Positions 1 to 64,000 of a DNA stretch of 64,000 nucleotides are shown here, one piece after another. Position 1 is the stretch's first letter. Every line of letters starts with the position of its first letter. The notes beneath the pieces were generated by a model that worked only from the letters and a program-made list of their open reading frames with translations, did not search any database and was not told the origin of the DNA. The stretch covers positions 62,001 through 126,000 of the forward strand of contig NZ_MTKN01000016.1 of the NCBI RefSeq assembly GCF_001975825.1, in the 5' to 3' direction. Origin of the DNA: [Flexibacter] sp. ATCC 35208 (GTDB lineage Bacteria > Bacteroidota > Bacteroidia > Chitinophagales > Chitinophagaceae). Made by a program: the position numbers and the translations under genes.

Positions 1-2
1 TG

Positions 3-3000
3 TATGCCTTCTATCCGGGTGCCGACGAAGTGCAAATGGAGAAACAGGTAACGAATAAAATCGAACAATTTCTTTTTTCCTACGAAGAAATAGATAAGAA
101 GAAAACAACTTCACAAACGAAAGACGGACAGGTATTCATCACCGTCAACCTGCATACCGAAGTAAAAGACCGTAAGAAGTTCTGGAGCACTTTACAACAC
201 GGCCTTAATACAACACTCAGATCAAATATTCCTTCAGGTGTAATTGGCCCTGTAGTCAACAGCAACTTCGGCGATGTAACGGCACAGATTATTACCGTCT
301 CCTCTCCTATCCGCACCTATGCAGAACTGGAGAAGTACATGGATAAAATAGAAGATGGTCTGAAAGTTATTCCCGAAGTATCCAAGATCAATCGTTCCGG
401 TGGACAGCAACAACAGATCTATGTCACTGTGAATGATGAACAGTTGCAACAATACGGCTTTGATCTGTCCACTATTGTACGCACACTGCAAATGGAGAAC
501 GTGACCGGTTATTCTGGAGAAGTAACTGTCAATTCCAATACAATTCCGGTATTTACAAATAGCCAGTACAAAACAGAGAAAGATATTGCTGAACAGATCA
601 TCTATACCACACCTACAGGCACTGTCGTAAGACTGAAAGATGTAGCGACCATCACCCGCAGGTACGAAGAACCCTCTTCATACATTCGTGTAGGTAATGA
701 CCGTGTATTGATGCTGGCCATCGAAATGCAGCCCGGTAATAATATCGTGCAGTTTGGACATACCGTAGAAAAAAAGCTGGCCGCTGTCAAATCCAAATTA
801 CCTGATGACATCCAGATCAACACCATCGTCAATCAACCTGAAGTAGTGGATGAAAGTATCAAACACTTCATGCGTGAATTTGGATTGGCCATCGGTTCTG
901 TAATACTCGTTGTAATGCTACTTCTGCCATTCCGTGTAGCAGCTGTAGCTTCGGTTGCAGCGCCTATTTCCATCCTGATCACATTTGGTATCATCAATAT
1001 TATGGGTATTGAATTGCACCAGGTTACACTGGCTGCACTGATCATTGTATTGGGTATGGTGGTGGATAATGCCATTGTGGTAGTAGACAATTACATTGAA
1101 AAACTCGACGAAGATATTACTCCATGGACGGCGGCCTGGCAGGCAGCAAAGCAGTTGTCTTTGCCTATCTTTACGGCTACACTGGCTATCGTGTTTGCAT
1201 TTGCACCACTGGCGATTTTTATGTTTGGCATCGCAAAAGACTTTATCGCTGCACTGCCGGTAACAGTAGCTGTCGCACTCATTACCTCTATGGCAGTGGC
1301 TTTGCTTGTGACGCCGTATACCTGTTATGTTTTTATCAAACAGGGATTAAAGCATAAGATGAGCAACAGGAGTAATAAACGTAGTCTTTTAGACAGATTG
1401 CAGGAGACTTTCAATAAAGGAATTGAAATCGCCTTCCGCTTCCCTAAGATCACTGTATCTATTGCTGTACTGGCGCTGGTGTTGGCACTGGTATTAGCAA
1501 GTAAAGTCAGCCAGGAATTCTTCCCGCTGAGTGAAAGCAAACAATTCAATGCAGAGATCTGGATGCCCAATGGCACCTCTCTGGAAGAAACAGAAAAGGT
1601 GGTGAAGGCAGTCGAAGCAGAACTGAAGAAAGATAGTCGCGTAGTGAATACCGCCAGCTTTATTGGCACCAGCTCTCCCCGTTTCAATGTGACCTATGCA
1701 CCAGAGATGCCAAGACGCAATTTTGCACAGGTCTTCATCAATACAGTGAGCAGTGAAGCGACAAATGAATTGGTGGCAAAATACCTGCCCATCTTCGATA
1801 AATATCTTCCGGATGGTTATGTACGTCTGCGTCAGTTAAGCATGCAGGAAGGTTCTCCTATTGCGGTACGTATTGTAGGTGAGGATCTGAATGATCAGAA
1901 AAAAGTAGCAGAACAGGTAAAAGATATCTTACAACAGGCTGAAGGCACGAACTGGGTACGCTCCGATTATGAAGATGATTATCTTGGCATCAGTCTGAAG
2001 GTAAAAGAGGATGATGCTGCCCGTCTTGGTATACCCAATCAGGCCATTACCCAAACCATGGGAGCAGGTCTGAAAGGCTTTGCTGTGACACAATTATGGG
2101 AAGGCGATAAACCCATACAGGTTTATCTTCGGTTAGATACTGCCAACAGAACGAATTTCAGTGACCTGGGTAATCTGCATATCAATAAAGTTCTGCTAAA
2201 ACAGGTAGCTGACATCGGGCCTTCCTGGCACACCGGTGTCATTGCACATAGGAACGGATTACGTACACTCACAGTACTCTCCGAAGCACAACGTGGGATA
2301 AGGGCGTCTGATATTTTAAAGAAAGTACAACCAGCTATTGCAAAATTATCACTCCCGGATGGCGTGCATATCGAATATGGTGGTGATGCAGAATCATCCG
2401 CAGAGAATGCACCAGGCATGGGTTTAGCATTAGGCACAAGTCTATTATTGATATTGCTTACACTGCTCTTTCAGTTTAAAACTTTTGGCAAGACACTAAT
2501 CATTCTTGCTACTTTCCCATTGAGTTTATTAGGCGCTTTTTTAGGACTATACATTACCGGTAATCCAATGGGTATGACTGCCTTCATGGGTATTATCAGT
2601 CTGATTGGAATCGTTGTAAGAAATGGTATCATCCTCGTAGATTATGCAGATGAATTAGTACGAGATCATCACTATAGCATTAAGGCCGCTGCACTCGCCG
2701 CCGCAAAACGCCGTATGCGCCCGATATTCCTGACCTCAGCAGCAGCAGCGATCGGTGTCGTTCCAATGATTGTAGGTAAGTCACCGCTATGGGCGCCATT
2801 AGGGAGTGTATTGGCTTCAGGATTGATCGTATCTATGGTACTGACATTATTCGTCATACCGGTCTTATATTATTTATTCGTACGTCATCCGCACGAGACG
2901 ACAGGCACACCTGATATTCAATACAAACCAGCCAAAACGGCCTTAATGATAATAGTCTTGATTTGTAGTCCGTTCTTTTTGCATGCGCAATCAGTCACAC

Positions 3001-4202
3001 TTTCGCTGACAGATGCCCGCAAAATGGCACTGGAACAAAACAGGCAAATGAAAGCGGCACAATACGAAATAGATGCCGCCAAAGCAGCCGCAAAATCAGT
3101 TGCTGCAAATGCATATCCTACTATAGACGGCTCTGTCACAGGCGTTTACCTGGGCAAACCAATCGGAGGTGCATTCAATGGTTTGATCCCGGATTATTTC
3201 GGTAGTGCCATGGTGACCGCTTCAGAAGCCATCTATGCGGGTGGTAAGATCAGGACAGGCAAAGCTGCTGCCAACAAAGGCGTAGAGATCAAAGAAACAC
3301 AACGTGTGCTCACCAGCTCGCAGGTATTACTCAATGTAGAAACTGCCTACTGGCAGGTGATACAGGTGCAGGAAAAGATCATACTCGCCAACCGCTTCAG
3401 AGACATGCTGAAAGTACTCCACCAGGATTTGCAAAACTCTTATGATGCAGGTCTCATTTACAAGAATGACCTGTTAAGAGTGGATGTCAACCTGAATGAA
3501 GCGGAACTCAACATTACCAAAGCAGAAGACGGCCTGGTACTCGCTAAATTACGTCTTGCACAACTCACCGGTATGGCAGGCAACACAAGCTTTATCATTG
3601 CAGACAGTATCTCAGGCGATTTTCAGACACAATCTTTACAAAGTAATGGAAGTGATAAAAGACCGGAGATCCTCTTATTAAATCAGGCGATCGAAGCAGG
3701 TCAACTGCAAAAGCAACTCCTGAAGGCAGAGTCACTCCCCACTATAGGTGTTGGTTTCAGTGGTCTTGCCACCGCCGGCAAAGGCATCAATCTCAAAGAT
3801 GGCAGTGATTTCATGGGCTCCTATTTTGGAATAGCCAGCATCAGCGTGCCCATTTTTGACTGGGGTAAAAAGTCCGGTAAAGTCAAAGAACAAACCCTGA
3901 AACTTGCTGCACAGGAGCAACAACTCATTGACACGAAAGAACTGGTAGATCTGGAAATACAACAGGCATACCTTGCACTGAATCAATCTTCCCGCAAGGT
4001 AAATCTCTCTTTACTCTCCTTGCAACAGGCAGATGAGAACCTGAAACTCGCCACTGACCGCTTTGCAGCTGGTACCATCACTGGCAAAGATGTGCAGGAA
4101 GCACAGGTCATCTGGCAACAGGCATACAGCAGTCTCATTGATGCAAAGGTGGAATACAAAATCAATGAAGCCAGTTATAAAAAAGCAATAGGTAGTTTAT
4201 AA
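3..4202 (+). CDS. RND efflux permease fused to TolC-like outer-membrane factor (5' partial)
   Basis: The reading frame is open from the first bases, and the first residues (PGADEVQMEKQVTNKIE) match the segment about 50 residues into RND permeases, so the true start lies upstream of the window. Roughly the first 960 residues are an RND pump with periplasmic loops and two sets of membrane helices, including the TM4-like GMVVDNAIVVVDNYIE. A new hydrophobic segment resembling a signal peptide (ALMIIVLICSPFFLHAQS, near nt 2940-2990) is followed by about 400 residues of TolC/OEP family (LSLTDARKMALEQNRQMKAA; two helical repeats). Pump and outer-membrane channel are thus one continuous polypeptide with no frameshift. 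A membrane-fusion protein would be expected upstream. The TetR-type gene 12 bp downstream probably regulates it. The substrate cannot be told from sequence. Confidence 0.88.
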   Translation, partial: YAFYPGADEVQMEKQVTNKIEQFLFSYEEIDKKKTTSQTKDGQVFITVNLHTEVKDRKKFWSTLQHGLNTTLRSNIPSGVIGPVVNSNFGDVTAQIITVSSPIRTYAELEKYMDKIEDGLKVIPEVSKINRSGGQQQQIYVTVNDEQLQQYGFDLSTIVRTLQMENVTGYSGEVTVNSNTIPVFTNSQYKTEKDIAEQIIYTTPTGTVVRLKDVATITRRYEEPSSYIRVGNDRVLMLAIEMQPGNNIVQFGHTVEKKLAAVKSKLPDDIQINTIVNQPEVVDESIKHFMREFGLAIGSVILVVMLLLPFRVAAVASVAAPISILITFGIINIMGIELHQVTLAALIIVLGMVVDNAIVVVDNYIEKLDEDITPWTAAWQAAKQLSLPIFTATLAIVFAFAPLAIFMFGIAKDFIAALPVTVAVALITSMAVALLVTPYTCYVFIKQGLKHKMSNRSNKRSLLDRLQETFNKGIEIAFRFPKITVSIAVLALVLALVLASKVSQEFFPLSESKQFNAEIWMPNGTSLEETEKVVKAVEAELKKDSRVVNTASFIGTSSPRFNVTYAPEMPRRNFAQVFINTVSSEATNELVAKYLPIFDKYLPDGYVRLRQLSMQEGSPIAVRIVGEDLNDQKKVAEQVKDILQQAEGTNWVRSDYEDDYLGISLKVKEDDAARLGIPNQAITQTMGAGLKGFAVTQLWEGDKPIQVYLRLDTANRTNFSDLGNLHINKVLLKQVADIGPSWHTGVIAHRNGLRTLTVLSEAQRGIRASDILKKVQPAIAKLSLPDGVHIEYGGDAESSAENAPGMGLALGTSLLLILLTLLFQFKTFGKTLIILATFPLSLLGAFLGLYITGNPMGMTAFMGIISLIGIVVRNGIILVDYADELVRDHHYSIKAAALAAAKRRMRPIFLTSAAAAIGVVPMIVGKSPLWAPLGSVLASGLIVSMVLTLFVIPVLYYLFVRHPHETTGTPDIQYKPAKTALMIIVLICSPFFLHAQSVTLSLTDARKMALEQNRQMKAAQYEIDAAKAAAKSVAANAYPTIDGSVTGVYLGKPIGGAFNGLIPDYFGSAMVTASEAIYAGGKIRTGKAAANKGVEIKETQRVLTSSQVLLNVETAYWQVIQVQEKIILANRFRDMLKVLHQDLQNSYDAGLIYKNDLLRVDVNLNEAELNITKAEDGLVLAKLRLAQLTGMAGNTSFIIADSISGDFQTQSLQSNGSDKRPEILLLNQAIEAGQLQKQLLKAESLPTIGVGFSGLATAGKGINLKDGSDFMGSYFGIASISVPIFDWGKKSGKVKEQTLKLAAQEQQLIDTKELVDLEIQQAYLALNQSSRKVNLSLLSLQQADENLKLATDRFAAGTITGKDVQEAQVIWQQAYSSLIDAKVEYKINEASYKKAIGSL

Positions 4203-4214
4203 TACACATATCTA

Positions 4215-4772
4215 ATGAAAAAGGAAATGATACGGATCATGACAATTGCTTCCAGGGTATTAGCTACGCATGGATTACAGGCGACTACCATAGATACTAT
4301 CAGTAGTCATTGTCAGATAAAAAAACGAGAATTCTATACTTATTTTGAAAGCAAAGAAGCGCTGATACGCGACATCCTTGCCGAATGGATAAGTAAGAGC
4401 GGAAAGCATTTGCGCATGATCCCTTCATTTTCCTTTAATGCAGTGATTGAATTGCAAACTTATTTCACCTTTATAGAAGATACGCTTGCTATGCTTACTC
4501 CCACGGTTATCGCTGAATTACAGAATGATTATACGGAACAATGGTTGAGGTTGTCATATTTTCGTGACTCAGAAATCTTCCCTTTTGTGGTGCGTAATAT
4601 AGAAAGAGGGTTATCAGAAAACATCTATAAACCCGACATAGATAAATTCTTGCTGACAAGGTTATATTACTATCAGGTACAGGCTGTTTATCACGACAAT
4701 TCACTATTACATGAAATGCACCGCATATTCATCCACGGTATAGTCAATAGTAAAGGGTTACATTTTACATAA
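4215..4772 (+). CDS. TetR/AcrR-type transcriptional regulator
   Basis: This 185-residue protein has the TetR N-terminal DNA-binding region at residues 8-55, with the recognition-helix pattern around IKKREFYTYFESKEALIRDIL. The C-terminal ligand domain is divergent, as usual for the family. It starts 12 bp after the RND-TolC fusion gene on the same strand, so the two are probably cotranscribed, and by analogy with AcrR it may repress the pump. No operator was identified because the efflux promoter is outside the window. A strong bidirectional hairpin follows the stop codon. Confidence 0.85.
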   Translation: MKKEMIRIMTIASRVLATHGLQATTIDTISSHCQIKKREFYTYFESKEALIRDILAEWISKSGKHLRMIPSFSFNAVIELQTYFTFIEDTLAMLTPTVIAELQNDYTEQWLRLSYFRDSEIFPFVVRNIERGLSENIYKPDIDKFLLTRLYYYQVQAVYHDNSLLHEMHRIFIHGIVNSKGLHFT

Positions 4773-4775
4773 AAT

Positions 4776-4813
4776 AAAAAAGTGCTTTTGCCTTTCGGCA
4801 AAAGCGCTTTTTC
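4776..4813. terminator. Bidirectional intrinsic terminator
   Basis: The arms AGTGCTTTTGCC (4781-4792) and GGCAAAAGCGCT (4797-4808) pair with one G-T wobble around a TTTC loop. They are flanked by an A-run on the left and a T-run on the right. It lies between the convergent TetR gene and lipoprotein gene, so it can serve both. The same CTTTTGCC/GGCAAAAG core is reused at 54564-54606. Confidence 0.85.
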
Positions 4814-4826
4814 GTATATACGTCTG

Positions 4827-5420
4827 TTAGTATTGTACCTTCACATCAGCGATAATATGATCTGAAGCCAGGCTCTTTACCTTCACAATCCCTTTTTTCC
4901 CGTTTCCATTCTTAAAGAACACCAGTAGTGGCAGATCAGTCGCGCCAAAAGTATTTTCATCATTTGTCACATACAGCTTCTTTAAAGTCACCGCATGTGT
5001 CAGAGTATCAAAAGCAGATACTGCAAAGGTATCAGCAGGTACATAATTGCGCACCAGCGACGTCTTTGCACCTGTAATATCCAGATCAAAAGAAGCATCA
5101 TCAGGACTCAGGAAATTCATCTGAATTGTTCCGAGATAATTGAACGCAAGGTCAATATATTTACCCATCGTATCAGGAATCGCATTGTCTAAATAAACAG
5201 TTCCTGTGTAGGATGAGAATACACGTCCGTAAGTACTGCTATTGGGGCTCCAACCAATGTTAACATCCTGGAAGGTGACAACGCTGTCAGCTCCGGTAAC
5301 CGGGGTTGTTGTTACGGTAGTATCGGTATTATTGTCTGTACCACCCTCTGTAGCCCCTTCTTTAGTACAGGCTGAGATTGCAATCGCGATCATTAAAACC
5401 GGCAGCAAAAGTTTCTTCAT
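4827..5420 (-). CDS. Putative exported lipoprotein of unknown function
   Basis: This 197-residue protein begins with a lipoprotein signal peptide (MKKLLLPVLMIAIAISAC; lipobox cysteine C18). A low-complexity Glu/Gly/Thr/Asp-rich linker follows (about residues 20-42), and the remainder is probably beta-rich. I recognise no domain. The signal and linker suggest a lipid-anchored envelope protein. It is monocistronic and convergent with the TetR gene across a shared terminator. Confidence 0.7.
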   Translation of the reverse strand: MKKLLLPVLMIAIAISACTKEGATEGGTDNNTDTTVTTTPVTGADSVVTFQDVNIGWSPNSSTYGRVFSSYTGTVYLDNAIPDTMGKYIDLAFNYLGTIQMNFLSPDDASFDLDITGAKTSLVRNYVPADTFAVSAFDTLTHAVTLKKLYVTNDENTFGATDLPLLVFFKNGNGKKGIVKVKSLASDHIIADVKVQY

Positions 5421-5508
5421 AGGAAAGGATCTATTATTTATTACAAAAATATGAATATTTTATAATAAATATGTAATATATGAGCAGAAAGCCCGAATTC
5501 GCTGGCTA

Positions 5509-7485
5509 TCAACTGGTAAAAACTGGTAAGATCACAATAAATGTAGCTCCCTTCCCCTCTTCTGACTCCGCATAGATCATTCCATGATGCGCGATCACGA
5601 TTTTCTGACATAGGGCCAGTCCGATACCGCTGCCTTCATATTCGCCTCTTCCGTGCAGACGCTGGAAAATTACAAAGATCTTTTTCGCATAGGTAGGTGC
5701 AAAACCAATACCGTTATCAGTTACCCGGATCTCGCAGTATGGCATTCCATTCTGCAGCTGCGGATGTTCCGCTACTTCCAGGTCGGATAAATGGCGGCTG
5801 CGGATCTTTATAACCGGTTGTTTATCCAGCTGGGTAAATTTCAGTGCATTGCTCAGGAGGTTATGAAAAAGCTGTGTCATGTGCAATGGAATACCCTGTA
5901 CGGTGCATAGGGCATCCATCTCAATCATGGCATCCTTTTGCTGAATAAGTATATCGAGGTCAGCGACTACCTGCTGGATGGTTTTATGTAGATCTACGGC
6001 TTCGAACAGGTGATCCTGGCGGGATACCCGTGAAAAGGCCAGCAGGTCCTGGATCAGTGTAGTCATGCGGGTAGCGGCATTCCGGATGATACCGAGATTG
6101 CGCATACCGGTTTCGTTCAGCTGGTCCTGGTATTTATCCTGCAGGAGTGCAGAGAACATATTGATCTTACGCAGCGGCTCCTGCAGATCATGGCTTGCCA
6201 CATAAGCAAACTGCTCCAGGTTCTGGTTCACAATATTCAGGTCGATATTGGCCTTTTTTAGCTCGCTGGTGCGCATTTCTACCATGCGCTCAAGTTCTAC
6301 CTTATTTTCAATCTGTTGCTGGCGAATCACCTTTTCCTGTCGAAGATCGCGGGAAATAGTAGCTTTACCTTGTGAGACCCCGGTTACAGTGTCCAGCACA
6401 CGCATAGTAGTCACAGATACCGGAATCGCTTCTCCGGTTTTAAAATGACGGTAGTTCAATTCGCCGGACCAGTGTCCTTTTTCAAGTACAGCTGTATTGA
6501 TTTCCTGCATAATGGCCTCCATCACTTCCGGGAAGAGAAAGTCGGTATTGAACCTTTTCGCATCTTCCAGGCTATCTAATCCAACGAGTTGAAGTCCGGC
6601 AGGGTTTACATAAGAAACGATGCCTTCTTCATCGGAGAGGCTCACAAAATCGCGGCTGTTTTCTAACAGGGCCAGTAACTTCTGTTGCTCCTGTTTTGCC
6701 TTCAGGGCAGGTCGCAGATCGCGGAGAGTGGCCCCGCGGCCAATGATCTTGTCAGACCCTGCATCCTGGATGGCGATAAAGTCGGCATAACAAGGTATGC
6801 GCTCTTTCGTCACCATATGCTGGACATGAATATTGCCGGACCATTTTCTACCTGCGAGGAGGTGAGTATATACTTCTTCACCCATGAACTGGAAATCAGC
6901 AGGGTGAAAAAGGTCTTTATTGACAAGTGTAGTAATATCCAATTCATCAGAAATACCAACCAACCTTTTGCCAGCGGTATTCATATAGAAAAAGCGTCCC
7001 TGGTTATCGGCAGCGGCCATGTAGTCAGGGCTGTTTTCGACAAGGGCTATCATCAGCTCTTCCCTTTCCCAGTCTTCGATTTCTTTCGTAATATCCTGTG
7101 CGGTGCCTGCAAAGCGGTAGGCAGTGCCATCGGGATGGAAATAGGATTTTCCCTTACAATCAAGCCAGCGAACCTTTTTATCCTGCGCACCGATGGTACG
7201 AAACCGGGCGAAATAGTCTCCGCCGCTTTCGGGTTGTAAAGCATTGGTGACTGCCTGATCAACCCTGTTTTTATCATCAGGATGAATGTATTTCAGGACG
7301 TCCTGGTATTCAATCACATGCTCTTCCGGAAACCCAAACAGTTCCCTGCAGCGATCGTCCCATTTTACTTCCTTTTTCAAAGGGTCCATGTTCCAGGTAC
7401 CCAATCCGGCTGACAGGAGTGCAAAGCGCATCCATTCTTCATTATTATTCTCCCTGAAGTTGCCAGTTTCTAATTGCTTTTCCAT
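5509..7485 (-). CDS. PAS-domain sensor histidine kinase
   Basis: This 658-residue protein has three PAS/PAC units (about residues 18-135, 145-260 and 270-390), a short coiled coil, a HisKA dimerisation domain with phospho-acceptor H432 in the motif ASHDLQEPLRKI, and a HATPase_c domain with the N box (NLLSNALKFT) and G boxes (DNGIGF, GSGIGLALCQKI). There are no membrane helices or receiver domain, so it is likely a cytosolic kinase that signals to a separate, unidentified response regulator. No regulator gene is adjacent. A perfect 16-bp palindrome lies 78-93 bp upstream of the start codon. Confidence 0.9.
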   Translation of the reverse strand: MEKQLETGNFRENNNEEWMRFALLSAGLGTWNMDPLKKEVKWDDRCRELFGFPEEHVIEYQDVLKYIHPDDKNRVDQAVTNALQPESGGDYFARFRTIGAQDKKVRWLDCKGKSYFHPDGTAYRFAGTAQDITKEIEDWEREELMIALVENSPDYMAAADNQGRFFYMNTAGKRLVGISDELDITTLVNKDLFHPADFQFMGEEVYTHLLAGRKWSGNIHVQHMVTKERIPCYADFIAIQDAGSDKIIGRGATLRDLRPALKAKQEQQKLLALLENSRDFVSLSDEEGIVSYVNPAGLQLVGLDSLEDAKRFNTDFLFPEVMEAIMQEINTAVLEKGHWSGELNYRHFKTGEAIPVSVTTMRVLDTVTGVSQGKATISRDLRQEKVIRQQQIENKVELERMVEMRTSELKKANIDLNIVNQNLEQFAYVASHDLQEPLRKINMFSALLQDKYQDQLNETGMRNLGIIRNAATRMTTLIQDLLAFSRVSRQDHLFEAVDLHKTIQQVVADLDILIQQKDAMIEMDALCTVQGIPLHMTQLFHNLLSNALKFTQLDKQPVIKIRSRHLSDLEVAEHPQLQNGMPYCEIRVTDNGIGFAPTYAKKIFVIFQRLHGRGEYEGSGIGLALCQKIVIAHHGMIYAESEEGKGATFIVILPVFTS

Positions 7486-7591
7486 GCGTGTGAGCAGTAC
7501 GTTTAAATTCTACCTGGCATCTGATATAGGAGCCACCCGACATACTACAACAAGTATACCGGATAATACGCGTATTATGTATTATTTTTTT

Positions 7592-8620
7592 TTAATCAGT
7601 ATTCCTGGTTTCGAGTTGGAATTGTTCTGCTAGCAGCTCATATGAACGGAAACGGTCCTCAGCTTTGTCGGCCATAGTGGCAATGACAATCTCATCTACC
7701 TGATAATCATCGGCCAACTTCGTCAATTTCATTTTCACATTTGAAGGTGTACCTGAAATCATACGGGCTCTGTTGGCCATCACGCGTTGCCATTCCATAT
7801 CGGTATATTCATAATCTCTCACCTCTTCCCAGGTGGGATAAACGTCAAATTTGCCCTTTTCAAGACTGAGAAGACGGTAGTCCATCATAGCTTGTAGTTC
7901 ATCTGCTTTCTCCTGAGTATCAGCGCAGAAAACGAAGATACCCACGTTGGCTTCCGGTTGAGCAAGGAAGGTAGAAGGCTGGAAACGGTCGCGGTAAGTC
8001 CTCACTGCCTGCGGACCACCTACCGGGTAGATAAAGTGAGCAAAGGATAAAGCCCAACCCTGCCTTGCAGCGAGGAGTCCACTTTCCCCACTGCTGGTCA
8101 ACATCCACAAACCGGGGAAGGTGTCGATATGGGGGATGGCTTTTACCTTTTCGTGAACGGTGCCAAGGGCATCGCTATCGGTGAGGTAGCCTTCAAGATC
8201 GTGAATTTGCTGTACGAACTCTCTGGGTTCGAAGCTGTTGGAAGGATTGAGTACATGTGCGGTGAGGCGGTCGCCACCGGGAGCACGGCCTATACCGAGG
8301 TCAATACGGTTGGGATAGAGGGCTTCCAGCAGACGGAAGTTTTCCGCAACTTTCAGGGTGCTGTGGTTGGGTAGCATAACGCCACCGGAGCCAAGGCGGA
8401 TGTATTTGGTAGCAGCTGCCAGGCGGGCGATGAGTATTTCAGGCGCGGCACCGGCGAGTGCGCGGGTGTTGTGATGTTCGGAAAGCCAGTAGCGGGTAAA
8501 GCCGAGGCGGTCCGCCAGTTTGGCTAATTGTATGGATTCCTGGAGGGCTTCAACTGCGTTGGATCCTCTGCGGATAGGAGATTGATCTAGTACACTGAGT
8601 CTTATTTTCCTGTCTGACAT
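7592..8620 (-). CDS. LLM-class flavin-dependent oxidoreductase
   Basis: The 342-residue product is a bacterial luciferase-like monooxygenase of the single-subunit group (RLSVLDQSPIRRG near the N-terminus; YWLSEHHNT and LGIGRAPGGD further in). Such TIM-barrel enzymes use FMNH2, usually supplied by a separate reductase, and the substrate is not predictable here. I chose ATG 8620 because the Met is followed directly by the conserved first beta strand. A longer frame to 8710 adds 30 unconserved residues. A TAnnTTTG -7 element (TAATTTTG, 8641-8648) lies 20 bp upstream of that ATG, which supports the choice. Confidence 0.87.
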   Translation of the reverse strand: MSDRKIRLSVLDQSPIRRGSNAVEALQESIQLAKLADRLGFTRYWLSEHHNTRALAGAAPEILIARLAAATKYIRLGSGGVMLPNHSTLKVAENFRLLEALYPNRIDLGIGRAPGGDRLTAHVLNPSNSFEPREFVQQIHDLEGYLTDSDALGTVHEKVKAIPHIDTFPGLWMLTSSGESGLLAARQGWALSFAHFIYPVGGPQAVRTYRDRFQPSTFLAQPEANVGIFVFCADTQEKADELQAMMDYRLLSLEKGKFDVYPTWEEVRDYEYTDMEWQRVMANRARMISGTPSNVKMKLTKLADDYQVDEIVIATMADKAEDRFRSYELLAEQFQLETRNTD

Positions 8621-8640
8621 ATATTTTAGAATTATCGTTC

Positions 8641-8648
8641 CAAAATTA
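8641..8648 (-). promoter_or_regulatory. Candidate -7 promoter element for the LLM oxidoreductase
   Basis: On the minus strand this reads TAATTTTG and fits the Bacteroidota -7 consensus TAnnTTTG. It sits 20 bp upstream of ATG 8620. No clear TTTG -33 box was found at the usual distance. Confidence 0.4.
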
Positions 8649-8671
8649 AGGAATAATAATGATTGTGTGTT

Positions 8672-8727
8672 TAAAAAATTAACGTTCATAGGGCTTGGTG
8701 CATATAGCAAGCCCTAAGAACGTTAAT
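8672..8727 (-). terminator. Intrinsic terminator of the helicase gene
   Basis: The arms at 8678-8697 and 8708-8727 are inverted repeats with 19 of 20 positions matching, around a 10-nt loop. On the minus strand the hairpin is followed by a T-rich run (complement of 8672-8680). It begins 10 bp past the helicase stop codon and separates that gene from the LLM oxidoreductase. Confidence 0.85.
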
Positions 8728-8736
8728 GCCTGTTAT

Positions 8737-10941
8737 TTATTCTTTCTCAGTTACCTTCTTCCAATACTGTTGCACAGCTCTAACTTCGCCCCAGCTTACA
8801 TTATCTCCCAATCTCGCTTTAACAGGTGCAGATGCCGTCACGCCCATTTCCTTTACCAAAGGCAGGATCAGTTGAATCTTTTCCTCACTAAGTACCTGTT
8901 TCAGTTCCAGCTCTCCCTGCCCGATAGCATCAGCCAGGTGGCTTTCAATAGTACTCACGGCCAGATTTCTGGCTGTTGCAATATCAGCTAATGACTGCCC
9001 TGCCTGGAACATCTCTACGGAATCTCTGCGACTACCACCTGTTTCCCGTTTTTTTGCCTTTTCTTTTTCCTTTTCCTTTGCAGGCGTACGCATCGCTGCA
9101 TAATCCGGTAGTCCTTCGCTAAAACGCAAATCACCATAACTGGCATTTACGAATCTAAACAACCGGTTCCACAGGAACTCTTCCAGCATCATCAGCTGGG
9201 CTGTATATTTCTTAATCTTTGGAATATCCTTTACCAGTTCCAATTCCCGTCGGATAGGCTGAATAAGTCCTTCATACATATCCTGCGTAAAATAAGCCAC
9301 GGCCTTGGTCACTCTTTCCCTTAGCAATGTAGTATCCCCATCAGTCAGCAATTGATCCAGCAAAGGTTCTAACTGCGTCCGGAAGCGGTTCCCTACATCC
9401 TGTAGCTGCGTCGCTTTTAGTTGCAGGTTACGGCTCAGGGTGAGGGCACTCTCCATTCCATTCATCTTCTTATCTCTTAGCCAGATAGCGTGTAATTGTA
9501 GTTCAGATGCAATCTTTCCCGCACTGAATAGCTTTATTAGCTGTGCCGCCCAAAACACCAGTTTCTCCTTTTCCAGGTTGGCAAAGAGGCGGCCTACTTC
9601 AGTTTCCCTGTTAGAATAATCCAGTACCTTTTCATCCGTACGGATTGCGCCGGGATGAATCCGGGTATTGAGTACAAGGCCTTCCAGTGAAGTACAACGG
9701 CTGAGCGCCACATAAACCTGCCCGGGGGCAAATGCATTGCCGGCATCAATAATTGCTTTTTCGAAGGTCAGACCCTGACTTTTATGAATGGTAATGGCCC
9801 ACGCTAACCGGATAGGGTATTGCGTAAAACTGCCAACTTCTTCTTCCTCAACAGTACCTTCTGTTTTATTCATTGAGTACCGGATATTACGCCAGGTCTC
9901 CTTTTCCAGCACCAGTGTTTCATTACTGCCGGCCAGTACGACTACAATTTTATTATCATCGATCACACGTTCTACAGTAGCTAGTTTACCATTGAAATAA
10001 CGACGTGGCTCTGCCAGGTCATTTTTGATAAACATCACCTGTGCACCGGGTTTGATTTGCAAAAGCATATCTGTAGGTAGCGCCTTATCACTGAAATCTC
10101 CTTTTATTTCACCAGTGAAGCGATAGATCTCCCCTGGCATATTTGCTAGTCGTGCGGCATTGATTTCATCTGCACGGCGGTTGTGTGTAGTGAGTACGAT
10201 GTACTGATCACCTTCTCCGGTAAACTGCGGATCATAGCGTTCATTCAGGGTTGTAATCCCTTCCCAGTCAAGCGTACAGTTACGCACGCCATTGAGTATA
10301 TCAATGAAAGTACGTTCATTCTGCCTGTAGATCTTCTTCAGTTCGATATATATTGGCGGTGCCTGTTGCAAGACACGTGCATGAAAGAAGAACACGCTTT
10401 CATAGTGTCCTTTCAGTAACTGCCATTGATCGTCCGGCATCACGGGTGGCAACTGAAACAGATCCCCTATATATAGTACCTGCACACCGCCGAATGGTAC
10501 CAGTGGCTGGTTACGAAAGTGACGTAGAATAGCGTCAATGGCGTCCAGTGTATCGGAGCGCACCATGCTGACCTCATCAATGATGAGGAGTTCCATTTCC
10601 TTGATCAGTTCCTTTTTTTCATAATTGAAACGGATATTCCTGAAAAGAGCATGCGTATCCGTTACGCCATTATCTACGCCGAACAGGTGTGCACCTGAAG
10701 GGACATATGGGCCAAAGGGCAGTTGAAAAAAGGAGTGCATGGTCACACCTCCCGCATTGATAGCTGCTACGCCGGTAGGCGCAACAACGACAGTATTTTT
10801 AGATGTGTTTTCTCTGATGTATTTGAGAAAAGTTGTTTTACCCGTTCCGGCTTTTCCGGTCAGAAAGATATGACGGTTTGTTTCGTTTATATAATTTGCC
10901 GCCAGGTGAAACAGGTCATTGGTATGATCCGGTTGTGGCAT
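8737..10941 (-). CDS. Pif1-like superfamily 1 helicase with C-terminal HTH domain
   Basis: This 734-residue protein has an SF1B helicase core: Walker A GKAGTGKT (29-36), Walker B IIDEVSMV (about 120-127), a GDLFQLPPV motif and the late motif TIHKSQGLTFEKAIID. Its architecture matches Pif1/RecD2-type 5'-3' helicases. The C-terminus carries a basic Lys/Glu-rich linker (KEKEKEKAKKRE) and then a small helix-turn-helix segment (QSLADIATARNLAVSTIESH) like the HTH_40 domain found at the ends of some RecQ-like proteins. It probably acts in DNA replication or repair in the cytoplasm. It is monocistronic with its own terminator. Confidence 0.88.
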   Translation of the reverse strand: MPQPDHTNDLFHLAANYINETNRHIFLTGKAGTGKTTFLKYIRENTSKNTVVVAPTGVAAINAGGVTMHSFFQLPFGPYVPSGAHLFGVDNGVTDTHALFRNIRFNYEKKELIKEMELLIIDEVSMVRSDTLDAIDAILRHFRNQPLVPFGGVQVLYIGDLFQLPPVMPDDQWQLLKGHYESVFFFHARVLQQAPPIYIELKKIYRQNERTFIDILNGVRNCTLDWEGITTLNERYDPQFTGEGDQYIVLTTHNRRADEINAARLANMPGEIYRFTGEIKGDFSDKALPTDMLLQIKPGAQVMFIKNDLAEPRRYFNGKLATVERVIDDNKIVVVLAGSNETLVLEKETWRNIRYSMNKTEGTVEEEEVGSFTQYPIRLAWAITIHKSQGLTFEKAIIDAGNAFAPGQVYVALSRCTSLEGLVLNTRIHPGAIRTDEKVLDYSNRETEVGRLFANLEKEKLVFWAAQLIKLFSAGKIASELQLHAIWLRDKKMNGMESALTLSRNLQLKATQLQDVGNRFRTQLEPLLDQLLTDGDTTLLRERVTKAVAYFTQDMYEGLIQPIRRELELVKDIPKIKKYTAQLMMLEEFLWNRLFRFVNASYGDLRFSEGLPDYAAMRTPAKEKEKEKAKKRETGGSRRDSVEMFQAGQSLADIATARNLAVSTIESHLADAIGQGELELKQVLSEEKIQLILPLVKEMGVTASAPVKARLGDNVSWGEVRAVQQYWKKVTEKE

Positions 10942-11057
10942 AAGCTGGTGCTACGATGAGCTGATTTTTTAATGTTTTGAATGACCGTGAAATTAAGCAA
11001 AAAAGTGCGATAAAAAGTTTATTCATTCTGTTCATTCCTTTTTAGCAATTTTTATGC

Positions 11058-11972
11058 TTATCCATTTTTTGAACTAATTTCTACTTTCCAATCGGGTCCA
11101 CTATAAATGTGGTATCTTAAAGAAAAGCTTTCCATGTTCAATGCAAACGATACATTTAGAAGGCTATTGAGATAAGCCAGTGGCGAGCCATCCGGAACTG
11201 CGGAAAATGTAGTAACGTAAGGCATATCTCCGGTGTATACTAATGCATCACCATGGAAAATTTTCACATGCAGGGTATCGCCTGTATGTAATTTCAATTG
11301 ATTAAAAGTAGCACCGTCAATATTGGTCCAGATGTTTCCATACTGAATATCCAGTACAGGAATATTACCGCTAATGACATGATTCCTGTAAACAGGCTCC
11401 TGGAAAGGGATACGTACCACGCTATCTGGTAGTTGAGACCCTACCTGTTCAAAGGTGATCGTGCCGGAAGCCAGGCGGGCAGCGGTGTAGGCGTATACAT
11501 CCCTGCCATGGAAAGTGTAAGATTCGCCAGAGTGCTGACGGCGATTACGGGATTCATCAATTTCTCGAATAGCGGCAATACCCAGTTGTTTTGCTACGAG
11601 GGTAAGGGTACCATTATCAGGAGTGACAAAGAAATGGCCGCTCTTTGTTTTTAATACCACCGATTTTCGGGCAGAACCCACACCGGGGTCTACCACAGAG
11701 ACGAATACAGTACCTGCAGGCCAGTAAGGAGCCGTTTGCTGTAAACGGTAGGCTGCCTCCCATATGTTGTAAGCAGGGATCTCATGCGTAAGGTCAAATA
11801 ACTGAAGCGCCGGAGATACCCCGATAGCGACACCCTTCATTTCAGCAACGGCCCCATCTTTAAGACCAAAGTCAGTTTGAAAAACGATGACCTTGTTCTG
11901 GGCAAAGGCAGAGTGGTGGGCAAGAACAGAGAAGCTGCAATAGGAAAGTGCGAAAATGAGAAGTTTGTTCAT
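11058..11972 (-). CDS. SAM hydroxide adenosyltransferase / chlorinase-family protein with signal peptide
   Basis: The 304-residue product matches the DUF62 family (SAM hydrolase, fluorinase, chlorinase): FQTDFGLKDGAVAEMKG, FVSVVDPGVGS, FVTPDNGTL and YTFHGRDVYAY. The two-domain arrangement is complete, and the length exceeds the usual ~260-280 residues because of an N-terminal hydrophobic segment, MNKLLIFALSYCSFSVLA, followed by HHSAFAQNK. That looks like a cleavable signal peptide, which is odd for an enzyme acting on cytosolic S-adenosylmethionine. ATG 11972 was chosen since it starts the signal peptide; a frame to 12020 adds only 16 residues. Hydrolase and halogenase activity cannot be separated by eye. 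Confidence 0.85.
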   Translation of the reverse strand: MNKLLIFALSYCSFSVLAHHSAFAQNKVIVFQTDFGLKDGAVAEMKGVAIGVSPALQLFDLTHEIPAYNIWEAAYRLQQTAPYWPAGTVFVSVVDPGVGSARKSVVLKTKSGHFFVTPDNGTLTLVAKQLGIAAIREIDESRNRRQHSGESYTFHGRDVYAYTAARLASGTITFEQVGSQLPDSVVRIPFQEPVYRNHVISGNIPVLDIQYGNIWTNIDGATFNQLKLHTGDTLHVKIFHGDALVYTGDMPYVTTFSAVPDGSPLAYLNSLLNVSFALNMESFSLRYHIYSGPDWKVEISSKNG

Positions 11973-12024
11973 GGAAGCTTGCTGAATTAATGACTGATAA
12001 GATACCAGGCTGAAGTACATTATA

Positions 12025-12057
12025 CAAATGTAATTATTTGTCTAGTTCGAAAAACAA
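12025..12057 (-). promoter_or_regulatory. Candidate promoter of the SAM hydrolase-family gene
   Basis: On the minus strand a TTG (12055-12057) precedes TACATTTG (12025-12032), matching the Bacteroidota -33 and -7 elements with a 22-bp spacer, slightly long. The -7 box ends 52 bp upstream of ATG 11972. Confidence 0.4.
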
Positions 12058-12498
12058 CTGTAAGCTGAGGAATTTGTTTGAATCAGCTAGCAAAGTCAAA
12101 TGGGCATATAGATAATAAAAATTAAAGACATTAAAATTTAGGGAAATTTGATCAACGAACCGAATTACATTTTGCCAAAGGAGACATTATAAAATAAATA
12201 ATCAAAATTCCATTTAATGTTTATTCGAATTACGGCTACTATTGGAGCGTGCTTAAGCATTGACTATCAACAAAGTTTTTTTATATATTGGAAAATATTT
12301 GTAATATGCATTGTCTGATTATGCAATAACCAATGTTCCGCGAATGCATTCTTTTACCTACATGAGAATGTTAATCAAGCCTATATTCATAAATAATCCA
12401 CAGTAATAAATCTAATGAGGCCCCTCAACCAGGTGATGAATAATCATGTACTTCCCCATGAGTTATTATTTCTCAACATATAGAAAAATCAAAACAAC
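12058..12498. other. AT-rich intergenic region upstream of the surface-fibre cluster
   Basis: This stretch of about 440 bp lies between the leftward SAM hydrolase-family gene and the rightward DUF4402 gene. I see no ORF, RNA gene or strong hairpin. It presumably holds the cluster promoter and a long 5' leader. The closest thing to a -7 box is TACATTTTG near 12166-12174, which has one T too many for the consensus. Confidence 0.5.
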
Positions 12499-13008
12499 AT
12501 GAAAAACAAACTTATCCTTACCACTTTTATGGTGGCTGGTATAGCTACCGGTGTGCATGCCCAGGAAACTGCCTCTGCCACAGCTACCGCCACCATTGTT
12601 ACACCTATCAGCATTACGAAAGATGTTGATATGAACTTTGGCAATGTTGCCGTTCAATCCACTACGGGTGGTACCGTGGTATTATCACCTGCTGGCGGAC
12701 GTACCAGAACAAATGGAGTTACCCTTCCAACCACTACCGGAACAGTATCTGCAGCCTCCTTTACTGTAAGTGGTACCGGAGCTTACACTTACACGGTTAC
12801 ATTACCTTCTTCAGCTCATACTATCAGCAGCGGCGCTAATACTATGACAGTAACACTGTTTACCAGTACACCATCAGGAGCCGGTGGTCAATTAACTGCA
12901 GGAGAACAAACACTGAATGTTGGCGCCACGCTGAATGTTGGTGCTGCACAACCATCAGGTGTGTATGTTTCAGATACCCCTTTTGATGTAACTGTAAATT
13001 ATAACTAA
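12499..13008 (+). CDS. DUF4402-type pilin-like protein (putative major fibre subunit)
   Basis: This 169-residue protein has a signal peptide (residues 1-21, ending GVHA) and a beta-sandwich rich in Thr, Ser, Gly and Val. It opens with alternating SATATATIV, then ITKDVDMNFGNVAV, and ends with SGVYVSDTPFDVTVNYN. The 'F G' start and 'sG.Y....fdVtvnY' end are hallmarks of DUF4402. It lies first in a cluster with a PapD-like chaperone and an usher-like protein, which suggests it is an exported fibre subunit. It is separated from the chaperone by a MITE-like element and could be expressed more strongly than downstream genes, as is usual for a major subunit. Confidence 0.8.
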   Translation: MKNKLILTTFMVAGIATGVHAQETASATATATIVTPISITKDVDMNFGNVAVQSTTGGTVVLSPAGGRTRTNGVTLPTTTGTVSAASFTVSGTGAYTYTVTLPSSAHTISSGANTMTVTLFTSTPSGAGGQLTAGEQTLNVGATLNVGAAQPSGVYVSDTPFDVTVNYN

Positions 13009-13063
13009 CCATATCATATACCTATACCGGTTACGGTACAGATACCGTACTCAGTACTTTAAT

Positions 13064-13251
13064 TCAATATCGTTTAGTTAAGCATATATAATGCTCGTAA
13101 CAATACATAATAAGCGCCGTTAGGAGCCCGGTGTTTGAAGAAAACGTGCATAAAATAACAAAACACAGACTCAGCAGGGGTCAATTAAAGAGAATATTAT
13201 TATATGCTACAAACACGTTGCTCCTAACGGAGCTTAACTAAACGACATTGA
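13064..13251. repeat. MITE-like element with 20-bp terminal inverted repeats
   Basis: The left end TCAATATCGTTTAGTTAAGC (13064-13083) is the inverted copy of 13232-13251, with one mismatch. Internal inverted pairs continue the symmetry: CCGTTAGGAGC (13117-13127) with GCTCCTAACGG (13220-13230), and GTGTTTG (13131-13137) with CAAACAC (13210-13216). The left half carries about 33 extra bases between the two arm segments. No transposase or target-site duplication was seen. The GCTCCTAACGG core resembles, from memory, palindromic repeats scattered through Bacteroidota genomes. The RNA would fold into a long hairpin between the DUF4402 and chaperone genes. Confidence 0.7.
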
Positions 13252-13269
13252 TTTCCAATTAATTTATTT

Positions 13270-14091
13270 ATGAAATCCATTCTACTTATAATTATTATTG
13301 CCTGGGTCTTACCAATAAAAACAATAGCACAGGGAAACCTGTTAATTACACCCGTGAGAGTGGTCTTTGAAGGACAAAAGAAAATGCAGGAACTGAACCT
13401 GGCTAATACAGGGAAGGACAGTGCAAAATATCTTATCTCTTTCATGGAAATTAGGATGAATGAAGATGGGACATTTGACAAGATCAATGAACCTGATTCG
13501 GGACAACATTTCGCCAGTAGTAATCTGCGCTATTTTCCACGTACTGTTATACTGGCGCCTGGTGAAGCTCAATTAGTAAAAATACAAACGATCAAAACCA
13601 ATCAGTTAACAGCAGGTGAATACCGCTCTCATATTTATTTCCGGGCTGTACCTCATGAAAACCCTTTAGGTGAGCAGATACCAGCAATGGATTCCGCAGG
13701 AATATCAGTAAAACTAATCCCTGTTTTTGGTATTACTATTCCTGTCATTATAAGGATAGGCGCCTCTACTACAAAAGTGACTATCTCAGACCTAGCAATG
13801 GATGACAGTATCCCTTATCAATTGAATATGTCATTTACCCGTACTGGTAACTTTTCAGTATACGGGGACATTACGGTCAATTATATTTCTCCGCAGGGAA
13901 AAATAACAAAAGCAGGTGCTGTAAACGGGCTGGCCATTTATACTCCAAATACAAAACGCCATTTTCATATGAAGCTTGATAATAAAGCAGAGATTAATTT
14001 TCATAAAGGCAGATTACAGGTAATATACAACACTAAGACAGATAACACACCAGCATCGGAACTTGCGCAAACCGAACTCGAATTAAAATAA
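13270..14091 (+). CDS. PapD-like periplasmic pilus chaperone
   Basis: This 273-residue protein has a signal peptide (MKSILLIIIIAWVLPIKTIAQ) and the opening of a fimbrial chaperone: LLITPVRVVFEGQKKMQELN, where the P-x-R strand corresponds to the subunit-binding edge strand of PapD. RTVILAPGEAQLVKIQT matches the conserved 'P-G-E-x-Q' turn and G1 strand of domain 1. A second Ig-like domain covers about residues 155-270. Chaperones of this type bind subunits in the periplasm and donate a strand before delivery to an usher. Flanking DUF4402 and usher-like genes fit that role. It is longer than PapD/FimC (about 215-240 residues mature), as in several archaic-type chaperones. Confidence 0.8.
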   Translation: MKSILLIIIIAWVLPIKTIAQGNLLITPVRVVFEGQKKMQELNLANTGKDSAKYLISFMEIRMNEDGTFDKINEPDSGQHFASSNLRYFPRTVILAPGEAQLVKIQTIKTNQLTAGEYRSHIYFRAVPHENPLGEQIPAMDSAGISVKLIPVFGITIPVIIRIGASTTKVTISDLAMDDSIPYQLNMSFTRTGNFSVYGDITVNYISPQGKITKAGAVNGLAIYTPNTKRHFHMKLDNKAEINFHKGRLQVIYNTKTDNTPASELAQTELELK

Positions 14092-14118
14092 AGCAGAATA
14101 GACCATACACCTCAAACG

Positions 14119-14643
14119 ATGATTCGTAAAATTCCATCCGGAAGTAACATAATGAATACGCTGGTAGGTGTATTAACATGTCTGTTTTTTGCACAACTAT
14201 CAGTACATGCACAGGAGGCGCCTCCACGGCCTATTTCCATTTACGTTAATCCTGCACAGGGACTCATTTTTGGAGCTTTCTTTCAGGGACCGACAGGCGG
14301 CACTGTTACTATTTATCCTGATGGCTCAAGAGTTGTAACAGGCAGCATCATACAGGCTAATCTGGGCTTTCCATTTTCTCCTGCCATATTTGAAGTAGAT
14401 GCTAATCCCGGTACCCTCATTACGATCATGAACGGTTCGGATGCAACGCTCACAGGCAGCAACGGGGGAACATTATCCATGCATATAGGCACATCCAGTA
14501 CAGGTTCTCCATTCGTTGCCACCGCTACCTCCCCTGCACGAACACAGGTAAGGATAGGTGGCACACTCATAGTAGGTGTTCCACTCGCAAATCCGACAGG
14601 GTCGTATAGCGGTACCTTTTCGGTCACATTTATACAGCAATAA
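14119..14643 (+). CDS. Second DUF4402-like pilin/minor subunit
   Basis: This 174-residue exported protein carries a signal peptide ending LSVHAQ. ISIYVNPAQGLIFGAFFQG corresponds to the 'F G' opening of the DUF4402 fold and the end, PTGSYSGTFSVTFIQQ, to its last strand. It is related in plan but not closely in sequence to the protein at 12499. It lies 27 bp after the chaperone and 3 bp before the usher-like gene, so the three are probably one transcript. It could be an adaptor or tip subunit. An internal Met (ATG 14152) directly before the hydrophobic stretch is an alternative start. Confidence 0.7.
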   Translation: MIRKIPSGSNIMNTLVGVLTCLFFAQLSVHAQEAPPRPISIYVNPAQGLIFGAFFQGPTGGTVTIYPDGSRVVTGSIIQANLGFPFSPAIFEVDANPGTLITIMNGSDATLTGSNGGTLSMHIGTSSTGSPFVATATSPARTQVRIGGTLIVGVPLANPTGSYSGTFSVTFIQQ

Positions 14644-14646
14644 AAA

Positions 14647-17304
14647 ATGATATTAACCAATAACAGCAACACCAAAATCATTCGCGACACCCTGCGTATG
14701 ACATTGTGTGTTCTGTTATTGTTACTCACAGCTCTTCCCACGGCTCATGCGATCGGAGAAGAAGATGATCCTCCATTTTATGAAACATCCGTATTCCTGG
14801 TAGTTCCGGGCCTTGGAGGACAGGAAGTTTCCAGTGTTATCAATAATGATTCCGTATACCTCTCCATTACAGACGTATTCAATTTTTTAAAGATCAGGAA
14901 TAATATATCCCCTGGCATGGATAGCGTTTACGGATATTTTATTAATGAAAATGCCCCTTTCCTGATAGATAAAGTCAATAAACGGATTCATTACCAGGGT
15001 AAAGTATTTAACCTCCATAAGAATGATTTTGTACTGACAGAAACCAGCCTTTATCTGGAAGTTAATTACTTCAGTAAAGTGTTTGGGTTGGACTGTAAAT
15101 TCAATTTCCGTAATCTCTCCATATCACTGAATACAAAAGTGGAATTACCCGCCATCCGTGAAATGAAACAGGAACTGATGCGCCGGAATATTAACCGTCT
15201 GAGAGGCAAGGTGAAAGCAGATACGGTTATCCAACGCCGTTATCCCCTGTTTCAGTTTGGTGTTGCCGACTGGTCGGTGGTGGCCACGCAACAACTACCA
15301 GGTGTGAAAAATACCTGGCTGAATCTGTCCATGGGTGCAACCCTAGCCGGCGGAGAAGCGACCGTATCTCTTAATTATAATGATTATGCCCGTCAGCAAC
15401 AACGCTACAGCCATGATAGTAATGCAGTAAGACCATTTGACGAGCGGCAGCAATATTACCGCTGGCGTTATGTAAACAATGATCACCGTGCATTACGGCA
15501 GATCATTGCAGGAAAGATTTTTACACAGTCTACCTCTTCTATCTTTGATCCGGTAGTAGGATTTCAATTTACAAATACTTCTACCTCCTTCCGCCGTTCA
15601 TTCGGATCCTTTACCTTAAGTAATTTCACCGGCCCCGGCTGGACAGTTGAACTATATGTAAACGACGCCCTTGTAGATTACATCACCGCCGATGCATCCG
15701 GATTTTTTACTTTCCAGGTACCCCTGGTATATGGGAACTCTATCCTGAAACTCCGTTTTTATGGCCCCTGGGGAGAAGAACGTACCAGCGAAGAAAATAT
15801 CAGTATACCTTTTAATTTTCTTCCCTTACATGAATTTGAATATACAGCCAGCGGAGGCATTGTTCAGGATAGTTTACACAGCCGGTTCTCGCGTGTACAA
15901 ATGAACTATGGTCTTACACGCCGAATAACCTTAGGTGGTGGTATTGAATACCTCTCCTCAGTTTCAAACGGAAAGAAAATAATGCCATTTGCAAATACAT
16001 CCCTGCGGATAACGCCTACTATGTTATTTTCTGGTGAGTATACACATGGTGTGAGAACAAGAGGGATATTGAGTTACCGGCTGCCATCCAACCTTCAGCT
16101 GGACCTTGATTACACACGCTATGCGAAAAATCAGAAAGCAATTATCTATAACTACCGGGAAGAGCGGAAAGTGGTCATATCCAAACCTTTTTTGAATCGC
16201 ACATTTTCATTGTTCACCAGGATTACACTCGACCAGATCATTTTACCTCAAAGCAATTATACTACGGTAGACTGGCTGTTATCCGGCTCGCTGTACAAGG
16301 TAGGCACCAACTTCACCACCTATGCTGTTTTTCTGCCAAAAGAAAAAGCATTCGTGTACAGTAACCTTGCACTAGCCTTCCGCCTGCCCGGACAATTAAT
16401 TGTTACCCCACAGGTGCAATATGAATATAATGCACACAGAGTGATGACGGCAAGATGCGAAGTAGGAAAATATTTTTTCCGCAATGGATATGTCAATGCC
16501 TCTTTTGAAAAAAACTTCAGAAATAACTTCAGTAATATCACGATCGGTCTACGATATGACTTTTCATTTTCACAGATCGGCTTCTCCGCACTGCGCAGCA
16601 GCGGCGTAACATCATTGGTACAATCTGCCAGGGGAAGCCTGATGCATAACGGTGAAACCGGCTATACCAGTGCTTCCAGCCGTAGCCGTGTAGGTACCGG
16701 AGGCGTGGTGCTCCTCCCCTTCCTCGATCTGAACGGCAATGGAAAAAGAGACGCTGGTGAACCAAGAGTATGCGGCCTTAGAATAAATTCCAATGGAGGC
16801 AGGGTTTTCCATGATCTGCGTGATACCACGGTACGTATCACAGAAATGGAAGCCTATGAAAACTATTTCATCCAGCTGGAACGTAACAGTTTTGAAAATA
16901 TAGCCTGGCAGATAAAGAAACCCGTGATCAGTGTAATGATAGAACCTAACCAATTGAGATTGATTGAGGTACCTGTTTCCATTATAGGAGAAGTAGCCGG
17001 TTATGTATACCAGATAGGCAGTAACGATGAGAAGAAAGGCCTGGCGCGTATGAAAGTTTGTATCCTGAGAGAGGATGGCTCACAGGCAGCATGTATTCAG
17101 ACAGAGTCAGATGGATATTTCAATTTCATAGGATTAACACATGGCAAATATATCGCTGAACTGGATAAACAGCAGGTACATAACCTGAGAATGAAAGTCA
17201 CTCCACTGACGATTCCTTTCCAGATAACAAACAACAGGGATGGAGATGTAATAGATGGACTTGAGTTTACCACCTCTAAGATCCGTGATCACAAAGAGCA
17301 TTAA
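14647..17304 (+). CDS. Usher-like outer-membrane assembly protein
   Basis: This 885-residue protein has an N-terminal signal region (about residues 17-36), an N-terminal domain (about 40-170) and a large barrel-like middle region. Within it, WTVELYVNDALVDYITADA followed by SGFFTFQVPLVYGNS (about 330-370) resembles the usher plug/barrel motif 'VevYvNg..v......GpF.i.d.p...G'. The C-terminal part has LPFLDLNGNGKRDAGEP (about 690) and a carboxypeptidase-regulatory-like beta domain (about 785-850), both usual at usher C-termini. Ushers are outer-membrane pores that assemble chaperone-subunit complexes into fibres. The call rests on this pattern plus the chaperone and pilin-like neighbours. A related but distinct beta-barrel exporter cannot be excluded. 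Confidence 0.7.
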   Translation: MILTNNSNTKIIRDTLRMTLCVLLLLLTALPTAHAIGEEDDPPFYETSVFLVVPGLGGQEVSSVINNDSVYLSITDVFNFLKIRNNISPGMDSVYGYFINENAPFLIDKVNKRIHYQGKVFNLHKNDFVLTETSLYLEVNYFSKVFGLDCKFNFRNLSISLNTKVELPAIREMKQELMRRNINRLRGKVKADTVIQRRYPLFQFGVADWSVVATQQLPGVKNTWLNLSMGATLAGGEATVSLNYNDYARQQQRYSHDSNAVRPFDERQQYYRWRYVNNDHRALRQIIAGKIFTQSTSSIFDPVVGFQFTNTSTSFRRSFGSFTLSNFTGPGWTVELYVNDALVDYITADASGFFTFQVPLVYGNSILKLRFYGPWGEERTSEENISIPFNFLPLHEFEYTASGGIVQDSLHSRFSRVQMNYGLTRRITLGGGIEYLSSVSNGKKIMPFANTSLRITPTMLFSGEYTHGVRTRGILSYRLPSNLQLDLDYTRYAKNQKAIIYNYREERKVVISKPFLNRTFSLFTRITLDQIILPQSNYTTVDWLLSGSLYKVGTNFTTYAVFLPKEKAFVYSNLALAFRLPGQLIVTPQVQYEYNAHRVMTARCEVGKYFFRNGYVNASFEKNFRNNFSNITIGLRYDFSFSQIGFSALRSSGVTSLVQSARGSLMHNGETGYTSASSRSRVGTGGVVLLPFLDLNGNGKRDAGEPRVCGLRINSNGGRVFHDLRDTTVRITEMEAYENYFIQLERNSFENIAWQIKKPVISVMIEPNQLRLIEVPVSIIGEVAGYVYQIGSNDEKKGLARMKVCILREDGSQAACIQTESDGYFNFIGLTHGKYIAELDKQQVHNLRMKVTPLTIPFQITNNRDGDVIDGLEFTTSKIRDHKEH

Positions 17305-17315
17305 TAGCAAAGCAT

Positions 17316-20300
17316 ATGCGCATTCATAGAAAAATATTATTGTCAGCCCTTTTGCTTTTGCCTCTCTTCACTATGGGCCAGACAAGCTGGACAGGTGCCA
17401 GCAGTACTTCGTGGAATAATGCCAGTAACTGGACTGCCGGTGTACCTACAGCTACTGTTGATGCAGTGATTGGGGATGCCAGTTTTACAGGTCCCTTCCA
17501 GCCTACTGTAAACGTTTCTGCTGCCTGTAAATCACTCACTATTGGTGCTGGTACAGGAACACCTGTGCTGACGCAGAATAAAAGTCTGACCGTGGCCGGT
17601 AACTTCACCATTGCTTCCAGCGGAAGGATCAACCAGGGAAACGTTACCCTTACTGTTAAGGGTAACTGGGTTAACAACGGTATCTATTCTACTTTGGGTA
17701 CTAATTCAAAAGTAACATTTGCAGGCACTACCCAGTCAATAAGCGGCACTGTTTCTTCTACTTTCAGAAAGGTAACTGTGAACGCAGGCAGTACCGTTAC
17801 ATTGAATATAAACACTTCTATCACCACCACTTTTGCCGTGAACGGCACATTCATCCCCGCAGAAAATGCCACTCCTTTCGTCATATCAGGAGCCACCACA
17901 TTAGCCGTGGGTGCATCAGGTATACTAAAGGTGAATGCATCCACTTTTGCAGGCAATTACGCACAATCCGGAACCGTTACGCTCTCCGCAGGATCAACCG
18001 TTGACTACAGCGCTACCCTGGTGAATCAAACTGTCTTGCAATCACTTACCTATTCCACGCTCAGAATAAGTGGATCCGGGACAAAAACTGCAGGTGGGAA
18101 CTTAAACGCATTGAATTCCGCTACTGCTACTGCAGGAAACATTACTGTAAGCGCAGGTACACTGGACCTTTCTACTTTCACAGCTAACAGGGGTACCACT
18201 GTTGCAGGCGGTACGCTGACTGTATCCAATGGCGCCACATTGAAAATAGGTGGTACCACTACCTTTCCAGCTAATTACAGTACCAACTCCCTTAGCTTAA
18301 CCAGCACAGTAGAATATTCAGGTACCAATCAAAGCGTTGCGACAATGACATACGGTAACCTGACATTGTCCTCATCCAGCGGGGCCGCCCTAAAAACAAT
18401 GCCTGCCACCGACTTTACAGTAGTAGGTAACCTCACAAGTACGATCGGGGCCGGCACATCAGTGAGCTTTACAGCAGCATCGAATATTACAATAAGCGGT
18501 AACATAACAATAGGCGCTTCCACTACTTTCAGCGGCAGCAGCTTCACACATAATGTTTTCGGTAACTGGGTAAATAACGGCACTTTCACAGGAAATACCA
18601 GTACGGTTAATATGACAGGGGCCGGTTCTTCCATCAGTGGTACAGGCACACATAATTTCAATAACCTTTCTCTTAATGCCTCCAATATTACCGCTGCCGC
18701 TACCAGCAATATCACCGTAACCGGCAACCTTGCTACCACAGGGGCAGGATCATTTACACATGCCGTCGGAGGTACATTCACACTATCCGGTACAACAAAA
18801 ACAATTACAGGTACAGGTCTTATATTTGATAACCTCACCATTTCCGGGACTGTAGTCTCTACCAGCAGTATTACAGTAACAGGTAATTTATCCGTCTCCG
18901 GTAGTTTTACAAACAACAGCAACACTGTTACCATGAGCGGCACTGCTAAAACCATTGCAGGAGGTGGTACGATCACATTCAGCGCATTATCTGTTCCAGG
19001 TACCATTACCACCACCAACAATTTTTCAGTGAATAATTCCATGAACATAAGCGGCAGTTTCACTGCCAGTGCAGGTACAGCTACCTTTACGGGTACCTGT
19101 ACACTCAACGGAACAGCCAACCTGTTTAATGTAACACTGAATGGTACTTCACTGCAATTATCCACTAACGCCGTACTTGGTATTGCCGGCGCTTATACAA
19201 TAACTGCCGGTACCTTAAACGCGACGACCTCCACTCCCAATACGGTCAACTATAATGGCAGTGGTGCACAAACCGTTACGGCAGGCAATTATGGAAATCT
19301 CATATTATCTAATGGCAGTACTAAAACAGCCGGGGGCGCGATCACGGTAAACGGTGATCTTACAATTGCAGCATCCACCACTTTTAATGCGTCCTCATTT
19401 TCACATACTGTACTAGGGAACTGGACGACAACAGGTACATTTACCGCATCAACCAGCACCGTTTCGTTTACAGGTACTACAGATGTTAATATCAACGGTG
19501 CTACTACTTTCAATACTCTTACCATCAACAAATCTGCTACTTCCAACCAGGTGACTATCCTCAGTAATGTGGATGCAGCTACCCTGAATATGACCAGTGG
19601 TGGCATGCAAACCGGCAGCAATACTATCAATATTACAACAAACCGTAGCGGAAACGGTATCATAATAGGTACAATAAAACACACACATAGTTTTACATCA
19701 GGCACATCCTATGCATTTGAAGGACCTAATAATACCATCACATTTGCAGGGGTGAACTTATTGCTTACTGCTGTTACCGTAACGGTCACCAAAGGATCGA
19801 TCAGTGATTTCCCATTTGGAGGGTCTATTAACCGGGTATATAATATTCAATTAACAGGTACGGTTGTATCCCTGGCTACACTCCGGTTACACTACGAAGA
19901 TGTTGAACTGAATGGTAATAATGAATCTTCCAGCCAGCTATGGCATTATAATGGGTTATCATGGGGTGTATCCGGCAAAACGACTAACAGTACCACCTCT
20001 AATTACGTTGAACAAACCTTATTACTGGACGTAAGTAACCGATGGACACTCTCTGATAATATAAGCCTGGTGCGGTGGAACGGCTCTGTGAGCAGTGACT
20101 GGTTTACAGCAGGCAACTGGACAACCGTACAGGGCACACCTTCAAAACCACCAGCGGCCACAGATATCGTGGAGATAGGCACAGCCGCCTTTACCAATCA
20201 ACCCGTTATTGCTACCAGTGCAGCCGTAGCTAAAAGTATCACGTTTGGAAGCGTGCAGGCAGTCACGCTTACATTAAATAGCGGTGGTTCTTTAACCACA

Positions 20301-23300
20301 CAGGGAAATATCACCGGTACATGGTCAGCCAATGCCATACATACTATCAATGCCAATAACCAGAATATTACCGTAAACGGAGATCTCACGCTCAGTGATG
20401 GAACAACAAGCCATGCAATCAATCTTAACATGGGAACAGGGACCACTACTATTGCAGGTTCGCTGACAGAATCAGGCGGTGCCAATGTGACCATCTCAGG
20501 GGCGGGGGCCTTGAATATAGGCGATGACTTTAATTACACCAGCGGCACCTTCACCCCTTCTACCAGCACTGTTACTTATAATGGCAGTGTGGCACAAACC
20601 GTGGCAGGAGTCACTTACAACAATCTTGCCGTGAATAAAACAGCTGGTATCGTAGCTATCAATTCCCCGGCTAATGTGAATGGTAATGTTACCGTCACAG
20701 CAGGTGAACTGGATATCAACGCCTCCTCCACTATAACCGGGGATGTAAATATTGCCTCAGGCGCCACCCTGAATGGTGATGGCGTCACCACTACTGTAGG
20801 CGGCAATTGGAATAACAGTGGTACATTCCTATCATTAAGCGGTACCATTTTACTCAATGGCAGTGGTCCACAAACCGTTTCTGCCACTACATTTAATAAT
20901 TTTACGATTAACAAACCAGGCAGTACGGCCACACTTTCCGGGAATTTAACAATTAATGGTAATGTATTATTTAGCGCCGGTACATTGAATATTACAACAT
21001 TTACTATTAACAGAAGTTCTGTCGGTGGTACACTTACGGCTGCCAATGGAACAACACTGCTGCTCAGTGGGGCTAATAATGTACCGGCAAACTTCAATAC
21101 TTATATAGTGTGCAATACCAGTGTTATACACTTTAATGGTACCGTTGCACAAACTATACCTCCGATAATTGTGGGCACCATTATATTCAGTAACAGCGGC
21201 ACTAAAACATTAACGGGTCCTCTTACAGTGAACGGTGACCTCACCATCAACAGCGGTGCTACATTCGACGCAAATAGCAATACCATAAACCTGGGCGGTA
21301 ACTGGGTCAACAGCGGTACCTTTACTTCCGGTACAGGCACTGTCATCCTGAATGGAACCACTAAGACCATTACAGGTAATACCACCTTTAACAGGTTAAC
21401 TATTTATGGCAGTTATGCTGTAAGTGGAAGCGATATCACCTACAATGGTCTGTTAAACATTACTTCCACCGGCTCCTTCGATGGGGGTTCAGGTCAGGCA
21501 ACAATAAGCGGAGACCTGACCAACAGTGGCTCATTAATAAGTAACGGTACCACTACATTCGCAGGAACCAGTGTGCAAACCATCCGCCTCTTAAATGCCA
21601 TTACCTCGAACTCAAGCGGTATCATCAATTTTAACGGGAATGTTTCTCCTGTACTGAACTCTACCAGCGCTCCCATATTTGCAACACTCAACATCAATAA
21701 TACTGCGGGGATAAATCCCAGCGTAAACTGGACCGTAGCCATTGCATTCAACATCAGCAGCGGCGCTACGTTTAATGGGGGAGCTCCTACACATAATATC
21801 CTGGGAAGCTTTACCAATAATGGTACCGTCACCAGCAGTGGTACAATAAATTTCACTCCTTCCGCAACACAGACTATCAAACTGGCAGGCACTAGTTTTT
21901 CAAGCACTGGTACCGTTATATTCGGGGGCTCAGGCGCTATAACTGTTACAGGTACACCTACCGCTTTAAATAATATAAACGTCACCAATATCAACGGGGT
22001 AACACCAGCAGCCAACTGGAATATAACAGGCGACTTCCTGATAGCGAATAATGCTGTTTTTAACGCGGGCAGCAATACTTTTACCGTGGCAGGAGATATG
22101 GAAAGTGATGGTACATTAAATGGCGGCACCTCCCTGTTTACGCTGAGTGGTACCAACGCACAACTTACCGGCAGCCCTGGAACAACCTTCTATGATCTGA
22201 CAATCTCAGGCACCCTCATGGCCAATAGTGATTTTAACGTATCTCATAACTTTACCAATAATAATAGTTTTGATGCTACCATAGGAACCCTCACAATGAC
22301 TGGTTCCACTCCTTCTGTAATAAGCGGAACAGCCGCTTCTTTTGATTTGGCACAGATTGCCATCAGCAAAAATACCGGCGCTACTACTACGCTGGCAAAA
22401 AACATAACAGCTGTAACAGATCTGCATATTCACAGCGGCATACTGGATGCCGCTACATTTACCATCACCCAGGACCCCGGTGGCGGAACATTCAGCATTG
22501 ACGACAACTCATTTTTTAAAATAGGTGGTACAAATTCATTGCCCACCTTCACCACATATGCATTCGATACGTTAAGCAGCGTAGAATATAACGGAAGTAC
22601 GCAAACAGTATCTTCTGCTACACCATATGGCTATCTCACCATTTCAACCACCGGTACTAAAACAGCTACTGCTGCTTTATATATATTAAGTGACTTCACC
22701 CTCACCAATGGCACCTTTGTTCCGGGAACGTTTGCAGATACCATCAATGGCAACTGGAATATGACAAGTGGTACTTTTACCAACACAGGAAGTACCTTTG
22801 TCTTTAACGGACCAGCACCGCAAAGTATCAACTCCACAGGAGCATTCAATAATCTCACCGTTAATAAAACGACGAATCCTATTACACTTGCCTCTAATTT
22901 AACAACAAACGGGATACTTAAATTCAGCGCAGGTAACATACAAACAGGCAGCAGTTTTCGAGTAATAATTCCAGCAGGTGGCAGCGTCACAGGGGCCGCA
23001 CAGGGTACCGGATGGGTAAATGGAAAATTACAGAAAAATATAGCTACCGGCTCTGCTGTATCCCGCACTTTTGAAATAGGCGATAATACTTCTTATACAC
23101 CGGCTACAGTCCTTTATGCCAGTGTTACCAATTCCGGCAATCTCAGCGCTGTAACCACCACTCCGGATCATCCCAACATCGGTACTTCAGGTCTTAACAC
23201 CATCAAAAGTGTAAACCGCTACTGGTCATTTACCAACAACGCTACTGTTTTCACAACGGCATCTGTTACAGTTAACTGGGTAGCTGCAGACGTAGATGCG

Positions 23301-25265
23301 GAAGCTACTACCGTAAACTTTAAGGTGGCCAGTTATAATGGATCTTCATGGTCTTTACCTACTACGATTTCTCCTCTTTCAACGTCTATACAGGGAACAG
23401 GACTCAGCTTCGTTGGAGATATTGCTGTAGGTGAACTGGTAAACAGCGCTACCTGGACAGGCGCAACAAGCACCGACTGGTATCTTAACGGGAACTGGTC
23501 AACCGGTTTTGCCCCGCTCATTACCACTGATGCGATTATTCCTTCCAGTTTAACCAATTACCCGGTGATAACCACTGGCACAGCTACCGTACAAAGCATT
23601 ACTATACAAAACGGTGCTTCCGTCACTGTCAATGGTGGCGCCATGCAGATAGCAGGTACTATTACAAATAGCGGTACTTTCACTGCCAGCAATGGTAGCA
23701 TCGAACTTATAGGCATCACGGCACAAACAATACCTGCGGCCGCATTTGCAGGTAACCTGATCAAAAACCTTACAACAAACAATAGTGCAGGCGTAACATT
23801 AGGCGGTACGTTGAAGGTCTCCGACGTATTAAAAGCCACTACCGGTCAGTTCAGCACAGGCGGTTTCCTTACCCTCCTGTCCACAGCTACGCAAACAGCG
23901 TTGATAGATGGCAGTGGATCAGGTTATGTAACAGGCAACGTAACCATGCAACGCTATCTGGCTTCCGGTTTTGGTTATAAATATGTCAGCTCCCCTTTCA
24001 CAGCTGCAACAGTGAATGAATTTGCTAATGACCTGAATCTGGCCGCCACCTTCCCTACTTTTTATAAGTACGTAGAGAACCAGGCTTCCTCAGGATATAC
24101 TGTCTATACAACGGCTACGAGCATACTCACACCCATGGTGGGATATTCTGCCAACTTTGGCAGTTCTTCATCGCCTAAAACAATTGATATGACAGGCGTG
24201 GTGAATAATGGTACCATTACCTCGCCAACAATATACAACCATAACCAGCCGTACACACTCGGTTTTAACCTGGCAGGAAATCCCTACCCTTCTCCGGTCG
24301 ACTGGAACGCTTCGGGGGGATGGACAAAAACAAACATTGATAACGCGCTTTATTATTTCAATGCCGGTAATACCAACCAATATACCGGTACTTACTCCAC
24401 TTATATCAATGGAATTTCCAGCGATGGCATAGCCAATAATATCATTCCTGCCATGCAGGGATTCTTTGTCCATGTAAGCAATGGCACCTATCCTGTTACC
24501 GCATCTTTTGCTGTTAATAACACCGCCAGGGTAAACAACCTGACGCCTAACTATCACAGGGATGCACCATCAACTGTTCCATTACTTCGCCTCAATGCAT
24601 CCTTTGCAGATGAAGCTATGCCGGAAGATGCAACTGTTATCTATTTTGATCATTCCGCTACCCTTTCAACGGACCCTGAAATGGATGCGCTTAAACTGAT
24701 CAATACAGATCCTTTGGTGCCTAATCTCTATTCATTATCCGATACGACAAAACTATCTATCCATGCCCTTCCTTATGTGCAGGATAGCTCCAGCAGGATA
24801 CCGTTAGGATTGATCACGCAAAGGTCAGGATGGATTACGTTTAAAGTACAGGACCTTGAGAGAATACCTTCCGGTCTGCACATTTATCTGCACGATGAAA
24901 AAACAAATATTACCCAGGACCTGCAACGTAACCCCAGTTATCGCCAACTCATTGAAACAGGAAAATACAACGACCGCTTCTCGCTGGTATTTAGTCTGAA
25001 AGACCTTTCTCCATCCGAAGAAAATGCGACTGATACATTTAACGTGTACAGTGCCGGTCGCAAAATATACGTATACCTGGACCTTGCTTCAGGAGATAAA
25101 GCCGGTATTATGTTAAGTAATATGTCCGGACAGGTAATCCTGCGTCAACAATTATCAGGCAAAGGTTATCACGACCTGGGACCTTCGTTCAGCAGTGGCC
25201 TCTATATAGTAAGTTACTATTCGCAGAAAGGATTGCGATCTAAGAAAGTTTTTGTAGGATATTAA
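17316..25265 (+). CDS. Giant repeat-rich putative adhesin with type IX sorting domain
   Basis: This 2,649-residue protein has a signal peptide ending FTMGQ, then about 2,000 residues of Ser/Thr/Gly/Asn-rich beta repeats. The recurring units resemble 'TVTYNGSGAQTVTAGNYGNL' followed by 'VNGDLTIAASTTF', suggesting a long beta-solenoid. Three related modules with W..A..W-N (SWTGASSTSWNNASNW near residue 25, RWNGSVSSDWFTAGNW near 920, TWTGATSTDWYLNGNW near 2045) divide the chain. The last 80 residues (VYSAGRKIYVYLDLASGDKA to the final KKVFVGY) match a type A C-terminal domain for type IX secretion. It starts 11 bp after the usher-like gene, so it is probably in the same operon. A surface adhesin is inferred, and no ligand is predictable. 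Confidence 0.8.
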   Translation: MRIHRKILLSALLLLPLFTMGQTSWTGASSTSWNNASNWTAGVPTATVDAVIGDASFTGPFQPTVNVSAACKSLTIGAGTGTPVLTQNKSLTVAGNFTIASSGRINQGNVTLTVKGNWVNNGIYSTLGTNSKVTFAGTTQSISGTVSSTFRKVTVNAGSTVTLNINTSITTTFAVNGTFIPAENATPFVISGATTLAVGASGILKVNASTFAGNYAQSGTVTLSAGSTVDYSATLVNQTVLQSLTYSTLRISGSGTKTAGGNLNALNSATATAGNITVSAGTLDLSTFTANRGTTVAGGTLTVSNGATLKIGGTTTFPANYSTNSLSLTSTVEYSGTNQSVATMTYGNLTLSSSSGAALKTMPATDFTVVGNLTSTIGAGTSVSFTAASNITISGNITIGASTTFSGSSFTHNVFGNWVNNGTFTGNTSTVNMTGAGSSISGTGTHNFNNLSLNASNITAAATSNITVTGNLATTGAGSFTHAVGGTFTLSGTTKTITGTGLIFDNLTISGTVVSTSSITVTGNLSVSGSFTNNSNTVTMSGTAKTIAGGGTITFSALSVPGTITTTNNFSVNNSMNISGSFTASAGTATFTGTCTLNGTANLFNVTLNGTSLQLSTNAVLGIAGAYTITAGTLNATTSTPNTVNYNGSGAQTVTAGNYGNLILSNGSTKTAGGAITVNGDLTIAASTTFNASSFSHTVLGNWTTTGTFTASTSTVSFTGTTDVNINGATTFNTLTINKSATSNQVTILSNVDAATLNMTSGGMQTGSNTINITTNRSGNGIIIGTIKHTHSFTSGTSYAFEGPNNTITFAGVNLLLTAVTVTVTKGSISDFPFGGSINRVYNIQLTGTVVSLATLRLHYEDVELNGNNESSSQLWHYNGLSWGVSGKTTNSTTSNYVEQTLLLDVSNRWTLSDNISLVRWNGSVSSDWFTAGNWTTVQGTPSKPPAATDIVEIGTAAFTNQPVIATSAAVAKSITFGSVQAVTLTLNSGGSLTTQGNITGTWSANAIHTINANNQNITVNGDLTLSDGTTSHAINLNMGTGTTTIAGSLTESGGANVTISGAGALNIGDDFNYTSGTFTPSTSTVTYNGSVAQTVAGVTYNNLAVNKTAGIVAINSPANVNGNVTVTAGELDINASSTITGDVNIASGATLNGDGVTTTVGGNWNNSGTFLSLSGTILLNGSGPQTVSATTFNNFTINKPGSTATLSGNLTINGNVLFSAGTLNITTFTINRSSVGGTLTAANGTTLLLSGANNVPANFNTYIVCNTSVIHFNGTVAQTIPPIIVGTIIFSNSGTKTLTGPLTVNGDLTINSGATFDANSNTINLGGNWVNSGTFTSGTGTVILNGTTKTITGNTTFNRLTIYGSYAVSGSDITYNGLLNITSTGSFDGGSGQATISGDLTNSGSLISNGTTTFAGTSVQTIRLLNAITSNSSGIINFNGNVSPVLNSTSAPIFATLNINNTAGINPSVNWTVAIAFNISSGATFNGGAPTHNILGSFTNNGTVTSSGTINFTPSATQTIKLAGTSFSSTGTVIFGGSGAITVTGTPTALNNINVTNINGVTPAANWNITGDFLIANNAVFNAGSNTFTVAGDMESDGTLNGGTSLFTLSGTNAQLTGSPGTTFYDLTISGTLMANSDFNVSHNFTNNNSFDATIGTLTMTGSTPSVISGTAASFDLAQIAISKNTGATTTLAKNITAVTDLHIHSGILDAATFTITQDPGGGTFSIDDNSFFKIGGTNSLPTFTTYAFDTLSSVEYNGSTQTVSSATPYGYLTISTTGTKTATAALYILSDFTLTNGTFVPGTFADTINGNWNMTSGTFTNTGSTFVFNGPAPQSINSTGAFNNLTVNKTTNPITLASNLTTNGILKFSAGNIQTGSSFRVIIPAGGSVTGAAQGTGWVNGKLQKNIATGSAVSRTFEIGDNTSYTPATVLYASVTNSGNLSAVTTTPDHPNIGTSGLNTIKSVNRYWSFTNNATVFTTASVTVNWVAADVDAEATTVNFKVASYNGSSWSLPTTISPLSTSIQGTGLSFVGDIAVGELVNSATWTGATSTDWYLNGNWSTGFAPLITTDAIIPSSLTNYPVITTGTATVQSITIQNGASVTVNGGAMQIAGTITNSGTFTASNGSIELIGITAQTIPAAAFAGNLIKNLTTNNSAGVTLGGTLKVSDVLKATTGQFSTGGFLTLLSTATQTALIDGSGSGYVTGNVTMQRYLASGFGYKYVSSPFTAATVNEFANDLNLAATFPTFYKYVENQASSGYTVYTTATSILTPMVGYSANFGSSSSPKTIDMTGVVNNGTITSPTIYNHNQPYTLGFNLAGNPYPSPVDWNASGGWTKTNIDNALYYFNAGNTNQYTGTYSTYINGISSDGIANNIIPAMQGFFVHVSNGTYPVTASFAVNNTARVNNLTPNYHRDAPSTVPLLRLNASFADEAMPEDATVIYFDHSATLSTDPEMDALKLINTDPLVPNLYSLSDTTKLSIHALPYVQDSSSRIPLGLITQRSGWITFKVQDLERIPSGLHIYLHDEKTNITQDLQRNPSYRQLIETGKYNDRFSLVFSLKDLSPSEENATDTFNVYSAGRKIYVYLDLASGDKAGIMLSNMSGQVILRQQLSGKGYHDLGPSFSSGLYIVSYYSQKGLRSKKVFVGY
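17620..23080 (+). repeat. Degenerate internal repeat region of the giant adhesin gene
   Basis: Within the coding sequence the encoded units of very roughly 70-110 residues repeat many times, each with 'GNLTVNG/GNWVNNGTFT' and 'STVTFNGT..Q.I.G' phrases. The DNA copies are diverged, so there are no long exact nucleotide repeats. Boundaries are approximate. Long antisense ORFs over this region are a by-product of the repetitive codons. Confidence 0.65.
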
Positions 25266-25267
25266 AC

Positions 25268-25285
25268 TCAATATCGTTTGATTAA
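25268..25285 (+). repeat. Solo copy of the MITE-like terminal sequence
   Basis: TCAATATCGTTTGATTAA starts 3 bp after the adhesin stop codon and matches the left end of the element at 13064-13081 in 16 of 18 positions, in the same orientation. It may be a remnant end of the same repeat family. Confidence 0.5.
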
Positions 25286-25343
25286 TTTCTATGTAGGTAA
25301 TTCAATTTTACTTTTGAACAAAATAGAGCCATGTGACCAATGC

Positions 25344-25386
25344 TGGAATTGGGCTTAGATATATTTCAGAAGAAAACCCGATTCCA
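25344..25386. terminator. Possible bidirectional hairpin between convergent genes
   Basis: TGGAATTGGG (25344-25353) pairs with CCCGATTCCA (25377-25386) with one G-T wobble around a 23-nt loop. It lies between the convergent adhesin and dehydrogenase genes. It lacks a strong T-run, so it is a weaker candidate. Confidence 0.4.
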
Positions 25387-25393
25387 ATCTCAC

Positions 25394-26365
25394 TTAAATA
25401 GATTTTACCTGCTTCCACATTTCCTCATTCACTGGAATACCTTCCAGTAAATTTTCCATTCTTGTCTTATAAGTATTCTCTCCCGGAAAACTAATCTGAT
25501 CTGGATTTTCAGATTTGGTATATTCTAAGATACCCGCTATCAAACTTTCATGGAAATCAGGTTTATGAATCGCAATGAAACATTGTGACACGCCAAACTC
25601 CTTTCCACTAGCTGTAATCTGCTCTACAGAGCGTCCCCCGGTCAGGGCTCCTAATAACACATCCAACATGAGGGCCAATCCGGAACCTTTCCATAAACCA
25701 ATAGGTAATGCTCTCTTTGTTTTCCTTATCTCTGCAGGGTCCTTTGTAAGTGCTCCATTACTGTCATATCCTCCTTCGAATGGTAGTTCTTTTTGTTTCA
25801 ATTCATACTCCTGCATCTTGCCATAAGAATACTGAGACATGGCCATATCCAGCACAATTGGGTGTTCAGGGCGGGGTACAGCTATTACTAATGGGTTATT
25901 GCCAAGGCGGGGAACTGTACCTCCCCAGGGCGGCATGCTACCCATTGCATTGGTAAAACAAATACCTATACAATCTGCCTGGGCTGCCTGCCAGCCGTAA
26001 GTACCTCCACGCATCCAGTGGTTGGTATTCCGGATGCCTACAATACCGACACCGTATTGTTTAGCCAGTTCGATTCCCCGATCCATACATACAGTGGCAT
26101 TGAACATACCAGCACCATTGTATCCTTCCCATGTTTCAATCAGACCATGTTTCTCAACCATTTCCGGAGTGGCATTGGGGTCTACGAGGCCATCTTTTAT
26201 CAATTGCGCAAATACAGGAAAACGGTTTAATCCGTGGGAATAGACACCGTCACGGCTGTTATCAGCAAAGATACCGGCTACAATGCCGGCCTTTGCAGTG
26301 TCAAAACCAAGGTCAATCAATTTCTCTATAAAAACCTGTTTAAGCTCTTCATACTTTACTCTCAT
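25394..26365 (-). CDS. yiaK: 3-dehydro-L-gulonate 2-dehydrogenase-like oxidoreductase
   Basis: This 323-residue protein belongs to the Ldh2/YlbC malate-lactate dehydrogenase family. It shows near-identity to E. coli YiaK patterns as I recall them: DGVYSHGLNRFPVF (catalytic-region His), GIRNTNHWMRGGTYGWQAA, MPPWGGTVPRLGNNPLV and LPIGLWKGSGLALMLD. YiaK reduces 2,3-diketo-L-gulonate with NADH in ascorbate/gulonate breakdown. Length agrees with the family (about 330). No other sugar-acid pathway genes are adjacent, so the physiological substrate remains an inference. It is probably monocistronic. Confidence 0.85.
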   Translation of the reverse strand: MRVKYEELKQVFIEKLIDLGFDTAKAGIVAGIFADNSRDGVYSHGLNRFPVFAQLIKDGLVDPNATPEMVEKHGLIETWEGYNGAGMFNATVCMDRGIELAKQYGVGIVGIRNTNHWMRGGTYGWQAAQADCIGICFTNAMGSMPPWGGTVPRLGNNPLVIAVPRPEHPIVLDMAMSQYSYGKMQEYELKQKELPFEGGYDSNGALTKDPAEIRKTKRALPIGLWKGSGLALMLDVLLGALTGGRSVEQITASGKEFGVSQCFIAIHKPDFHESLIAGILEYTKSENPDQISFPGENTYKTRMENLLEGIPVNEEMWKQVKSI

Positions 26366-26429
26366 GATAAAATAATTTATTTATACTGCAACAAAAATTG
26401 CAGGATAATGATCAACCCAATGTTATCCC

Positions 26430-27650
26430 CTACTCATACCTCAACGCCTCTATCGGATCCAACCTCGATGCCTTCTGTGCCGGATAATATCCAAAAAATA
26501 CCCCCGTAGCCGCACACACCAAAAATGACAACACTATTGACGACTCCGACACCAACGTTGGCCAGGACAAAAATATCGTTATCAACTTCGCAGAAGTGAT
26601 CCCTAATACCACCCCAATTATCCCTCCCGTTATACTAATCATAATCGCTTCTATCAAAAACTGCATCAATATATCAATCCCTCTCGCGCCTATTGACATC
26701 CTCAACCCTATCTCCCTCGTACGCTCCGTCACTGACACATACATGATATTCATAATCCCAATACCTCCTATCACCAACGAAATACCGGCTATCGCCGTCA
26801 ATAATATAGTCAGCAAATTGCTCGTAGAACTCAATGTAGCGATCAACTCCGCCATCGTGCGCACCTGAAAATCGTCCTCATCTGCTGCACGCAGTCGATG
26901 CTGTTTGCGAAGTATACTCGTGATCTCATCTGTCGCCGCATCCGAAGCACTTTCATTCACCGCCGATGCATAGATGGTTCGAAAATAAATAGACGCTAAT
27001 ATCCTCTTCTGCACAGTCGTATACGGCGCAATGATCGCATCGTCCTGATCCTGCCCGAAGGAGCTCTGTCCCTTGGCTTCCAGCACACCTATTACCTGAA
27101 AAGGAATATTATTAAAGCGAATGATTTTCCCAATAGGATTATCGCCACTGGGGAATAAATTAGTTACTACCGTCTGACCTAATAAACACACTTTTGCTGA
27201 TGCACGGACATCTTCTTCACTGAAAGGTATACCGTCCTTCAGGGCCCATTGACGAATATCTAAATAAGACGGACTCACGCCATAAATAGTAGTCGGCCAG
27301 TTCAGCGCGCCATTGATCGATTGTCCGCTGCTATTTGCTGCTGGCGATACCGCACTTACATTTTCCGCCTGCTTACGGATGGCCTTTACATCATCAATAG
27401 TCAGGGTATTTACTGAGGTCCCTCCCAGCCTGGCCCCACCAGCCACATTGCTGCTGGGCAGAATAGTGATCATATTGGATCCCATGCTGGATAACTGGGA
27501 CTGAATGCTCTCTTTACTCCCCTGTCCAATCGCCACCATAGCTATCACAGCCGCCACACCGATGATAATACCCAGCATGGTCAAAAAAGCCCGCAGCTTA
27601 TTGCGGAGCAGGGCTTTGAAAGCAATCCTGATGAGGTTTAATATATTCAT
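26430..27650 (-). CDS. MacB-like ABC transporter permease
   Basis: This 406-residue permease has one N-terminal membrane helix (LRAFLTMLGIIIGVAAVIAM), a periplasmic MacB_PCD-type domain (about residues 50-270) and an FtsX domain with three C-terminal helices, ending GYYPAQKASRLDPIEALRYE, the typical MacB/FtsX finish. The nucleotide-binding domain is on a separate polypeptide encoded just upstream. I prefer ATG 27650, 4 bp after the ATPase stop. An in-frame ATG at 27665 would overlap the ATPase gene by 11 bp. It is part of a tolC-macA-ATPase-permease operon. Confidence 0.87.
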   Translation of the reverse strand: MNILNLIRIAFKALLRNKLRAFLTMLGIIIGVAAVIAMVAIGQGSKESIQSQLSSMGSNMITILPSSNVAGGARLGGTSVNTLTIDDVKAIRKQAENVSAVSPAANSSGQSINGALNWPTTIYGVSPSYLDIRQWALKDGIPFSEEDVRASAKVCLLGQTVVTNLFPSGDNPIGKIIRFNNIPFQVIGVLEAKGQSSFGQDQDDAIIAPYTTVQKRILASIYFRTIYASAVNESASDAATDEITSILRKQHRLRAADEDDFQVRTMAELIATLSSTSNLLTILLTAIAGISLVIGGIGIMNIMYVSVTERTREIGLRMSIGARGIDILMQFLIEAIMISITGGIIGVVLGITSAKLITIFLSWPTLVSESSIVLSFLVCAATGVFFGYYPAQKASRLDPIEALRYE

Positions 27651-27654
27651 ATGT

Positions 27655-28404
27655 TTAATAATCATCTGAGACCGGCAGCGAAGCCAATGCTTCCTTTGCA
27701 GATCTTACATTTTCATTCTTTGTATCTTTCACCACTTTCCCATCACGCAACATGACCGTACGACTACTAAATGCAGCAATGTCCGGTTCGTGGGTAACGA
27801 AGACAATTGTTTTGCCCTGCTCCCTGTTTAGCTCCTGCATAAGGGCCATAATCTCGTAGGATGTTCGCGTATCCAGGTTTCCCGTCGCTTCATCCGCTAA
27901 TATCATCACAGGTTCATTTACCAGCGCACGGGCTATGGCCACACGCTGCTGTTGTCCACCAGATAGCTGATTGGGCGTATGGTCCATGCGCTCTGCCAAT
28001 TTCACCGCTTCCAGTGAATGTATAGCTTTCTTACGACGATCCTCATGACTGATCTCCATATTGTACAGCAAAGGCAGTTCTACATTCTCCAATGCAGATG
28101 TACGCGGAAGCAGGTTGTAAGACTGAAACACAAATCCTATTTTACGATTGCGTAGCTGCGCCAGTTCATTCCGGGAAAGTTGTCCGATGTTTACACCATC
28201 CAGTAAGTATGTGCCTTCTGTAGGTTTGTCAAGACAACCCAGTATGTTTAGTAAAGTTGTTTTACCGGAGCCACTGCTTCCCATGATGGTGATGAACTCC
28301 CCCGCAAACACATCGAAGGTGACGCCTTTGAGCGCTCGAACAATTTCTGTGCCCATGCGGAACTCCCTTTTTATTTGTTGTATTTCCAGTATCTTTTTGC
28401 TCAT
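27655..28404 (-). CDS. MacB/LolD-like ABC transporter ATP-binding protein
   Basis: This 249-residue ATPase has Walker [11 protein letters not shown] (41-50), Q-loop [11 protein letters not shown], signature [16 protein letters not shown], Walker [14 protein letters not shown] and the H-loop VTHEPDIA. It belongs to the MacB/LolD/FtsE group that powers mechanotransmission-type exporters. The permease partner is immediately downstream and the adaptor upstream, so the proteins probably form a tripartite efflux or secretion machine across both membranes. Confidence 0.9.
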
Positions 28405-28492
28405 CGTTTAAAATGAATGGAACAGACGAAAACCCGCCTGCAAATGAATCGAAAAAACAGTCATCAACCGTCTGTTAATGAAAGATATTAAA

Positions 28493-29743
28493 TCATCGTT
28501 TTCTCCGCTGCGGCATAAACGGACTACTACCAGAACCTGAAGTCTTTGTCCCCTTACTCTCCGCCTCCTGCATCATTGCCGTTATCACATCATCATTTTC
28601 TGTCAACCCTGAAATTACCTCTGCATGCGTATTATCATTCAACCCAATAATCACCTTTCTCTGCACCAACGAATCTCCCTGTCTCACCCACACATAAGTA
28701 GTCGTTACTTTCGACGTATCCGCATGCTGCCTCCTCACTGTATCCTGCGCCCCTCCCGTTACAGGCTTTGATAACTTATGCTTCTCGGCCGCCGCAGGTG
28801 CTATACTCACCACTGTAAATTTCTTTGACATCGCTGAATCTGGCTTAAACATCAACGCCTTTGCAGGAACCAATAACGCATGATACTTTTCTGCCGTATA
28901 AATAGTTACCGTTGCCGTCATACCCGGCTTCAATTTCATATCTTCATTCGGCGCACTGATAATCGTGGTATATGTAACCACATTTGAAGACACCGAAGGT
29001 TTCAAGCGTATCTCTTCTACCTTGCCGGAAAATTCATCCTCCAGGAACGCATCTACCGTAAAGGATACACGCTGACTATCTTTTACATTCCCTATATCCG
29101 CCTCATCCACATTGGCCTGCACCTGCATCTTCGTAATATCTTTCGCTAATATAAACAACGTAGGCGTGCTAAAACTTGCTGCCACTGTCTGTCCTACACT
29201 CACAGAACGGCTCAAAACGACTCCGTCAATCGGTGAATAAATTTCTGTAAAGAATAAGTTCCGCTTCGCAGTCGCCAACGATGCCCGAGCACTTTCCACA
29301 CTTGCTTTCGCCGCCTGGTACAGATACTTCGCATTGTCATAGTCTGCTTTGCTCACCGCACCTACATTATATAGTTGTTCTTCTCTTTTGAACTGTGCTT
29401 CTTCATAGATCAACTGACTCTGCGAACTGGCCAGATTACCTTTGTTCCGATCCACTTCTGCCTGCAACAATACCTTGTCCAGCTCAGCGATCAATTGGCC
29501 CTTCTTCACCTGCGAATTAAAGTCAGCATAAATGTACTTGAGCGTACCAGATACCTGCGTACCTACTGCTACAGTATCTACTGGCTGCACATATCCAGTC
29601 GCTGTGACGCTCGTATATATATGACCGTATTTCGGCTTTTCCGTTTCAATGAACACCGGCATCTCTTTCTTTCTAAAAAAGAAAAACCATACGGCTAATA
29701 CAGCCACCACGATCAATATTATTATAAGGACCTTTTTATTCAT
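28493..29743 (-). CDS. MacA/HlyD-type periplasmic adaptor
   Basis: This 416-residue membrane-fusion protein has an N-terminal anchor helix (residues 4-23), a biotinyl-lipoyl-like hammerhead (GYVQPVDTVAVGTQVSGTLK), a coiled-coil hairpin (about 95-165), the second lipoyl half (FFTEIYSPIDGVVLSRSVSVGQTV) and beta-barrel plus C-terminal domains. It links the inner-membrane ABC permease to the outer-membrane TolC homologue encoded 22 bp upstream. The C-terminus ends in a Ser/Gly-rich, basic tail (SGSGSSPFMPQRRKR). Confidence 0.9.
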   Translation of the reverse strand: MNKKVLIIILIVVAVLAVWFFFFRKKEMPVFIETEKPKYGHIYTSVTATGYVQPVDTVAVGTQVSGTLKYIYADFNSQVKKGQLIAELDKVLLQAEVDRNKGNLASSQSQLIYEEAQFKREEQLYNVGAVSKADYDNAKYLYQAAKASVESARASLATAKRNLFFTEIYSPIDGVVLSRSVSVGQTVAASFSTPTLFILAKDITKMQVQANVDEADIGNVKDSQRVSFTVDAFLEDEFSGKVEEIRLKPSVSSNVVTYTTIISAPNEDMKLKPGMTATVTIYTAEKYHALLVPAKALMFKPDSAMSKKFTVVSIAPAAAEKHKLSKPVTGGAQDTVRRQHADTSKVTTTYVWVRQGDSLVQRKVIIGLNDNTHAEVISGLTENDDVITAMMQEAESKGTKTSGSGSSPFMPQRRKR

Positions 29744-29765
29744 CCTATATCAGTTTATACAAATT

Positions 29766-31082
29766 TTACAATGTAACAGGTACTCCCCTGTAGAAATCAT
29801 AGATTCTGATATACAGCGCGGAACTATACTTAGCCTGTATATAAGACTGTAACGCCTGTATGTAGAGATTTTTCTGCACCAGCACTTCCGTCGTATTGGT
29901 AGCGCCGATCTTCAATTGCTCATTCGCTATGCGGTAGGCTTCCTGTGTATACCGCAATTGCTCAACAGCCGCATCATATTGTGACTGAGCATTGAGCACA
30001 TTGATATAAGCCTGCTCCACGTCGTAAGATAAGGTAGTACGTGTATTCTGCAGGGTGAGTTCCGCCTGCCCCACTTCCAGTTTTGCCACCGCTTCATTTA
30101 CCTTGTTCGCCCGCTTGCTGAAGATGGGCACGGAGAGCGTCACGCCTATTTGCTGGTAGAAATTATTGTCCATCTGCCGCATGAAAGAATAGTAACTATT
30201 ATCTGTATAACTGGTCCCTATCCCTGCTCCTGCTGACAATGTAGGCAGATAACCCGCACGGGCTTTCAGTACCCCTATTTTAGCCGATTCCACACTCAGC
30301 TCACTGCTTTTCACTTCAGGACGATTATCCAATGCTGTTTGCCTTGCTTCTGACAAAGTGGTCAACACAGGATTAGACATGATTGTATCCGGTTCCAGCA
30401 CGGCAAAACCCGTATCCGGTGGCAATTGCAATATTTGCTTTAACGTCAGCATATTTTGACGGTGAGTATTCTCCGCCGCTACCAGTGTATATTTATCATT
30501 GGCTAATTGCGCCTGCAACTGGATAAGGTCCTTCAGTGCCACCGTACCCGCATCATAGAACTGTTGCTCCTGTTTTACCTGGGCCTCCGACGTTGCTACT
30601 ACATCTCTGACATACACAATGTTCTCCTTTGCCAGCAGAATATTCAGGTAGGCCTGCGTAATGCTCAGGGTAATATCATTTTCCGAAGCCGCCAGGTCCA
30701 GACCCGCCACCTGCACCAGCAACTGCTTTTGCTTAATATCATTTCTGAGATACCCACCATTGTATAGTGTAACGGAAGCACTGGCGGCCGTAGTACCCGA
30801 GGTAGTTACCCGGGATCTGAGGTCGCCATTCGAGTCTGTCACCTTGGAATAGGTCACAGCAGGTGCTAGGGAGGCCGATACGCCGGGCAATACTGCTGAC
30901 CGGGATAACAAGAGGTCCTGTTCAGAAATACTGCGGCTCAGACGTAAACTATTCAGTGTGATATTATGCGTTTTAGCATAATCAAGGCAGGTCTGGAGGC
31001 TCCACCGTGGAAGGGAGTCCTGTGCCTGTATAGGAGCACACTTACAAACAAAGAAACAAAAGATTATGAGTTTGTTGAACAT
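29766..31082 (-). CDS. TolC family outer-membrane efflux protein
   Basis: This 438-residue protein has a signal peptide ending PIQAQ and two OEP repeats (SLQTCLDYAKTHNITLNSLR at the start of the first, RQTALDNRPEVKSSELSVES in the second). It forms the trimeric outer-membrane channel and is the first gene of the operon with the adaptor, ATPase and permease. ATG 31082 is preferred since it begins the signal peptide; an ATG at 31097 adds five residues. Exported substrates could be peptides, antibiotics or other small molecules. Confidence 0.9.
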   Translation of the reverse strand: MFNKLIIFCFFVCKCAPIQAQDSLPRWSLQTCLDYAKTHNITLNSLRLSRSISEQDLLLSRSAVLPGVSASLAPAVTYSKVTDSNGDLRSRVTTSGTTAASASVTLYNGGYLRNDIKQKQLLVQVAGLDLAASENDITLSITQAYLNILLAKENIVYVRDVVATSEAQVKQEQQFYDAGTVALKDLIQLQAQLANDKYTLVAAENTHRQNMLTLKQILQLPPDTGFAVLEPDTIMSNPVLTTLSEARQTALDNRPEVKSSELSVESAKIGVLKARAGYLPTLSAGAGIGTSYTDNSYYSFMRQMDNNFYQQIGVTLSVPIFSKRANKVNEAVAKLEVGQAELTLQNTRTTLSYDVEQAYINVLNAQSQYDAAVEQLRYTQEAYRIANEQLKIGATNTTEVLVQKNLYIQALQSYIQAKYSSALYIRIYDFYRGVPVTL

Positions 31083-31157
31083 AAAGGAACATTTCAAGAC
31101 AGATACTCATCCGTTACTAATTTAACTAAAAAACGTGCCATGCTGTTCATTTAAAAA

Positions 31158-31198
31158 TGCAAAAGCCTATTTTTCTACCACCGGCAGAAAAATAGGCT
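31158..31198 (-). terminator. Intrinsic terminator of the arabinofuranosidase gene
   Basis: AGCCTATTTTTCT (31164-31176) and AGAAAAATAGGCT (31186-31198) form a perfect 13-bp stem with a 9-nt loop. On the minus strand a T-rich run (complement of the A-tract near 31154-31164) follows. It lies 20 bp beyond the arabinofuranosidase stop codon. Confidence 0.85.
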
Positions 31199-31217
31199 GA
31201 ATGGGAACAGTATTTTA

Positions 31218-33176
31218 TTACTTGTATGGGATCACGAAAACGTTCACAGAGGCCGGTTGCAGGGTTACGCTGGCACTGTTTTTTGTAACAGTCAGCTTTT
31301 GCTGCAACGGAGCTACCAGTGACGGTTGGTCCAAAGTATTGATAGCCAGTTTGTCCGTCGCGGTAAGGATCTGTTGTAAGGCTGCCTCTTTGGTGGTCGT
31401 AGCACCATCCAGCTGGATCTTATAAGGACGGGCAGCTGAGGAAGCATTCACCACTTTCAGCAACAGCTGGTGTTTAGCTGCGTCAATGGTAGCACTGGCG
31501 TAGATGCTGTCCTGCCCAGTGAGTGCCTTCCCATTTTCTGTAACAGGAACAGTGTTGGTGCCTTTGTAGTTGGCAAATAGCTTCTGTACGAAATAATTGG
31601 GCGTACCTACAGATCGCAGGTTGTCGAACCAGATCAGGTCAGGGCGCCATTGCCATGCGTCCACGTGAGCCAGCAGCGGTGCGTAGGAAGCCATGTTCAC
31701 CACATCCGCATTTCTTTCCAGACCGGTCATAAATGCTGCTTCTGCCAGGGCACTACCCCAGGTATTGCGGCTTTCAGGCTGGTCTTTCTCCTTATCCCTG
31801 ATGTGGGCTGCATATTCCCCTGCAAAGATATGGGGCGCTTTACGATCGTAATTATCGTAGCGGGAAGCATTCTGCAGGAACCAGTCTGGCGCCATATAAT
31901 AATGTTCGTCTACCAGGTCTGCTTTGGAACCTTTCAGCTGGGACCAGCCATAATGAAAACGCTCATCGTCCGGAGACGGGCCTACACTGGATACCAGTTT
32001 GATCTCAGGGTGTTTGGTCTTCAGCACGGTTTCCCACATTTTATAACGGGCTATGTACTGGCTATCCCATTGTTCATTACCCACCCCGATCATTTTCAGG
32101 TTAAAAGGCCTGGGATGCCCCATATCGGCCCTCAGTTTTCCCCACTTTGTATCGGTGCCGGCATTGGCAAATTCGATCAGGTCAAGGGCGTCCTGGATAT
32201 AAGCAGGTACATCGTCATCTGCCGCCACTTCGCCGGTATTGAACTGACAGGCCATGCCGCAGTTCAGAATAGGCAGTGGCTCGGCGCCGATGTCCTCAGA
32301 AAGCTGGAAGTATTCAAAGAACCCAAGCCCATAGCTTTGATAGTAATCACCCGGAGCGCGGTATGGGAATTCTGTATTCCAGCGGTTCACGATCAGGGTA
32401 CGCTCTTCGATAGGTCCTACTGTCTTTTTCCATTGGTAACGGTTCACCAAGTCCTTACCTTCCACGATACAGCCACCGGGGAAACGGACAAAACCGGGAT
32501 GGAGGTCAGCCAGCAGTTGTACCAGATCGGTACGGAGACCACCGGGACGCTGTTTCCAGGTATTAGCCGGGAAGAGGGAGAGCATATCCGCATCTATGGT
32601 GCCGTTGCCTTCGAAGAAAACCTGCAGCCCGCCTTTGGACACGGTTTCACTGGCTGTAATGCTTACAGCGTAGTTTTTCCAGTCTTTACCGGGAGTGCCT
32701 ATAGTAGCAGTGCCAATAGGAGCACCTTTGTCATTGAGGAGGACTACCTTAATTGTAAGGTCGCCAGTAGTATTACCAGCCAGCACAGAGAAGTTGTACG
32801 TTTCTCCTTTTTTAAAGCCCATGCCACGGAAACCTTCATTGAAAAGGCCGAAGTTGCCAGCAACAGTAATGTGAGCATAGCGTGGATTGGCTGCATTTTC
32901 AGGGGCACGGTTTACGATCAGGACTTTGCCGTTATTGGCTTCTTTGATCACTTTCCATCCCTGTAAAGGCTGGGCAAATTCAAACGAGCGGTTTTTGACC
33001 AGTTCAGCATAAATGCCGCCGTCTGCCGAGAAGTTAATGTCTTCGAAAAAGATCCCCCACATGGTGGGTTGAACAGTGTGTTGCGGTGTGTTTACTTTGA
33101 CGGTAAGCGTCTGAGCCACGGAAATTGTTCCGGACAATAATAGCGCTGTAAGACAGCGATGAAGTTTGTATCGCAT
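31218..33176 (-). CDS. GH51 alpha-L-arabinofuranosidase
   Basis: This 652-residue exported enzyme has a signal peptide (MRYKLHRCLTALLLSGTISVAQ), an early GH51 strand (MWGIFFEDINFSADGGIYAEL), an inserted CBM4/9-like module (about residues 75-200), and a TIM barrel with acid/base Glu368 in GVGNEQW and nucleophile Glu454 in FAGEYAAH. The C-terminal beta domain ends ASVNVFVIPYK. It should release terminal arabinose from arabinoxylan or arabinan in the periplasm or outside. It lies next to a SusC/SusD pair, but a terminator separates them, so a shared polysaccharide locus is plausible rather than proven. Confidence 0.92.
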   Translation of the reverse strand: MRYKLHRCLTALLLSGTISVAQTLTVKVNTPQHTVQPTMWGIFFEDINFSADGGIYAELVKNRSFEFAQPLQGWKVIKEANNGKVLIVNRAPENAANPRYAHITVAGNFGLFNEGFRGMGFKKGETYNFSVLAGNTTGDLTIKVVLLNDKGAPIGTATIGTPGKDWKNYAVSITASETVSKGGLQVFFEGNGTIDADMLSLFPANTWKQRPGGLRTDLVQLLADLHPGFVRFPGGCIVEGKDLVNRYQWKKTVGPIEERTLIVNRWNTEFPYRAPGDYYQSYGLGFFEYFQLSEDIGAEPLPILNCGMACQFNTGEVAADDDVPAYIQDALDLIEFANAGTDTKWGKLRADMGHPRPFNLKMIGVGNEQWDSQYIARYKMWETVLKTKHPEIKLVSSVGPSPDDERFHYGWSQLKGSKADLVDEHYYMAPDWFLQNASRYDNYDRKAPHIFAGEYAAHIRDKEKDQPESRNTWGSALAEAAFMTGLERNADVVNMASYAPLLAHVDAWQWRPDLIWFDNLRSVGTPNYFVQKLFANYKGTNTVPVTENGKALTGQDSIYASATIDAAKHQLLLKVVNASSAARPYKIQLDGATTTKEAALQQILTATDKLAINTLDQPSLVAPLQQKLTVTKNSASVTLQPASVNVFVIPYK

Positions 33177-33257
33177 AACCAGGAATTATTCAGAAGCCCA
33201 ATATAGGTTTTAAAAAGGAATTTTTGTGTGTACTTTTGACAATTATTTTCAATGCCT

Positions 33258-33289
33258 AAAAAAGGAGCTGTAAAACACAGCTCCTTTTT
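33258..33289. terminator. Intrinsic terminator of the first SusD gene
   Basis: AAAAAGGAGCTGT (33259-33271) and ACAGCTCCTTTTT (33277-33289) form a perfect 13-bp stem with a 5-nt loop. The A/T ends supply a T-run on either strand. It begins 6 bp after the SusD stop. Confidence 0.88.
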
Positions 33290-33295
33290 ACATTA

Positions 33296-34744
33296 TTAAA
33301 AATTTGAATTCTGTACCAGCACACCATTACTCTTATCAATCTCTGATTGTGGTAATGGGAAATAGTAATTCTTAGGTCTTGTAAATGTACGCGCTGCCTG
33401 AATCACAGCTCCAGAAGACGTTAACTTAGGCTGATTGTAAATTGTCGTGATATCAATGATACCCGCCTTATCCCAACGCATCAGATCCTGGTGACGTTCA
33501 TTCTCTCCACACAGCTCTACCCTTCTCTCATGCATTAACGCAGTCATACCTGCATTGGATACGCTTGTTAAACCTACCCGGCTACGAATTGCATTGATTT
33601 CCGCATCACCGGCACCAGTGCCGGTCTGACGGATCTTTGCTTCTGCCACACACAAATAAATGTCTGATGTACGCATCAAAGGATATTTGAAAGAATAGTT
33701 CAAACCACCTGTGCTCGTCCATGCGCAGAACTTGTTATAATGATACCCTGTTGATGACAAAGATGCAGTATAAGTGGCATTACCTGTACCAATATTTATC
33801 ACATCTCCCGGCTTCATAATACATACATCCTTTCGTGGATCACCCACTTCAAATTCATCCAGTAATCCCTGCACGGGCTCAAAGAAATCCCATCCGCCCC
33901 ATGCACGTGGTGCATGATAAGTGATGAAGTCAGAATATCCCCATCCATCCAGTGTCTGTACGTTAAACAACATCTCACTGTTATTGCTGGTAGCAGGTGT
34001 AAAGTTCGCCGCATAGGTAGACTGCAAGGCGTAATTTGAATTTGTGATCACGCTATCACCATACAAAATAGTATTTGCAAAATCATTCTCATAGAGATAC
34101 AGTTTTGCCAGTAAACCCCATGCCGTACCTTTGCTCACCCGACCTGCCTGCGATGCATCGTAACTCTCAGGCAATAAGATCGCCGCTGCTTTCAGGTCTG
34201 CTTCGATCTGTGCATGCACTTCGTCGATAGTAGATTTTGCCTTATTGTAAGTACCGTTTTTGATATCCTCTTCCATGATCATAGGTACATCACCATAGAT
34301 CAAAGCAAGGCGCCAGTAAGCGTATGCACGGAAGAAATGCGCTTCACCTAAACAACGGTTTTTGATATCTGTATCAATACTGGTAATATCTGGAATATAC
34401 AGCAGGGCACTGTTTGATCTGTTCAGCATTTCGTACTTCCACTTCCAGGGTGCTTTCACAGCAGCATTGGAAGCATCGTATGTAAAGGCTTCAAGGTCTG
34501 CCAGTTCAGGATGATCCCCCGCACGATACTGGTCGTCAGAACAGTTGTCGTATACAAACTCACCAAAGCCCGTAAAGTCTTCTTCCAGTAAAATATTATA
34601 GATACCAGTGATGCCATCTACTGCGTCAGATTGATTGCGCCAGTAGTTAGCCGTTGTATAGCTACCTTTTTTCTCTACATCCAATTCCTTGTTACAGGCA
34701 AAGAACGCAGGTACACACAGCAGCAAATATTTCATTCGTTTCAT
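33296..34744 (-). CDS. RagB/SusD family nutrient-binding lipoprotein (pair 1)
   Basis: This 482-residue protein has a lipoprotein signal with lipobox cysteine C17 (AFFAC), then the SusD TPR-like fold (YDNCSDDQYRAG; RNRCLGEAHFFRAYAYWRLA; LYLYENDFANTILYGDSVI) and the C-terminal RagB motif (RVELCGENERHQDLMRWDKAG, PKNYYFPLPQSEIDKS). It sits on the outer surface as the lid of the SusC transporter encoded 21 bp upstream and binds an oligosaccharide or peptide ligand. The nearby GH51 enzyme hints at arabinose-containing glycans. Confidence 0.93.
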   Translation of the reverse strand: MKRMKYLLLCVPAFFACNKELDVEKKGSYTTANYWRNQSDAVDGITGIYNILLEEDFTGFGEFVYDNCSDDQYRAGDHPELADLEAFTYDASNAAVKAPWKWKYEMLNRSNSALLYIPDITSIDTDIKNRCLGEAHFFRAYAYWRLALIYGDVPMIMEEDIKNGTYNKAKSTIDEVHAQIEADLKAAAILLPESYDASQAGRVSKGTAWGLLAKLYLYENDFANTILYGDSVITNSNYALQSTYAANFTPATSNNSEMLFNVQTLDGWGYSDFITYHAPRAWGGWDFFEPVQGLLDEFEVGDPRKDVCIMKPGDVINIGTGNATYTASLSSTGYHYNKFCAWTSTGGLNYSFKYPLMRTSDIYLCVAEAKIRQTGTGAGDAEINAIRSRVGLTSVSNAGMTALMHERRVELCGENERHQDLMRWDKAGIIDITTIYNQPKLTSSGAVIQAARTFTRPKNYYFPLPQSEIDKSNGVLVQNSNF

Positions 34745-34765
34745 TGCTTAATTCGTTTTGCTTGT

Positions 34766-37700
34766 TTAGAAATTCATGGTTGCACCAAAAGTGAATACAC
34801 GGGCCTGTGGGTAAGTAGCCACGTCTACACCGCGCATGAGGTTACCATCTCCACCTGAAGCGGAAGCATAACCCAGCTCAGGATTCAGTCCTTTGTATTT
34901 GGTGATCATGAACACATTCTGACCAGTAGCATAGATCCTGATATCAGAAATCCCTGATTTGCCCCATACATGAGAAGGAATCGTATAGCCAAGGGTGACA
35001 TTTCTCAGAGAGAAATAATTACCACTTTCTACAAAACGATCTGATGTACGTGCGTTCTGATTGGCATCTACAAGAGACATGCGTGGCATACTGTTGCTGG
35101 TACCTTCACCATGCCAGCGGCCCATTGCTTCTGCATACATGTTGTATGAGTAGGTAGGATCCAGCCCTTGCATTCTGTCAGCATTATACAGTTTCACACC
35201 TGCTACACCTGCAAAGTTTGCACTCAGATCAAAGCCTTTATATTCAATACCAGCTTGTATTCCGTAAGTCATACGTGGGTTAGGATCACCCAGGTTAGTG
35301 CGGTCATTTTCGTCGATCTTGCCATCACCGTTGATATCTACGAAACGTACATCACCGGGTTTGATATCGGCCCTGTTATTATCATTAGCCACATTCGCAT
35401 CGTTGTCAATAGCAGTCTGGTTCTGATAGATACCATTCGTCTTCCAGCCATAAAAGGAAGCAATCGGCTGTCCTTCGTAGGTACGGGAAATTTCCTGTGC
35501 CTGACGGCCATAAGGCGTAGAGCTGATATAGGTACCGGAGTACAGACGGGTCACGCGGTTCTTAATGAAGGATGCATTCACACCTACATTATAATGCACG
35601 GCCTGTTTGCCACCACGGTAGCTCAATTCAATTTCCCATCCTTTGTTGCTCATCTGACCGATGTTCTGATCAGGAATTGTACTTGTACCATGTACATCCA
35701 GTTCAGGATAAGGTACCAGCATGTCGCGGGTATTCTTGTTGAACCAGGTCACAGTGGCATTCAGGGCGTTTTTAAAGAAGCCCATTTCGACGCTGATATT
35801 GGTCATCTCTGCCTTTTCCCAGGTAATGTTAGGGTTGGCGAGAGAACTGTTCCAGATACCTGTTGTAGCATTACCACCGAAGGAGTATTTACGGTCCTTG
35901 GTTATTATCGCGAGGTATTGGTAGTCGGTTACGTTCTGGTTACCCAGCTGTCCCCAGCCACCGGTGATTTTCAGGTTGCTCATGAAGCCGACGTTGTCTT
36001 TGAAGAAAGCTTCATCGCTCACGCGCCAACCCAGTGAGAAAGCCGGGAAATAACCCCAGCGCTGGTTTTTCGGGAAACGGCTGGAACCATCAGCACGGAA
36101 AGTACCGGTGAAGAGGTATTTACCTTTATAACCATAGAACGCACGCAGGAAGCCGGAGGCAATGGCGCTCTCCGGATTGTAGTTACCGGAAGCATTGTAT
36201 ACAGTAGTACCGTTGTCAAGCACACGCTGATCCGCGGATTCGTCGGTATAACCCCAGCGCTCTGCACGGAAGTAGTTGCCCTGTGTTTTTTGAATAGAGT
36301 AACCACCAGTCAATGTCACCTGGTGAACGTTATTGAAAGTCTTGTTGTACGTCAGGAAGGCTTCGCCCAATGCGGTACCATTAGATTCGGTACGTTGCCA
36401 CAGGTCAGCGTTTGCGCTCACGCGGGTCTGATCGAGAATGGCAGGGGTGAAGCTATATTGCTGGTAGATGTTGCCATCGTAACCGCCGTTCACACGTAAG
36501 GAGAGGCCATCTATGATCTGTACTTCACCATAAACACTGGCGAGTACACGATAGGTCTTGCTCCAGGCATCGATATTTTCAACAGTGAATACAGGGTTGT
36601 TAATGTCCCCCAGCTCGTTGCTGGCCTTCGCTGTACCATAGCTGCCATCATCGTTTCTTACAGGAATAGCAGGGTTAAAGCGAAGTGCGCTGAAGATCAG
36701 ACCTGTTTGTGAAGAATACGTATCAAAGCCTTTGGCATTGCGGTAAGTAAGCTGAAGGTTCTCTCCTACTTTCACACGACTACCGAGTTTATGTTCGGAG
36801 TTAATACGGAAACTATAACGCTTGAAGAAGGTATTTTCGATCATCCCTTTTTCATCGTAATAACCAGCGCTGAAAAGGTAGTTTGAAACAGCGCTACCGC
36901 CACGCAGGTTCACATCTGCATTCGTAGTGGAACCGGTGCCGATCAGTGCTCTTTGCCAGTCGGTACGCTGTACCGCATAGTAAGGATCCTGCCAAAGGGA
37001 GTTGATGGCCACACCATCGTTGGTATAACGTTCCTGTTTCAGCTGTACGAGTTCAGGAGCGGTGAGTAATGGAATGTAACGGCGTGCGTTGGAAGTACCT
37101 TTATAAACATTCACGGTAGCGTGGGTTTTCTCGCCATAGCCTCCTCTCTTCGTGGTGATGATCACCACACCGTTTGCAGCGCGGGTACCGTAGATAGCGG
37201 AGCTGGAAGCGTCTTTCAGGATTTCCATAGAGGCGATGTCATTCGGACTCACATCGCTCATGCCGGTAGCGGGCACACCATCTATAATAATAAGTGGTTC
37301 CGCATTGTTGATAGTACCTGTACCCCGGATACGAATACTCGGTTCAGTACCTGGGGAACCATCGGAACGCACAATGTCTACACCGGGTACTTTACCCTGT
37401 ATAGCCTGTGCGGCGTCGCTGACAGGCAGGTTTTTGATATCGGAACCTTTGATGGACGATATGGTACCTGTTACATCGCGACGGTTTTGTGTACCATAAC
37501 CGACTACAACTACTTCACCCAGGCCTTTGGAAGTGGATTGCAGTGATACAGCAAACGTGATCTGGGTGCCGATAGTGATTGTTTGCTGGGTATAACCCAT
37601 AAACGAGAAAGTCAGACTTTTTGCGGATTCAGGGACCTGCAAAGAGAAATGGCCTTTGGCATCAGTAATGGTGCCGGATGTGGTGCCCGGCAATGTGATG

Positions 37701-37837
37701 TTTACACCAGGGAGGCCGCTGCTATCGCTGGCATCTTTGACCATCCCGGAGATGGTACGCTGTGCGAGTGCCGCCGTGGTTAGCAGGCACGAAATGAATA
37801 GAAGGAAGCATAGCTTGCCCAATGGTTTGTACCTCAT
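34766..37837 (-). CDS. SusC/RagA family TonB-linked outer-membrane transporter (pair 1)
   Basis: This 1,023-residue protein has a signal peptide (ending TTAALAQ), a CarboxypepD_reg-like beta domain (residues 27-110), a SusC box (GLGEVVVVGYGTQNRRDVTG), a TonB plug (IRIRGTGTINNAEPLIIIDG, NGVVIITTKRG) and a 22-strand barrel ending in Phe (VFTFGATMNF). No STN domain is present, so sigma/anti-sigma signalling is not expected. It forms a transport complex with the adjacent SusD. The upstream gap of about 500 bp should hold its promoter. Confidence 0.94.
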   Translation of the reverse strand: MRYKPLGKLCFLLFISCLLTTAALAQRTISGMVKDASDSSGLPGVNITLPGTTSGTITDAKGHFSLQVPESAKSLTFSFMGYTQQTITIGTQITFAVSLQSTSKGLGEVVVVGYGTQNRRDVTGTISSIKGSDIKNLPVSDAAQAIQGKVPGVDIVRSDGSPGTEPSIRIRGTGTINNAEPLIIIDGVPATGMSDVSPNDIASMEILKDASSSAIYGTRAANGVVIITTKRGGYGEKTHATVNVYKGTSNARRYIPLLTAPELVQLKQERYTNDGVAINSLWQDPYYAVQRTDWQRALIGTGSTTNADVNLRGGSAVSNYLFSAGYYDEKGMIENTFFKRYSFRINSEHKLGSRVKVGENLQLTYRNAKGFDTYSSQTGLIFSALRFNPAIPVRNDDGSYGTAKASNELGDINNPVFTVENIDAWSKTYRVLASVYGEVQIIDGLSLRVNGGYDGNIYQQYSFTPAILDQTRVSANADLWQRTESNGTALGEAFLTYNKTFNNVHQVTLTGGYSIQKTQGNYFRAERWGYTDESADQRVLDNGTTVYNASGNYNPESAIASGFLRAFYGYKGKYLFTGTFRADGSSRFPKNQRWGYFPAFSLGWRVSDEAFFKDNVGFMSNLKITGGWGQLGNQNVTDYQYLAIITKDRKYSFGGNATTGIWNSSLANPNITWEKAEMTNISVEMGFFKNALNATVTWFNKNTRDMLVPYPELDVHGTSTIPDQNIGQMSNKGWEIELSYRGGKQAVHYNVGVNASFIKNRVTRLYSGTYISSTPYGRQAQEISRTYEGQPIASFYGWKTNGIYQNQTAIDNDANVANDNNRADIKPGDVRFVDINGDGKIDENDRTNLGDPNPRMTYGIQAGIEYKGFDLSANFAGVAGVKLYNADRMQGLDPTYSYNMYAEAMGRWHGEGTSNSMPRMSLVDANQNARTSDRFVESGNYFSLRNVTLGYTIPSHVWGKSGISDIRIYATGQNVFMITKYKGLNPELGYASASGGDGNLMRGVDVATYPQARVFTFGATMNF

Positions 37838-38338
37838 AGCAAAGTAAGTAGTTGGATTTTGGAAAAACGTAATTATAATATCAAGGAAGCTTACACACTG
37901 TTCGCTGGCATTACATTCAAGTGGTGTACATTATTAATAGGAACACTTTTTTACGATGTCACATTCACAGATATAAAAGTAAAAGTAGACTTTCTTAACA
38001 AGATATTATGATATTAATTTAACGAGTTTAAAAAAATTTAGCCAGTAAACATGCTTCTTTTTTAAGCTTACTATTCCCAGTATGAAAACGTATACCCGGT
38101 CTTGTTACTTCATATCTACAGTTTCCCCGCAGTGCGGACTTACTTTCTTTAGTAAAGTTTAATGGGATTGGAAAAACTACTCAAATAAGAAAACGACACA
38201 AGTATCTGTTTTTCAATATATTATATAAAAACGAATTGTCTTTAACATTTTCTTAGAAGATTCTTGCACCGTTTTGGTTATTTACTCATCAACCATCATT
38301 TATTGATTTTTTATTTAACCAATTAAAATTGAAAAACC
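37838..38338. other. AT-rich divergent intergenic region
   Basis: About 500 bp separate the leftward SusC gene from the rightward DTA-repeat gene, so both promoters must lie here. I see no ORF or stable hairpin, and no clear match to TTTG-N20-TAnnTTTG on either strand. A short palindromic stretch, ACTTTCTTTAGTAAAGT, near 38142-38158 is the only symmetry noted. Confidence 0.5.
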
Positions 38339-39040
38339 ATGAAGAAGCAATTAATCCGTTTCGGCCTTATGGCAGGTTTTGGCGCTTTTGTTCTGGCCAA
38401 TGTGAATGCAAAGAATGTTATGTCTAACAGCGGTAACGCGGCCGACACCATTATGTCAGCAGACACTGCGAGCTTTTTCAAAGCAGATACTGCCAGCTTT
38501 GCGAGAGACACTGCTAACTTCAGCACCGACACAGCCAGCTATGTAAGAGACACTGCGATGGCGAATGACACAGCAAATTTGTTTAAAGCAGACACTGCGA
38601 GCTTTTTCAAAGCGGATACCGCTATGATGAGTGACACAGCATACCTGTTCAAAGCTGATACTGCTGCAAATTTCCGCGACACCGCATCTTTCTTCAAAGC
38701 TGATACTGCGCTGATGAAAGACACAGCTTTCAGCTTCAAAGCTGACACTGCCAACTTCCGTGACACTGCGGCTTTTGCCAAAGCAGACACTGCTTTCGGT
38801 AAAGACACCCTGGCTACTGCAATGATGAAAGACACTGCCAGCTTCACGCTGAAAAGTGACACTACCAGTGCAAAAGCAGACACTGCCGCATTTGCTCACA
38901 GACTGGATACAGCAATGTCTGTAAAAGACACTGTTGCATTTAAATCAGTAGGTGATACTTCATCTGCCAAAGCCGACACTACAGGCAAGCAAGTTGCTGA
39001 TACTACTGCAAAAAAGCATAAGAAACAACCTAAACAGTAG
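38339..39040 (+). CDS. Exported protein built of 'DTA' repeats, unknown function
   Basis: This 233-residue protein starts with a signal-like segment (KKQLIRFGLMAGFGAFVLANVNA) and is otherwise almost entirely repeats of 6-9 residues, each opening with Asp-Thr-Ala (DTASFFKA, DTANFR, DTALMK, DTAYLFKA). There are roughly 30 copies, with an aromatic residue two or three positions after DTA and Lys or Arg before the next Asp. The tail is strongly basic (KKHKKQPKQ). I recognise no family. A periplasmic or surface structural role, perhaps a repetitive fibre or an ion-binding rod, is only a guess. It is monocistronic with its own terminator. Confidence 0.75.
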   Translation: MKKQLIRFGLMAGFGAFVLANVNAKNVMSNSGNAADTIMSADTASFFKADTASFARDTANFSTDTASYVRDTAMANDTANLFKADTASFFKADTAMMSDTAYLFKADTAANFRDTASFFKADTALMKDTAFSFKADTANFRDTAAFAKADTAFGKDTLATAMMKDTASFTLKSDTTSAKADTAAFAHRLDTAMSVKDTVAFKSVGDTSSAKADTTGKQVADTTAKKHKKQPKQ

Positions 39041-39108
39041 CAGTACAGTGAACATGCCGGTACATTATTATTGACCGGAAAGATTTTTCTTATTCAAACG
39101 GAAACCTT

Positions 39109-39144
39109 GAAGCCTCCTGATAAATTCAGGGGGCTTCTTTTTTT
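39109..39144 (+). terminator. Intrinsic terminator after the DTA-repeat gene
   Basis: GAAGCCTCCTGA (39109-39120) pairs with TCAGGGGGCTTC (39126-39137) apart from one mismatch, and a run of T follows. It lies 69 bp beyond the stop codon. Confidence 0.85.
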
Positions 39145-39277
39145 GGGGAAATTGGCCTGTGGCAGCAAACAAGATCTGTTTTATTGGATTGATGATCTGT
39201 TAATGGACTATCGCCCTGAAGGAATGGTTTCCTTTTACATTTGAAAATTCTTTTTCAATACTGCCTTTTATTGCCCA

Positions 39278-39307
39278 TAAAAAAAGCCCCCGGATACTTC
39301 CGGAGGC
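39278..39307 (-). terminator. Intrinsic terminator of the outer-membrane barrel gene
   Basis: GCCCCCGGA (39286-39294) and TCCGGAGGC (39299-39307) form a GC-rich stem with one mismatch and a 4-nt loop. On the minus strand it is followed by a T-run (complement of 39279-39285). Confidence 0.8.
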
Positions 39308-39339
39308 CCTCTATAAATAAATAACAAACTGCCTGAATA

Positions 39340-39864
39340 CTAGAAATTATAACCGGCTTTCAGACCAAAGAAACCTAAATGGTCTCCATCCTTAAACCAG
39401 CTCTCATATTTCGCCTCCACATCAAGACCGAGGAAACGAATACCCACTCCTGGTGCAAAAAGAGCAGCAGTACCATCATAGTCACCTACGTAAGTAGCAG
39501 TACCACCTTCTACCTTTACATACAGTAATGGAATAGAGAATTTATACTTCACCCCTACTCTTACCGGAAAAGCCTGCAGAGCAGAATATTTACCTACCGG
39601 ACCGTCAACTGCACTATAGTCAAAAGACTTACCGGAAAAACGCATGTAACCAGCAGAACCAGTTACACCCAAACCAGCAATCAGCTTGATGTCTGCATTC
39701 AGACCACCACCCCATCCAGCGTTGTGGGTATCTTTGAAGTCACCTGTAGGAACACCTGTTTCTACATAGGGGCCAATGCTGAATCTCTTTAACTGTGCCT
39801 GGGACTGGGTACCAATCACACAAAAGAGTGCCAGTAATAATGAAATTTGAATGGTTTTTATCAT
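39340..39864 (-). CDS. Small outer-membrane beta-barrel protein
   Basis: This 174-residue protein has a signal peptide ending QSQAQ and repeated amphipathic strands ending in a C-terminal aromatic (GLKAGYNF), typical of an eight-stranded OmpA-like or 'outer membrane beta-barrel' family member. It shares FSIGPYVE at the start and LDVEAKYESW near the end with the next gene upstream (39916-40404), so they are paralogues. A -7 like TACATTTG (complement of 39886-39893) lies 22 bp upstream, suggesting its own promoter. The function is unknown. Confidence 0.75.
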   Translation of the reverse strand: MIKTIQISLLLALFCVIGTQSQAQLKRFSIGPYVETGVPTGDFKDTHNAGWGGGLNADIKLIAGLGVTGSAGYMRFSGKSFDYSAVDGPVGKYSALQAFPVRVGVKYKFSIPLLYVKVEGGTATYVGDYDGTAALFAPGVGIRFLGLDVEAKYESWFKDGDHLGFFGLKAGYNF

Positions 39865-39915
39865 ACGGATATTTTAAAATTCTCACAAATGTAAGTAATT
39901 CATAGTAAATTAATG

Positions 39916-40404
39916 TCAGAAGGAATATGCGGCTTTTACCCCTATTGCGCTATTCGTATTCTCCTGTATCCAGGTCTCATACTTCGCCTCCACATCCAAT
40001 GATTTTAAATGAACACCCAATCCCGGGGTGAGAATGACCTTTGTGCCATGACCAATGGCCGTAGCAGTTCCCGTTTCTACTTTGATGTACACCGCCGGCA
40101 TGGGTAGTTTGTATGCTACTCCCAAACGAACAGGAATGACCTGGTAGTCTGCAACGGTAGAATTTTTCTGCGTACTGTTTCCTTTAAAACACACATATCC
40201 TGCAGATGCCGTAAAACTCCACCCGGTCAATAATTTTACATTCATGCCGACACCGACCCCTGTGCCAACTTTAGAAGCTGCAGGCAGTTTCCCCTGGTTA
40301 ATAAGGGCTTCTACATAAGGTCCGTAAGACAATTTCTTAGACTGCCCCAAAGCGGAGGCAGTGATAAAAAACAGGACGGCAAAAAAGTAAAATAGCTGTT
40401 TCAT
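39916..40404 (-). CDS. Small outer-membrane beta-barrel protein, paralogue
   Basis: This 162-residue exported protein has a signal peptide ending ASALGQ. LSYGPYVEAL and LDVEAKYETW mirror the neighbour at 39340, and the chain ends with a C-terminal Phe (GVKAAYSF). It is likely an eight-stranded outer-membrane barrel that arose by tandem duplication. A truncated third copy lies directly upstream. Confidence 0.72.
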   Translation of the reverse strand: MKQLFYFFAVLFFITASALGQSKKLSYGPYVEALINQGKLPAASKVGTGVGVGMNVKLLTGWSFTASAGYVCFKGNSTQKNSTVADYQVIPVRLGVAYKLPMPAVYIKVETGTATAIGHGTKVILTPGLGVHLKSLDVEAKYETWIQENTNSAIGVKAAYSF

Positions 40405-40407
40405 AGT

Positions 40408-40584
40408 TTAACAAGATGAAATCCTGCATCTGCCTAAGCCGATATAGGAATGACCTGAGATCTGGCAGTCGTTATACAATCTTTCTACATACGGACCAAA
40501 GCTGATTAATTCTGATTGTCCCAAGGTTGTCCTGCTTACAAATAGTAAGCAAACAAATAAAATGTGTGTTTCATAATTGGACAT
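40408..40584 (-). pseudogene. Truncated third copy of the outer-membrane barrel gene
   Basis: From ATG 40584 the frame encodes a signal peptide (MSNYETHILFVCLLFVSRTT) followed by LGQSELISFGPYVERLYNDC, clearly the start of the barrel family. It stops after 58 residues, where intact members run to about 165. The last codons (SYIGLGRCRISSC) still resemble the aligned region of the 39916 product, so the 3' part was lost or frameshifted. The stop lies 3 bp before the next intact copy, suggesting a deletion between tandem copies. Confidence 0.65.
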
Positions 40585-40710
40585 ATTAAGGAAATGGTGC
40601 AAACCGCTCAATGGGTAGTCAATTGCCGGGATTCATAAATAGGAACAAACCGGATTTGCACATAAATAGATATTTACATGAGTTAAACGTAGCTCCTTAA
40701 AAAAAAGTTA

Positions 40711-41076
40711 CTACTGAGGCAAAACTTTGTACACGGAATCTTTTGGAGGAATACTATCTTTCCTGACTTCGGGAGGTAACTGGTTCGTAGCTGAAGGAAG
40801 TGTGGCACCACCTACAGCCTCATTCTGGGCGCCCGCAGGCAATCCCATTTTTATCATTTCCTTTCTTTCCTTGTTGCTGAATAAATACTGGGGATGCTTT
40901 TCTTTGCGCATACCATCCTCAAAACGGTACTCTGCACCGAGACGTGGGGGTTCGTAGTTTCCACCACGACTTGAGGCACAGCCAGTGCCCAAAAACACAA
41001 AACCTGCCAATAAACTAAAAGATATTAGGATATTGGCAGGTTGTTTAAATTTCTTCCAGGCAGATCTTCTAAGCAT
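40711..41076 (-). CDS. Small putative lipoprotein
   Basis: This 121-residue protein has a basic N-terminus and a hydrophobic helix ending in a lipobox (VFLGTGC; cysteine C33). The rest is hydrophilic and proline-rich (LPPEVRKDSIPPKDS) and probably disordered. I recognise no domain. It is leftward, 80 bp beyond the second SusD gene and possibly at the tail of that transcript. Confidence 0.6.
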   Translation of the reverse strand: MLRRSAWKKFKQPANILISFSLLAGFVFLGTGCASSRGGNYEPPRLGAEYRFEDGMRKEKHPQYLFSNKERKEMIKMGLPAGAQNEAVGGATLPSATNQLPPEVRKDSIPPKDSVYKVLPQ

Positions 41077-41156
41077 GATCCTGGGTTTACTGTCCGGTTA
41101 TAAAACGCATTTCATTCGTTATTATTATATAACAGCAAATACAAGGCCAAACTTTA

Positions 41157-42593
41157 TTAATAAAGCTTATTTGTTGTCAGCTCATTATTGGGTGCCGGGA
41201 AAATGTAATTGGAAGCAGTTGGGGCTACCGCATTTGCCTGCAGACTGCTGCTACCCTTTGCAGGGATCGTTTGCAGGTTTCTCAGCAGATCACCTGATCT
41301 GAAACCTTCGCCCAACAATTCAATCCTTCTCTCGATGGCAATAGTAGATACCAGTGCTGAAGCGGTCGCTATATCCGCATCTGCAAATGTATAGCTCGCA
41401 TCACTACGCGCATGCACCGCCTTCAGCAGATTTGCAGCCAGTGTAAGATTGCCTGTCTGTGCCGCAGCTTCTGCATAATTCAGCAAAACCTCTGAATAAC
41501 GGATCACCGGAATGTAATCGATATATGGAGATGCCTTTGCATATTTCTTCAGGTAATATAAACTGGATGCTACACGTAACAAGCTTCTGCGCTTATCGCT
41601 GCTACCCCATTGTGCATTGCCTAAAATACCATCCGGGTTCAGATAGTACTCTGAATTGGCATTATAAATATAACCAATGGCAGACTGGCCTGAATACGAA
41701 TCAGAAGATGTCATTGGCATAGAGAAGATGGACTCGGTTGTCGTATAAGTCGTACCGAACAATGTTGTGATATCGGACTGCAATGCATGCTTCACACCAT
41801 AACTGGTAGTACTAAACGGAGCACTCGTCTGTGGTACAATCTTCGCGGCTTCTTCAACAACTTTCGCAAAATTATTCATAGTCAGGTACACCCTTGTCTT
41901 CAGGGCAATCGCAGTACTCTTATGTGCACGGGTGGTATTCAGCAGATCTGAGGAATAACTGTCAGGCAGATTCGCTTCTGCTGAATCCAGGTCTGATAAG
42001 ATCTGGGTATACACTTCTGCTACTGTGCTACGTGCCAGGTCATTATTGTCACCATCGGTTTCTGCCTGAAGGCGCAGTGGCAAACCTTTGGATGCACCCT
42101 GATCCGAGTTGTAAGGCGTAGCATACACCGTTACCAGACTGAAATAGCACAATGCACGGATGTACTTCGCTTCTGCAGTATATTGCGTATTCAGCGTGTC
42201 AGAGATCACACCGGTGCTGGTAGCCAGCCCCGCGATAATGATATTCGCGTCGTTGATGGCAGTATATGCCTGTGACCAAAGATTATTGATATCGTTGGAA
42301 CCGGAGTTGTAGCTATTGTTCCAGCTCTCATACGCCGTGTATGAATTCGCAGTCACGTTGATGAACTCTTCTCCTCTTACATCGCAGTACAGCAGGTAAC
42401 GGCCGCCGTATAAAGAGGCGCCTTTCACAGCATCGTAAGCACCATTCACCAGACCCAGGATACGGGAAGCAGAACCAAATGAATTTGCGTCGCTGATAGA
42501 TGTTGAAGGCACGGTATCCAGCAATTCTTTCTCACTGCAGGAGGAGAAAGCCAGTATCACACCCAAACCTATATATTGATATATTTTTTTCAT
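41157..42593 (-). CDS. RagB/SusD family nutrient-binding lipoprotein (pair 2)
   Basis: This 478-residue lipoprotein (lipobox cysteine C19 in AFSSC) has SusD landmarks: EAKYIRALCYFSLVTVYA, IALKTRVYLTMNNFAKVVEE and a C-terminal RIELLGEGFRSGDLLRNLQT followed by NYIFPAPNNEL. It would cap the SusC transporter encoded 19 bp upstream. No carbohydrate-active enzyme is adjacent, so the ligand could be a peptide or glycan. Confidence 0.93.
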   Translation of the reverse strand: MKKIYQYIGLGVILAFSSCSEKELLDTVPSTSISDANSFGSASRILGLVNGAYDAVKGASLYGGRYLLYCDVRGEEFINVTANSYTAYESWNNSYNSGSNDINNLWSQAYTAINDANIIIAGLATSTGVISDTLNTQYTAEAKYIRALCYFSLVTVYATPYNSDQGASKGLPLRLQAETDGDNNDLARSTVAEVYTQILSDLDSAEANLPDSYSSDLLNTTRAHKSTAIALKTRVYLTMNNFAKVVEEAAKIVPQTSAPFSTTSYGVKHALQSDITTLFGTTYTTTESIFSMPMTSSDSYSGQSAIGYIYNANSEYYLNPDGILGNAQWGSSDKRRSLLRVASSLYYLKKYAKASPYIDYIPVIRYSEVLLNYAEAAAQTGNLTLAANLLKAVHARSDASYTFADADIATASALVSTIAIERRIELLGEGFRSGDLLRNLQTIPAKGSSSLQANAVAPTASNYIFPAPNNELTTNKLY

Positions 42594-42612
42594 TTTCCTG
42601 ATTTGTTTTACA

Positions 42613-45600
42613 TTAAAATCCTACGTTAATACCCACTGTGAAAGTTCTTCCCTGACCCACTGCGTTCTTCTCAATACCCGGTGTGGTATTGGAGTTACCA
42701 TTGCTGCTTGATTCAGGATCTGTACCTGTATAACCAGTAAGCAGGAACAGGTTGTTGCCGGAAGCATATATACGTGCACTGCTGATTCCTGAAGTTCCAA
42801 ATACGCGGCCAGGTACACGGTAACCCAGCGTCAGACTTTGCAAACGGAGAAAATCACCTTTCTCTACGTTCGCTGAAATCGGGTAAGAAGAACCATTGGA
42901 GATCTGGTCATTGTATACCAGACGAGGGATGTCGGTTTTCTGACCTACAGTCGTCCAGCGTTTGGAAATGTCTGTATAGTTGTTATAGAAACGCTGATCT
43001 CTCAGGGTGGCTTTGGTACCGTTCATTACATAGTTACCACCTGCGTAAGTCAGGTTGATACCCAGATCAAAGTTCTTGTAACGGAAAGTATTACTCAGAC
43101 CACCATACCATTTTGGCAATGCATTGCCCAGCAGGTAGTAGTCGCTGGCAGAAATCGCAGTAGCCGTGGTACCATCCAGGTAAGTCCAGTTACTCTCGCC
43201 GGAAGCGACTGTAGCACTGTACTGTACTTTCTCACCTGCTTTGTTGATGAAGATACGACGCCCGTTTTCAGGATTCACACCAGCCGTTTTGGCACCATAC
43301 AGGCTACCAACAGAGTAGCCTACACGTGTTACGTTACTTGCTTCGGACGAAGTGTGAGTATAGCCGATGATGTCTGAGTTACCTGTTGCCAGTGCTGTTA
43401 CTTTATTCTTGATGTGTGTATAGTTGAAGCTTGCATCCCAGCTGAAATTTTCCTTGCGGATCACGCTGGCTGTTACACCCAGTTCCCAGCCACGGTTATA
43501 CATAGCACCTACGTTCATGAGGATGGCATTGTCAGGGATACCTTTGGATGCAGATTGTGGTGCACTCAGGATCAGACCATTTACATCGTTGTTGAACCAT
43601 GTACCTTCTACCTGGATCCTGTTATTCAGCAGCCCCAGATCCAGACCCAGGTTAGTTTGTTTACTGGTTTCCCAGGACAGATCAGGGTTACCGGCCTGAC
43701 TCAGGTACCAGGTAGCGGCACTACCATACAGCGAAGCACTGTACAGGCTCTGGCTGGCATAGTCGTTGGTCACATTACCATTACCTACACGACCCCAGCT
43801 GGCACGCAGTTTCACATTGTTTACAATATTTTCGATGTGCAGGTTTTTGAAGAATCCTTCTTCAGATAACAGCCAGCCCGCGCTCACACCACCGAAGTTA
43901 CCGAACTTGCTGTTGGCACCCAGTGCAGAGTTACCATCGCGGCGGAAGTTGGCAGTCAGGAAGTACTTGTTATTAAAGTCGTAAGTCACACGGGAGAAGT
44001 AAGAGATGAATGCTTTTTCACTTTTACTATTGCCGCTTGCTGTTACGGTGCTGTAACTACCTTCGTAGTTAGTAAAGAAATTGTCTGCCGCTACAGTGGC
44101 ATAAGCACCCCAGGAAGTAGTCTCGAATTTCTGTACATCATAACCCAATAATGCAGTCACGTGGTGCTTACGGTATTTGTTATTGAAACCCAAAGTGCTC
44201 GCCCAGTCCCAGTTATTACGCAGTGCGCTCACATTGGTAGCAGAACCCCCTACAGAATAACCGGAAGATCCCAGTTGAGAACTTAACCACGTATTATTTT
44301 CAGTTCTCAGCCTGTCCATCGCATACGTAGTATTCAGTTCAAAGTGATACGGCAACTTAATGGTTGCACCTATATTTCCTGTAAAGCGATCGTTCTCTGT
44401 CGTATAGCTACTCAGGTCGAACAATGCTTTTGCATTCCACAGGGTGTTGGTCACCTGGTTGTTGCCCATACCTAACGTACCTGTTGAGCTCAGGTTGTAA
44501 CTACCGTCGGCATTATACACAGACACGTTGGGTGCCAGTGCAGTGGCAAGACGTGCAGCACCGATGAGCAGGAAGGTACTGTTAGGCAGGGAACCTGTGT
44601 TCTGAGATTGGTTGAATGATGTATTGTATGCACCACCAGCTTTGATCTTGAACCATTTGGTTACTTCATGGTCAACATTGAAACGAAGTGACTTACGTTT
44701 GAATTCATTATCTACCACAAAACCCTGTTGGTTAGAATAGTTGGCGGATAAATAATAATTTGTTGTTTTGTTACCACCAGATACGCTGATGTTATGGTTC
44801 TGAGAATAGGCAGTGCGATAGATATAATCGTACCAGTTAGTATTCACCAGAGAGCCATCTGCATTATAGTTAGGGAAGAACAATTCGGAAGCTACGCTGC
44901 TATTGTTTTCATTACCACCCAATACTTTCGAATTGTATACCGCTTCGTTTTTGTATTTCATGTAACCGGTTGCATCCAGCAGTTTAGGCAGACGGGCTGC
45001 TTTTGTTAAGCTACCCCATGCATCGTATATTACTTTAGCTTTCCCTTCCTTACCTCTCCTGGTAGTGATGAGGAGTACGCCGCCAGCAGCACGGGAACCG
45101 TAGATGGAGGTAGATGCCGCATCTTTCAGTACATCGATAGACTCTATGTCTGCAGGATCGATATCACTCAGCGGGTTGTTAGGCACAGAAGTACTGGTAG
45201 AGATATTGCCGGTATTAACAGCAATCCCATCGATCACTACCAGCGGATAAGAGCTGAGGGAGATAGAGTTCACACCACGGATACGGATCACAGGCGGGTT
45301 ATTCAGCACACCGTTTGGCGATGCGATACTCACACCTGCAGCCCGACCGGAGAGGGCCTGGTCAAAACTCTGCACAGGTGCATCTTTCACGAGTGCACCG
45401 GAGATGCGTGCAGCAGCACCGGTAAATTCTCTTTTTGTCTGTGTACCATAACCTACTACCACCACTTCATTCAGACCGCTGGCAGTAGATTCCAGTTTGG
45501 CATTGACAGTATTTCCACTAATGGGTAAAATTATTTTCTGGTAACCGATGTAGGTGAATTCCAGCGAAGTAACACCTTCAGGTATTTCGATAGAGAAGTT

Positions 45601-45771
45601 ACCCTGACCATCGGTTTGTACGCCAATAGCCTTACCGGTTGTTTTTACAGATACGCCGGGGATAGGGGAATCGTTGTCCTTCGCTGTAACTTTACCGGTG
45701 ATGCGGCGTGACTGTGCAGCTGCGCCAAGGTAAAGGGATAGCAGCAGTAATGCGCTTACGATTTGTTTCAT
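42613..45771 (-). CDS. SusC/RagA family TonB-linked outer-membrane transporter (pair 2)
   Basis: This 1,052-residue protein has a signal peptide (MKQIVSALLLLSLYLGAAAQ), a carboxypeptidase-regulatory-like domain (about 24-105), a SusC box (GLNEVVVVGYGTQTKREFTG), a TonB plug (IRIRGVNSISLSSYPLVVID, GGVLLITTRRG) and a barrel ending FTVGINVGF. ATG 45771 was chosen because it begins the signal peptide; a frame to 45813 adds 14 unlikely residues. It forms a complex with the downstream SusD, and a TlpA-like gene lies 96 bp upstream on the same strand. Confidence 0.94.
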   Translation of the reverse strand: MKQIVSALLLLSLYLGAAAQSRRITGKVTAKDNDSPIPGVSVKTTGKAIGVQTDGQGNFSIEIPEGVTSLEFTYIGYQKIILPISGNTVNAKLESTASGLNEVVVVGYGTQTKREFTGAAARISGALVKDAPVQSFDQALSGRAAGVSIASPNGVLNNPPVIRIRGVNSISLSSYPLVVIDGIAVNTGNISTSTSVPNNPLSDIDPADIESIDVLKDAASTSIYGSRAAGGVLLITTRRGKEGKAKVIYDAWGSLTKAARLPKLLDATGYMKYKNEAVYNSKVLGGNENNSSVASELFFPNYNADGSLVNTNWYDYIYRTAYSQNHNISVSGGNKTTNYYLSANYSNQQGFVVDNEFKRKSLRFNVDHEVTKWFKIKAGGAYNTSFNQSQNTGSLPNSTFLLIGAARLATALAPNVSVYNADGSYNLSSTGTLGMGNNQVTNTLWNAKALFDLSSYTTENDRFTGNIGATIKLPYHFELNTTYAMDRLRTENNTWLSSQLGSSGYSVGGSATNVSALRNNWDWASTLGFNNKYRKHHVTALLGYDVQKFETTSWGAYATVAADNFFTNYEGSYSTVTASGNSKSEKAFISYFSRVTYDFNNKYFLTANFRRDGNSALGANSKFGNFGGVSAGWLLSEEGFFKNLHIENIVNNVKLRASWGRVGNGNVTNDYASQSLYSASLYGSAATWYLSQAGNPDLSWETSKQTNLGLDLGLLNNRIQVEGTWFNNDVNGLILSAPQSASKGIPDNAILMNVGAMYNRGWELGVTASVIRKENFSWDASFNYTHIKNKVTALATGNSDIIGYTHTSSEASNVTRVGYSVGSLYGAKTAGVNPENGRRIFINKAGEKVQYSATVASGESNWTYLDGTTATAISASDYYLLGNALPKWYGGLSNTFRYKNFDLGINLTYAGGNYVMNGTKATLRDQRFYNNYTDISKRWTTVGQKTDIPRLVYNDQISNGSSYPISANVEKGDFLRLQSLTLGYRVPGRVFGTSGISSARIYASGNNLFLLTGYTGTDPESSSNGNSNTTPGIEKNAVGQGRTFTVGINVGF

Positions 45772-45867
45772 TGTTTCTTTGCTTGATAGGAGGTAATAAA
45801 GTCCTGAGCACACAGTGTTCGCCCTGTGTACTGGTTGGTTGAATTAATAAATAAAATGTTGAGAAGC

Positions 45868-46437
45868 TTAGTGGCTTAATTGCTCATTGATTACAGACAG
45901 CATGGCTGCAAATTCTTTTTCATCATACAATCTTGTTAAGTATATTATTTTCCCTGTTCTGTCAATGACGATATTCCTTGTCACGCCTGCGTTTTTGTCG
46001 GCATAGCGGCGGAAGATAGCTGCGCCGGGATCGAGCGCCAGCGGGTACGAGATGCTCATGTCATCATGAAACTTCGAGACCTTTTCCAAAGGTTCATCTC
46101 TGTCCACGCCTATTAAAACAAAATCTTTATTTTTATTGGCCTGCCATACTTCTGTTTCCAGATGGGGCATTTCTTTGCGGCATACACTACACCAGCTGGC
46201 GGTGAATTGAAGTACCACTACTTTACCACGCAATTCTTTGAGCGTAGTTTTTTTACCATCGGTTAATACCAATTCAAAATCATCAGGAGCCTGATCGCCT
46301 ACTTTAACAAGGTACCCTCTGCTGTCGGCGGCAGGATTCTCATATTTTACTTCTTTGGTTGGCTTAGGTGCAGCTGTCTGAGCATATCCTGTTAAGGCAA
46401 AACCCAATACCGCGCTACATAACAACAGTTTCTTCAT
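45868..46437 (-). CDS. TlpA/ResA-like thioredoxin-fold protein
   Basis: This 189-residue exported protein has a signal peptide (MKKLLLCSAVLGFALTGYAQ) and a thioredoxin fold of the AhpC-TSA/redoxin type, with the redox pair C83-S-V-C86 in FTASWCSVCRKEMPHLE. It probably reduces or isomerises disulfides in the periplasm. Its place upstream of a SusC/SusD pair is a common arrangement in Chitinophagaceae. A TATCTTTG -7 candidate (complement of 46510-46517) lies 73 bp upstream of the start codon. Confidence 0.88.
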   Translation of the reverse strand: MKKLLLCSAVLGFALTGYAQTAAPKPTKEVKYENPAADSRGYLVKVGDQAPDDFELVLTDGKKTTLKELRGKVVVLQFTASWCSVCRKEMPHLETEVWQANKNKDFVLIGVDRDEPLEKVSKFHDDMSISYPLALDPGAAIFRRYADKNAGVTRNIVIDRTGKIIYLTRLYDEKEFAAMLSVINEQLSH

Positions 46438-46576
46438 TGTACTTTGTTTACTAGTTAAGCGATCAGTTACTACAGTAAAGAGGAGGTTAAGGTTACAACT
46501 TCACGGGGACAAAGATAATTAAATACTCTACAAAACAAGTAGGGTTATAAATTATTTGTTAAATTTTCATACACGC

Positions 46577-46617
46577 AAAAAAGAAAGCCGCTCATACCTT
46601 TGGCAGAAGCGGCTTTC
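46577..46617 (-). terminator. Intrinsic terminator of the copper operon
   Basis: GAAAGCCGCT (46583-46592) and AGCGGCTTTC (46608-46617) form a perfect 10-bp stem with a 15-nt loop. On the minus strand a T-run (complement of the A-run at about 46577-46582) follows. It lies 19 bp after the small HMA gene. Confidence 0.85.
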
Positions 46618-46635
46618 CATAAAAATCCGTTTTTA

Positions 46636-46839
46636 TTAAATCTCGCTGGCCTTGTACCCTGCAGCTTCCACCTGCCTGATTACATCAGCCGCGGATAATC
46701 CTTTATTATCATTCACTGTTAGTATTTTATCAGGTGTGCTCGTATCTACTTTCCATGCATCCTTCGCTGGTGATGCGTCTAAATAAGGTGTTACTTTCGC
46801 CACACACGCATCGCATTTAATATTTGTCTTGAATTTCAT
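46636..46839 (-). CDS. Small heavy-metal-associated (HMA) domain protein, CopZ-like
   Basis: This 67-residue protein consists of one HMA domain with the metal-binding pair C9-D-A-C12 in NIKCDACVAKV. The expected C-terminal DVIRQVEAAGYKASEI matches the last helix and strand. It is likely a cytosolic copper(I) chaperone or buffer delivering metal to the P-type ATPase encoded 5 bp upstream. It differs from classic CopZ in having C-D-A-C rather than C-x-x-C preceded by Met-x. Confidence 0.85.
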   Translation of the reverse strand: MKFKTNIKCDACVAKVTPYLDASPAKDAWKVDTSTPDKILTVNDNKGLSAADVIRQVEAAGYKASEI

Positions 46840-46844
46840 AGTAT

Positions 46845-48998
46845 TTATAATTTAATCCATTTTAATCTTAAACTGTTACTGACTACTGAAACAGAGCTTA
46901 AAGCCATGGCAGCACCTGCGATCATAGGGTCTAATAAAAACCCATTAACGGGATACAGGATGCCGGCAGCCAGCGGAATACCAATAATATTGTAAATAAA
47001 GGCCCAGAAGAGATTTTGTCTGATAGTACGCACTGTTAGCCCTGACAAAGCCAAAGCCTTGGGAATGGCCTTTAAATCGGCTGTAATGAGGGTCATCTTC
47101 GCCACATCCATCGCAATATCTGAACCCTTCCCCATCGCGATACTGACATCTGCCTGTGCCAGTGCCTGACTGTCATTGATACCGTCTCCTGCCATGGCCA
47201 CTATCTTTCCCTGCGACTGCAATGATTTTACAAACGCCGCTTTATCTGCCGGGAGCATTCCTGCTTTGTAATGTTCAATGCCTACTGACTGAGCCACAGC
47301 TGCTGCTGTTTTTTCATTATCACCGGTGAGCATGTAGACAGTGATGCCTTGTTGTTTTAACTGAGTGATTGCAGCTGCGGAAGTTGGTCTTATTTTATCG
47401 GAGATATTGATATAGCCTACGATTTTATCATCCTCTGCCATGATAATAGTCGCACTCCTATCTGTTTTTATACCATGCGCATTCAACAACGCTGCATTCC
47501 CTGCCAGGTAACGGTGACCATTATAAGAAGCTACAATACCTTTACCGGTAATACTTTCTATTTGCGAAAGTTGTACAGGCTGAATATTATCCTCCTGCAA
47601 ATGATGCACGACTGCCAGTGCCAAGGGATGTTCAGATTGCAACTCCATCGCTAACAATACAGGCAGCAAAGCCACATCAATATTTATACTTTCTACCGTA
47701 GGTTTCCCTTCTGTAATCGTCCCGGTTTTATCCAGCAACACTACATTCGTCTTATATCCTTTTTCCAGACTCTCTGCATCCCTGATGAGAATATTATTAT
47801 CCGCACCGCGGCCAATTCCTACCATAATCGCTGTAGGCGTCGCTAATCCTAATGCGCAAGGGCATGCAATGACCAATACTGTTACTGCTGCCAATAATCC
47901 ATGTGTAAAATCACCTGCCACCATCCAGATGCCAAATGTTACCACAGCTATACCAATCACCACTGGCACAAATATCCCCGCAATCTTATCAACCAACTGC
48001 TGCACGGGTGCCTTACTACCCTGTGCTTCCTGCACCATGCGAATGATCTGTGCCAATACGGTATCCGCACCTACCTTCTCTGCTTTGAACTGAAAACTAC
48101 CCTGCTGATTGATAGTGCCTGCAAATACCTGCTTGCCTTTCTCTTTCAATACAGGTACAGGTTCTCCACTGATCATACTTTCATCTACATAAGACCCGCC
48201 TTCTACTACCACTCCATCCACAGGAATACGATTACCGGGTTTTACCAGTATGGTATCATTTACCTGCACGGCTTCCAGCGGTACTTCAACCTGCTCATTG
48301 TGTCTCATTACAAGCACTGTCTTAGGTTGTAAGCCCATCAGTTTCTTCAATGCAGAAGAAGTATTTGATTTCGCTTTTTCTTCCAGTAATTTCCCCAATG
48401 ATACAAATGCTATCACCACTGCCGCTGCTTCGAAATACACATGTGCATGCAATCCTCTGGCCATCCAGAAGTGCGGATTGATTGTATTAAATATACTGAA
48501 GATCCAGGCTATACCTGTACTCAGCGCGACCAATGTATCCATATTGGATTTCCCATGCCGGGCCTGTTTCCAGGCGTTCACAAAAAAACCTTTTCCAAGC
48601 CAGAATATCACCGGCGTGGACAATACACACATGATCCAGTTAGCATAAGGAATATTCATAAAGAACATGCCGATCACCACTACTGGCAACGATAATATGA
48701 TCGCAATAATAGTACGGGTCTTCAAAGCCTGGTAATGACTTTGTTGTGCCTGCTGTTGTATTTCTTCCCTGTTATGGGTTTCAATGACGAGGTCGTATCC
48801 TACGCTACGAAGGGAGTTACGCATGGTTTCAGGGGTTACCTGATCTGCGTCATAGGTCACGAGGGCTGTCTGGTTGGCGTAGTTGACAATTGCCTCCTCC
48901 ACCCCGGGTACAGAGTGCAGCATGGAAGTAATGCTTACTGCACAGGCAGCACAACTCATTTCCAGAACGGGGAAGGTTTCTTTTATTAGGTGTCCCAT
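46845..48998 (-). CDS. copA: Copper-translocating P1B-type ATPase
   Basis: This 717-residue ATPase has one N-terminal HMA domain (C16-A-A-C19 in EMSCAACAV), eight predicted helices, the ion-channel motif CPC (379-381), phosphorylation site DKTGT (423-427) and hinge GDGIND. The helix-7 NLFWAFIYNIIGIPLAAG and helix-8 MALSSVSVVSNSLRL motifs place it in the P1B-1 group that exports Cu(I). It is grouped with a small HMA protein and an HMA-AraC regulator, consistent with copper detoxification. A TAGCTTTG -7 box lies 4 bp before the start codon. Confidence 0.93.
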   Translation of the reverse strand: MGHLIKETFPVLEMSCAACAVSITSMLHSVPGVEEAIVNYANQTALVTYDADQVTPETMRNSLRSVGYDLVIETHNREEIQQQAQQSHYQALKTRTIIAIILSLPVVVIGMFFMNIPYANWIMCVLSTPVIFWLGKGFFVNAWKQARHGKSNMDTLVALSTGIAWIFSIFNTINPHFWMARGLHAHVYFEAAAVVIAFVSLGKLLEEKAKSNTSSALKKLMGLQPKTVLVMRHNEQVEVPLEAVQVNDTILVKPGNRIPVDGVVVEGGSYVDESMISGEPVPVLKEKGKQVFAGTINQQGSFQFKAEKVGADTVLAQIIRMVQEAQGSKAPVQQLVDKIAGIFVPVVIGIAVVTFGIWMVAGDFTHGLLAAVTVLVIACPCALGLATPTAIMVGIGRGADNNILIRDAESLEKGYKTNVVLLDKTGTITEGKPTVESINIDVALLPVLLAMELQSEHPLALAVVHHLQEDNIQPVQLSQIESITGKGIVASYNGHRYLAGNAALLNAHGIKTDRSATIIMAEDDKIVGYINISDKIRPTSAAAITQLKQQGITVYMLTGDNEKTAAAVAQSVGIEHYKAGMLPADKAAFVKSLQSQGKIVAMAGDGINDSQALAQADVSIAMGKGSDIAMDVAKMTLITADLKAIPKALALSGLTVRTIRQNLFWAFIYNIIGIPLAAGILYPVNGFLLDPMIAGAAMALSSVSVVSNSLRLKWIKL

Positions 48999-49002
48999 GG
49001 TA

Positions 49003-49010
49003 CAAAGCTA
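49003..49010 (-). promoter_or_regulatory. Candidate -7 promoter element of copA
   Basis: The minus strand reads TAGCTTTG, a TAnnTTTG match, with only four bases (TACC) before the ATG at 48998. No TTTG -33 box is present 19-21 bp upstream, which is what an activator-dependent promoter would look like. Confidence 0.45.
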
Positions 49011-49038
49011 CCAAGGACAAAGGGAAGGGCTGTTATAT

Positions 49039-49076
49039 GATCAGGTATAAAATGTATATAATTATTACACCTGATC
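49039..49076. promoter_or_regulatory. Inverted repeat between the AraC-type gene and copA
   Basis: GATCAGGT (49039-49046) and ACCTGATC (49069-49076) are perfect inverted arms 22 bp apart. The right arm overlaps the 3' end of the AraC-type gene. It may be a weak terminator for that gene or an operator upstream of copA. Confidence 0.4.
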
Positions 49077-49628
49077 CAGTGGCTTGCGGCTGTTCTCTTT
49101 CAGCTGGCGGTAGGCGCTGGGCGTCATACCCGTAATTTTCTTAAACTGCTGGCTGAGGTGCTGTACGCTGCTATAACCCAGGTTGTCAGCGATTTCACTC
49201 AGGTTCATCTCGTCGTATTGCAGCAGTTCTTTCACTCTTTCAATGCGTTGGAGGATCACGTACTTTTCTATCGTCAGTCCTTCACTTGTACTAAAGGCGG
49301 TGGACAGGTAATGGTATTCTACCCCGATGCTATCCTGCAGAAATACAGACAGTTTGGTATTTAAGGTATCATTATCCTTGCCATGAATAAGGTTGATAAT
49401 AGTGGTTTTGATCTTCTCCACCAGCGCATTCTTTTTATCGTCCAGCAGTTCAAAACCCAGTTCTTTCAGGTTACCGCTCAGTACCTTCAGTTGTTCCGGT
49501 GCAGGCGCCTCCTTGATGCTCACTTCCCCCAGCAAGATGCTATTGAAGGGGATGTGCAGCTTTTCCAGTTCCTGGCTCACCACCATAATACAGCGGTTAC
49601 AAACCATGTTTTTTATAAACAAATGCAT
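49065..49628 (-). CDS. AraC-type regulator with HMA-like N-terminal domain
   Basis: This 187-residue protein ends with an AraC HTH pair (MNLSEIADNLGYSSVQHLSQ, then QFKKITGMTPSAYRQLK). Its N-terminus is not a usual AraC ligand domain. It begins MHLFIKNMVCNRCIMVVSQE, with C10-x-x-C13, followed by a length and pattern (GNLKELGFELLDD) that fit an HMA fold. It is encoded directly upstream of the copper ATPase, so it is probably a copper(I)-sensing activator or repressor of that operon. The domain link is read by eye. Confidence 0.8.
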   Translation of the reverse strand: MHLFIKNMVCNRCIMVVSQELEKLHIPFNSILLGEVSIKEAPAPEQLKVLSGNLKELGFELLDDKKNALVEKIKTTIINLIHGKDNDTLNTKLSVFLQDSIGVEYHYLSTAFSTSEGLTIEKYVILQRIERVKELLQYDEMNLSEIADNLGYSSVQHLSQQFKKITGMTPSAYRQLKENSRKPLDQV

Positions 49629-49632
49629 TTGG

Positions 49633-49664
49633 CAAAGTTATGCTATCTTAGTTATAGGGACAAA
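49633..49664 (-). promoter_or_regulatory. Promoter of the AraC-type regulator
   Basis: The minus strand has TTTG (complement of 49661-49664), exactly 20 bp, then TAACTTTG (complement of 49633-49640), a full Bacteroidota promoter match. Only four bases separate the -7 box from the ATG at 49628, implying a nearly leaderless transcript. The alternative is a start at the internal Met8 (49607). Confidence 0.6.
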
Positions 49665-49770
49665 CAACCTATATCCATTGAAAAAGATTACCGGGATGCT
49701 TCGTCAAATGAAGCCCCTTGCACCAGATACTGCGGTCCCCCTTCAAAAATGGAAAGAACCCGAAATTGAT

Positions 49771-49778
49771 TACCTTTG
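49771..49778 (+). promoter_or_regulatory. Candidate -7 promoter element of the lipoprotein gene
   Basis: TACCTTTG matches TAnnTTTG and lies 23 bp before ATG 49802. No clear -33 TTTG is seen at the usual spacing. The position supports the start at 49802. Confidence 0.4.
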
Positions 49779-49801
49779 CGCCGGTCTTACAAAACATCAT
49801 C

Positions 49802-50626
49802 ATGCGAAAGTATTTACCATTTCTGCTCATCGGCCTCCTGTGCAGCTGTGCAGAAAATGCGAAAAAGCCCTTACCTGATGCAGACAGCTCCCTTACCGTA
49901 AACGAACAGTCTGCCAGTTCCACGTCCAGTCCTCTTCCTGATAAAATTATCGCGGAAAGGACCAATGGCACCGTCACCCTTTTAGATACCATCGACGGAA
50001 AGCCCCTCGTATCCATGAATGACAACGTTCTGCTGGATGCCACCATGCCTAAGAACGGCTGGTCGGAAACCAGCATTGAAATCGCTGTCAATGCTGCTCA
50101 GGAAAAGAGTATGATCATCAAAAAAGGTCAGGCCCTCACCCTCGCAGGCAAAGTCGTCGGCAAAGCACTGGATGACCTTCACCTGGTCACCACCGGCGAA
50201 AATATGCATGGAGAACTGACAGGGTTTTTCTTTGGTTATGTTCAAAAGAAAGATATCAAACCGGGCTCTGTGATCGAAACAGCACTCGCAGACTACCTGC
50301 GTACTCACAGTGGCAGATTGCTGCCTGATATGCAGCCGTTTATCAAACAGTTCCAGCTGGAAAATACAGGTATAAATGCACCATTCCTCGAATATCAGAA
50401 CTATGATAATTCCGTGGATGATCCGTCTCCACTGTATAGGGTTGTACTGGTGTTTTATAAAAACAGCTTAATCGGCGCCGTTGCCGCCAGACCACTCCAA
50501 CTGGCCAATACACAGTCACAACCTCTGGAAAGAGGTTTCACCGCATACTTCTTCAATGATACTGATCAAAAAGTAAAAGAGGAATATGTGAAGCTGTTCA
50601 ATAACTTCATTACGAGTGTAGACTAA
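49802..50626 (+). CDS. Putative lipoprotein of unknown function
   Basis: This 274-residue protein has a lipoprotein signal (MRKYLPFLLIGLLCSC; lipobox cysteine C16), a polar linker and a compact mixed alpha/beta domain. I recognise no family. ATG 49802 was chosen because it begins the signal peptide; a frame to 49718 adds 28 unlikely residues. It is convergent with the large hybrid kinase, and the two coding regions overlap by 17 bp at their 3' ends. No terminator lies between them. Confidence 0.72.
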   Translation: MRKYLPFLLIGLLCSCAENAKKPLPDADSSLTVNEQSASSTSSPLPDKIIAERTNGTVTLLDTIDGKPLVSMNDNVLLDATMPKNGWSETSIEIAVNAAQEKSMIIKKGQALTLAGKVVGKALDDLHLVTTGENMHGELTGFFFGYVQKKDIKPGSVIETALADYLRTHSGRLLPDMQPFIKQFQLENTGINAPFLEYQNYDNSVDDPSPLYRVVLVFYKNSLIGAVAARPLQLANTQSQPLERGFTAYFFNDTDQKVKEEYVKLFNNFITSVD

Positions 50627-53600
50627 GCGCCGTATCAATATAATTTTCTATCAGCCGGATCGCCTTACTGATCTTTTCTTTGGCTTCTATTGCCAATTCC
50701 TGTAAGGCCTCCGGCTGTATATTTTTCACACCTTCAATCTGCTCCGCCAGCAATGCCAGATCCATCAACCCCACTGTCAGTGCCACCCCACGTAGTTTAT
50801 GCCCCCAGCCATTTAAAGTAAGCATATTTTCGCCTGTCAATACACTGTCAAACTCCGCCATCAGTTTATTAAATTCCTTGACTGTCAGTGATAGGATCTC
50901 TTTCATAAACGCCGGATCATCATCACCCAGGTACGTTTTTAAATATTCTTCATCTAATACCTCCGCTTTATCTTCCAGCTCTTCCGGCTCATGTGGTTTA
51001 TCCAACCGCAACCACTTATTGAACATCGCCACCATGGTATTTTCTACAAAAGGTTTTGCCATAAAATCGTCCATACCCGCTTCTATACATTTCTCCCGCT
51101 CACCCATTACATTGCCTGCTGTCAGCGCAATAATAGGCACCCTGAAACCAGGATAATCCGTGCGAATCAGTTTGCTGGCTTCATAACCATTCATCTCCGG
51201 CATCTGGATGTCCATGAGAATAATGTCCGGCATGATATGACTCAAAATTGCTAATGCCTCTTTACCATTATTCGCTTCATGGATCACAGCTGCGGGTGCG
51301 ATGCGATGAATAATAGTCGTGGCGAGAAACATATTGATCGGGTTATCTTCTACCACGAGCACATTAAAACCATCCCCCCTCGCACTCTGTGCGGTGTTTT
51401 CAGTAGTAACAGGTATGATCATTTCTTTTTTGAATAAACGGGACAGGGCGTTGTACATCTCCTGCATTTTAATGGGTTTTACAAGACGTTGTTGTACCTG
51501 CAGGCGCTCACAGGCTTTGATGATCCTTTCATCATCTGAGGAACTATGCAGTAAGATTATTTTCTGCCGGGGATCGGCGTCTATATTTTTCCTGATCTTT
51601 TCAATGGTCTCAATACCATCCATAAAAGGCATGTTATAATCCATGAGCACTACGTCGAAGTGATTTTTCTTTGAGAGGATCTCCAGCGCTTCAAAACCAT
51701 TTTTTGCTTCTACAAAACTGATCCCTTTCAGGAAGAGCATTTCTCTCAGGATCACACGGTTGTTGTCATTGTCATCCACGATCAATACATTTTTGACCAT
51801 GTCGATGTTCTCCCAGTGAATGCGTTCACCATCTTCTGTTTTTACAGAGATGTCAAAGAAGAAACGGCTCCCTTTGCCCGGTTTACTTTCCAGCTGCAGG
51901 GTACTGCCCATCAATGCGAGTAACTTGTTCGAGATGGTGAGACCCAACCCCGTACCACCATATTTTTTTGTGGTGGAAACGTCTTCCTGTAAAAACGCTT
52001 CAAAGATCTTATGCGCCTTCTCTGGCCGGATACCAATACCCGTATCACGTACTTCAAAACGGAAAAGGTCATCCCTGTCCAGTTGCGTCACTTTCAACTC
52101 GATCTCACCCGCTGGGGTAAATTTCACGGCATTCCCCATCAGGTTCACAAGGATCTGTTTCAGGCGTACTTCATCTATGTATACAAAACGGGGCAGATTG
52201 GAGGAGACATTCAGTAACAATTCCAACCCTTTGTTCTGCGCCTGGTAACTGATGATATCACTCGCCTGACTACAGAATTCGTAGAGATCACATTTGTCAA
52301 TATCCAGTTCCAGTTTGCCCGCTTCGATCTTTGAGAAGTCGAGGATATCATTGATAATGCTTAAAAGGGCATTTGCAGACTGATTTACGATCGATAAGTA
52401 CTGGTTCTGAGACTCTGTAAGTTGTGTCTTTAAAACAAGGTCTGTGAAGCCGATAACGCCATTTAACGGGGTCCTGATCTCATGGCTCATATTAGCCAAA
52501 AATTCCGACTTTGCAATATTCGCCTGTTCGGCCTGTATTTTTGCCTGTTTATATTCTTCCTGCTGCAGATAAGCTTCAGTAATATCCTGTGTGAACATCA
52601 TAATACCGCCAATTTTGCCATCGTACTGAAACCAGGGTCTTACTTCCCAACGCAGGTACTGATCATGGTTCCAGCCTTCGGGGCGCCATACATCATGTTC
52701 TTCCCTGAGTACTTCGCCTGACTGTGCACTGGCATGGATCTTTTTCCAATGATCTGATATATTGGGGAATACCTCGTAGTGAGAGATGCCCAGTACGGGC
52801 TGCCCCTGTATCTGAAATTCTTCCAGCCAGCGACGGCTCACGGCAATATACCGCATTTCCTTGTCGAACATGGCCACTGCCGCAGGAGCGTGTTCCACAA
52901 AGGTAGAGAGCCGCAATTTCTGGGTTTTGAGTTCTATCTCCGCGAGTTTCTTTTCTGTGATGTCCTGCAGGGTGCCAAAGAGTCGCTTGCATTGACCGTT
53001 TTCAAACTGCGCACTGCCGCGGCTGCGTACCCACCGGTCATTGCCTTTTTCGGTCACGATTTCCAGTTCCAGGTTGAACGAATTGCCCGTGGCGATGGTC
53101 TCTGCCAGTGCGGCCTGCATACGCTGGCGGTTTTCGCCCTCTTTGTAAAAACGCATACCGTTGGAAAAACGGGCAGGTTCATCAGGGGCTACTTCCAGTA
53201 TTTCTCGGGTTACGTCAGACCAGAATACGTTTCCATTGTGCATGTCTATTTCCCAGGCGCCGATACGTGCTACTTTATTCGTACGTTCCAGCATTTCGGT
53301 GGAGCGCTTCAGGTCTTTTTCCAGCTGATAATGGATAGTAATGTCCGCAGCGTTAGAGATGACGTATTGGTCTACCAGTACGTTATTGTAATGAAGAATA
53401 ATGCGTGTACCGTCTTTCTTCAGCACTTTCATCAACCCGTTTAGTTTGCCTGATTTTTTGATCTGCTCCAGGTATGCACGCACCTCATGGTGCAGTTCCT
53501 TCGGTGCAATATCGAACAGGCTGGCACCCACCAGTTCGTCCAAGGTATACCCCAATCCTGCTGCACCGGCTTCGTTTACAGTGAGGAAATATCCCTGCAA

Positions 53601-54485
53601 ATCATGGGTGCACATGAGACCTGGGGAGTTTTCGAAGAAAGTGCGGAAGTTGCGTTCGCTTTCGCTGAGCAACTGTTCCTTTCTGCGTTCTTCGGTGATG
53701 TCACGGCCTATGCTGAAAATATCCTGGGTATCGGGTTCGGCGGTGGCCATCCACGAGATGGTGCGCCATTCACCTGATTTGGTACGGAGACGGTTCTCGA
53801 AGGCGATGGTAGATTTACCGGCGATCATATTGCTGGTTTCGACCAGGGAGGCTGCCTGGTCATCGGGATGGATCATTTCCAGGATGTTCTTTTGCAGCAT
53901 TTCTTCCGGTGAATAACCGAAGATGTGGGTGTAGGCAAGGTTGACCTTTTTGAACACACCGGCGGAGGTAGCGAGACCAACAAGGTTGTCTGAGAGAAGG
54001 AAAAGTTTTTCTAAATAATAGACTTCTTCTTTCTGACGGCGGTTCAGGATGAGGGTCATAATTTCGTTCGCCATGAGTTCAAGTGCATGGCGCTGGCTCT
54101 CTTGCAACTGACGGGGTTGTTCGTCCATGACACAGAGGGCGCCGAGGATGATGCCTTTGGGATCGCGAATGGGGTAGCCGGAGAAAAAGCGGAAGAAATT
54201 GCCTTCGCCAATGTCGGGCTTTTCTACATAGCTGTTGGTGCGGAGGATCTCTTCTGTGAAGGACCATTCGCGGGGCACTTCTCTGAAATTCAGTCCGATA
54301 GCTGATTTGAGCCATTGGCGGTCCTGATCGGGGAAGGAGATGCAAGCGGCGGAGGTATTGCAGATGAGGGCAGCGAGGGTGGTAAGCCGGTCGAATTCCT
54401 CTTCAGGATGAGAGTCAAGAATGTGATAGCCAGCCAGTATATTCAATCTTTCGGCTTCGCGCTGGGTAGAACTGGTTGCTTTCAT
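50610..54485 (-). CDS. Hybrid sensor histidine kinase with GAF, four PAS, two REC and HPt domains
   Basis: This 1,291-residue protein has a GAF domain (about 10-145), four PAS/PAC units (about 155-650), HisKA with acceptor H668 in NMSHEIRTPLNG, HATPase_c (VRDTGIGIRPEKAHKIFEAF, GTGLGLTIS), two receiver domains (Asp in DVVLMDYNMPFMDG and in DIILMDIQMPEMNG) and a C-terminal HPt domain with its His in NGWGHKLRGVA. It therefore holds a whole phosphorelay, except the final DNA-binding regulator. No membrane helices are seen, so sensing is probably cytosolic. ATG 54485 is used; the longer frame to 54542 adds 19 residues of no known pattern. Confidence 0.93.
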   Translation of the reverse strand: MKATSSTQREAERLNILAGYHILDSHPEEEFDRLTTLAALICNTSAACISFPDQDRQWLKSAIGLNFREVPREWSFTEEILRTNSYVEKPDIGEGNFFRFFSGYPIRDPKGIILGALCVMDEQPRQLQESQRHALELMANEIMTLILNRRQKEEVYYLEKLFLLSDNLVGLATSAGVFKKVNLAYTHIFGYSPEEMLQKNILEMIHPDDQAASLVETSNMIAGKSTIAFENRLRTKSGEWRTISWMATAEPDTQDIFSIGRDITEERRKEQLLSESERNFRTFFENSPGLMCTHDLQGYFLTVNEAGAAGLGYTLDELVGASLFDIAPKELHHEVRAYLEQIKKSGKLNGLMKVLKKDGTRIILHYNNVLVDQYVISNAADITIHYQLEKDLKRSTEMLERTNKVARIGAWEIDMHNGNVFWSDVTREILEVAPDEPARFSNGMRFYKEGENRQRMQAALAETIATGNSFNLELEIVTEKGNDRWVRSRGSAQFENGQCKRLFGTLQDITEKKLAEIELKTQKLRLSTFVEHAPAAVAMFDKEMRYIAVSRRWLEEFQIQGQPVLGISHYEVFPNISDHWKKIHASAQSGEVLREEHDVWRPEGWNHDQYLRWEVRPWFQYDGKIGGIMMFTQDITEAYLQQEEYKQAKIQAEQANIAKSEFLANMSHEIRTPLNGVIGFTDLVLKTQLTESQNQYLSIVNQSANALLSIINDILDFSKIEAGKLELDIDKCDLYEFCSQASDIISYQAQNKGLELLLNVSSNLPRFVYIDEVRLKQILVNLMGNAVKFTPAGEIELKVTQLDRDDLFRFEVRDTGIGIRPEKAHKIFEAFLQEDVSTTKKYGGTGLGLTISNKLLALMGSTLQLESKPGKGSRFFFDISVKTEDGERIHWENIDMVKNVLIVDDNDNNRVILREMLFLKGISFVEAKNGFEALEILSKKNHFDVVLMDYNMPFMDGIETIEKIRKNIDADPRQKIILLHSSSDDERIIKACERLQVQQRLVKPIKMQEMYNALSRLFKKEMIIPVTTENTAQSARGDGFNVLVVEDNPINMFLATTIIHRIAPAAVIHEANNGKEALAILSHIMPDIILMDIQMPEMNGYEASKLIRTDYPGFRVPIIALTAGNVMGEREKCIEAGMDDFMAKPFVENTMVAMFNKWLRLDKPHEPEELEDKAEVLDEEYLKTYLGDDDPAFMKEILSLTVKEFNKLMAEFDSVLTGENMLTLNGWGHKLRGVALTVGLMDLALLAEQIEGVKNIQPEALQELAIEAKEKISKAIRLIENYIDTALSLHS

Positions 54486-54563
54486 ATATTTTGGAACGAT
54501 GAGATAAGTATTATATAACACAGAATCCTTAAAACTGTTCAAATTTAAACAGCCGATTTAAAC

Positions 54564-54606
54564 AGCGAAAAAAGACTTTTGCCTTCGGCAAAAGTCTTTT
54601 TTCGCT
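54564..54606. terminator. Strong hairpin terminator A (perfect 20-bp stem)
   Basis: The arms at 54564-54583 and 54587-54606 are perfect inverted copies around a TTC loop, with A- and T-runs within the stem. It shares its CTTTTGCC/GGCAAAAG core with the terminator at 4776-4813. It lies downstream of the exosortase-side genes on the minus strand. Confidence 0.85.
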
Positions 54607-54608
54607 TT

Positions 54609-54651
54609 GCGGTGATTTGGTTTTGGCCTTCTGCCAAAACCAAATCACCGC
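54609..54651. terminator. Second perfect hairpin B adjacent to A
   Basis: GCGGTGATTTGGTTTTGGC (54609-54627) and its exact complement (54633-54651) form a 19-bp stem with a 5-nt loop, starting only 2 bp after hairpin A. It lacks a T-run of its own. On the minus strand it is transcribed first, so the pair may act as a double terminator. Confidence 0.6.
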
Positions 54652-54675
54652 TCTCTACCATAATAAGCCTCTTTG

Positions 54676-54996
54676 TTACTGTACCTGCTTGAACATCGCA
54701 TCCAGCATTTCTTCTGTAAACCTCCCTCCTCCCATCGTTACCAACTTGCTTACCGGCATTTCATTCAATATCGCCACCATCATCGCCTGCATTTTCTTTT
54801 TCGCTTCCTCCTATGCAGGCGTGAGCGGCTCCTTACTTTCTCCCCCACCAAACATGGTTCCCATTCCCTCCATTAATTTCGCATACACCGCCTTACCTTT
54901 CGGATGATCCGCAAAATCTTTCAACAGCGAATTTCTTGTCAACAGCGGATATAAAACATGCGTAGCCTTCACCTCCAACTCCTGATGCAGGGGCAA
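54676..54996 (-). pseudogene. Remnant of a gene 3' end, with internal stop
   Basis: Frame read leftward from about 54996 encodes a protein-like stretch (LEVKATHVLYPLLTRNSLLK, then GKAVYAKLMEGMGTMFGGGE). It meets a TAG at 54811-54813, and then continues plausibly (EEAKKKMQAMMVAILNEMPV, LVTMGGGRFTEEMLDAMFKQ) to a TAA at 54676. Codon choice and helical pattern on both sides of the TAG suggest one decayed coding sequence without its 5' part. The parent family is not certain; from memory it resembles C-terminal tails of some glycoside hydrolases, but that is weak. Confidence 0.55.
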
Positions 54997-56251
54997 ATGT
55001 CTTTATTACCTTTCTTAAGGTCGCCTCGTCGGATGCGGTGACATTAATTAATGAATAAGGTCTTGCCCCTGTAAACACATCCCATCGCCAGGTCAGCTGG
55101 CTGTTCGTACGATGCTTTCCATTATCGTACCACCAGGCGGTATATAGTTTTGTATTCCCCTCCACCAACAAGGCAGTATAAACAGACCTGCCATCCCATA
55201 CCTGCTCCTGTACCTTTTCAAATGTATACCCACTCCCCTTCCAACAGATCATAGGATGATGCTCTGAATAATAATAGGAAGGAATAAATTTCACATACAC
55301 CAACGCATCCTTACTCATTAACTGCGTAACATCATCAGGTAAATTCTTCACAATATACCCTGCGGTCTTCACAGGCAATGCATGCGCTACCACAGGCCGC
55401 GGACGCAGGTTTACATAACAGCCATAGATCATGCACGGCAGCAATATACCATTCCGTAACAATAAAGGACCAGTAGGTACAATCCGGTATATTTTCTTCT
55501 CTACCACAACCGGAGTACCAAACCGCATGATCATATACCTGCTGAAAAAAACAAAAGGCACTATAACATAACCTACTAATGACATCACTCCTACCGCCTC
55601 ATGCGACGGGGTATCCGGCATTATTTTAAACTGTACGAGACAAATGATCCGTATTAAATTGCCTATTACATTCAATCCAAACGCTACACTCAATACCCCA
55701 AGGGTCATGCCCACCGATAGATATTTTCTATACTTTTTTTGGAATCCTCCTATAATGATCATTCCACACAACATAGCAGTCACCGTCATCTGCAAACCCA
55801 TACAAGCGGGATCTACGGAGAAATCCTGTCCACCACAGCTAATGATATTCCCCTCTACTTTTGCCCCCATCACCACACTCCCCGCCAGCGCGGTCAGTTG
55901 CAAACGAATGGGAAATGTAAACAGGTCCGCCCAGAACCGGAATACCGGCGACATACAGATCATTACCAGCATAGGCAACAGATTAATCCTTCCCACATAC
56001 ATCTCCAAACAAAATACAACTGCTGTGATCAATGCCAGATAATAAAATGTATGCACCGGCACCAGTAGAAACAATGCGAACAAGCCAATAGAGATATAAA
56101 AATATCGCTGGCTTCCCTTTTTTGTTTGATCGAATTCGGTCGTGAAGGGCAGCGCTGCCAGTCCCAGCAGGAAACCGGCAGACTGCCAATCCACAAAGTG
56201 CTGCAGCCCTACAAGGAACAGGACAAGGTACACAAGTATAAGGATCCTCAT
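54893..56251 (-). CDS. xrtN: Exosortase N
   Basis: This 452-residue integral membrane protein has about eight helices and the exosortase catalytic triad: C150 in VDPACMGLQ, R201 in NVIGNLIRIICLVQF and H217 in SHEAVG. An EpsI-like periplasmic domain follows (YYYSEHHPMICWKGSGYTFE). Exosortases are thought to process PEP-CTERM proteins. The start codon overlaps the stop of the VIT gene in an ATGA, so the two are cotranslated. The last ~33 residues (after IKTFAPA) overlap the gene remnant at 54676-54996 in another frame, which suggests that the native 3' end was replaced. Confidence 0.88.
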   Translation of the reverse strand: MRILILVYLVLFLVGLQHFVDWQSAGFLLGLAALPFTTEFDQTKKGSQRYFYISIGLFALFLLVPVHTFYYLALITAVVFCLEMYVGRINLLPMLVMICMSPVFRFWADLFTFPIRLQLTALAGSVVMGAKVEGNIISCGGQDFSVDPACMGLQMTVTAMLCGMIIIGGFQKKYRKYLSVGMTLGVLSVAFGLNVIGNLIRIICLVQFKIMPDTPSHEAVGVMSLVGYVIVPFVFFSRYMIMRFGTPVVVEKKIYRIVPTGPLLLRNGILLPCMIYGCYVNLRPRPVVAHALPVKTAGYIVKNLPDDVTQLMSKDALVYVKFIPSYYYSEHHPMICWKGSGYTFEKVQEQVWDGRSVYTALLVEGNTKLYTAWWYDNGKHRTNSQLTWRWDVFTGARPYSLINVTASDEATLRKVIKTFAPASGVGGEGYACFISAVDKKFAVERFCGSSER

Positions 56252-58725
56252 ATTGCTACAGCGCGTTTCTTTTTAAACCAAACGATACATACTAACCCTA
56301 TTATGATCAAAGCCCACTCATGCGGTTCAGGCACCGCCCCTTTGCCTTTCAGGGAAGCGTTCTTCAGACTGTTGGCGTCATCATGTATATCGAAACGGTC
56401 ATAATCTGCTTGTGTTTCCAGTACGATCAGACTGGAGGCCGGGGTCACGATATAAGATTCTTTTGCAGTGGCAATGATCTCACTGTCCGACATTTTTTGC
56501 GGCCCCATTTTCTGCATGATGTGGTTGTAAGCAAATAAGCGCATCAGGTGATCAGGCGCATTGCTTACCCCCGTCTGATCATCCATATTGATCGTCACAC
56601 CTGCGGGTGCTATCACTACACGGTTATCATTCTCTATATCTCTGGGAAACTGGTGCTGCGGCAGCCATTGCGCCAGCTCTTTTACATCTCCATCCGCATA
56701 CCGGAAGAAACGGTATTCTTTCAGTGTACGCAGGTAAGGAGACAGCTCGCCACCAAGATTAAACAATTGCATTTTCCCTGGTATTTTTAATGACGTCTTT
56801 ATTTGTTCACTGAATACACTTCCTGCCAGATCACCCAAATTGGGAGACATCACATTTCCCTTCGTAATGACCAATGCGGATGCACGATCAGGTACATTGT
56901 ATACAGGAAATAAACTGTACCGGTCTTTGACCAGTCGCCCAAAGTTCTCACCAGTGGCTGTATGCCATTGATTATCGATATACACCTTTACGGGATAGTG
57001 CAGATTTAATATTTCTTTAAATTCTTCTTCCGTCCATGACTGGTTAATATCGAGGTAAATAGTTTTGATATCAGCACCACCCAATTCTTGTTTGTAAGGC
57101 GCTACAAAGAATGACTTCCCATTGGCACTAAAACGGTTACTCCGTATGCCGAGATCGATCACAGATAATTGCCAGTCTGCTTCATAAGGGCCTACGCTGG
57201 AAAAAGTATTCTTCGTACGACTGAACATTCCGGGCAATTCCACGCCTACCGGTGTCTCCTGGAAGTTGATGTTTACATCTTCGCGGGCACTGCCTGCATC
57301 CGGCCCCTGGAACCAGATATTCTGGTACACCAGTCGCTTGCCCTGTTGTAACAACGGCGTCGTGATACCGATTTTAACCTGTCTGCCGGATTGCCCTTCC
57401 ACTGGAAACACACGTACCGTCACCGTATTCCCTTCCTGCCAGTGTACCACGCTGGGATCACGGTATTCATGACCCACAATTTTTTCATACGCCTCCGCCG
57501 CTTTTTCTTTGGTAGTTAGAATACCTTTTTCTTCCTTGCCATTTATCCAGAGGGAAAGGGAAGTCACGACACCTCCTTCGGGCAAGTGAAAAGTGTAAAT
57601 AGCCTCCTGGTTATTCCAGCTATTTCTACTCATCTCCGCGTTGAAAACATTGATCGTTTTCTCTGTATACGCCATGTGCAGCGAAGGCCAGATATTCGCA
57701 TTGGTACGTACCTGAATAGTAGAGAGTTTATCGCCGCTCCACAGCCGTTCCTGTGTTTCCTGACGGCTGTCGTACATGGCGGTCAGTACCTGGGCCGCCT
57801 CTGTTTCCGGTATATAGGCAGTGCCGGTCAGGGAGGCGATCACCAGCAGCGGATCCTGCAATTGCTCGGCATCATAAAAGCTTCTTCTCCTGGGCATATC
57901 AAAGAAACTCCAGTCACCAAAAGCATCGTTCCCTGTCTGGTATACGATCCCTGCCTTCAACACCCTCTCTGTCATCGCATTACCAGGTGTCTTGCGCGCT
58001 ACATTTTCCCATGCTGGCAGGTCTTCATTGTCTGTCCTGAGATAAGCATCATCAATGGCAGAAACAGCGTTTTTCCACAGCATAGTATATACAATGATCA
58101 GTGCCACCACGCTCCCGATACCAACCAGGTAGGCATACCGGTATGTTGGCCTGAACCAGACACAGGCAGATACCAGGTTATAAGTATAGATCAAAAACAA
58201 CAGCGGGATGAACACATGCCCCCCAATACCAAATACAATCATACCAATAGCGCCAATGATACAGGTGGGCAACATACAGAACATAAGGTATAAAAAACAA
58301 CAGGTAGAAACACCCAGTATGAATGCCATAATGGTTCTCACCACAGGAGGAAATCCCTCTTTAAAACCATAGGCAATATTGTTGATGCAACACACTCCCA
58401 ATGTAATCGCCCACCAGTCAGTAGAAACTGCGAAAATTTCCATGCATTTGTTCAACGCAAAACAACTGATGAGGCACAAGGTCAGGTACACTGCAAATGC
58501 ATTGCGGCTCCTTCTCCCCTTTTTAAATCCACCCTTCCCCCATAAAAACACGAAATACAACAAAACGGACACATAAATTAACAGAAATAGGGGAAATGTG
58601 TCCTCCGACTGGCTTTGAACCATCCTAGGAAAAAAGTAGAATCCAAGGGTAACAGGAATAAGGAGTAAACCCACCCAAAGGCGCTCATCCCGGAACATGA
58701 ATTGAAAATATTGCTTATTTGTCAT
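56248..58725 (-). CDS. XrtN-system VIT domain protein with PEP-CTERM-like tail
   Basis: This 825-residue protein has about ten N-terminal membrane helices (residues 10-240), a soluble middle with a VIT-like beta domain (YTFHLPEGGVVTSLSLWING, KEKAAEAYEKIVG) and a C-terminal tail VPEPHEWALIIIGLVCIVW followed by basic residues, a PEP-CTERM-like sorting signal. It is the probable target of the adjacent exosortase N. I start it at ATG 58725. A frame from TTG 58749 would put a palindromic operator-like site inside the gene. The protein's role is unknown. Confidence 0.85.
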   Translation of the reverse strand: MTNKQYFQFMFRDERLWVGLLLIPVTLGFYFFPRMVQSQSEDTFPLFLLIYVSVLLYFVFLWGKGGFKKGRRSRNAFAVYLTLCLISCFALNKCMEIFAVSTDWWAITLGVCCINNIAYGFKEGFPPVVRTIMAFILGVSTCCFLYLMFCMLPTCIIGAIGMIVFGIGGHVFIPLLFLIYTYNLVSACVWFRPTYRYAYLVGIGSVVALIIVYTMLWKNAVSAIDDAYLRTDNEDLPAWENVARKTPGNAMTERVLKAGIVYQTGNDAFGDWSFFDMPRRRSFYDAEQLQDPLLVIASLTGTAYIPETEAAQVLTAMYDSRQETQERLWSGDKLSTIQVRTNANIWPSLHMAYTEKTINVFNAEMSRNSWNNQEAIYTFHLPEGGVVTSLSLWINGKEEKGILTTKEKAAEAYEKIVGHEYRDPSVVHWQEGNTVTVRVFPVEGQSGRQVKIGITTPLLQQGKRLVYQNIWFQGPDAGSAREDVNINFQETPVGVELPGMFSRTKNTFSSVGPYEADWQLSVIDLGIRSNRFSANGKSFFVAPYKQELGGADIKTIYLDINQSWTEEEFKEILNLHYPVKVYIDNQWHTATGENFGRLVKDRYSLFPVYNVPDRASALVITKGNVMSPNLGDLAGSVFSEQIKTSLKIPGKMQLFNLGGELSPYLRTLKEYRFFRYADGDVKELAQWLPQHQFPRDIENDNRVVIAPAGVTINMDDQTGVSNAPDHLMRLFAYNHIMQKMGPQKMSDSEIIATAKESYIVTPASSLIVLETQADYDRFDIHDDANSLKNASLKGKGAVPEPHEWALIIIGLVCIVWFKKKRAVAI

Positions 58726-58734
58726 ATCATAAAG

Positions 58735-58819
58735 TACTTTGTATTTCAAAGCTTATAGGGCTAAAAAAATCGACCATGGCCAATCTGGTGAAACACCTTT
58801 CACTTTGAAATACAAAGTA
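58735..58819. promoter_or_regulatory. Duplicated palindromic operator-like site upstream of the exosortase operon
   Basis: TACTTTGTATTTCAAAG (58735-58751) and its exact inverted copy (58803-58819) are 68 bp apart centre to centre. Each is itself near-palindromic (CTTTG-N5-CAAAG). The first copy ends 9 bp before ATG 58725. Two copies at this spacing could bind a dimeric regulator twice, probably as a repressor across the promoter. No regulator gene is next to it. Confidence 0.65.
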
Positions 58820-59002
58820 AAGGAAATAGTTTCAATCAGACAAGTCCTTTTTAAAAAAAATTCCCTACCTTCTGTCTCCACTTTTTATAAATGAAGACTG
58901 ACATTAATCAAGGAAGAATCATTATCGCGCAAAGAAAGGAAGCACTCATTTCAATGGTATAAAATTTGTCCACGTATTTATAACGCCTTAAACGACAACA
59001 CG

Positions 59003-59284
59003 ATGAAAGCAATCTGGCAAAAGGAAGTAATAGCAGAAAGCGAAAAAACTGTCATAGTCGAACATAATCACTACTTTCCTCCCGAAGCCGTAAAACAGGA
59101 AATGCTAAGTCCCAGCAAGACCCACACAATCTGTCCATGGAAAGGAGAAGCATCCTACTATGATGTAACCGTGGATGGAAAAGTAAACAAAGACGCAGCC
59201 TGGTATTACCCAGCTCCCAAAGATGCTGCAAACAACATAAAAGGTTACATCGCCTTCTGGAAAGGTGTAGAAGTGTTACGGTAA
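59003..59284 (+). CDS. DUF427 domain protein
   Basis: This 93-residue protein fits DUF427 along its whole length: VIVEHNHYFPPEAV, then CPWKGEASYYDV and AWYYPAPKDAA, with a final YIAFWKGVEV. These small single-domain proteins have no settled function. It lies 31 bp before the flavoprotein reductase on the same strand. Confidence 0.9.
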   Translation: MKAIWQKEVIAESEKTVIVEHNHYFPPEAVKQEMLSPSKTHTICPWKGEASYYDVTVDGKVNKDAAWYYPAPKDAANNIKGYIAFWKGVEVLR

Positions 59285-59315
59285 CCCATTGATCCTACTT
59301 ACTAAAAACCCGGGA

Positions 59316-60695
59316 ATGCAAAAATTTGATGCGATCGTCATTGGTTCTGGTCAGGGGGGAGTTCCCCTGGCAAAAAAACTGGCAAAGGCAGGCTGGAAAA
59401 CAGCCATTATAGAAAAACGATGGATAGGCGGTACCTGCATTAATGATGGATGCACTCCCACAAAAGCAATGATTGCCTGTGCCGAAGCAGCACATACTGT
59501 GGCCAACAGCAGGCAATGGGGGATCACTGTGTCCGGTTTTCAACTCGATTTTGAAAAAATCATCGCCCGCAAGAATGAGATTGTCACCTCCTTCAGAGGC
59601 GGGGCTACCAAAGGGCTGGAAAATACGGATGGGGTCACTACCTACTATGGCACTGCCAGCTTTAACGGCCCCAAAACAGTGGATGTAAAACTCAGAACAG
59701 GCAGCTCCGAAACCATTACAGCCGATCATATCTTTATCAATACCGGTACCTCCCCAAAGATCCCGGATATTCCCGGCCTAAATCAGGTACCCTATCTTAC
59801 TAATACGACTTTACTGGATCTGCAAACCCTTCCCTCCCACCTCATCGTACTGGGTGGCAGTTACATTGGTTTGGAATTCGGACAAATGTTCCGCCGGTTT
59901 GGTTGTCAGGTCACGATCATCGAACGCTCTACTTTGCTGAAAAGAGAAGATGAAGATGTGTCTGCCGCCATGAAAAAGATCATGGAAGGGGCTGGCATCA
60001 AAGTACATACAGGTGCAACTATCAAACAAATTGAAGGCGCCGGCGATGCCGTGAGGATCGTACTGAATGCCAATGGTGAAAGTACCACCGTCACCGGCTC
60101 TCATATTCTCGTTGCATCCGGCCGTACACCGCAGACAAAGGAATTACACCTAGATACTACCGGCATCACTACCGACGAAAAAGGCTTTATTCCTGTGAAT
60201 GAAAAACTGGAAACTTCTGTACCTGGCATCTATGCCCTTGGAGATGTAAAAGGAGACCCGGCATTTACACATATTTCCTACAATGATCATCTCATCCTGC
60301 TCAAAAATCTAGTCGAAAAAAAGAACGAAACCACTATTGGCAGACCTGTCCCCTATTGCGTATTTACCGATCCGCAATTAGGCAGAATTGGGCTAACAGA
60401 AAAGGAAGCACGCGAACAGGGTCTCGATATCCAGGTAGCCTGTCTGGATATGTCTAAAGTAGCCCGCGCTATTGAAACAGGACACACAGATGGTTTTATG
60501 AAAGCAGTGGTCGAAAAGTCAACAGGCAGGATATTAGGCGCCGCAATCTTAGGCCATAACGGCGGTGAAATCATGAGCGTACTACAAATCGCCATGATGG
60601 CAGGCATGACCGCTACACAGATCCGGGAAATGATCTTTGCGCATCCACTGTACACAGAATCATTGAACAATCTTTTCATGAGCATCACAAAGTAA
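59316..60695 (+). CDS. Mercuric reductase-like FAD disulfide oxidoreductase
   Basis: This 459-residue class I pyridine nucleotide-disulfide oxidoreductase has the FAD motif IVIGSGQGG (residues 8-15), the redox pair C41-INDG-C46 in GGTCINDGCTPTK, the second Rossmann motif (IVLGGSYIGLEFGQMF), FAD motif 2 (IYALGDVKGDPAFTH) and a C-terminal dimerisation domain with the His-Pro pair in IFAHPLYTESLNN. There is no N-terminal HMA domain and no C-terminal Cys pair of true MerA, so mercury is unlikely. ATG 59316 was chosen; the frame from TTG 59289 adds 9 residues. Reduction of a thiol or disulfide is likely. Confidence 0.88.
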   Translation: MQKFDAIVIGSGQGGVPLAKKLAKAGWKTAIIEKRWIGGTCINDGCTPTKAMIACAEAAHTVANSRQWGITVSGFQLDFEKIIARKNEIVTSFRGGATKGLENTDGVTTYYGTASFNGPKTVDVKLRTGSSETITADHIFINTGTSPKIPDIPGLNQVPYLTNTTLLDLQTLPSHLIVLGGSYIGLEFGQMFRRFGCQVTIIERSTLLKREDEDVSAAMKKIMEGAGIKVHTGATIKQIEGAGDAVRIVLNANGESTTVTGSHILVASGRTPQTKELHLDTTGITTDEKGFIPVNEKLETSVPGIYALGDVKGDPAFTHISYNDHLILLKNLVEKKNETTIGRPVPYCVFTDPQLGRIGLTEKEAREQGLDIQVACLDMSKVARAIETGHTDGFMKAVVEKSTGRILGAAILGHNGGEIMSVLQIAMMAGMTATQIREMIFAHPLYTESLNNLFMSITK

Positions 60696-60774
60696 TTGTA
60701 CTTATTACGGAACAATTTGTACAAATCAAAGATTCCCCTGTTCCTAAAAACAATATGAGTAATTTCATCCCCAT

Positions 60775-61674
60775 ATGATCAAACTGGAAAATGTGAGCAA
60801 GTCATTCCTCAACGGTAAGCCAGCCGTTTCTGCTGTATCATTCGAAGTGAATGCAGGAGAAACACTTATTCTGCTGGGCACCAGTGGAAGTGGGAAAACT
60901 ACCACACTCAGAATGATCAACCGCCTGTTATTGCCAGACAGCGGGAATATTTTTGTAAACGGTCAATCCGTATTATCCCAACGACTGGAATCCCTGAGAA
61001 GAGGCATCGGTTACGTACTACAATATCACGGTCTCTTCCCCCATTACACCGTAGGTGAAAACATCGGCGTGGTACCCGGTCTGCTCAGGTGGGATGCAGG
61101 TCGCATCGCATCGAGAGTAGCGGCATTGATGGAAAAACTCCATCTCCCTGTTTCCGATTTTCTCCATGCATATCCGCAACAACTTAGTGGCGGACAGCAA
61201 CAACGTGTAGGTCTGGCCCGCGCACTCGCCGCAGACCCACCCGTATTGCTCATGGACGAACCTTTTGGCGCACTTGACCCCGTGACCCGCGCCAGCGTAA
61301 GAAAAGAATTTCGCGCACTCGACGAAATACAATCTAAAACCATCATCATGGTCACCCATGATGTGCAGGAAGCCTTTGAACTGGGCACGCAAATCTGCCT
61401 CATGGACAAAGGCAAAGTACAGCAAACCGGCACACCCGCCGAACTCTTATTTTCACCCGCTAATGACTTTGTCAAAGCCTTTTTTGATGAACACCGCTTT
61501 ATACTGGAACTGAAAGCACTCACTATCGCCGACATCCGGCCATGGTTAGCGCCAATCAATGGCAATGATACCCTGACCATATGGGACGCCATCGCCGCCG
61601 GCATGCCCCGCAATACACTGCTGGATGCCGTAGACCAGTACAGGCAATCTAAACATATGCATGGAACCAGCTAA
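60775..61674 (+). CDS. OpuC-type ABC transporter ATP-binding protein (EgtV-like)
   Basis: This 299-residue ATPase belongs to the betaine/choline OpuCA group: Walker A GTSGSGKT (35-42), signature LSGGQQQR (137-144), Walker B LLMDEP (158-163) and H-loop MVTHDVQEAFELG. It lacks the paired CBS domains common in osmoregulatory OpuA/OpuC ATPases. The following permease starts inside it with a 14-bp overlap. With egtB next in the operon it probably powers uptake of ergothioneine or a related betaine, like EgtV. Confidence 0.85.
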   Translation: MIKLENVSKSFLNGKPAVSAVSFEVNAGETLILLGTSGSGKTTTLRMINRLLLPDSGNIFVNGQSVLSQRLESLRRGIGYVLQYHGLFPHYTVGENIGVVPGLLRWDAGRIASRVAALMEKLHLPVSDFLHAYPQQLSGGQQQRVGLARALAADPPVLLMDEPFGALDPVTRASVRKEFRALDEIQSKTIIMVTHDVQEAFELGTQICLMDKGKVQQTGTPAELLFSPANDFVKAFFDEHRFILELKALTIADIRPWLAPINGNDTLTIWDAIAAGMPRNTLLDAVDQYRQSKHMHGTS

Positions 61675-63208
61675 CAGCTTTATTGACTTTCTACAGCAGG
61701 AATCCGGCAAAATACTGGAACAAACCCTGCAACATATCGGCCTTACCTTTATCTCTTTGTTGATCGCCGTTGTGATTGGTGTGCCCCTGGGTATCCTCAT
61801 CACCCGCAGGCCTAAAATGGCAGGTGCCGTATTGGGCATTGCAGGAGTATTACAAACCATCCCCAGTATAGCCCTTTTAGGCTTCATGATTCCCCTGTTA
61901 GGGATTGGCCCTTTACCTGCTATCGTCGCGTTATTTTTGTATGCGCTATTGCCCATTGTACGCAATACTTATACAGGGATCATACAGATGGATCCCGCCG
62001 TTATCGAAGCGGCGACCGGTATCGGTATGAGCCCCCGTCAATTATTATTTAAAGTACAACTACCACTCGCCATGCCTGTGATACTGGCGGGTGTAAGAAC
62101 CGCTACCGTGATCAATGTGGGTGTCGCCACCCTCGCTGCCTACATTGCTGCCGGTGGCTTAGGGGAATTCATTTTCGGTGGTATCGCGCTCAACAACACG
62201 AACATGATCCTGGCTGGTGCCATTCCTGCGGCCTTGCTCGCTATCTTATTCGACTGGGGCCTCTCCCGCATCAAATTCCGCAAGGTGTTCCTGCTGCCGC
62301 TGCTGATATTGGTGCTATCCTCTTTTTACCTGCTCCCTGACTTTTATGGTTCTAAATTGCTCGCAGGCTTTACCCCGGAATTCATGGGACGGAATGATGG
62401 AGATGTAGGTTTAAAAAAGATCTATGGATTAAAAATTCGCACGGTGGTAATCAGCGATATGATCATGTACAAAGCCGCTTACGACAAAAAGGTAGACGTA
62501 ATCAGCGGCAGCAGTACCGATGGCCGTGTAAAAGCGTATGACCTCCAGGTATTACAGGATGACAAACACATATTTCCGCCGTATTACGCCGCACCAATTG
62601 TGAGACAGGACGTGCTTGACAAATACCCCGAACTGGCCCCGGCCCTCGATAAACTGTCTGGTACAATTAATGATAGTATCATGACGGCCTTGAATTACCG
62701 GGTAGATATTTTAAAACAGTCCCCGGCTGTTGTTGCTAAGGAGTTTCTCGATGCCCACCACTTGCTGCGATCACCCGGAACGGGTACAAAAGGTACGATC
62801 CGCATTGGCGCCAAGATCTTTGGTGACGGCTACATCCTCGCAAATATGTACAAATTACTGGTTGAAGGTTTTACTGATCTGCATGTAGAAACAATGACCG
62901 GTCTGGGAGGTACAAAGATCTGCTTTGAAGCACTCACCAATGCACAGATTGACCTGTACCCGGAATATACCGGTACCGGTCTGCTCGTCATCTTACTGGC
63001 ACCTCCGTCTACCCTCGATTCATTGGGTGGACAGGCTGATAAAGTTTATGACTACGTGGCAGCGGCCTTTCAACAACGCTATCATATTAAATGGCTGGCA
63101 CCTGTTGGATTCAATAATACGTATGCATTAATGATGCGCAGACAACAGGCCAGTGCTTTAAAAATTAAGACTATCAGCGACCTGACAAAATACTTACAAT
63201 GGAATTAA
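61661..63208 (+). CDS. ABC permease fused to a solute-binding domain with swapped halves (EgtU-like)
   Basis: This 515-residue protein begins with an OpuCB-type permease (residues 1-210, EAATGIGMSPRQLLFKVQLP), then an anchor helix (212-232). A periplasmic OpuAC-like binding domain follows in unusual order. The canonical C-terminal half comes first (GFTPEFMGRNDG, DLQVLQDDKHIFPPYYAAPI; 235-372). The canonical N-terminal half comes last (GTIRIGAKIFGDG, IDLYPEYTGTG, GFNNTYALMM; 376-515). The order differs from standard OpuC/EgtU binding domains as I recall them and so looks like a circular permutation. The frame is intact. Overlap with the ATPase and egtB genes suggests an ergothioneine importer. 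Confidence 0.85.
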   Translation: MEPANSFIDFLQQESGKILEQTLQHIGLTFISLLIAVVIGVPLGILITRRPKMAGAVLGIAGVLQTIPSIALLGFMIPLLGIGPLPAIVALFLYALLPIVRNTYTGIIQMDPAVIEAATGIGMSPRQLLFKVQLPLAMPVILAGVRTATVINVGVATLAAYIAAGGLGEFIFGGIALNNTNMILAGAIPAALLAILFDWGLSRIKFRKVFLLPLLILVLSSFYLLPDFYGSKLLAGFTPEFMGRNDGDVGLKKIYGLKIRTVVISDMIMYKAAYDKKVDVISGSSTDGRVKAYDLQVLQDDKHIFPPYYAAPIVRQDVLDKYPELAPALDKLSGTINDSIMTALNYRVDILKQSPAVVAKEFLDAHHLLRSPGTGTKGTIRIGAKIFGDGYILANMYKLLVEGFTDLHVETMTGLGGTKICFEALTNAQIDLYPEYTGTGLLVILLAPPSTLDSLGGQADKVYDYVAAAFQQRYHIKWLAPVGFNNTYALMMRRQQASALKIKTISDLTKYLQWN

Positions 63209-64000
63209 AGCAAGCTTTCGACACCGTGCGCCAAAGATCTGTGAGCATATGCGCGCCTTTACAAACAGAGGATTATGTGGTACAACCAGTGGTAGATGTG
63301 AGTCCGCCCAAGTGGCATTTAGGCCATACTACCTGGTTCTTTGAAACATTTGTATTACAGCCAAATTTAAACGGCTACCAGATATTTAATACTGATTACA
63401 ACTTTGTATTTAATAGCTACTATGAATCCGTAGGTGCGAGAGTTATTCGTACAGATCGGGGAAATCTTAGCAGACCAGGTGTGGCGGATGTATACCGTTA
63501 TAGGGAATACGTAGATAAAGAAATGGGTAAATTACTCGCACAGGATATATCCAAAGAATTACACGCACTGATCACTTTAGGTTTAAATCATGAAGAACAG
63601 CACCAGGAATTACTTGTCACTGATATAAAATATATCTTAGGGCACAATCCTTTGTTCCCCGCTTACCAGGAGGACTACAATTTCAAAGAACAGCCGGTGG
63701 CCAGCAGTCATTTCATTGCTTTCCCGGCAGGTATCTACGAAATCGGTTATACCGGCGAAGGTTTCTGCTTTGACAACGAACTGAACAGACACAAGGTGTA
63801 CCTGGAAGAATTTAGTATCAGCAGTGCGCTTGTCACGAACGCTGAATACCTGGAATTCATGAAGGCTGGCGGTTACACGGACTTCCGTCACTGGCACGCC
63901 GAGGGATGGGACTGGGTAAAAACCAATAAGATCAACGCCCCGCTTTACTGGCATGAAGTAGATGGTGACTGGATGAATTACACTTTAAAAGGATTCAGGG
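63199..64000 (+). CDS. egtB: EgtB-type sulfoxide synthase (3' truncated by the window)
   Basis: Only the first ~267 residues are in the window. They show the DinB_2 domain with WHLGHTTWFFE (first iron-ligand His, about H43) and the pair H131-x-x-x-H135 in NHEEQHQELL, and the start of the FGE-sulfatase domain (FPAGIYEIGYTGEGFCFDNE). EgtB oxidatively joins a thiol donor to N-trimethylhistidine in ergothioneine synthesis. The start lies inside the transporter gene (10-bp overlap), so the two are translationally coupled. OvoA-type ovothiol enzymes have a similar plan but a different N-terminal pattern. Confidence 0.87.
   Translation, partial: MELKQAFDTVRQRSVSICAPLQTEDYVVQPVVDVSPPKWHLGHTTWFFETFVLQPNLNGYQIFNTDYNFVFNSYYESVGARVIRTDRGNLSRPGVADVYRYREYVDKEMGKLLAQDISKELHALITLGLNHEEQHQELLVTDIKYILGHNPLFPAYQEDYNFKEQPVASSHFIAFPAGIYEIGYTGEGFCFDNELNRHKVYLEEFSISSALVTNAEYLEFMKAGGYTDFRHWHAEGWDWVKTNKINAPLYWHEVDGDWMNYTLKGFR

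Follow-up and report, generated by a model that had tools for sequence, protein, structure and literature searches.

Among the described systems closest to the protein analyzed here, P0001, are two importers, EgtU and OpuA. We refer to the canonical first and second halves of the binding domain as H1 and H2, and to the permease part as TM. In EgtU (EgtUBC), the ergothioneine importer of Streptococcus pneumoniae, the halves stand behind the permease in the order H1-H2, whereas P0001 has the order TM-H2-H1. OpuA (Lactococcus lactis OpuABC, Bacillus subtilis OpuAC) is a glycine-betaine importer, and in the L. lactis fusion the permease is followed by H2 and then H1, as in P0001. For glycine-betaine-binding proteins, a permutation has been in the literature since 2008 (PMC2395249). 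Natural circular permutation in a tethered ABC binding protein is also known from TpMglB-2 (Tp0684) of Treponema pallidum, described in 2016 as a “type Ic” permuted glucose-binding protein, whose authors named tethering as a possible reason for the permutation (PMC4990184). TpMglB-2 differs from P0001 in belonging to the type I sugar class, in its permutation site, and in having a lipid anchor instead of a permease fusion. The Pfam families of P0001 also occur in Bacteroidota fusions with the order H1-H2-TM and in stand-alone binding proteins of the OpuC/AfProX type, and in both the two halves follow the usual order.

P0001 is encoded in the window, a stretch of 64,000 nucleotides from [Flexibacter] sp. 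ATCC 35208, by a single uninterrupted frame of 515 amino acids at 61661 to 63208. This frame and all the P0001 features described here are on the forward strand. The permease domain covers residues 10 to 205 (61688 to 62275), as located by our own TM profile and by BPD_transp_1, which matches residues 40 to 200 with 74 bits (curated cut-off 26.4). A last helix at residues 211 to 229 (62291 to 62347) is followed in the predicted model by a strand at residues 234 to 237. H2 occupies residues 229 to 372 (62345 to 62776) and H1 occupies residues 376 to 515 (62786 to 63205); the canonical C- and N-termini are joined at residues 366 to 377 (62756 to 62791), where the model has a loop between a helix at residues 355 to 365 and a strand at residues 378 to 384.

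This order appears in the sequence matches of the binding domain. Pfam OpuAC (PF04069) matches with 186.7 bits against a curated cut-off of 21.2, in two stretches, with profile positions 114 to 256 coming first and positions 2 to 113 after. The PDB chains of EgtUC, OpuCC, and AfProX each match P0001 in two stretches as well, H2 corresponding to their C-terminal half and H1 to their N-terminal half; EgtUC positions 138 to 276 fall on residues 232 to 370, and phmmer places positions 8 to 134 of the EgtUC chain on H1. Our own binding-domain profile, built exclusively from 29 non-permuted relatives, matches with positions 126 to 263 at residues 232 to 368 (138 bits) and with positions 2 to 123 at residues 379 to 511 (121 bits). 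With this profile each half is present once, and no half is duplicated. The binding domain of P0001 is one complete two-lobed domain that is truly circularly permuted; chance is excluded by the match scores together with conservation of the order in 86 distinct proteins. The first-pass annotation of the window, made from the letters alone, had proposed an open frame and a domain with swapped halves at residues 235 to 372 and 376 to 515. The frame and the swap are borne out, the boundaries are correct within a few residues, and the EgtUC and OpuCC alignments that it suggested give the swapped order rather than the canonical one.

We classed open frames by our own profiles of TM, H1, and H2, in loci taken from the best matches of each search. 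All three modules were present in one frame in 111 distinct proteins: 82 with the order TM-H2-H1, 22 with H1-H2-TM, and 7 with TM-H1-H2 (an Acetoanaerobium locus, with the permease and H1-H2 in two frames, was left out of this count). A later batch added four distinct TM-H2-H1 proteins, resulting in a total of 86, all from Bacteroidota. It also contained 20 H1-H2-TM entries, plus five more from frames of unusual length, although some of the later H1-H2-TM entries repeat earlier genes or run off contig ends; the unusually long frames (L176 to L180) are H1-H2-TM plus unassigned extra length. The permuted proteins come from Chitinophaga, a Pedobacter MAG, several more families in the same class, and, from another Bacteroidota class, families f24 and f34. 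Among the 22 H1-H2-TM proteins, 21 are from Bacteroidota and one is from Gemmatirosa, while the seven TM-H1-H2 proteins are from plasmid records (five Bacillota, one fusobacterium, and Synechocystis). Within the window’s own family, 20 of 147 sampled genomes match, although in one (G033) the match is limited to a piece of H1 at the end of a contig. Sampling outside Bacteroidota was thin, with other phyla covered through plasmid records and solved structures only; 508 matching plasmid records contained no place covering at least 80% of P0001, and we found no permuted order outside Bacteroidota in this set. None of the classified frame arrangements has two H1 or two H2 halves in one frame, as a duplicated intermediate would. 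The first-pass annotation had asked whether all Bacteroidota homologues share the permutation. A universal permutation is ruled out by the H1-H2-TM proteins, which are common in the phylum, carry a normal-order domain N-terminal to the permease, and fall on tree branches separate from those of the permuted proteins.

The predicted model of P0001 has a mean pLDDT of 83.8 and a pTM of 0.69. It is weakest at permease residues 161 to 178, and from residue 231 onward all ten-residue blocks have a pLDDT of 77 to 97. We compared the model with the 1000 top-ranked Foldseek chains, aligned in chain order, so that likeness to EgtUC is judged by one half only. OpuAC (2b4m_A) aligns with the model end to end, residues 230 to 510 corresponding to chain residues 11 to 272 (Z 19.6, 3.3 Å, 243 residues of the 264-residue chain). 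The L. lactis OpuA fusion (7ahh_A) aligns from model residue 15 to 508 against 89 to 533 (Z 19.8, 6.0 Å, 367 residues), and EgtUC (9egi_A) aligns over the H2 half (Z 11.0, 2.3 Å, 143 residues). The Foldseek picture agrees, with OpuA types matching end to end and EgtUC over one half. Overall, OpuA-type domains are permuted at approximately the same position as P0001, and the whole binding domain is structurally collinear, at 16 to 20% identity in the structure alignments. An OpuAC-like protein of Lactiplantibacillus likewise has two Pfam stretches, of which the first is the same as in P0001 (114 to 256, at its residues 36 to 179), and on our non-permuted profile it has the swapped order weakly (13 and 5 bits). 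A single Pfam stretch was found in E. coli ProX, an EgtU-like protein of E. faecalis (1 to 257), two H1-H2-TM fusions, and eight further binding proteins. Superposition on the model agrees with the permuted order in the first-pass annotation, but the break is not unique to this gene. The statement that no description of such a domain was known fails in its general form, and a claim to the first permutation of this sort is ruled out, given the fold comparison with OpuA and the permutation already in print (PMC2395249). What seems new here is that the permutation recurs at the same loop in OpuC/EgtU-like proteins; among the matches listed from the open-licence PubMed Central literature, we found no description of a permuted OpuC/EgtU-type domain.

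Judged by its sequence and by the permease tree, P0001 is probably OpuC/EgtU-like and not OpuA-like. It shares 41% identity with EgtU over the H2 half, and our EgtU-type non-permuted profile scores its halves at 138 and 121 bits, compared to 13 and 5 bits for the OpuAC-like protein. In the permease tree, a 100/100 branch parts four rows (one OpuA-type, ProW, one ProW-like, and ChoW) from all 63 others, P0001 included; this tree has a single OpuA-type row, long outgroup branches that meet, and an unsettled bootstrap. The permuted rows form one group at 96/98 in the binding-domain tree (23 of the 52 non-redundant permuted rows), with an SH-aLRT of 93 in the concatenated tree (all 52 rows), and at just 73/73 in the permease-only tree. 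Systems with normal order are found on both sides of the 100/100 permease branch. On the OpuA side, Pfam gives this order for E. coli ProX and for the ProX-like protein of L188; across the branch, it occurs in OpuC, OsmF, and EgtU-like proteins. Wherever the root is placed, the order must therefore have changed two or more times, provided that each binding domain shares the history of its permease. Since the family groups with OpuC/EgtU rather than OpuA by sequence and in the permease tree, the permutation would be independent and convergent at the same loop. Convergence with OpuA is most likely; we infer both the direction of change and the preference for convergence over repeated reversal.

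An alternative history is that the permuted order was inherited from an OpuA-like ancestor and kept in Bacteroidota, with the other OpuC/EgtU proteins gaining the usual order later. In its favor are the order shared with OpuA and a break at approximately the same position. The binding domain by itself does not place OpuAC: the AU test does not reject a tree that unites OpuAC with the permuted proteins in one clade (p 0.58), and this tree has a log-likelihood 0.98 units above that of the free one; the OpuAC branch is very long. This result slightly lowers our confidence in convergence. However, the OpuA-, ProW-, and ChoW-type permeases (four rows) split off at 100/100, sequence similarity to OpuAC is marginal, and this history needs the same two or more changes of order, given joint inheritance; we therefore consider it quite improbable. 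An assembly error, a frameshift, or a duplicated domain, the last of which the first-pass annotation had named as a reading that would overturn its own, has a negligible probability. Nothing in the window gene points to any of these, and a single relative (L067, from G223) has an early in-frame stop in the permease part, which is either a broken copy or a base error. The order is common to 86 distinct Bacteroidota proteins, the frame is open, and each half is single, which rules out both an assembly error and a duplicated domain; the judgment that this is a genuine permutation stands.

Under the convergent origin that we favor, the present order could plausibly have come about by tandem duplication of the domain in frame, after which the two outer halves were lost. 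In a type I ABC importer of the OpuC/EgtU kind, P0001 would supply the membrane part and the substrate-binding part as one fused subunit; it would be partnered by the ATPase encoded just upstream and presumably act as a homodimer with two tethered binding domains. In the model, the last permease helix (residues 211 to 229) is predicted to enter the domain almost directly at the first strand of H2 (residues 234 to 237), and the old termini would be joined by the short loop at residues 366 to 377. Fold and pocket would be retained and the attachment point alone would shift, giving the arrangement of OpuA, unlike that of EgtU. The domain would be expected to open, close, and dock as in OpuA. OpuA has an ATPase with CBS domains (PMC2861598), whereas no CBS family is among the 19 Pfam families listed at E ≤ 1 for the ATPase at 60775 to 61674; OpuA’s ionic-strength control is therefore not expected here.

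The gene context of P0001, which includes egtB and egtD, also differs from that of OpuA. The cluster in the window’s genome has the gene order DUF427, FAD oxidoreductase, ATPase, TM-H2-H1, egtB, and egtD, with the following members on the forward strand of the window. At the upstream end is a small DUF427 (NTP_transf_9) protein of 93 residues (59003 to 59284; Pfam PF04248, 120 bits), followed by an FAD-dependent pyridine-nucleotide-disulfide oxidoreductase that is MerA/mycothione-reductase-like (59289 to 60695; 57 NCBIfam families matched, none of the 25 listed over its cut-off). The ProV-like ABC ATPase subunit (60775 to 61674; PF00005, 127 bits; TIGR01186, 269.8 bits, below the cut-off of 326.6) overlaps the P0001 gene by 14 bases, and the end of the P0001 gene overlaps by 10 bases the start of egtB, which encodes ergothioneine sulfoxide synthase and is cut by the window end (63199 to 64000; TIGR03440, 546.6 bits on the whole gene in L094, cut-off 360). 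Beyond the window, egtD follows egtB (L094; TIGR03438, 286.2 bits, just below the cut-off of 290.9). The genome that encodes P0001 thus itself encodes EgtB and EgtD, whereas homologues of EgtU are described as nearly exclusive to Firmicutes (PMC9732360). A distant egtE-like gene for a PLP-dependent enzyme is located just past the window (L094, 6577 to 7761, reverse strand; 149.6 bits, far below the cut-off of 400), and a few Chitinophaga-type loci (L022, L023, and L105) end with such a gene.

By our own score cut-offs, EgtB and EgtD are encoded downstream of the transporter gene in 38 of 39 named loci, 36 of which are from Chitinophaga; the remaining locus (L048) has neither. In 19 permuted loci chosen from other sampled genomes, both enzymes are near in 9, EgtD alone in 3, and neither in 7. 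Some H1-H2-TM fusions are also near egtB or egtD: among 21 chosen loci, both enzymes are near in 5, EgtB alone in 1, and neither in 15. We searched 12 permuted genomes whole, including all seven without either enzyme nearby, and detected EgtB over the cut-off in 10; the other two, G500 and G224, lacked any EgtB match at E ≤ 1e-40. Of the 147 genomes sampled from the family, 24 have EgtB over the cut-off, comprising all 20 genomes with the transporter and 4 of the 127 without it; most of the 147 contain weaker EgtB matches, which usually cover a portion of the profile, and this count therefore uses the cut-off alone.

The residues that give S. pneumoniae EgtUC its affinity for ergothioneine include G244, F293, Y337, and E375 (PMC9732360). 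The first three correspond to F387, Y436, and F484 in P0001, the same as in the glycine-betaine-binding AfProX. Across 48 aligned permuted proteins, the F387 position is F in 44 and Q in 4, the Y436 position is Y in all 48, and the F484 position is F in all 48. E375 corresponds to E240, which is invariant (48 of 48), and R379 and Y341 of EgtU correspond to R244 and Y488, both conserved, while S284 takes the position of EgtU Y419. Given the replacement of G244, F293, and Y337 and the serine at the Y419 position, the pocket of P0001 is not that of EgtU. The label EgtU-like in the first-pass annotation holds for the overall sequence but not for the three ergothioneine-specificity residues, which are of the AfProX type here; membership in EgtU by these residues is ruled out. 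The OpuA pocket is described as a Trp-prism (PMC2861598), whereas the mapped positions of P0001, which do not include the OpuA Trp positions, hold Tyr and Phe.

Two pocket sets divide the 52 non-redundant permuted proteins with no mixture: D389-G390 with S284 in 20, and E389-Q390 with Y284 in 32. The 20 proteins of the first set are Chitinophaga-type and constitute exactly one subclade of the concatenated tree, and the set perhaps arose in a single event. Coupling of residue 284 with residues 389 and 390, on opposite halves of the chain, would be predicted for a single pocket built from both swapped halves. In the window, these residues are encoded at 62510 to 62512 and 62825 to 62830. Among the alignments, a Q-to-G difference in the same place distinguishes engineered acetylcholine and nicotine sensor entries. 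Going by the residues, a change from Q to G at this place would fit a larger ligand.

Because the three EgtU specificity residues are not conserved, the ligand of P0001 has to be inferred. In cells that produce ergothioneine, the importer most likely takes up this compound or a closely related trimethylated betaine, for example hercynine. F387, Y436, and F484, which are of the AfProX/OpuC type, would also suit a general osmoprotectant (glycine betaine, choline, or carnitine), in which case the location beside the egt genes would reflect redox or osmotic co-regulation only. Two observations speak against an osmoprotectant importer: all 20 family-sample genomes with the transporter also have EgtB, a strict co-occurrence, and the Chitinophaga-type subgroup has the coupled D389-G390/S284 set, which would fit a larger ligand; we regard such an importer as unlikely. 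Uptake of ergothioneine or a close betaine would allow the producer cells to recapture leaked ergothioneine. Taken as a whole, we consider it likely that P0001 belongs to an importer of the OpuC/EgtU kind with a convergently permuted domain that serves ergothioneine or betaine recapture. More tentatively, and with less than even confidence, we propose that the OpuC/EgtU lineage re-invented the OpuA order since tethering through H2 benefits a domain placed behind the permease, and that the permuted importer is dedicated to ergothioneine recapture, with the Chitinophaga subgroup gaining a larger pocket through G390 and S284, by a route different from that of EgtU, which has a glycine at the G244 position.

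Since one phylum contains both normal-order and permuted relatives, near the same enzyme genes, the effect of the tether point on transport and the repeated choice of chain order can be tested. The gene cluster also points to a dedicated importer in ergothioneine producers, outside the Firmicutes in which EgtU has been reported (PMC9732360).

The FAD oxidoreductase is the upstream neighbor in 37 of 39 named permuted Chitinophagaceae loci, and an FAD/NAD(P)-dependent oxidoreductase gene also adjoins EgtU-like genes on annotated Leuconostoc and Lentilactobacillus plasmids (L145, 5062 to 6393; L149, 959 to 2293). We speculate that the oxidoreductase beside the transporter could reduce oxidized ergothioneine. 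Some loci have the DUF427 gene upstream of the oxidoreductase gene, and in others it stands beside egtD. Outside the cluster, the window encodes a large VIT-domain protein at 56248 to 58749 on the reverse strand.
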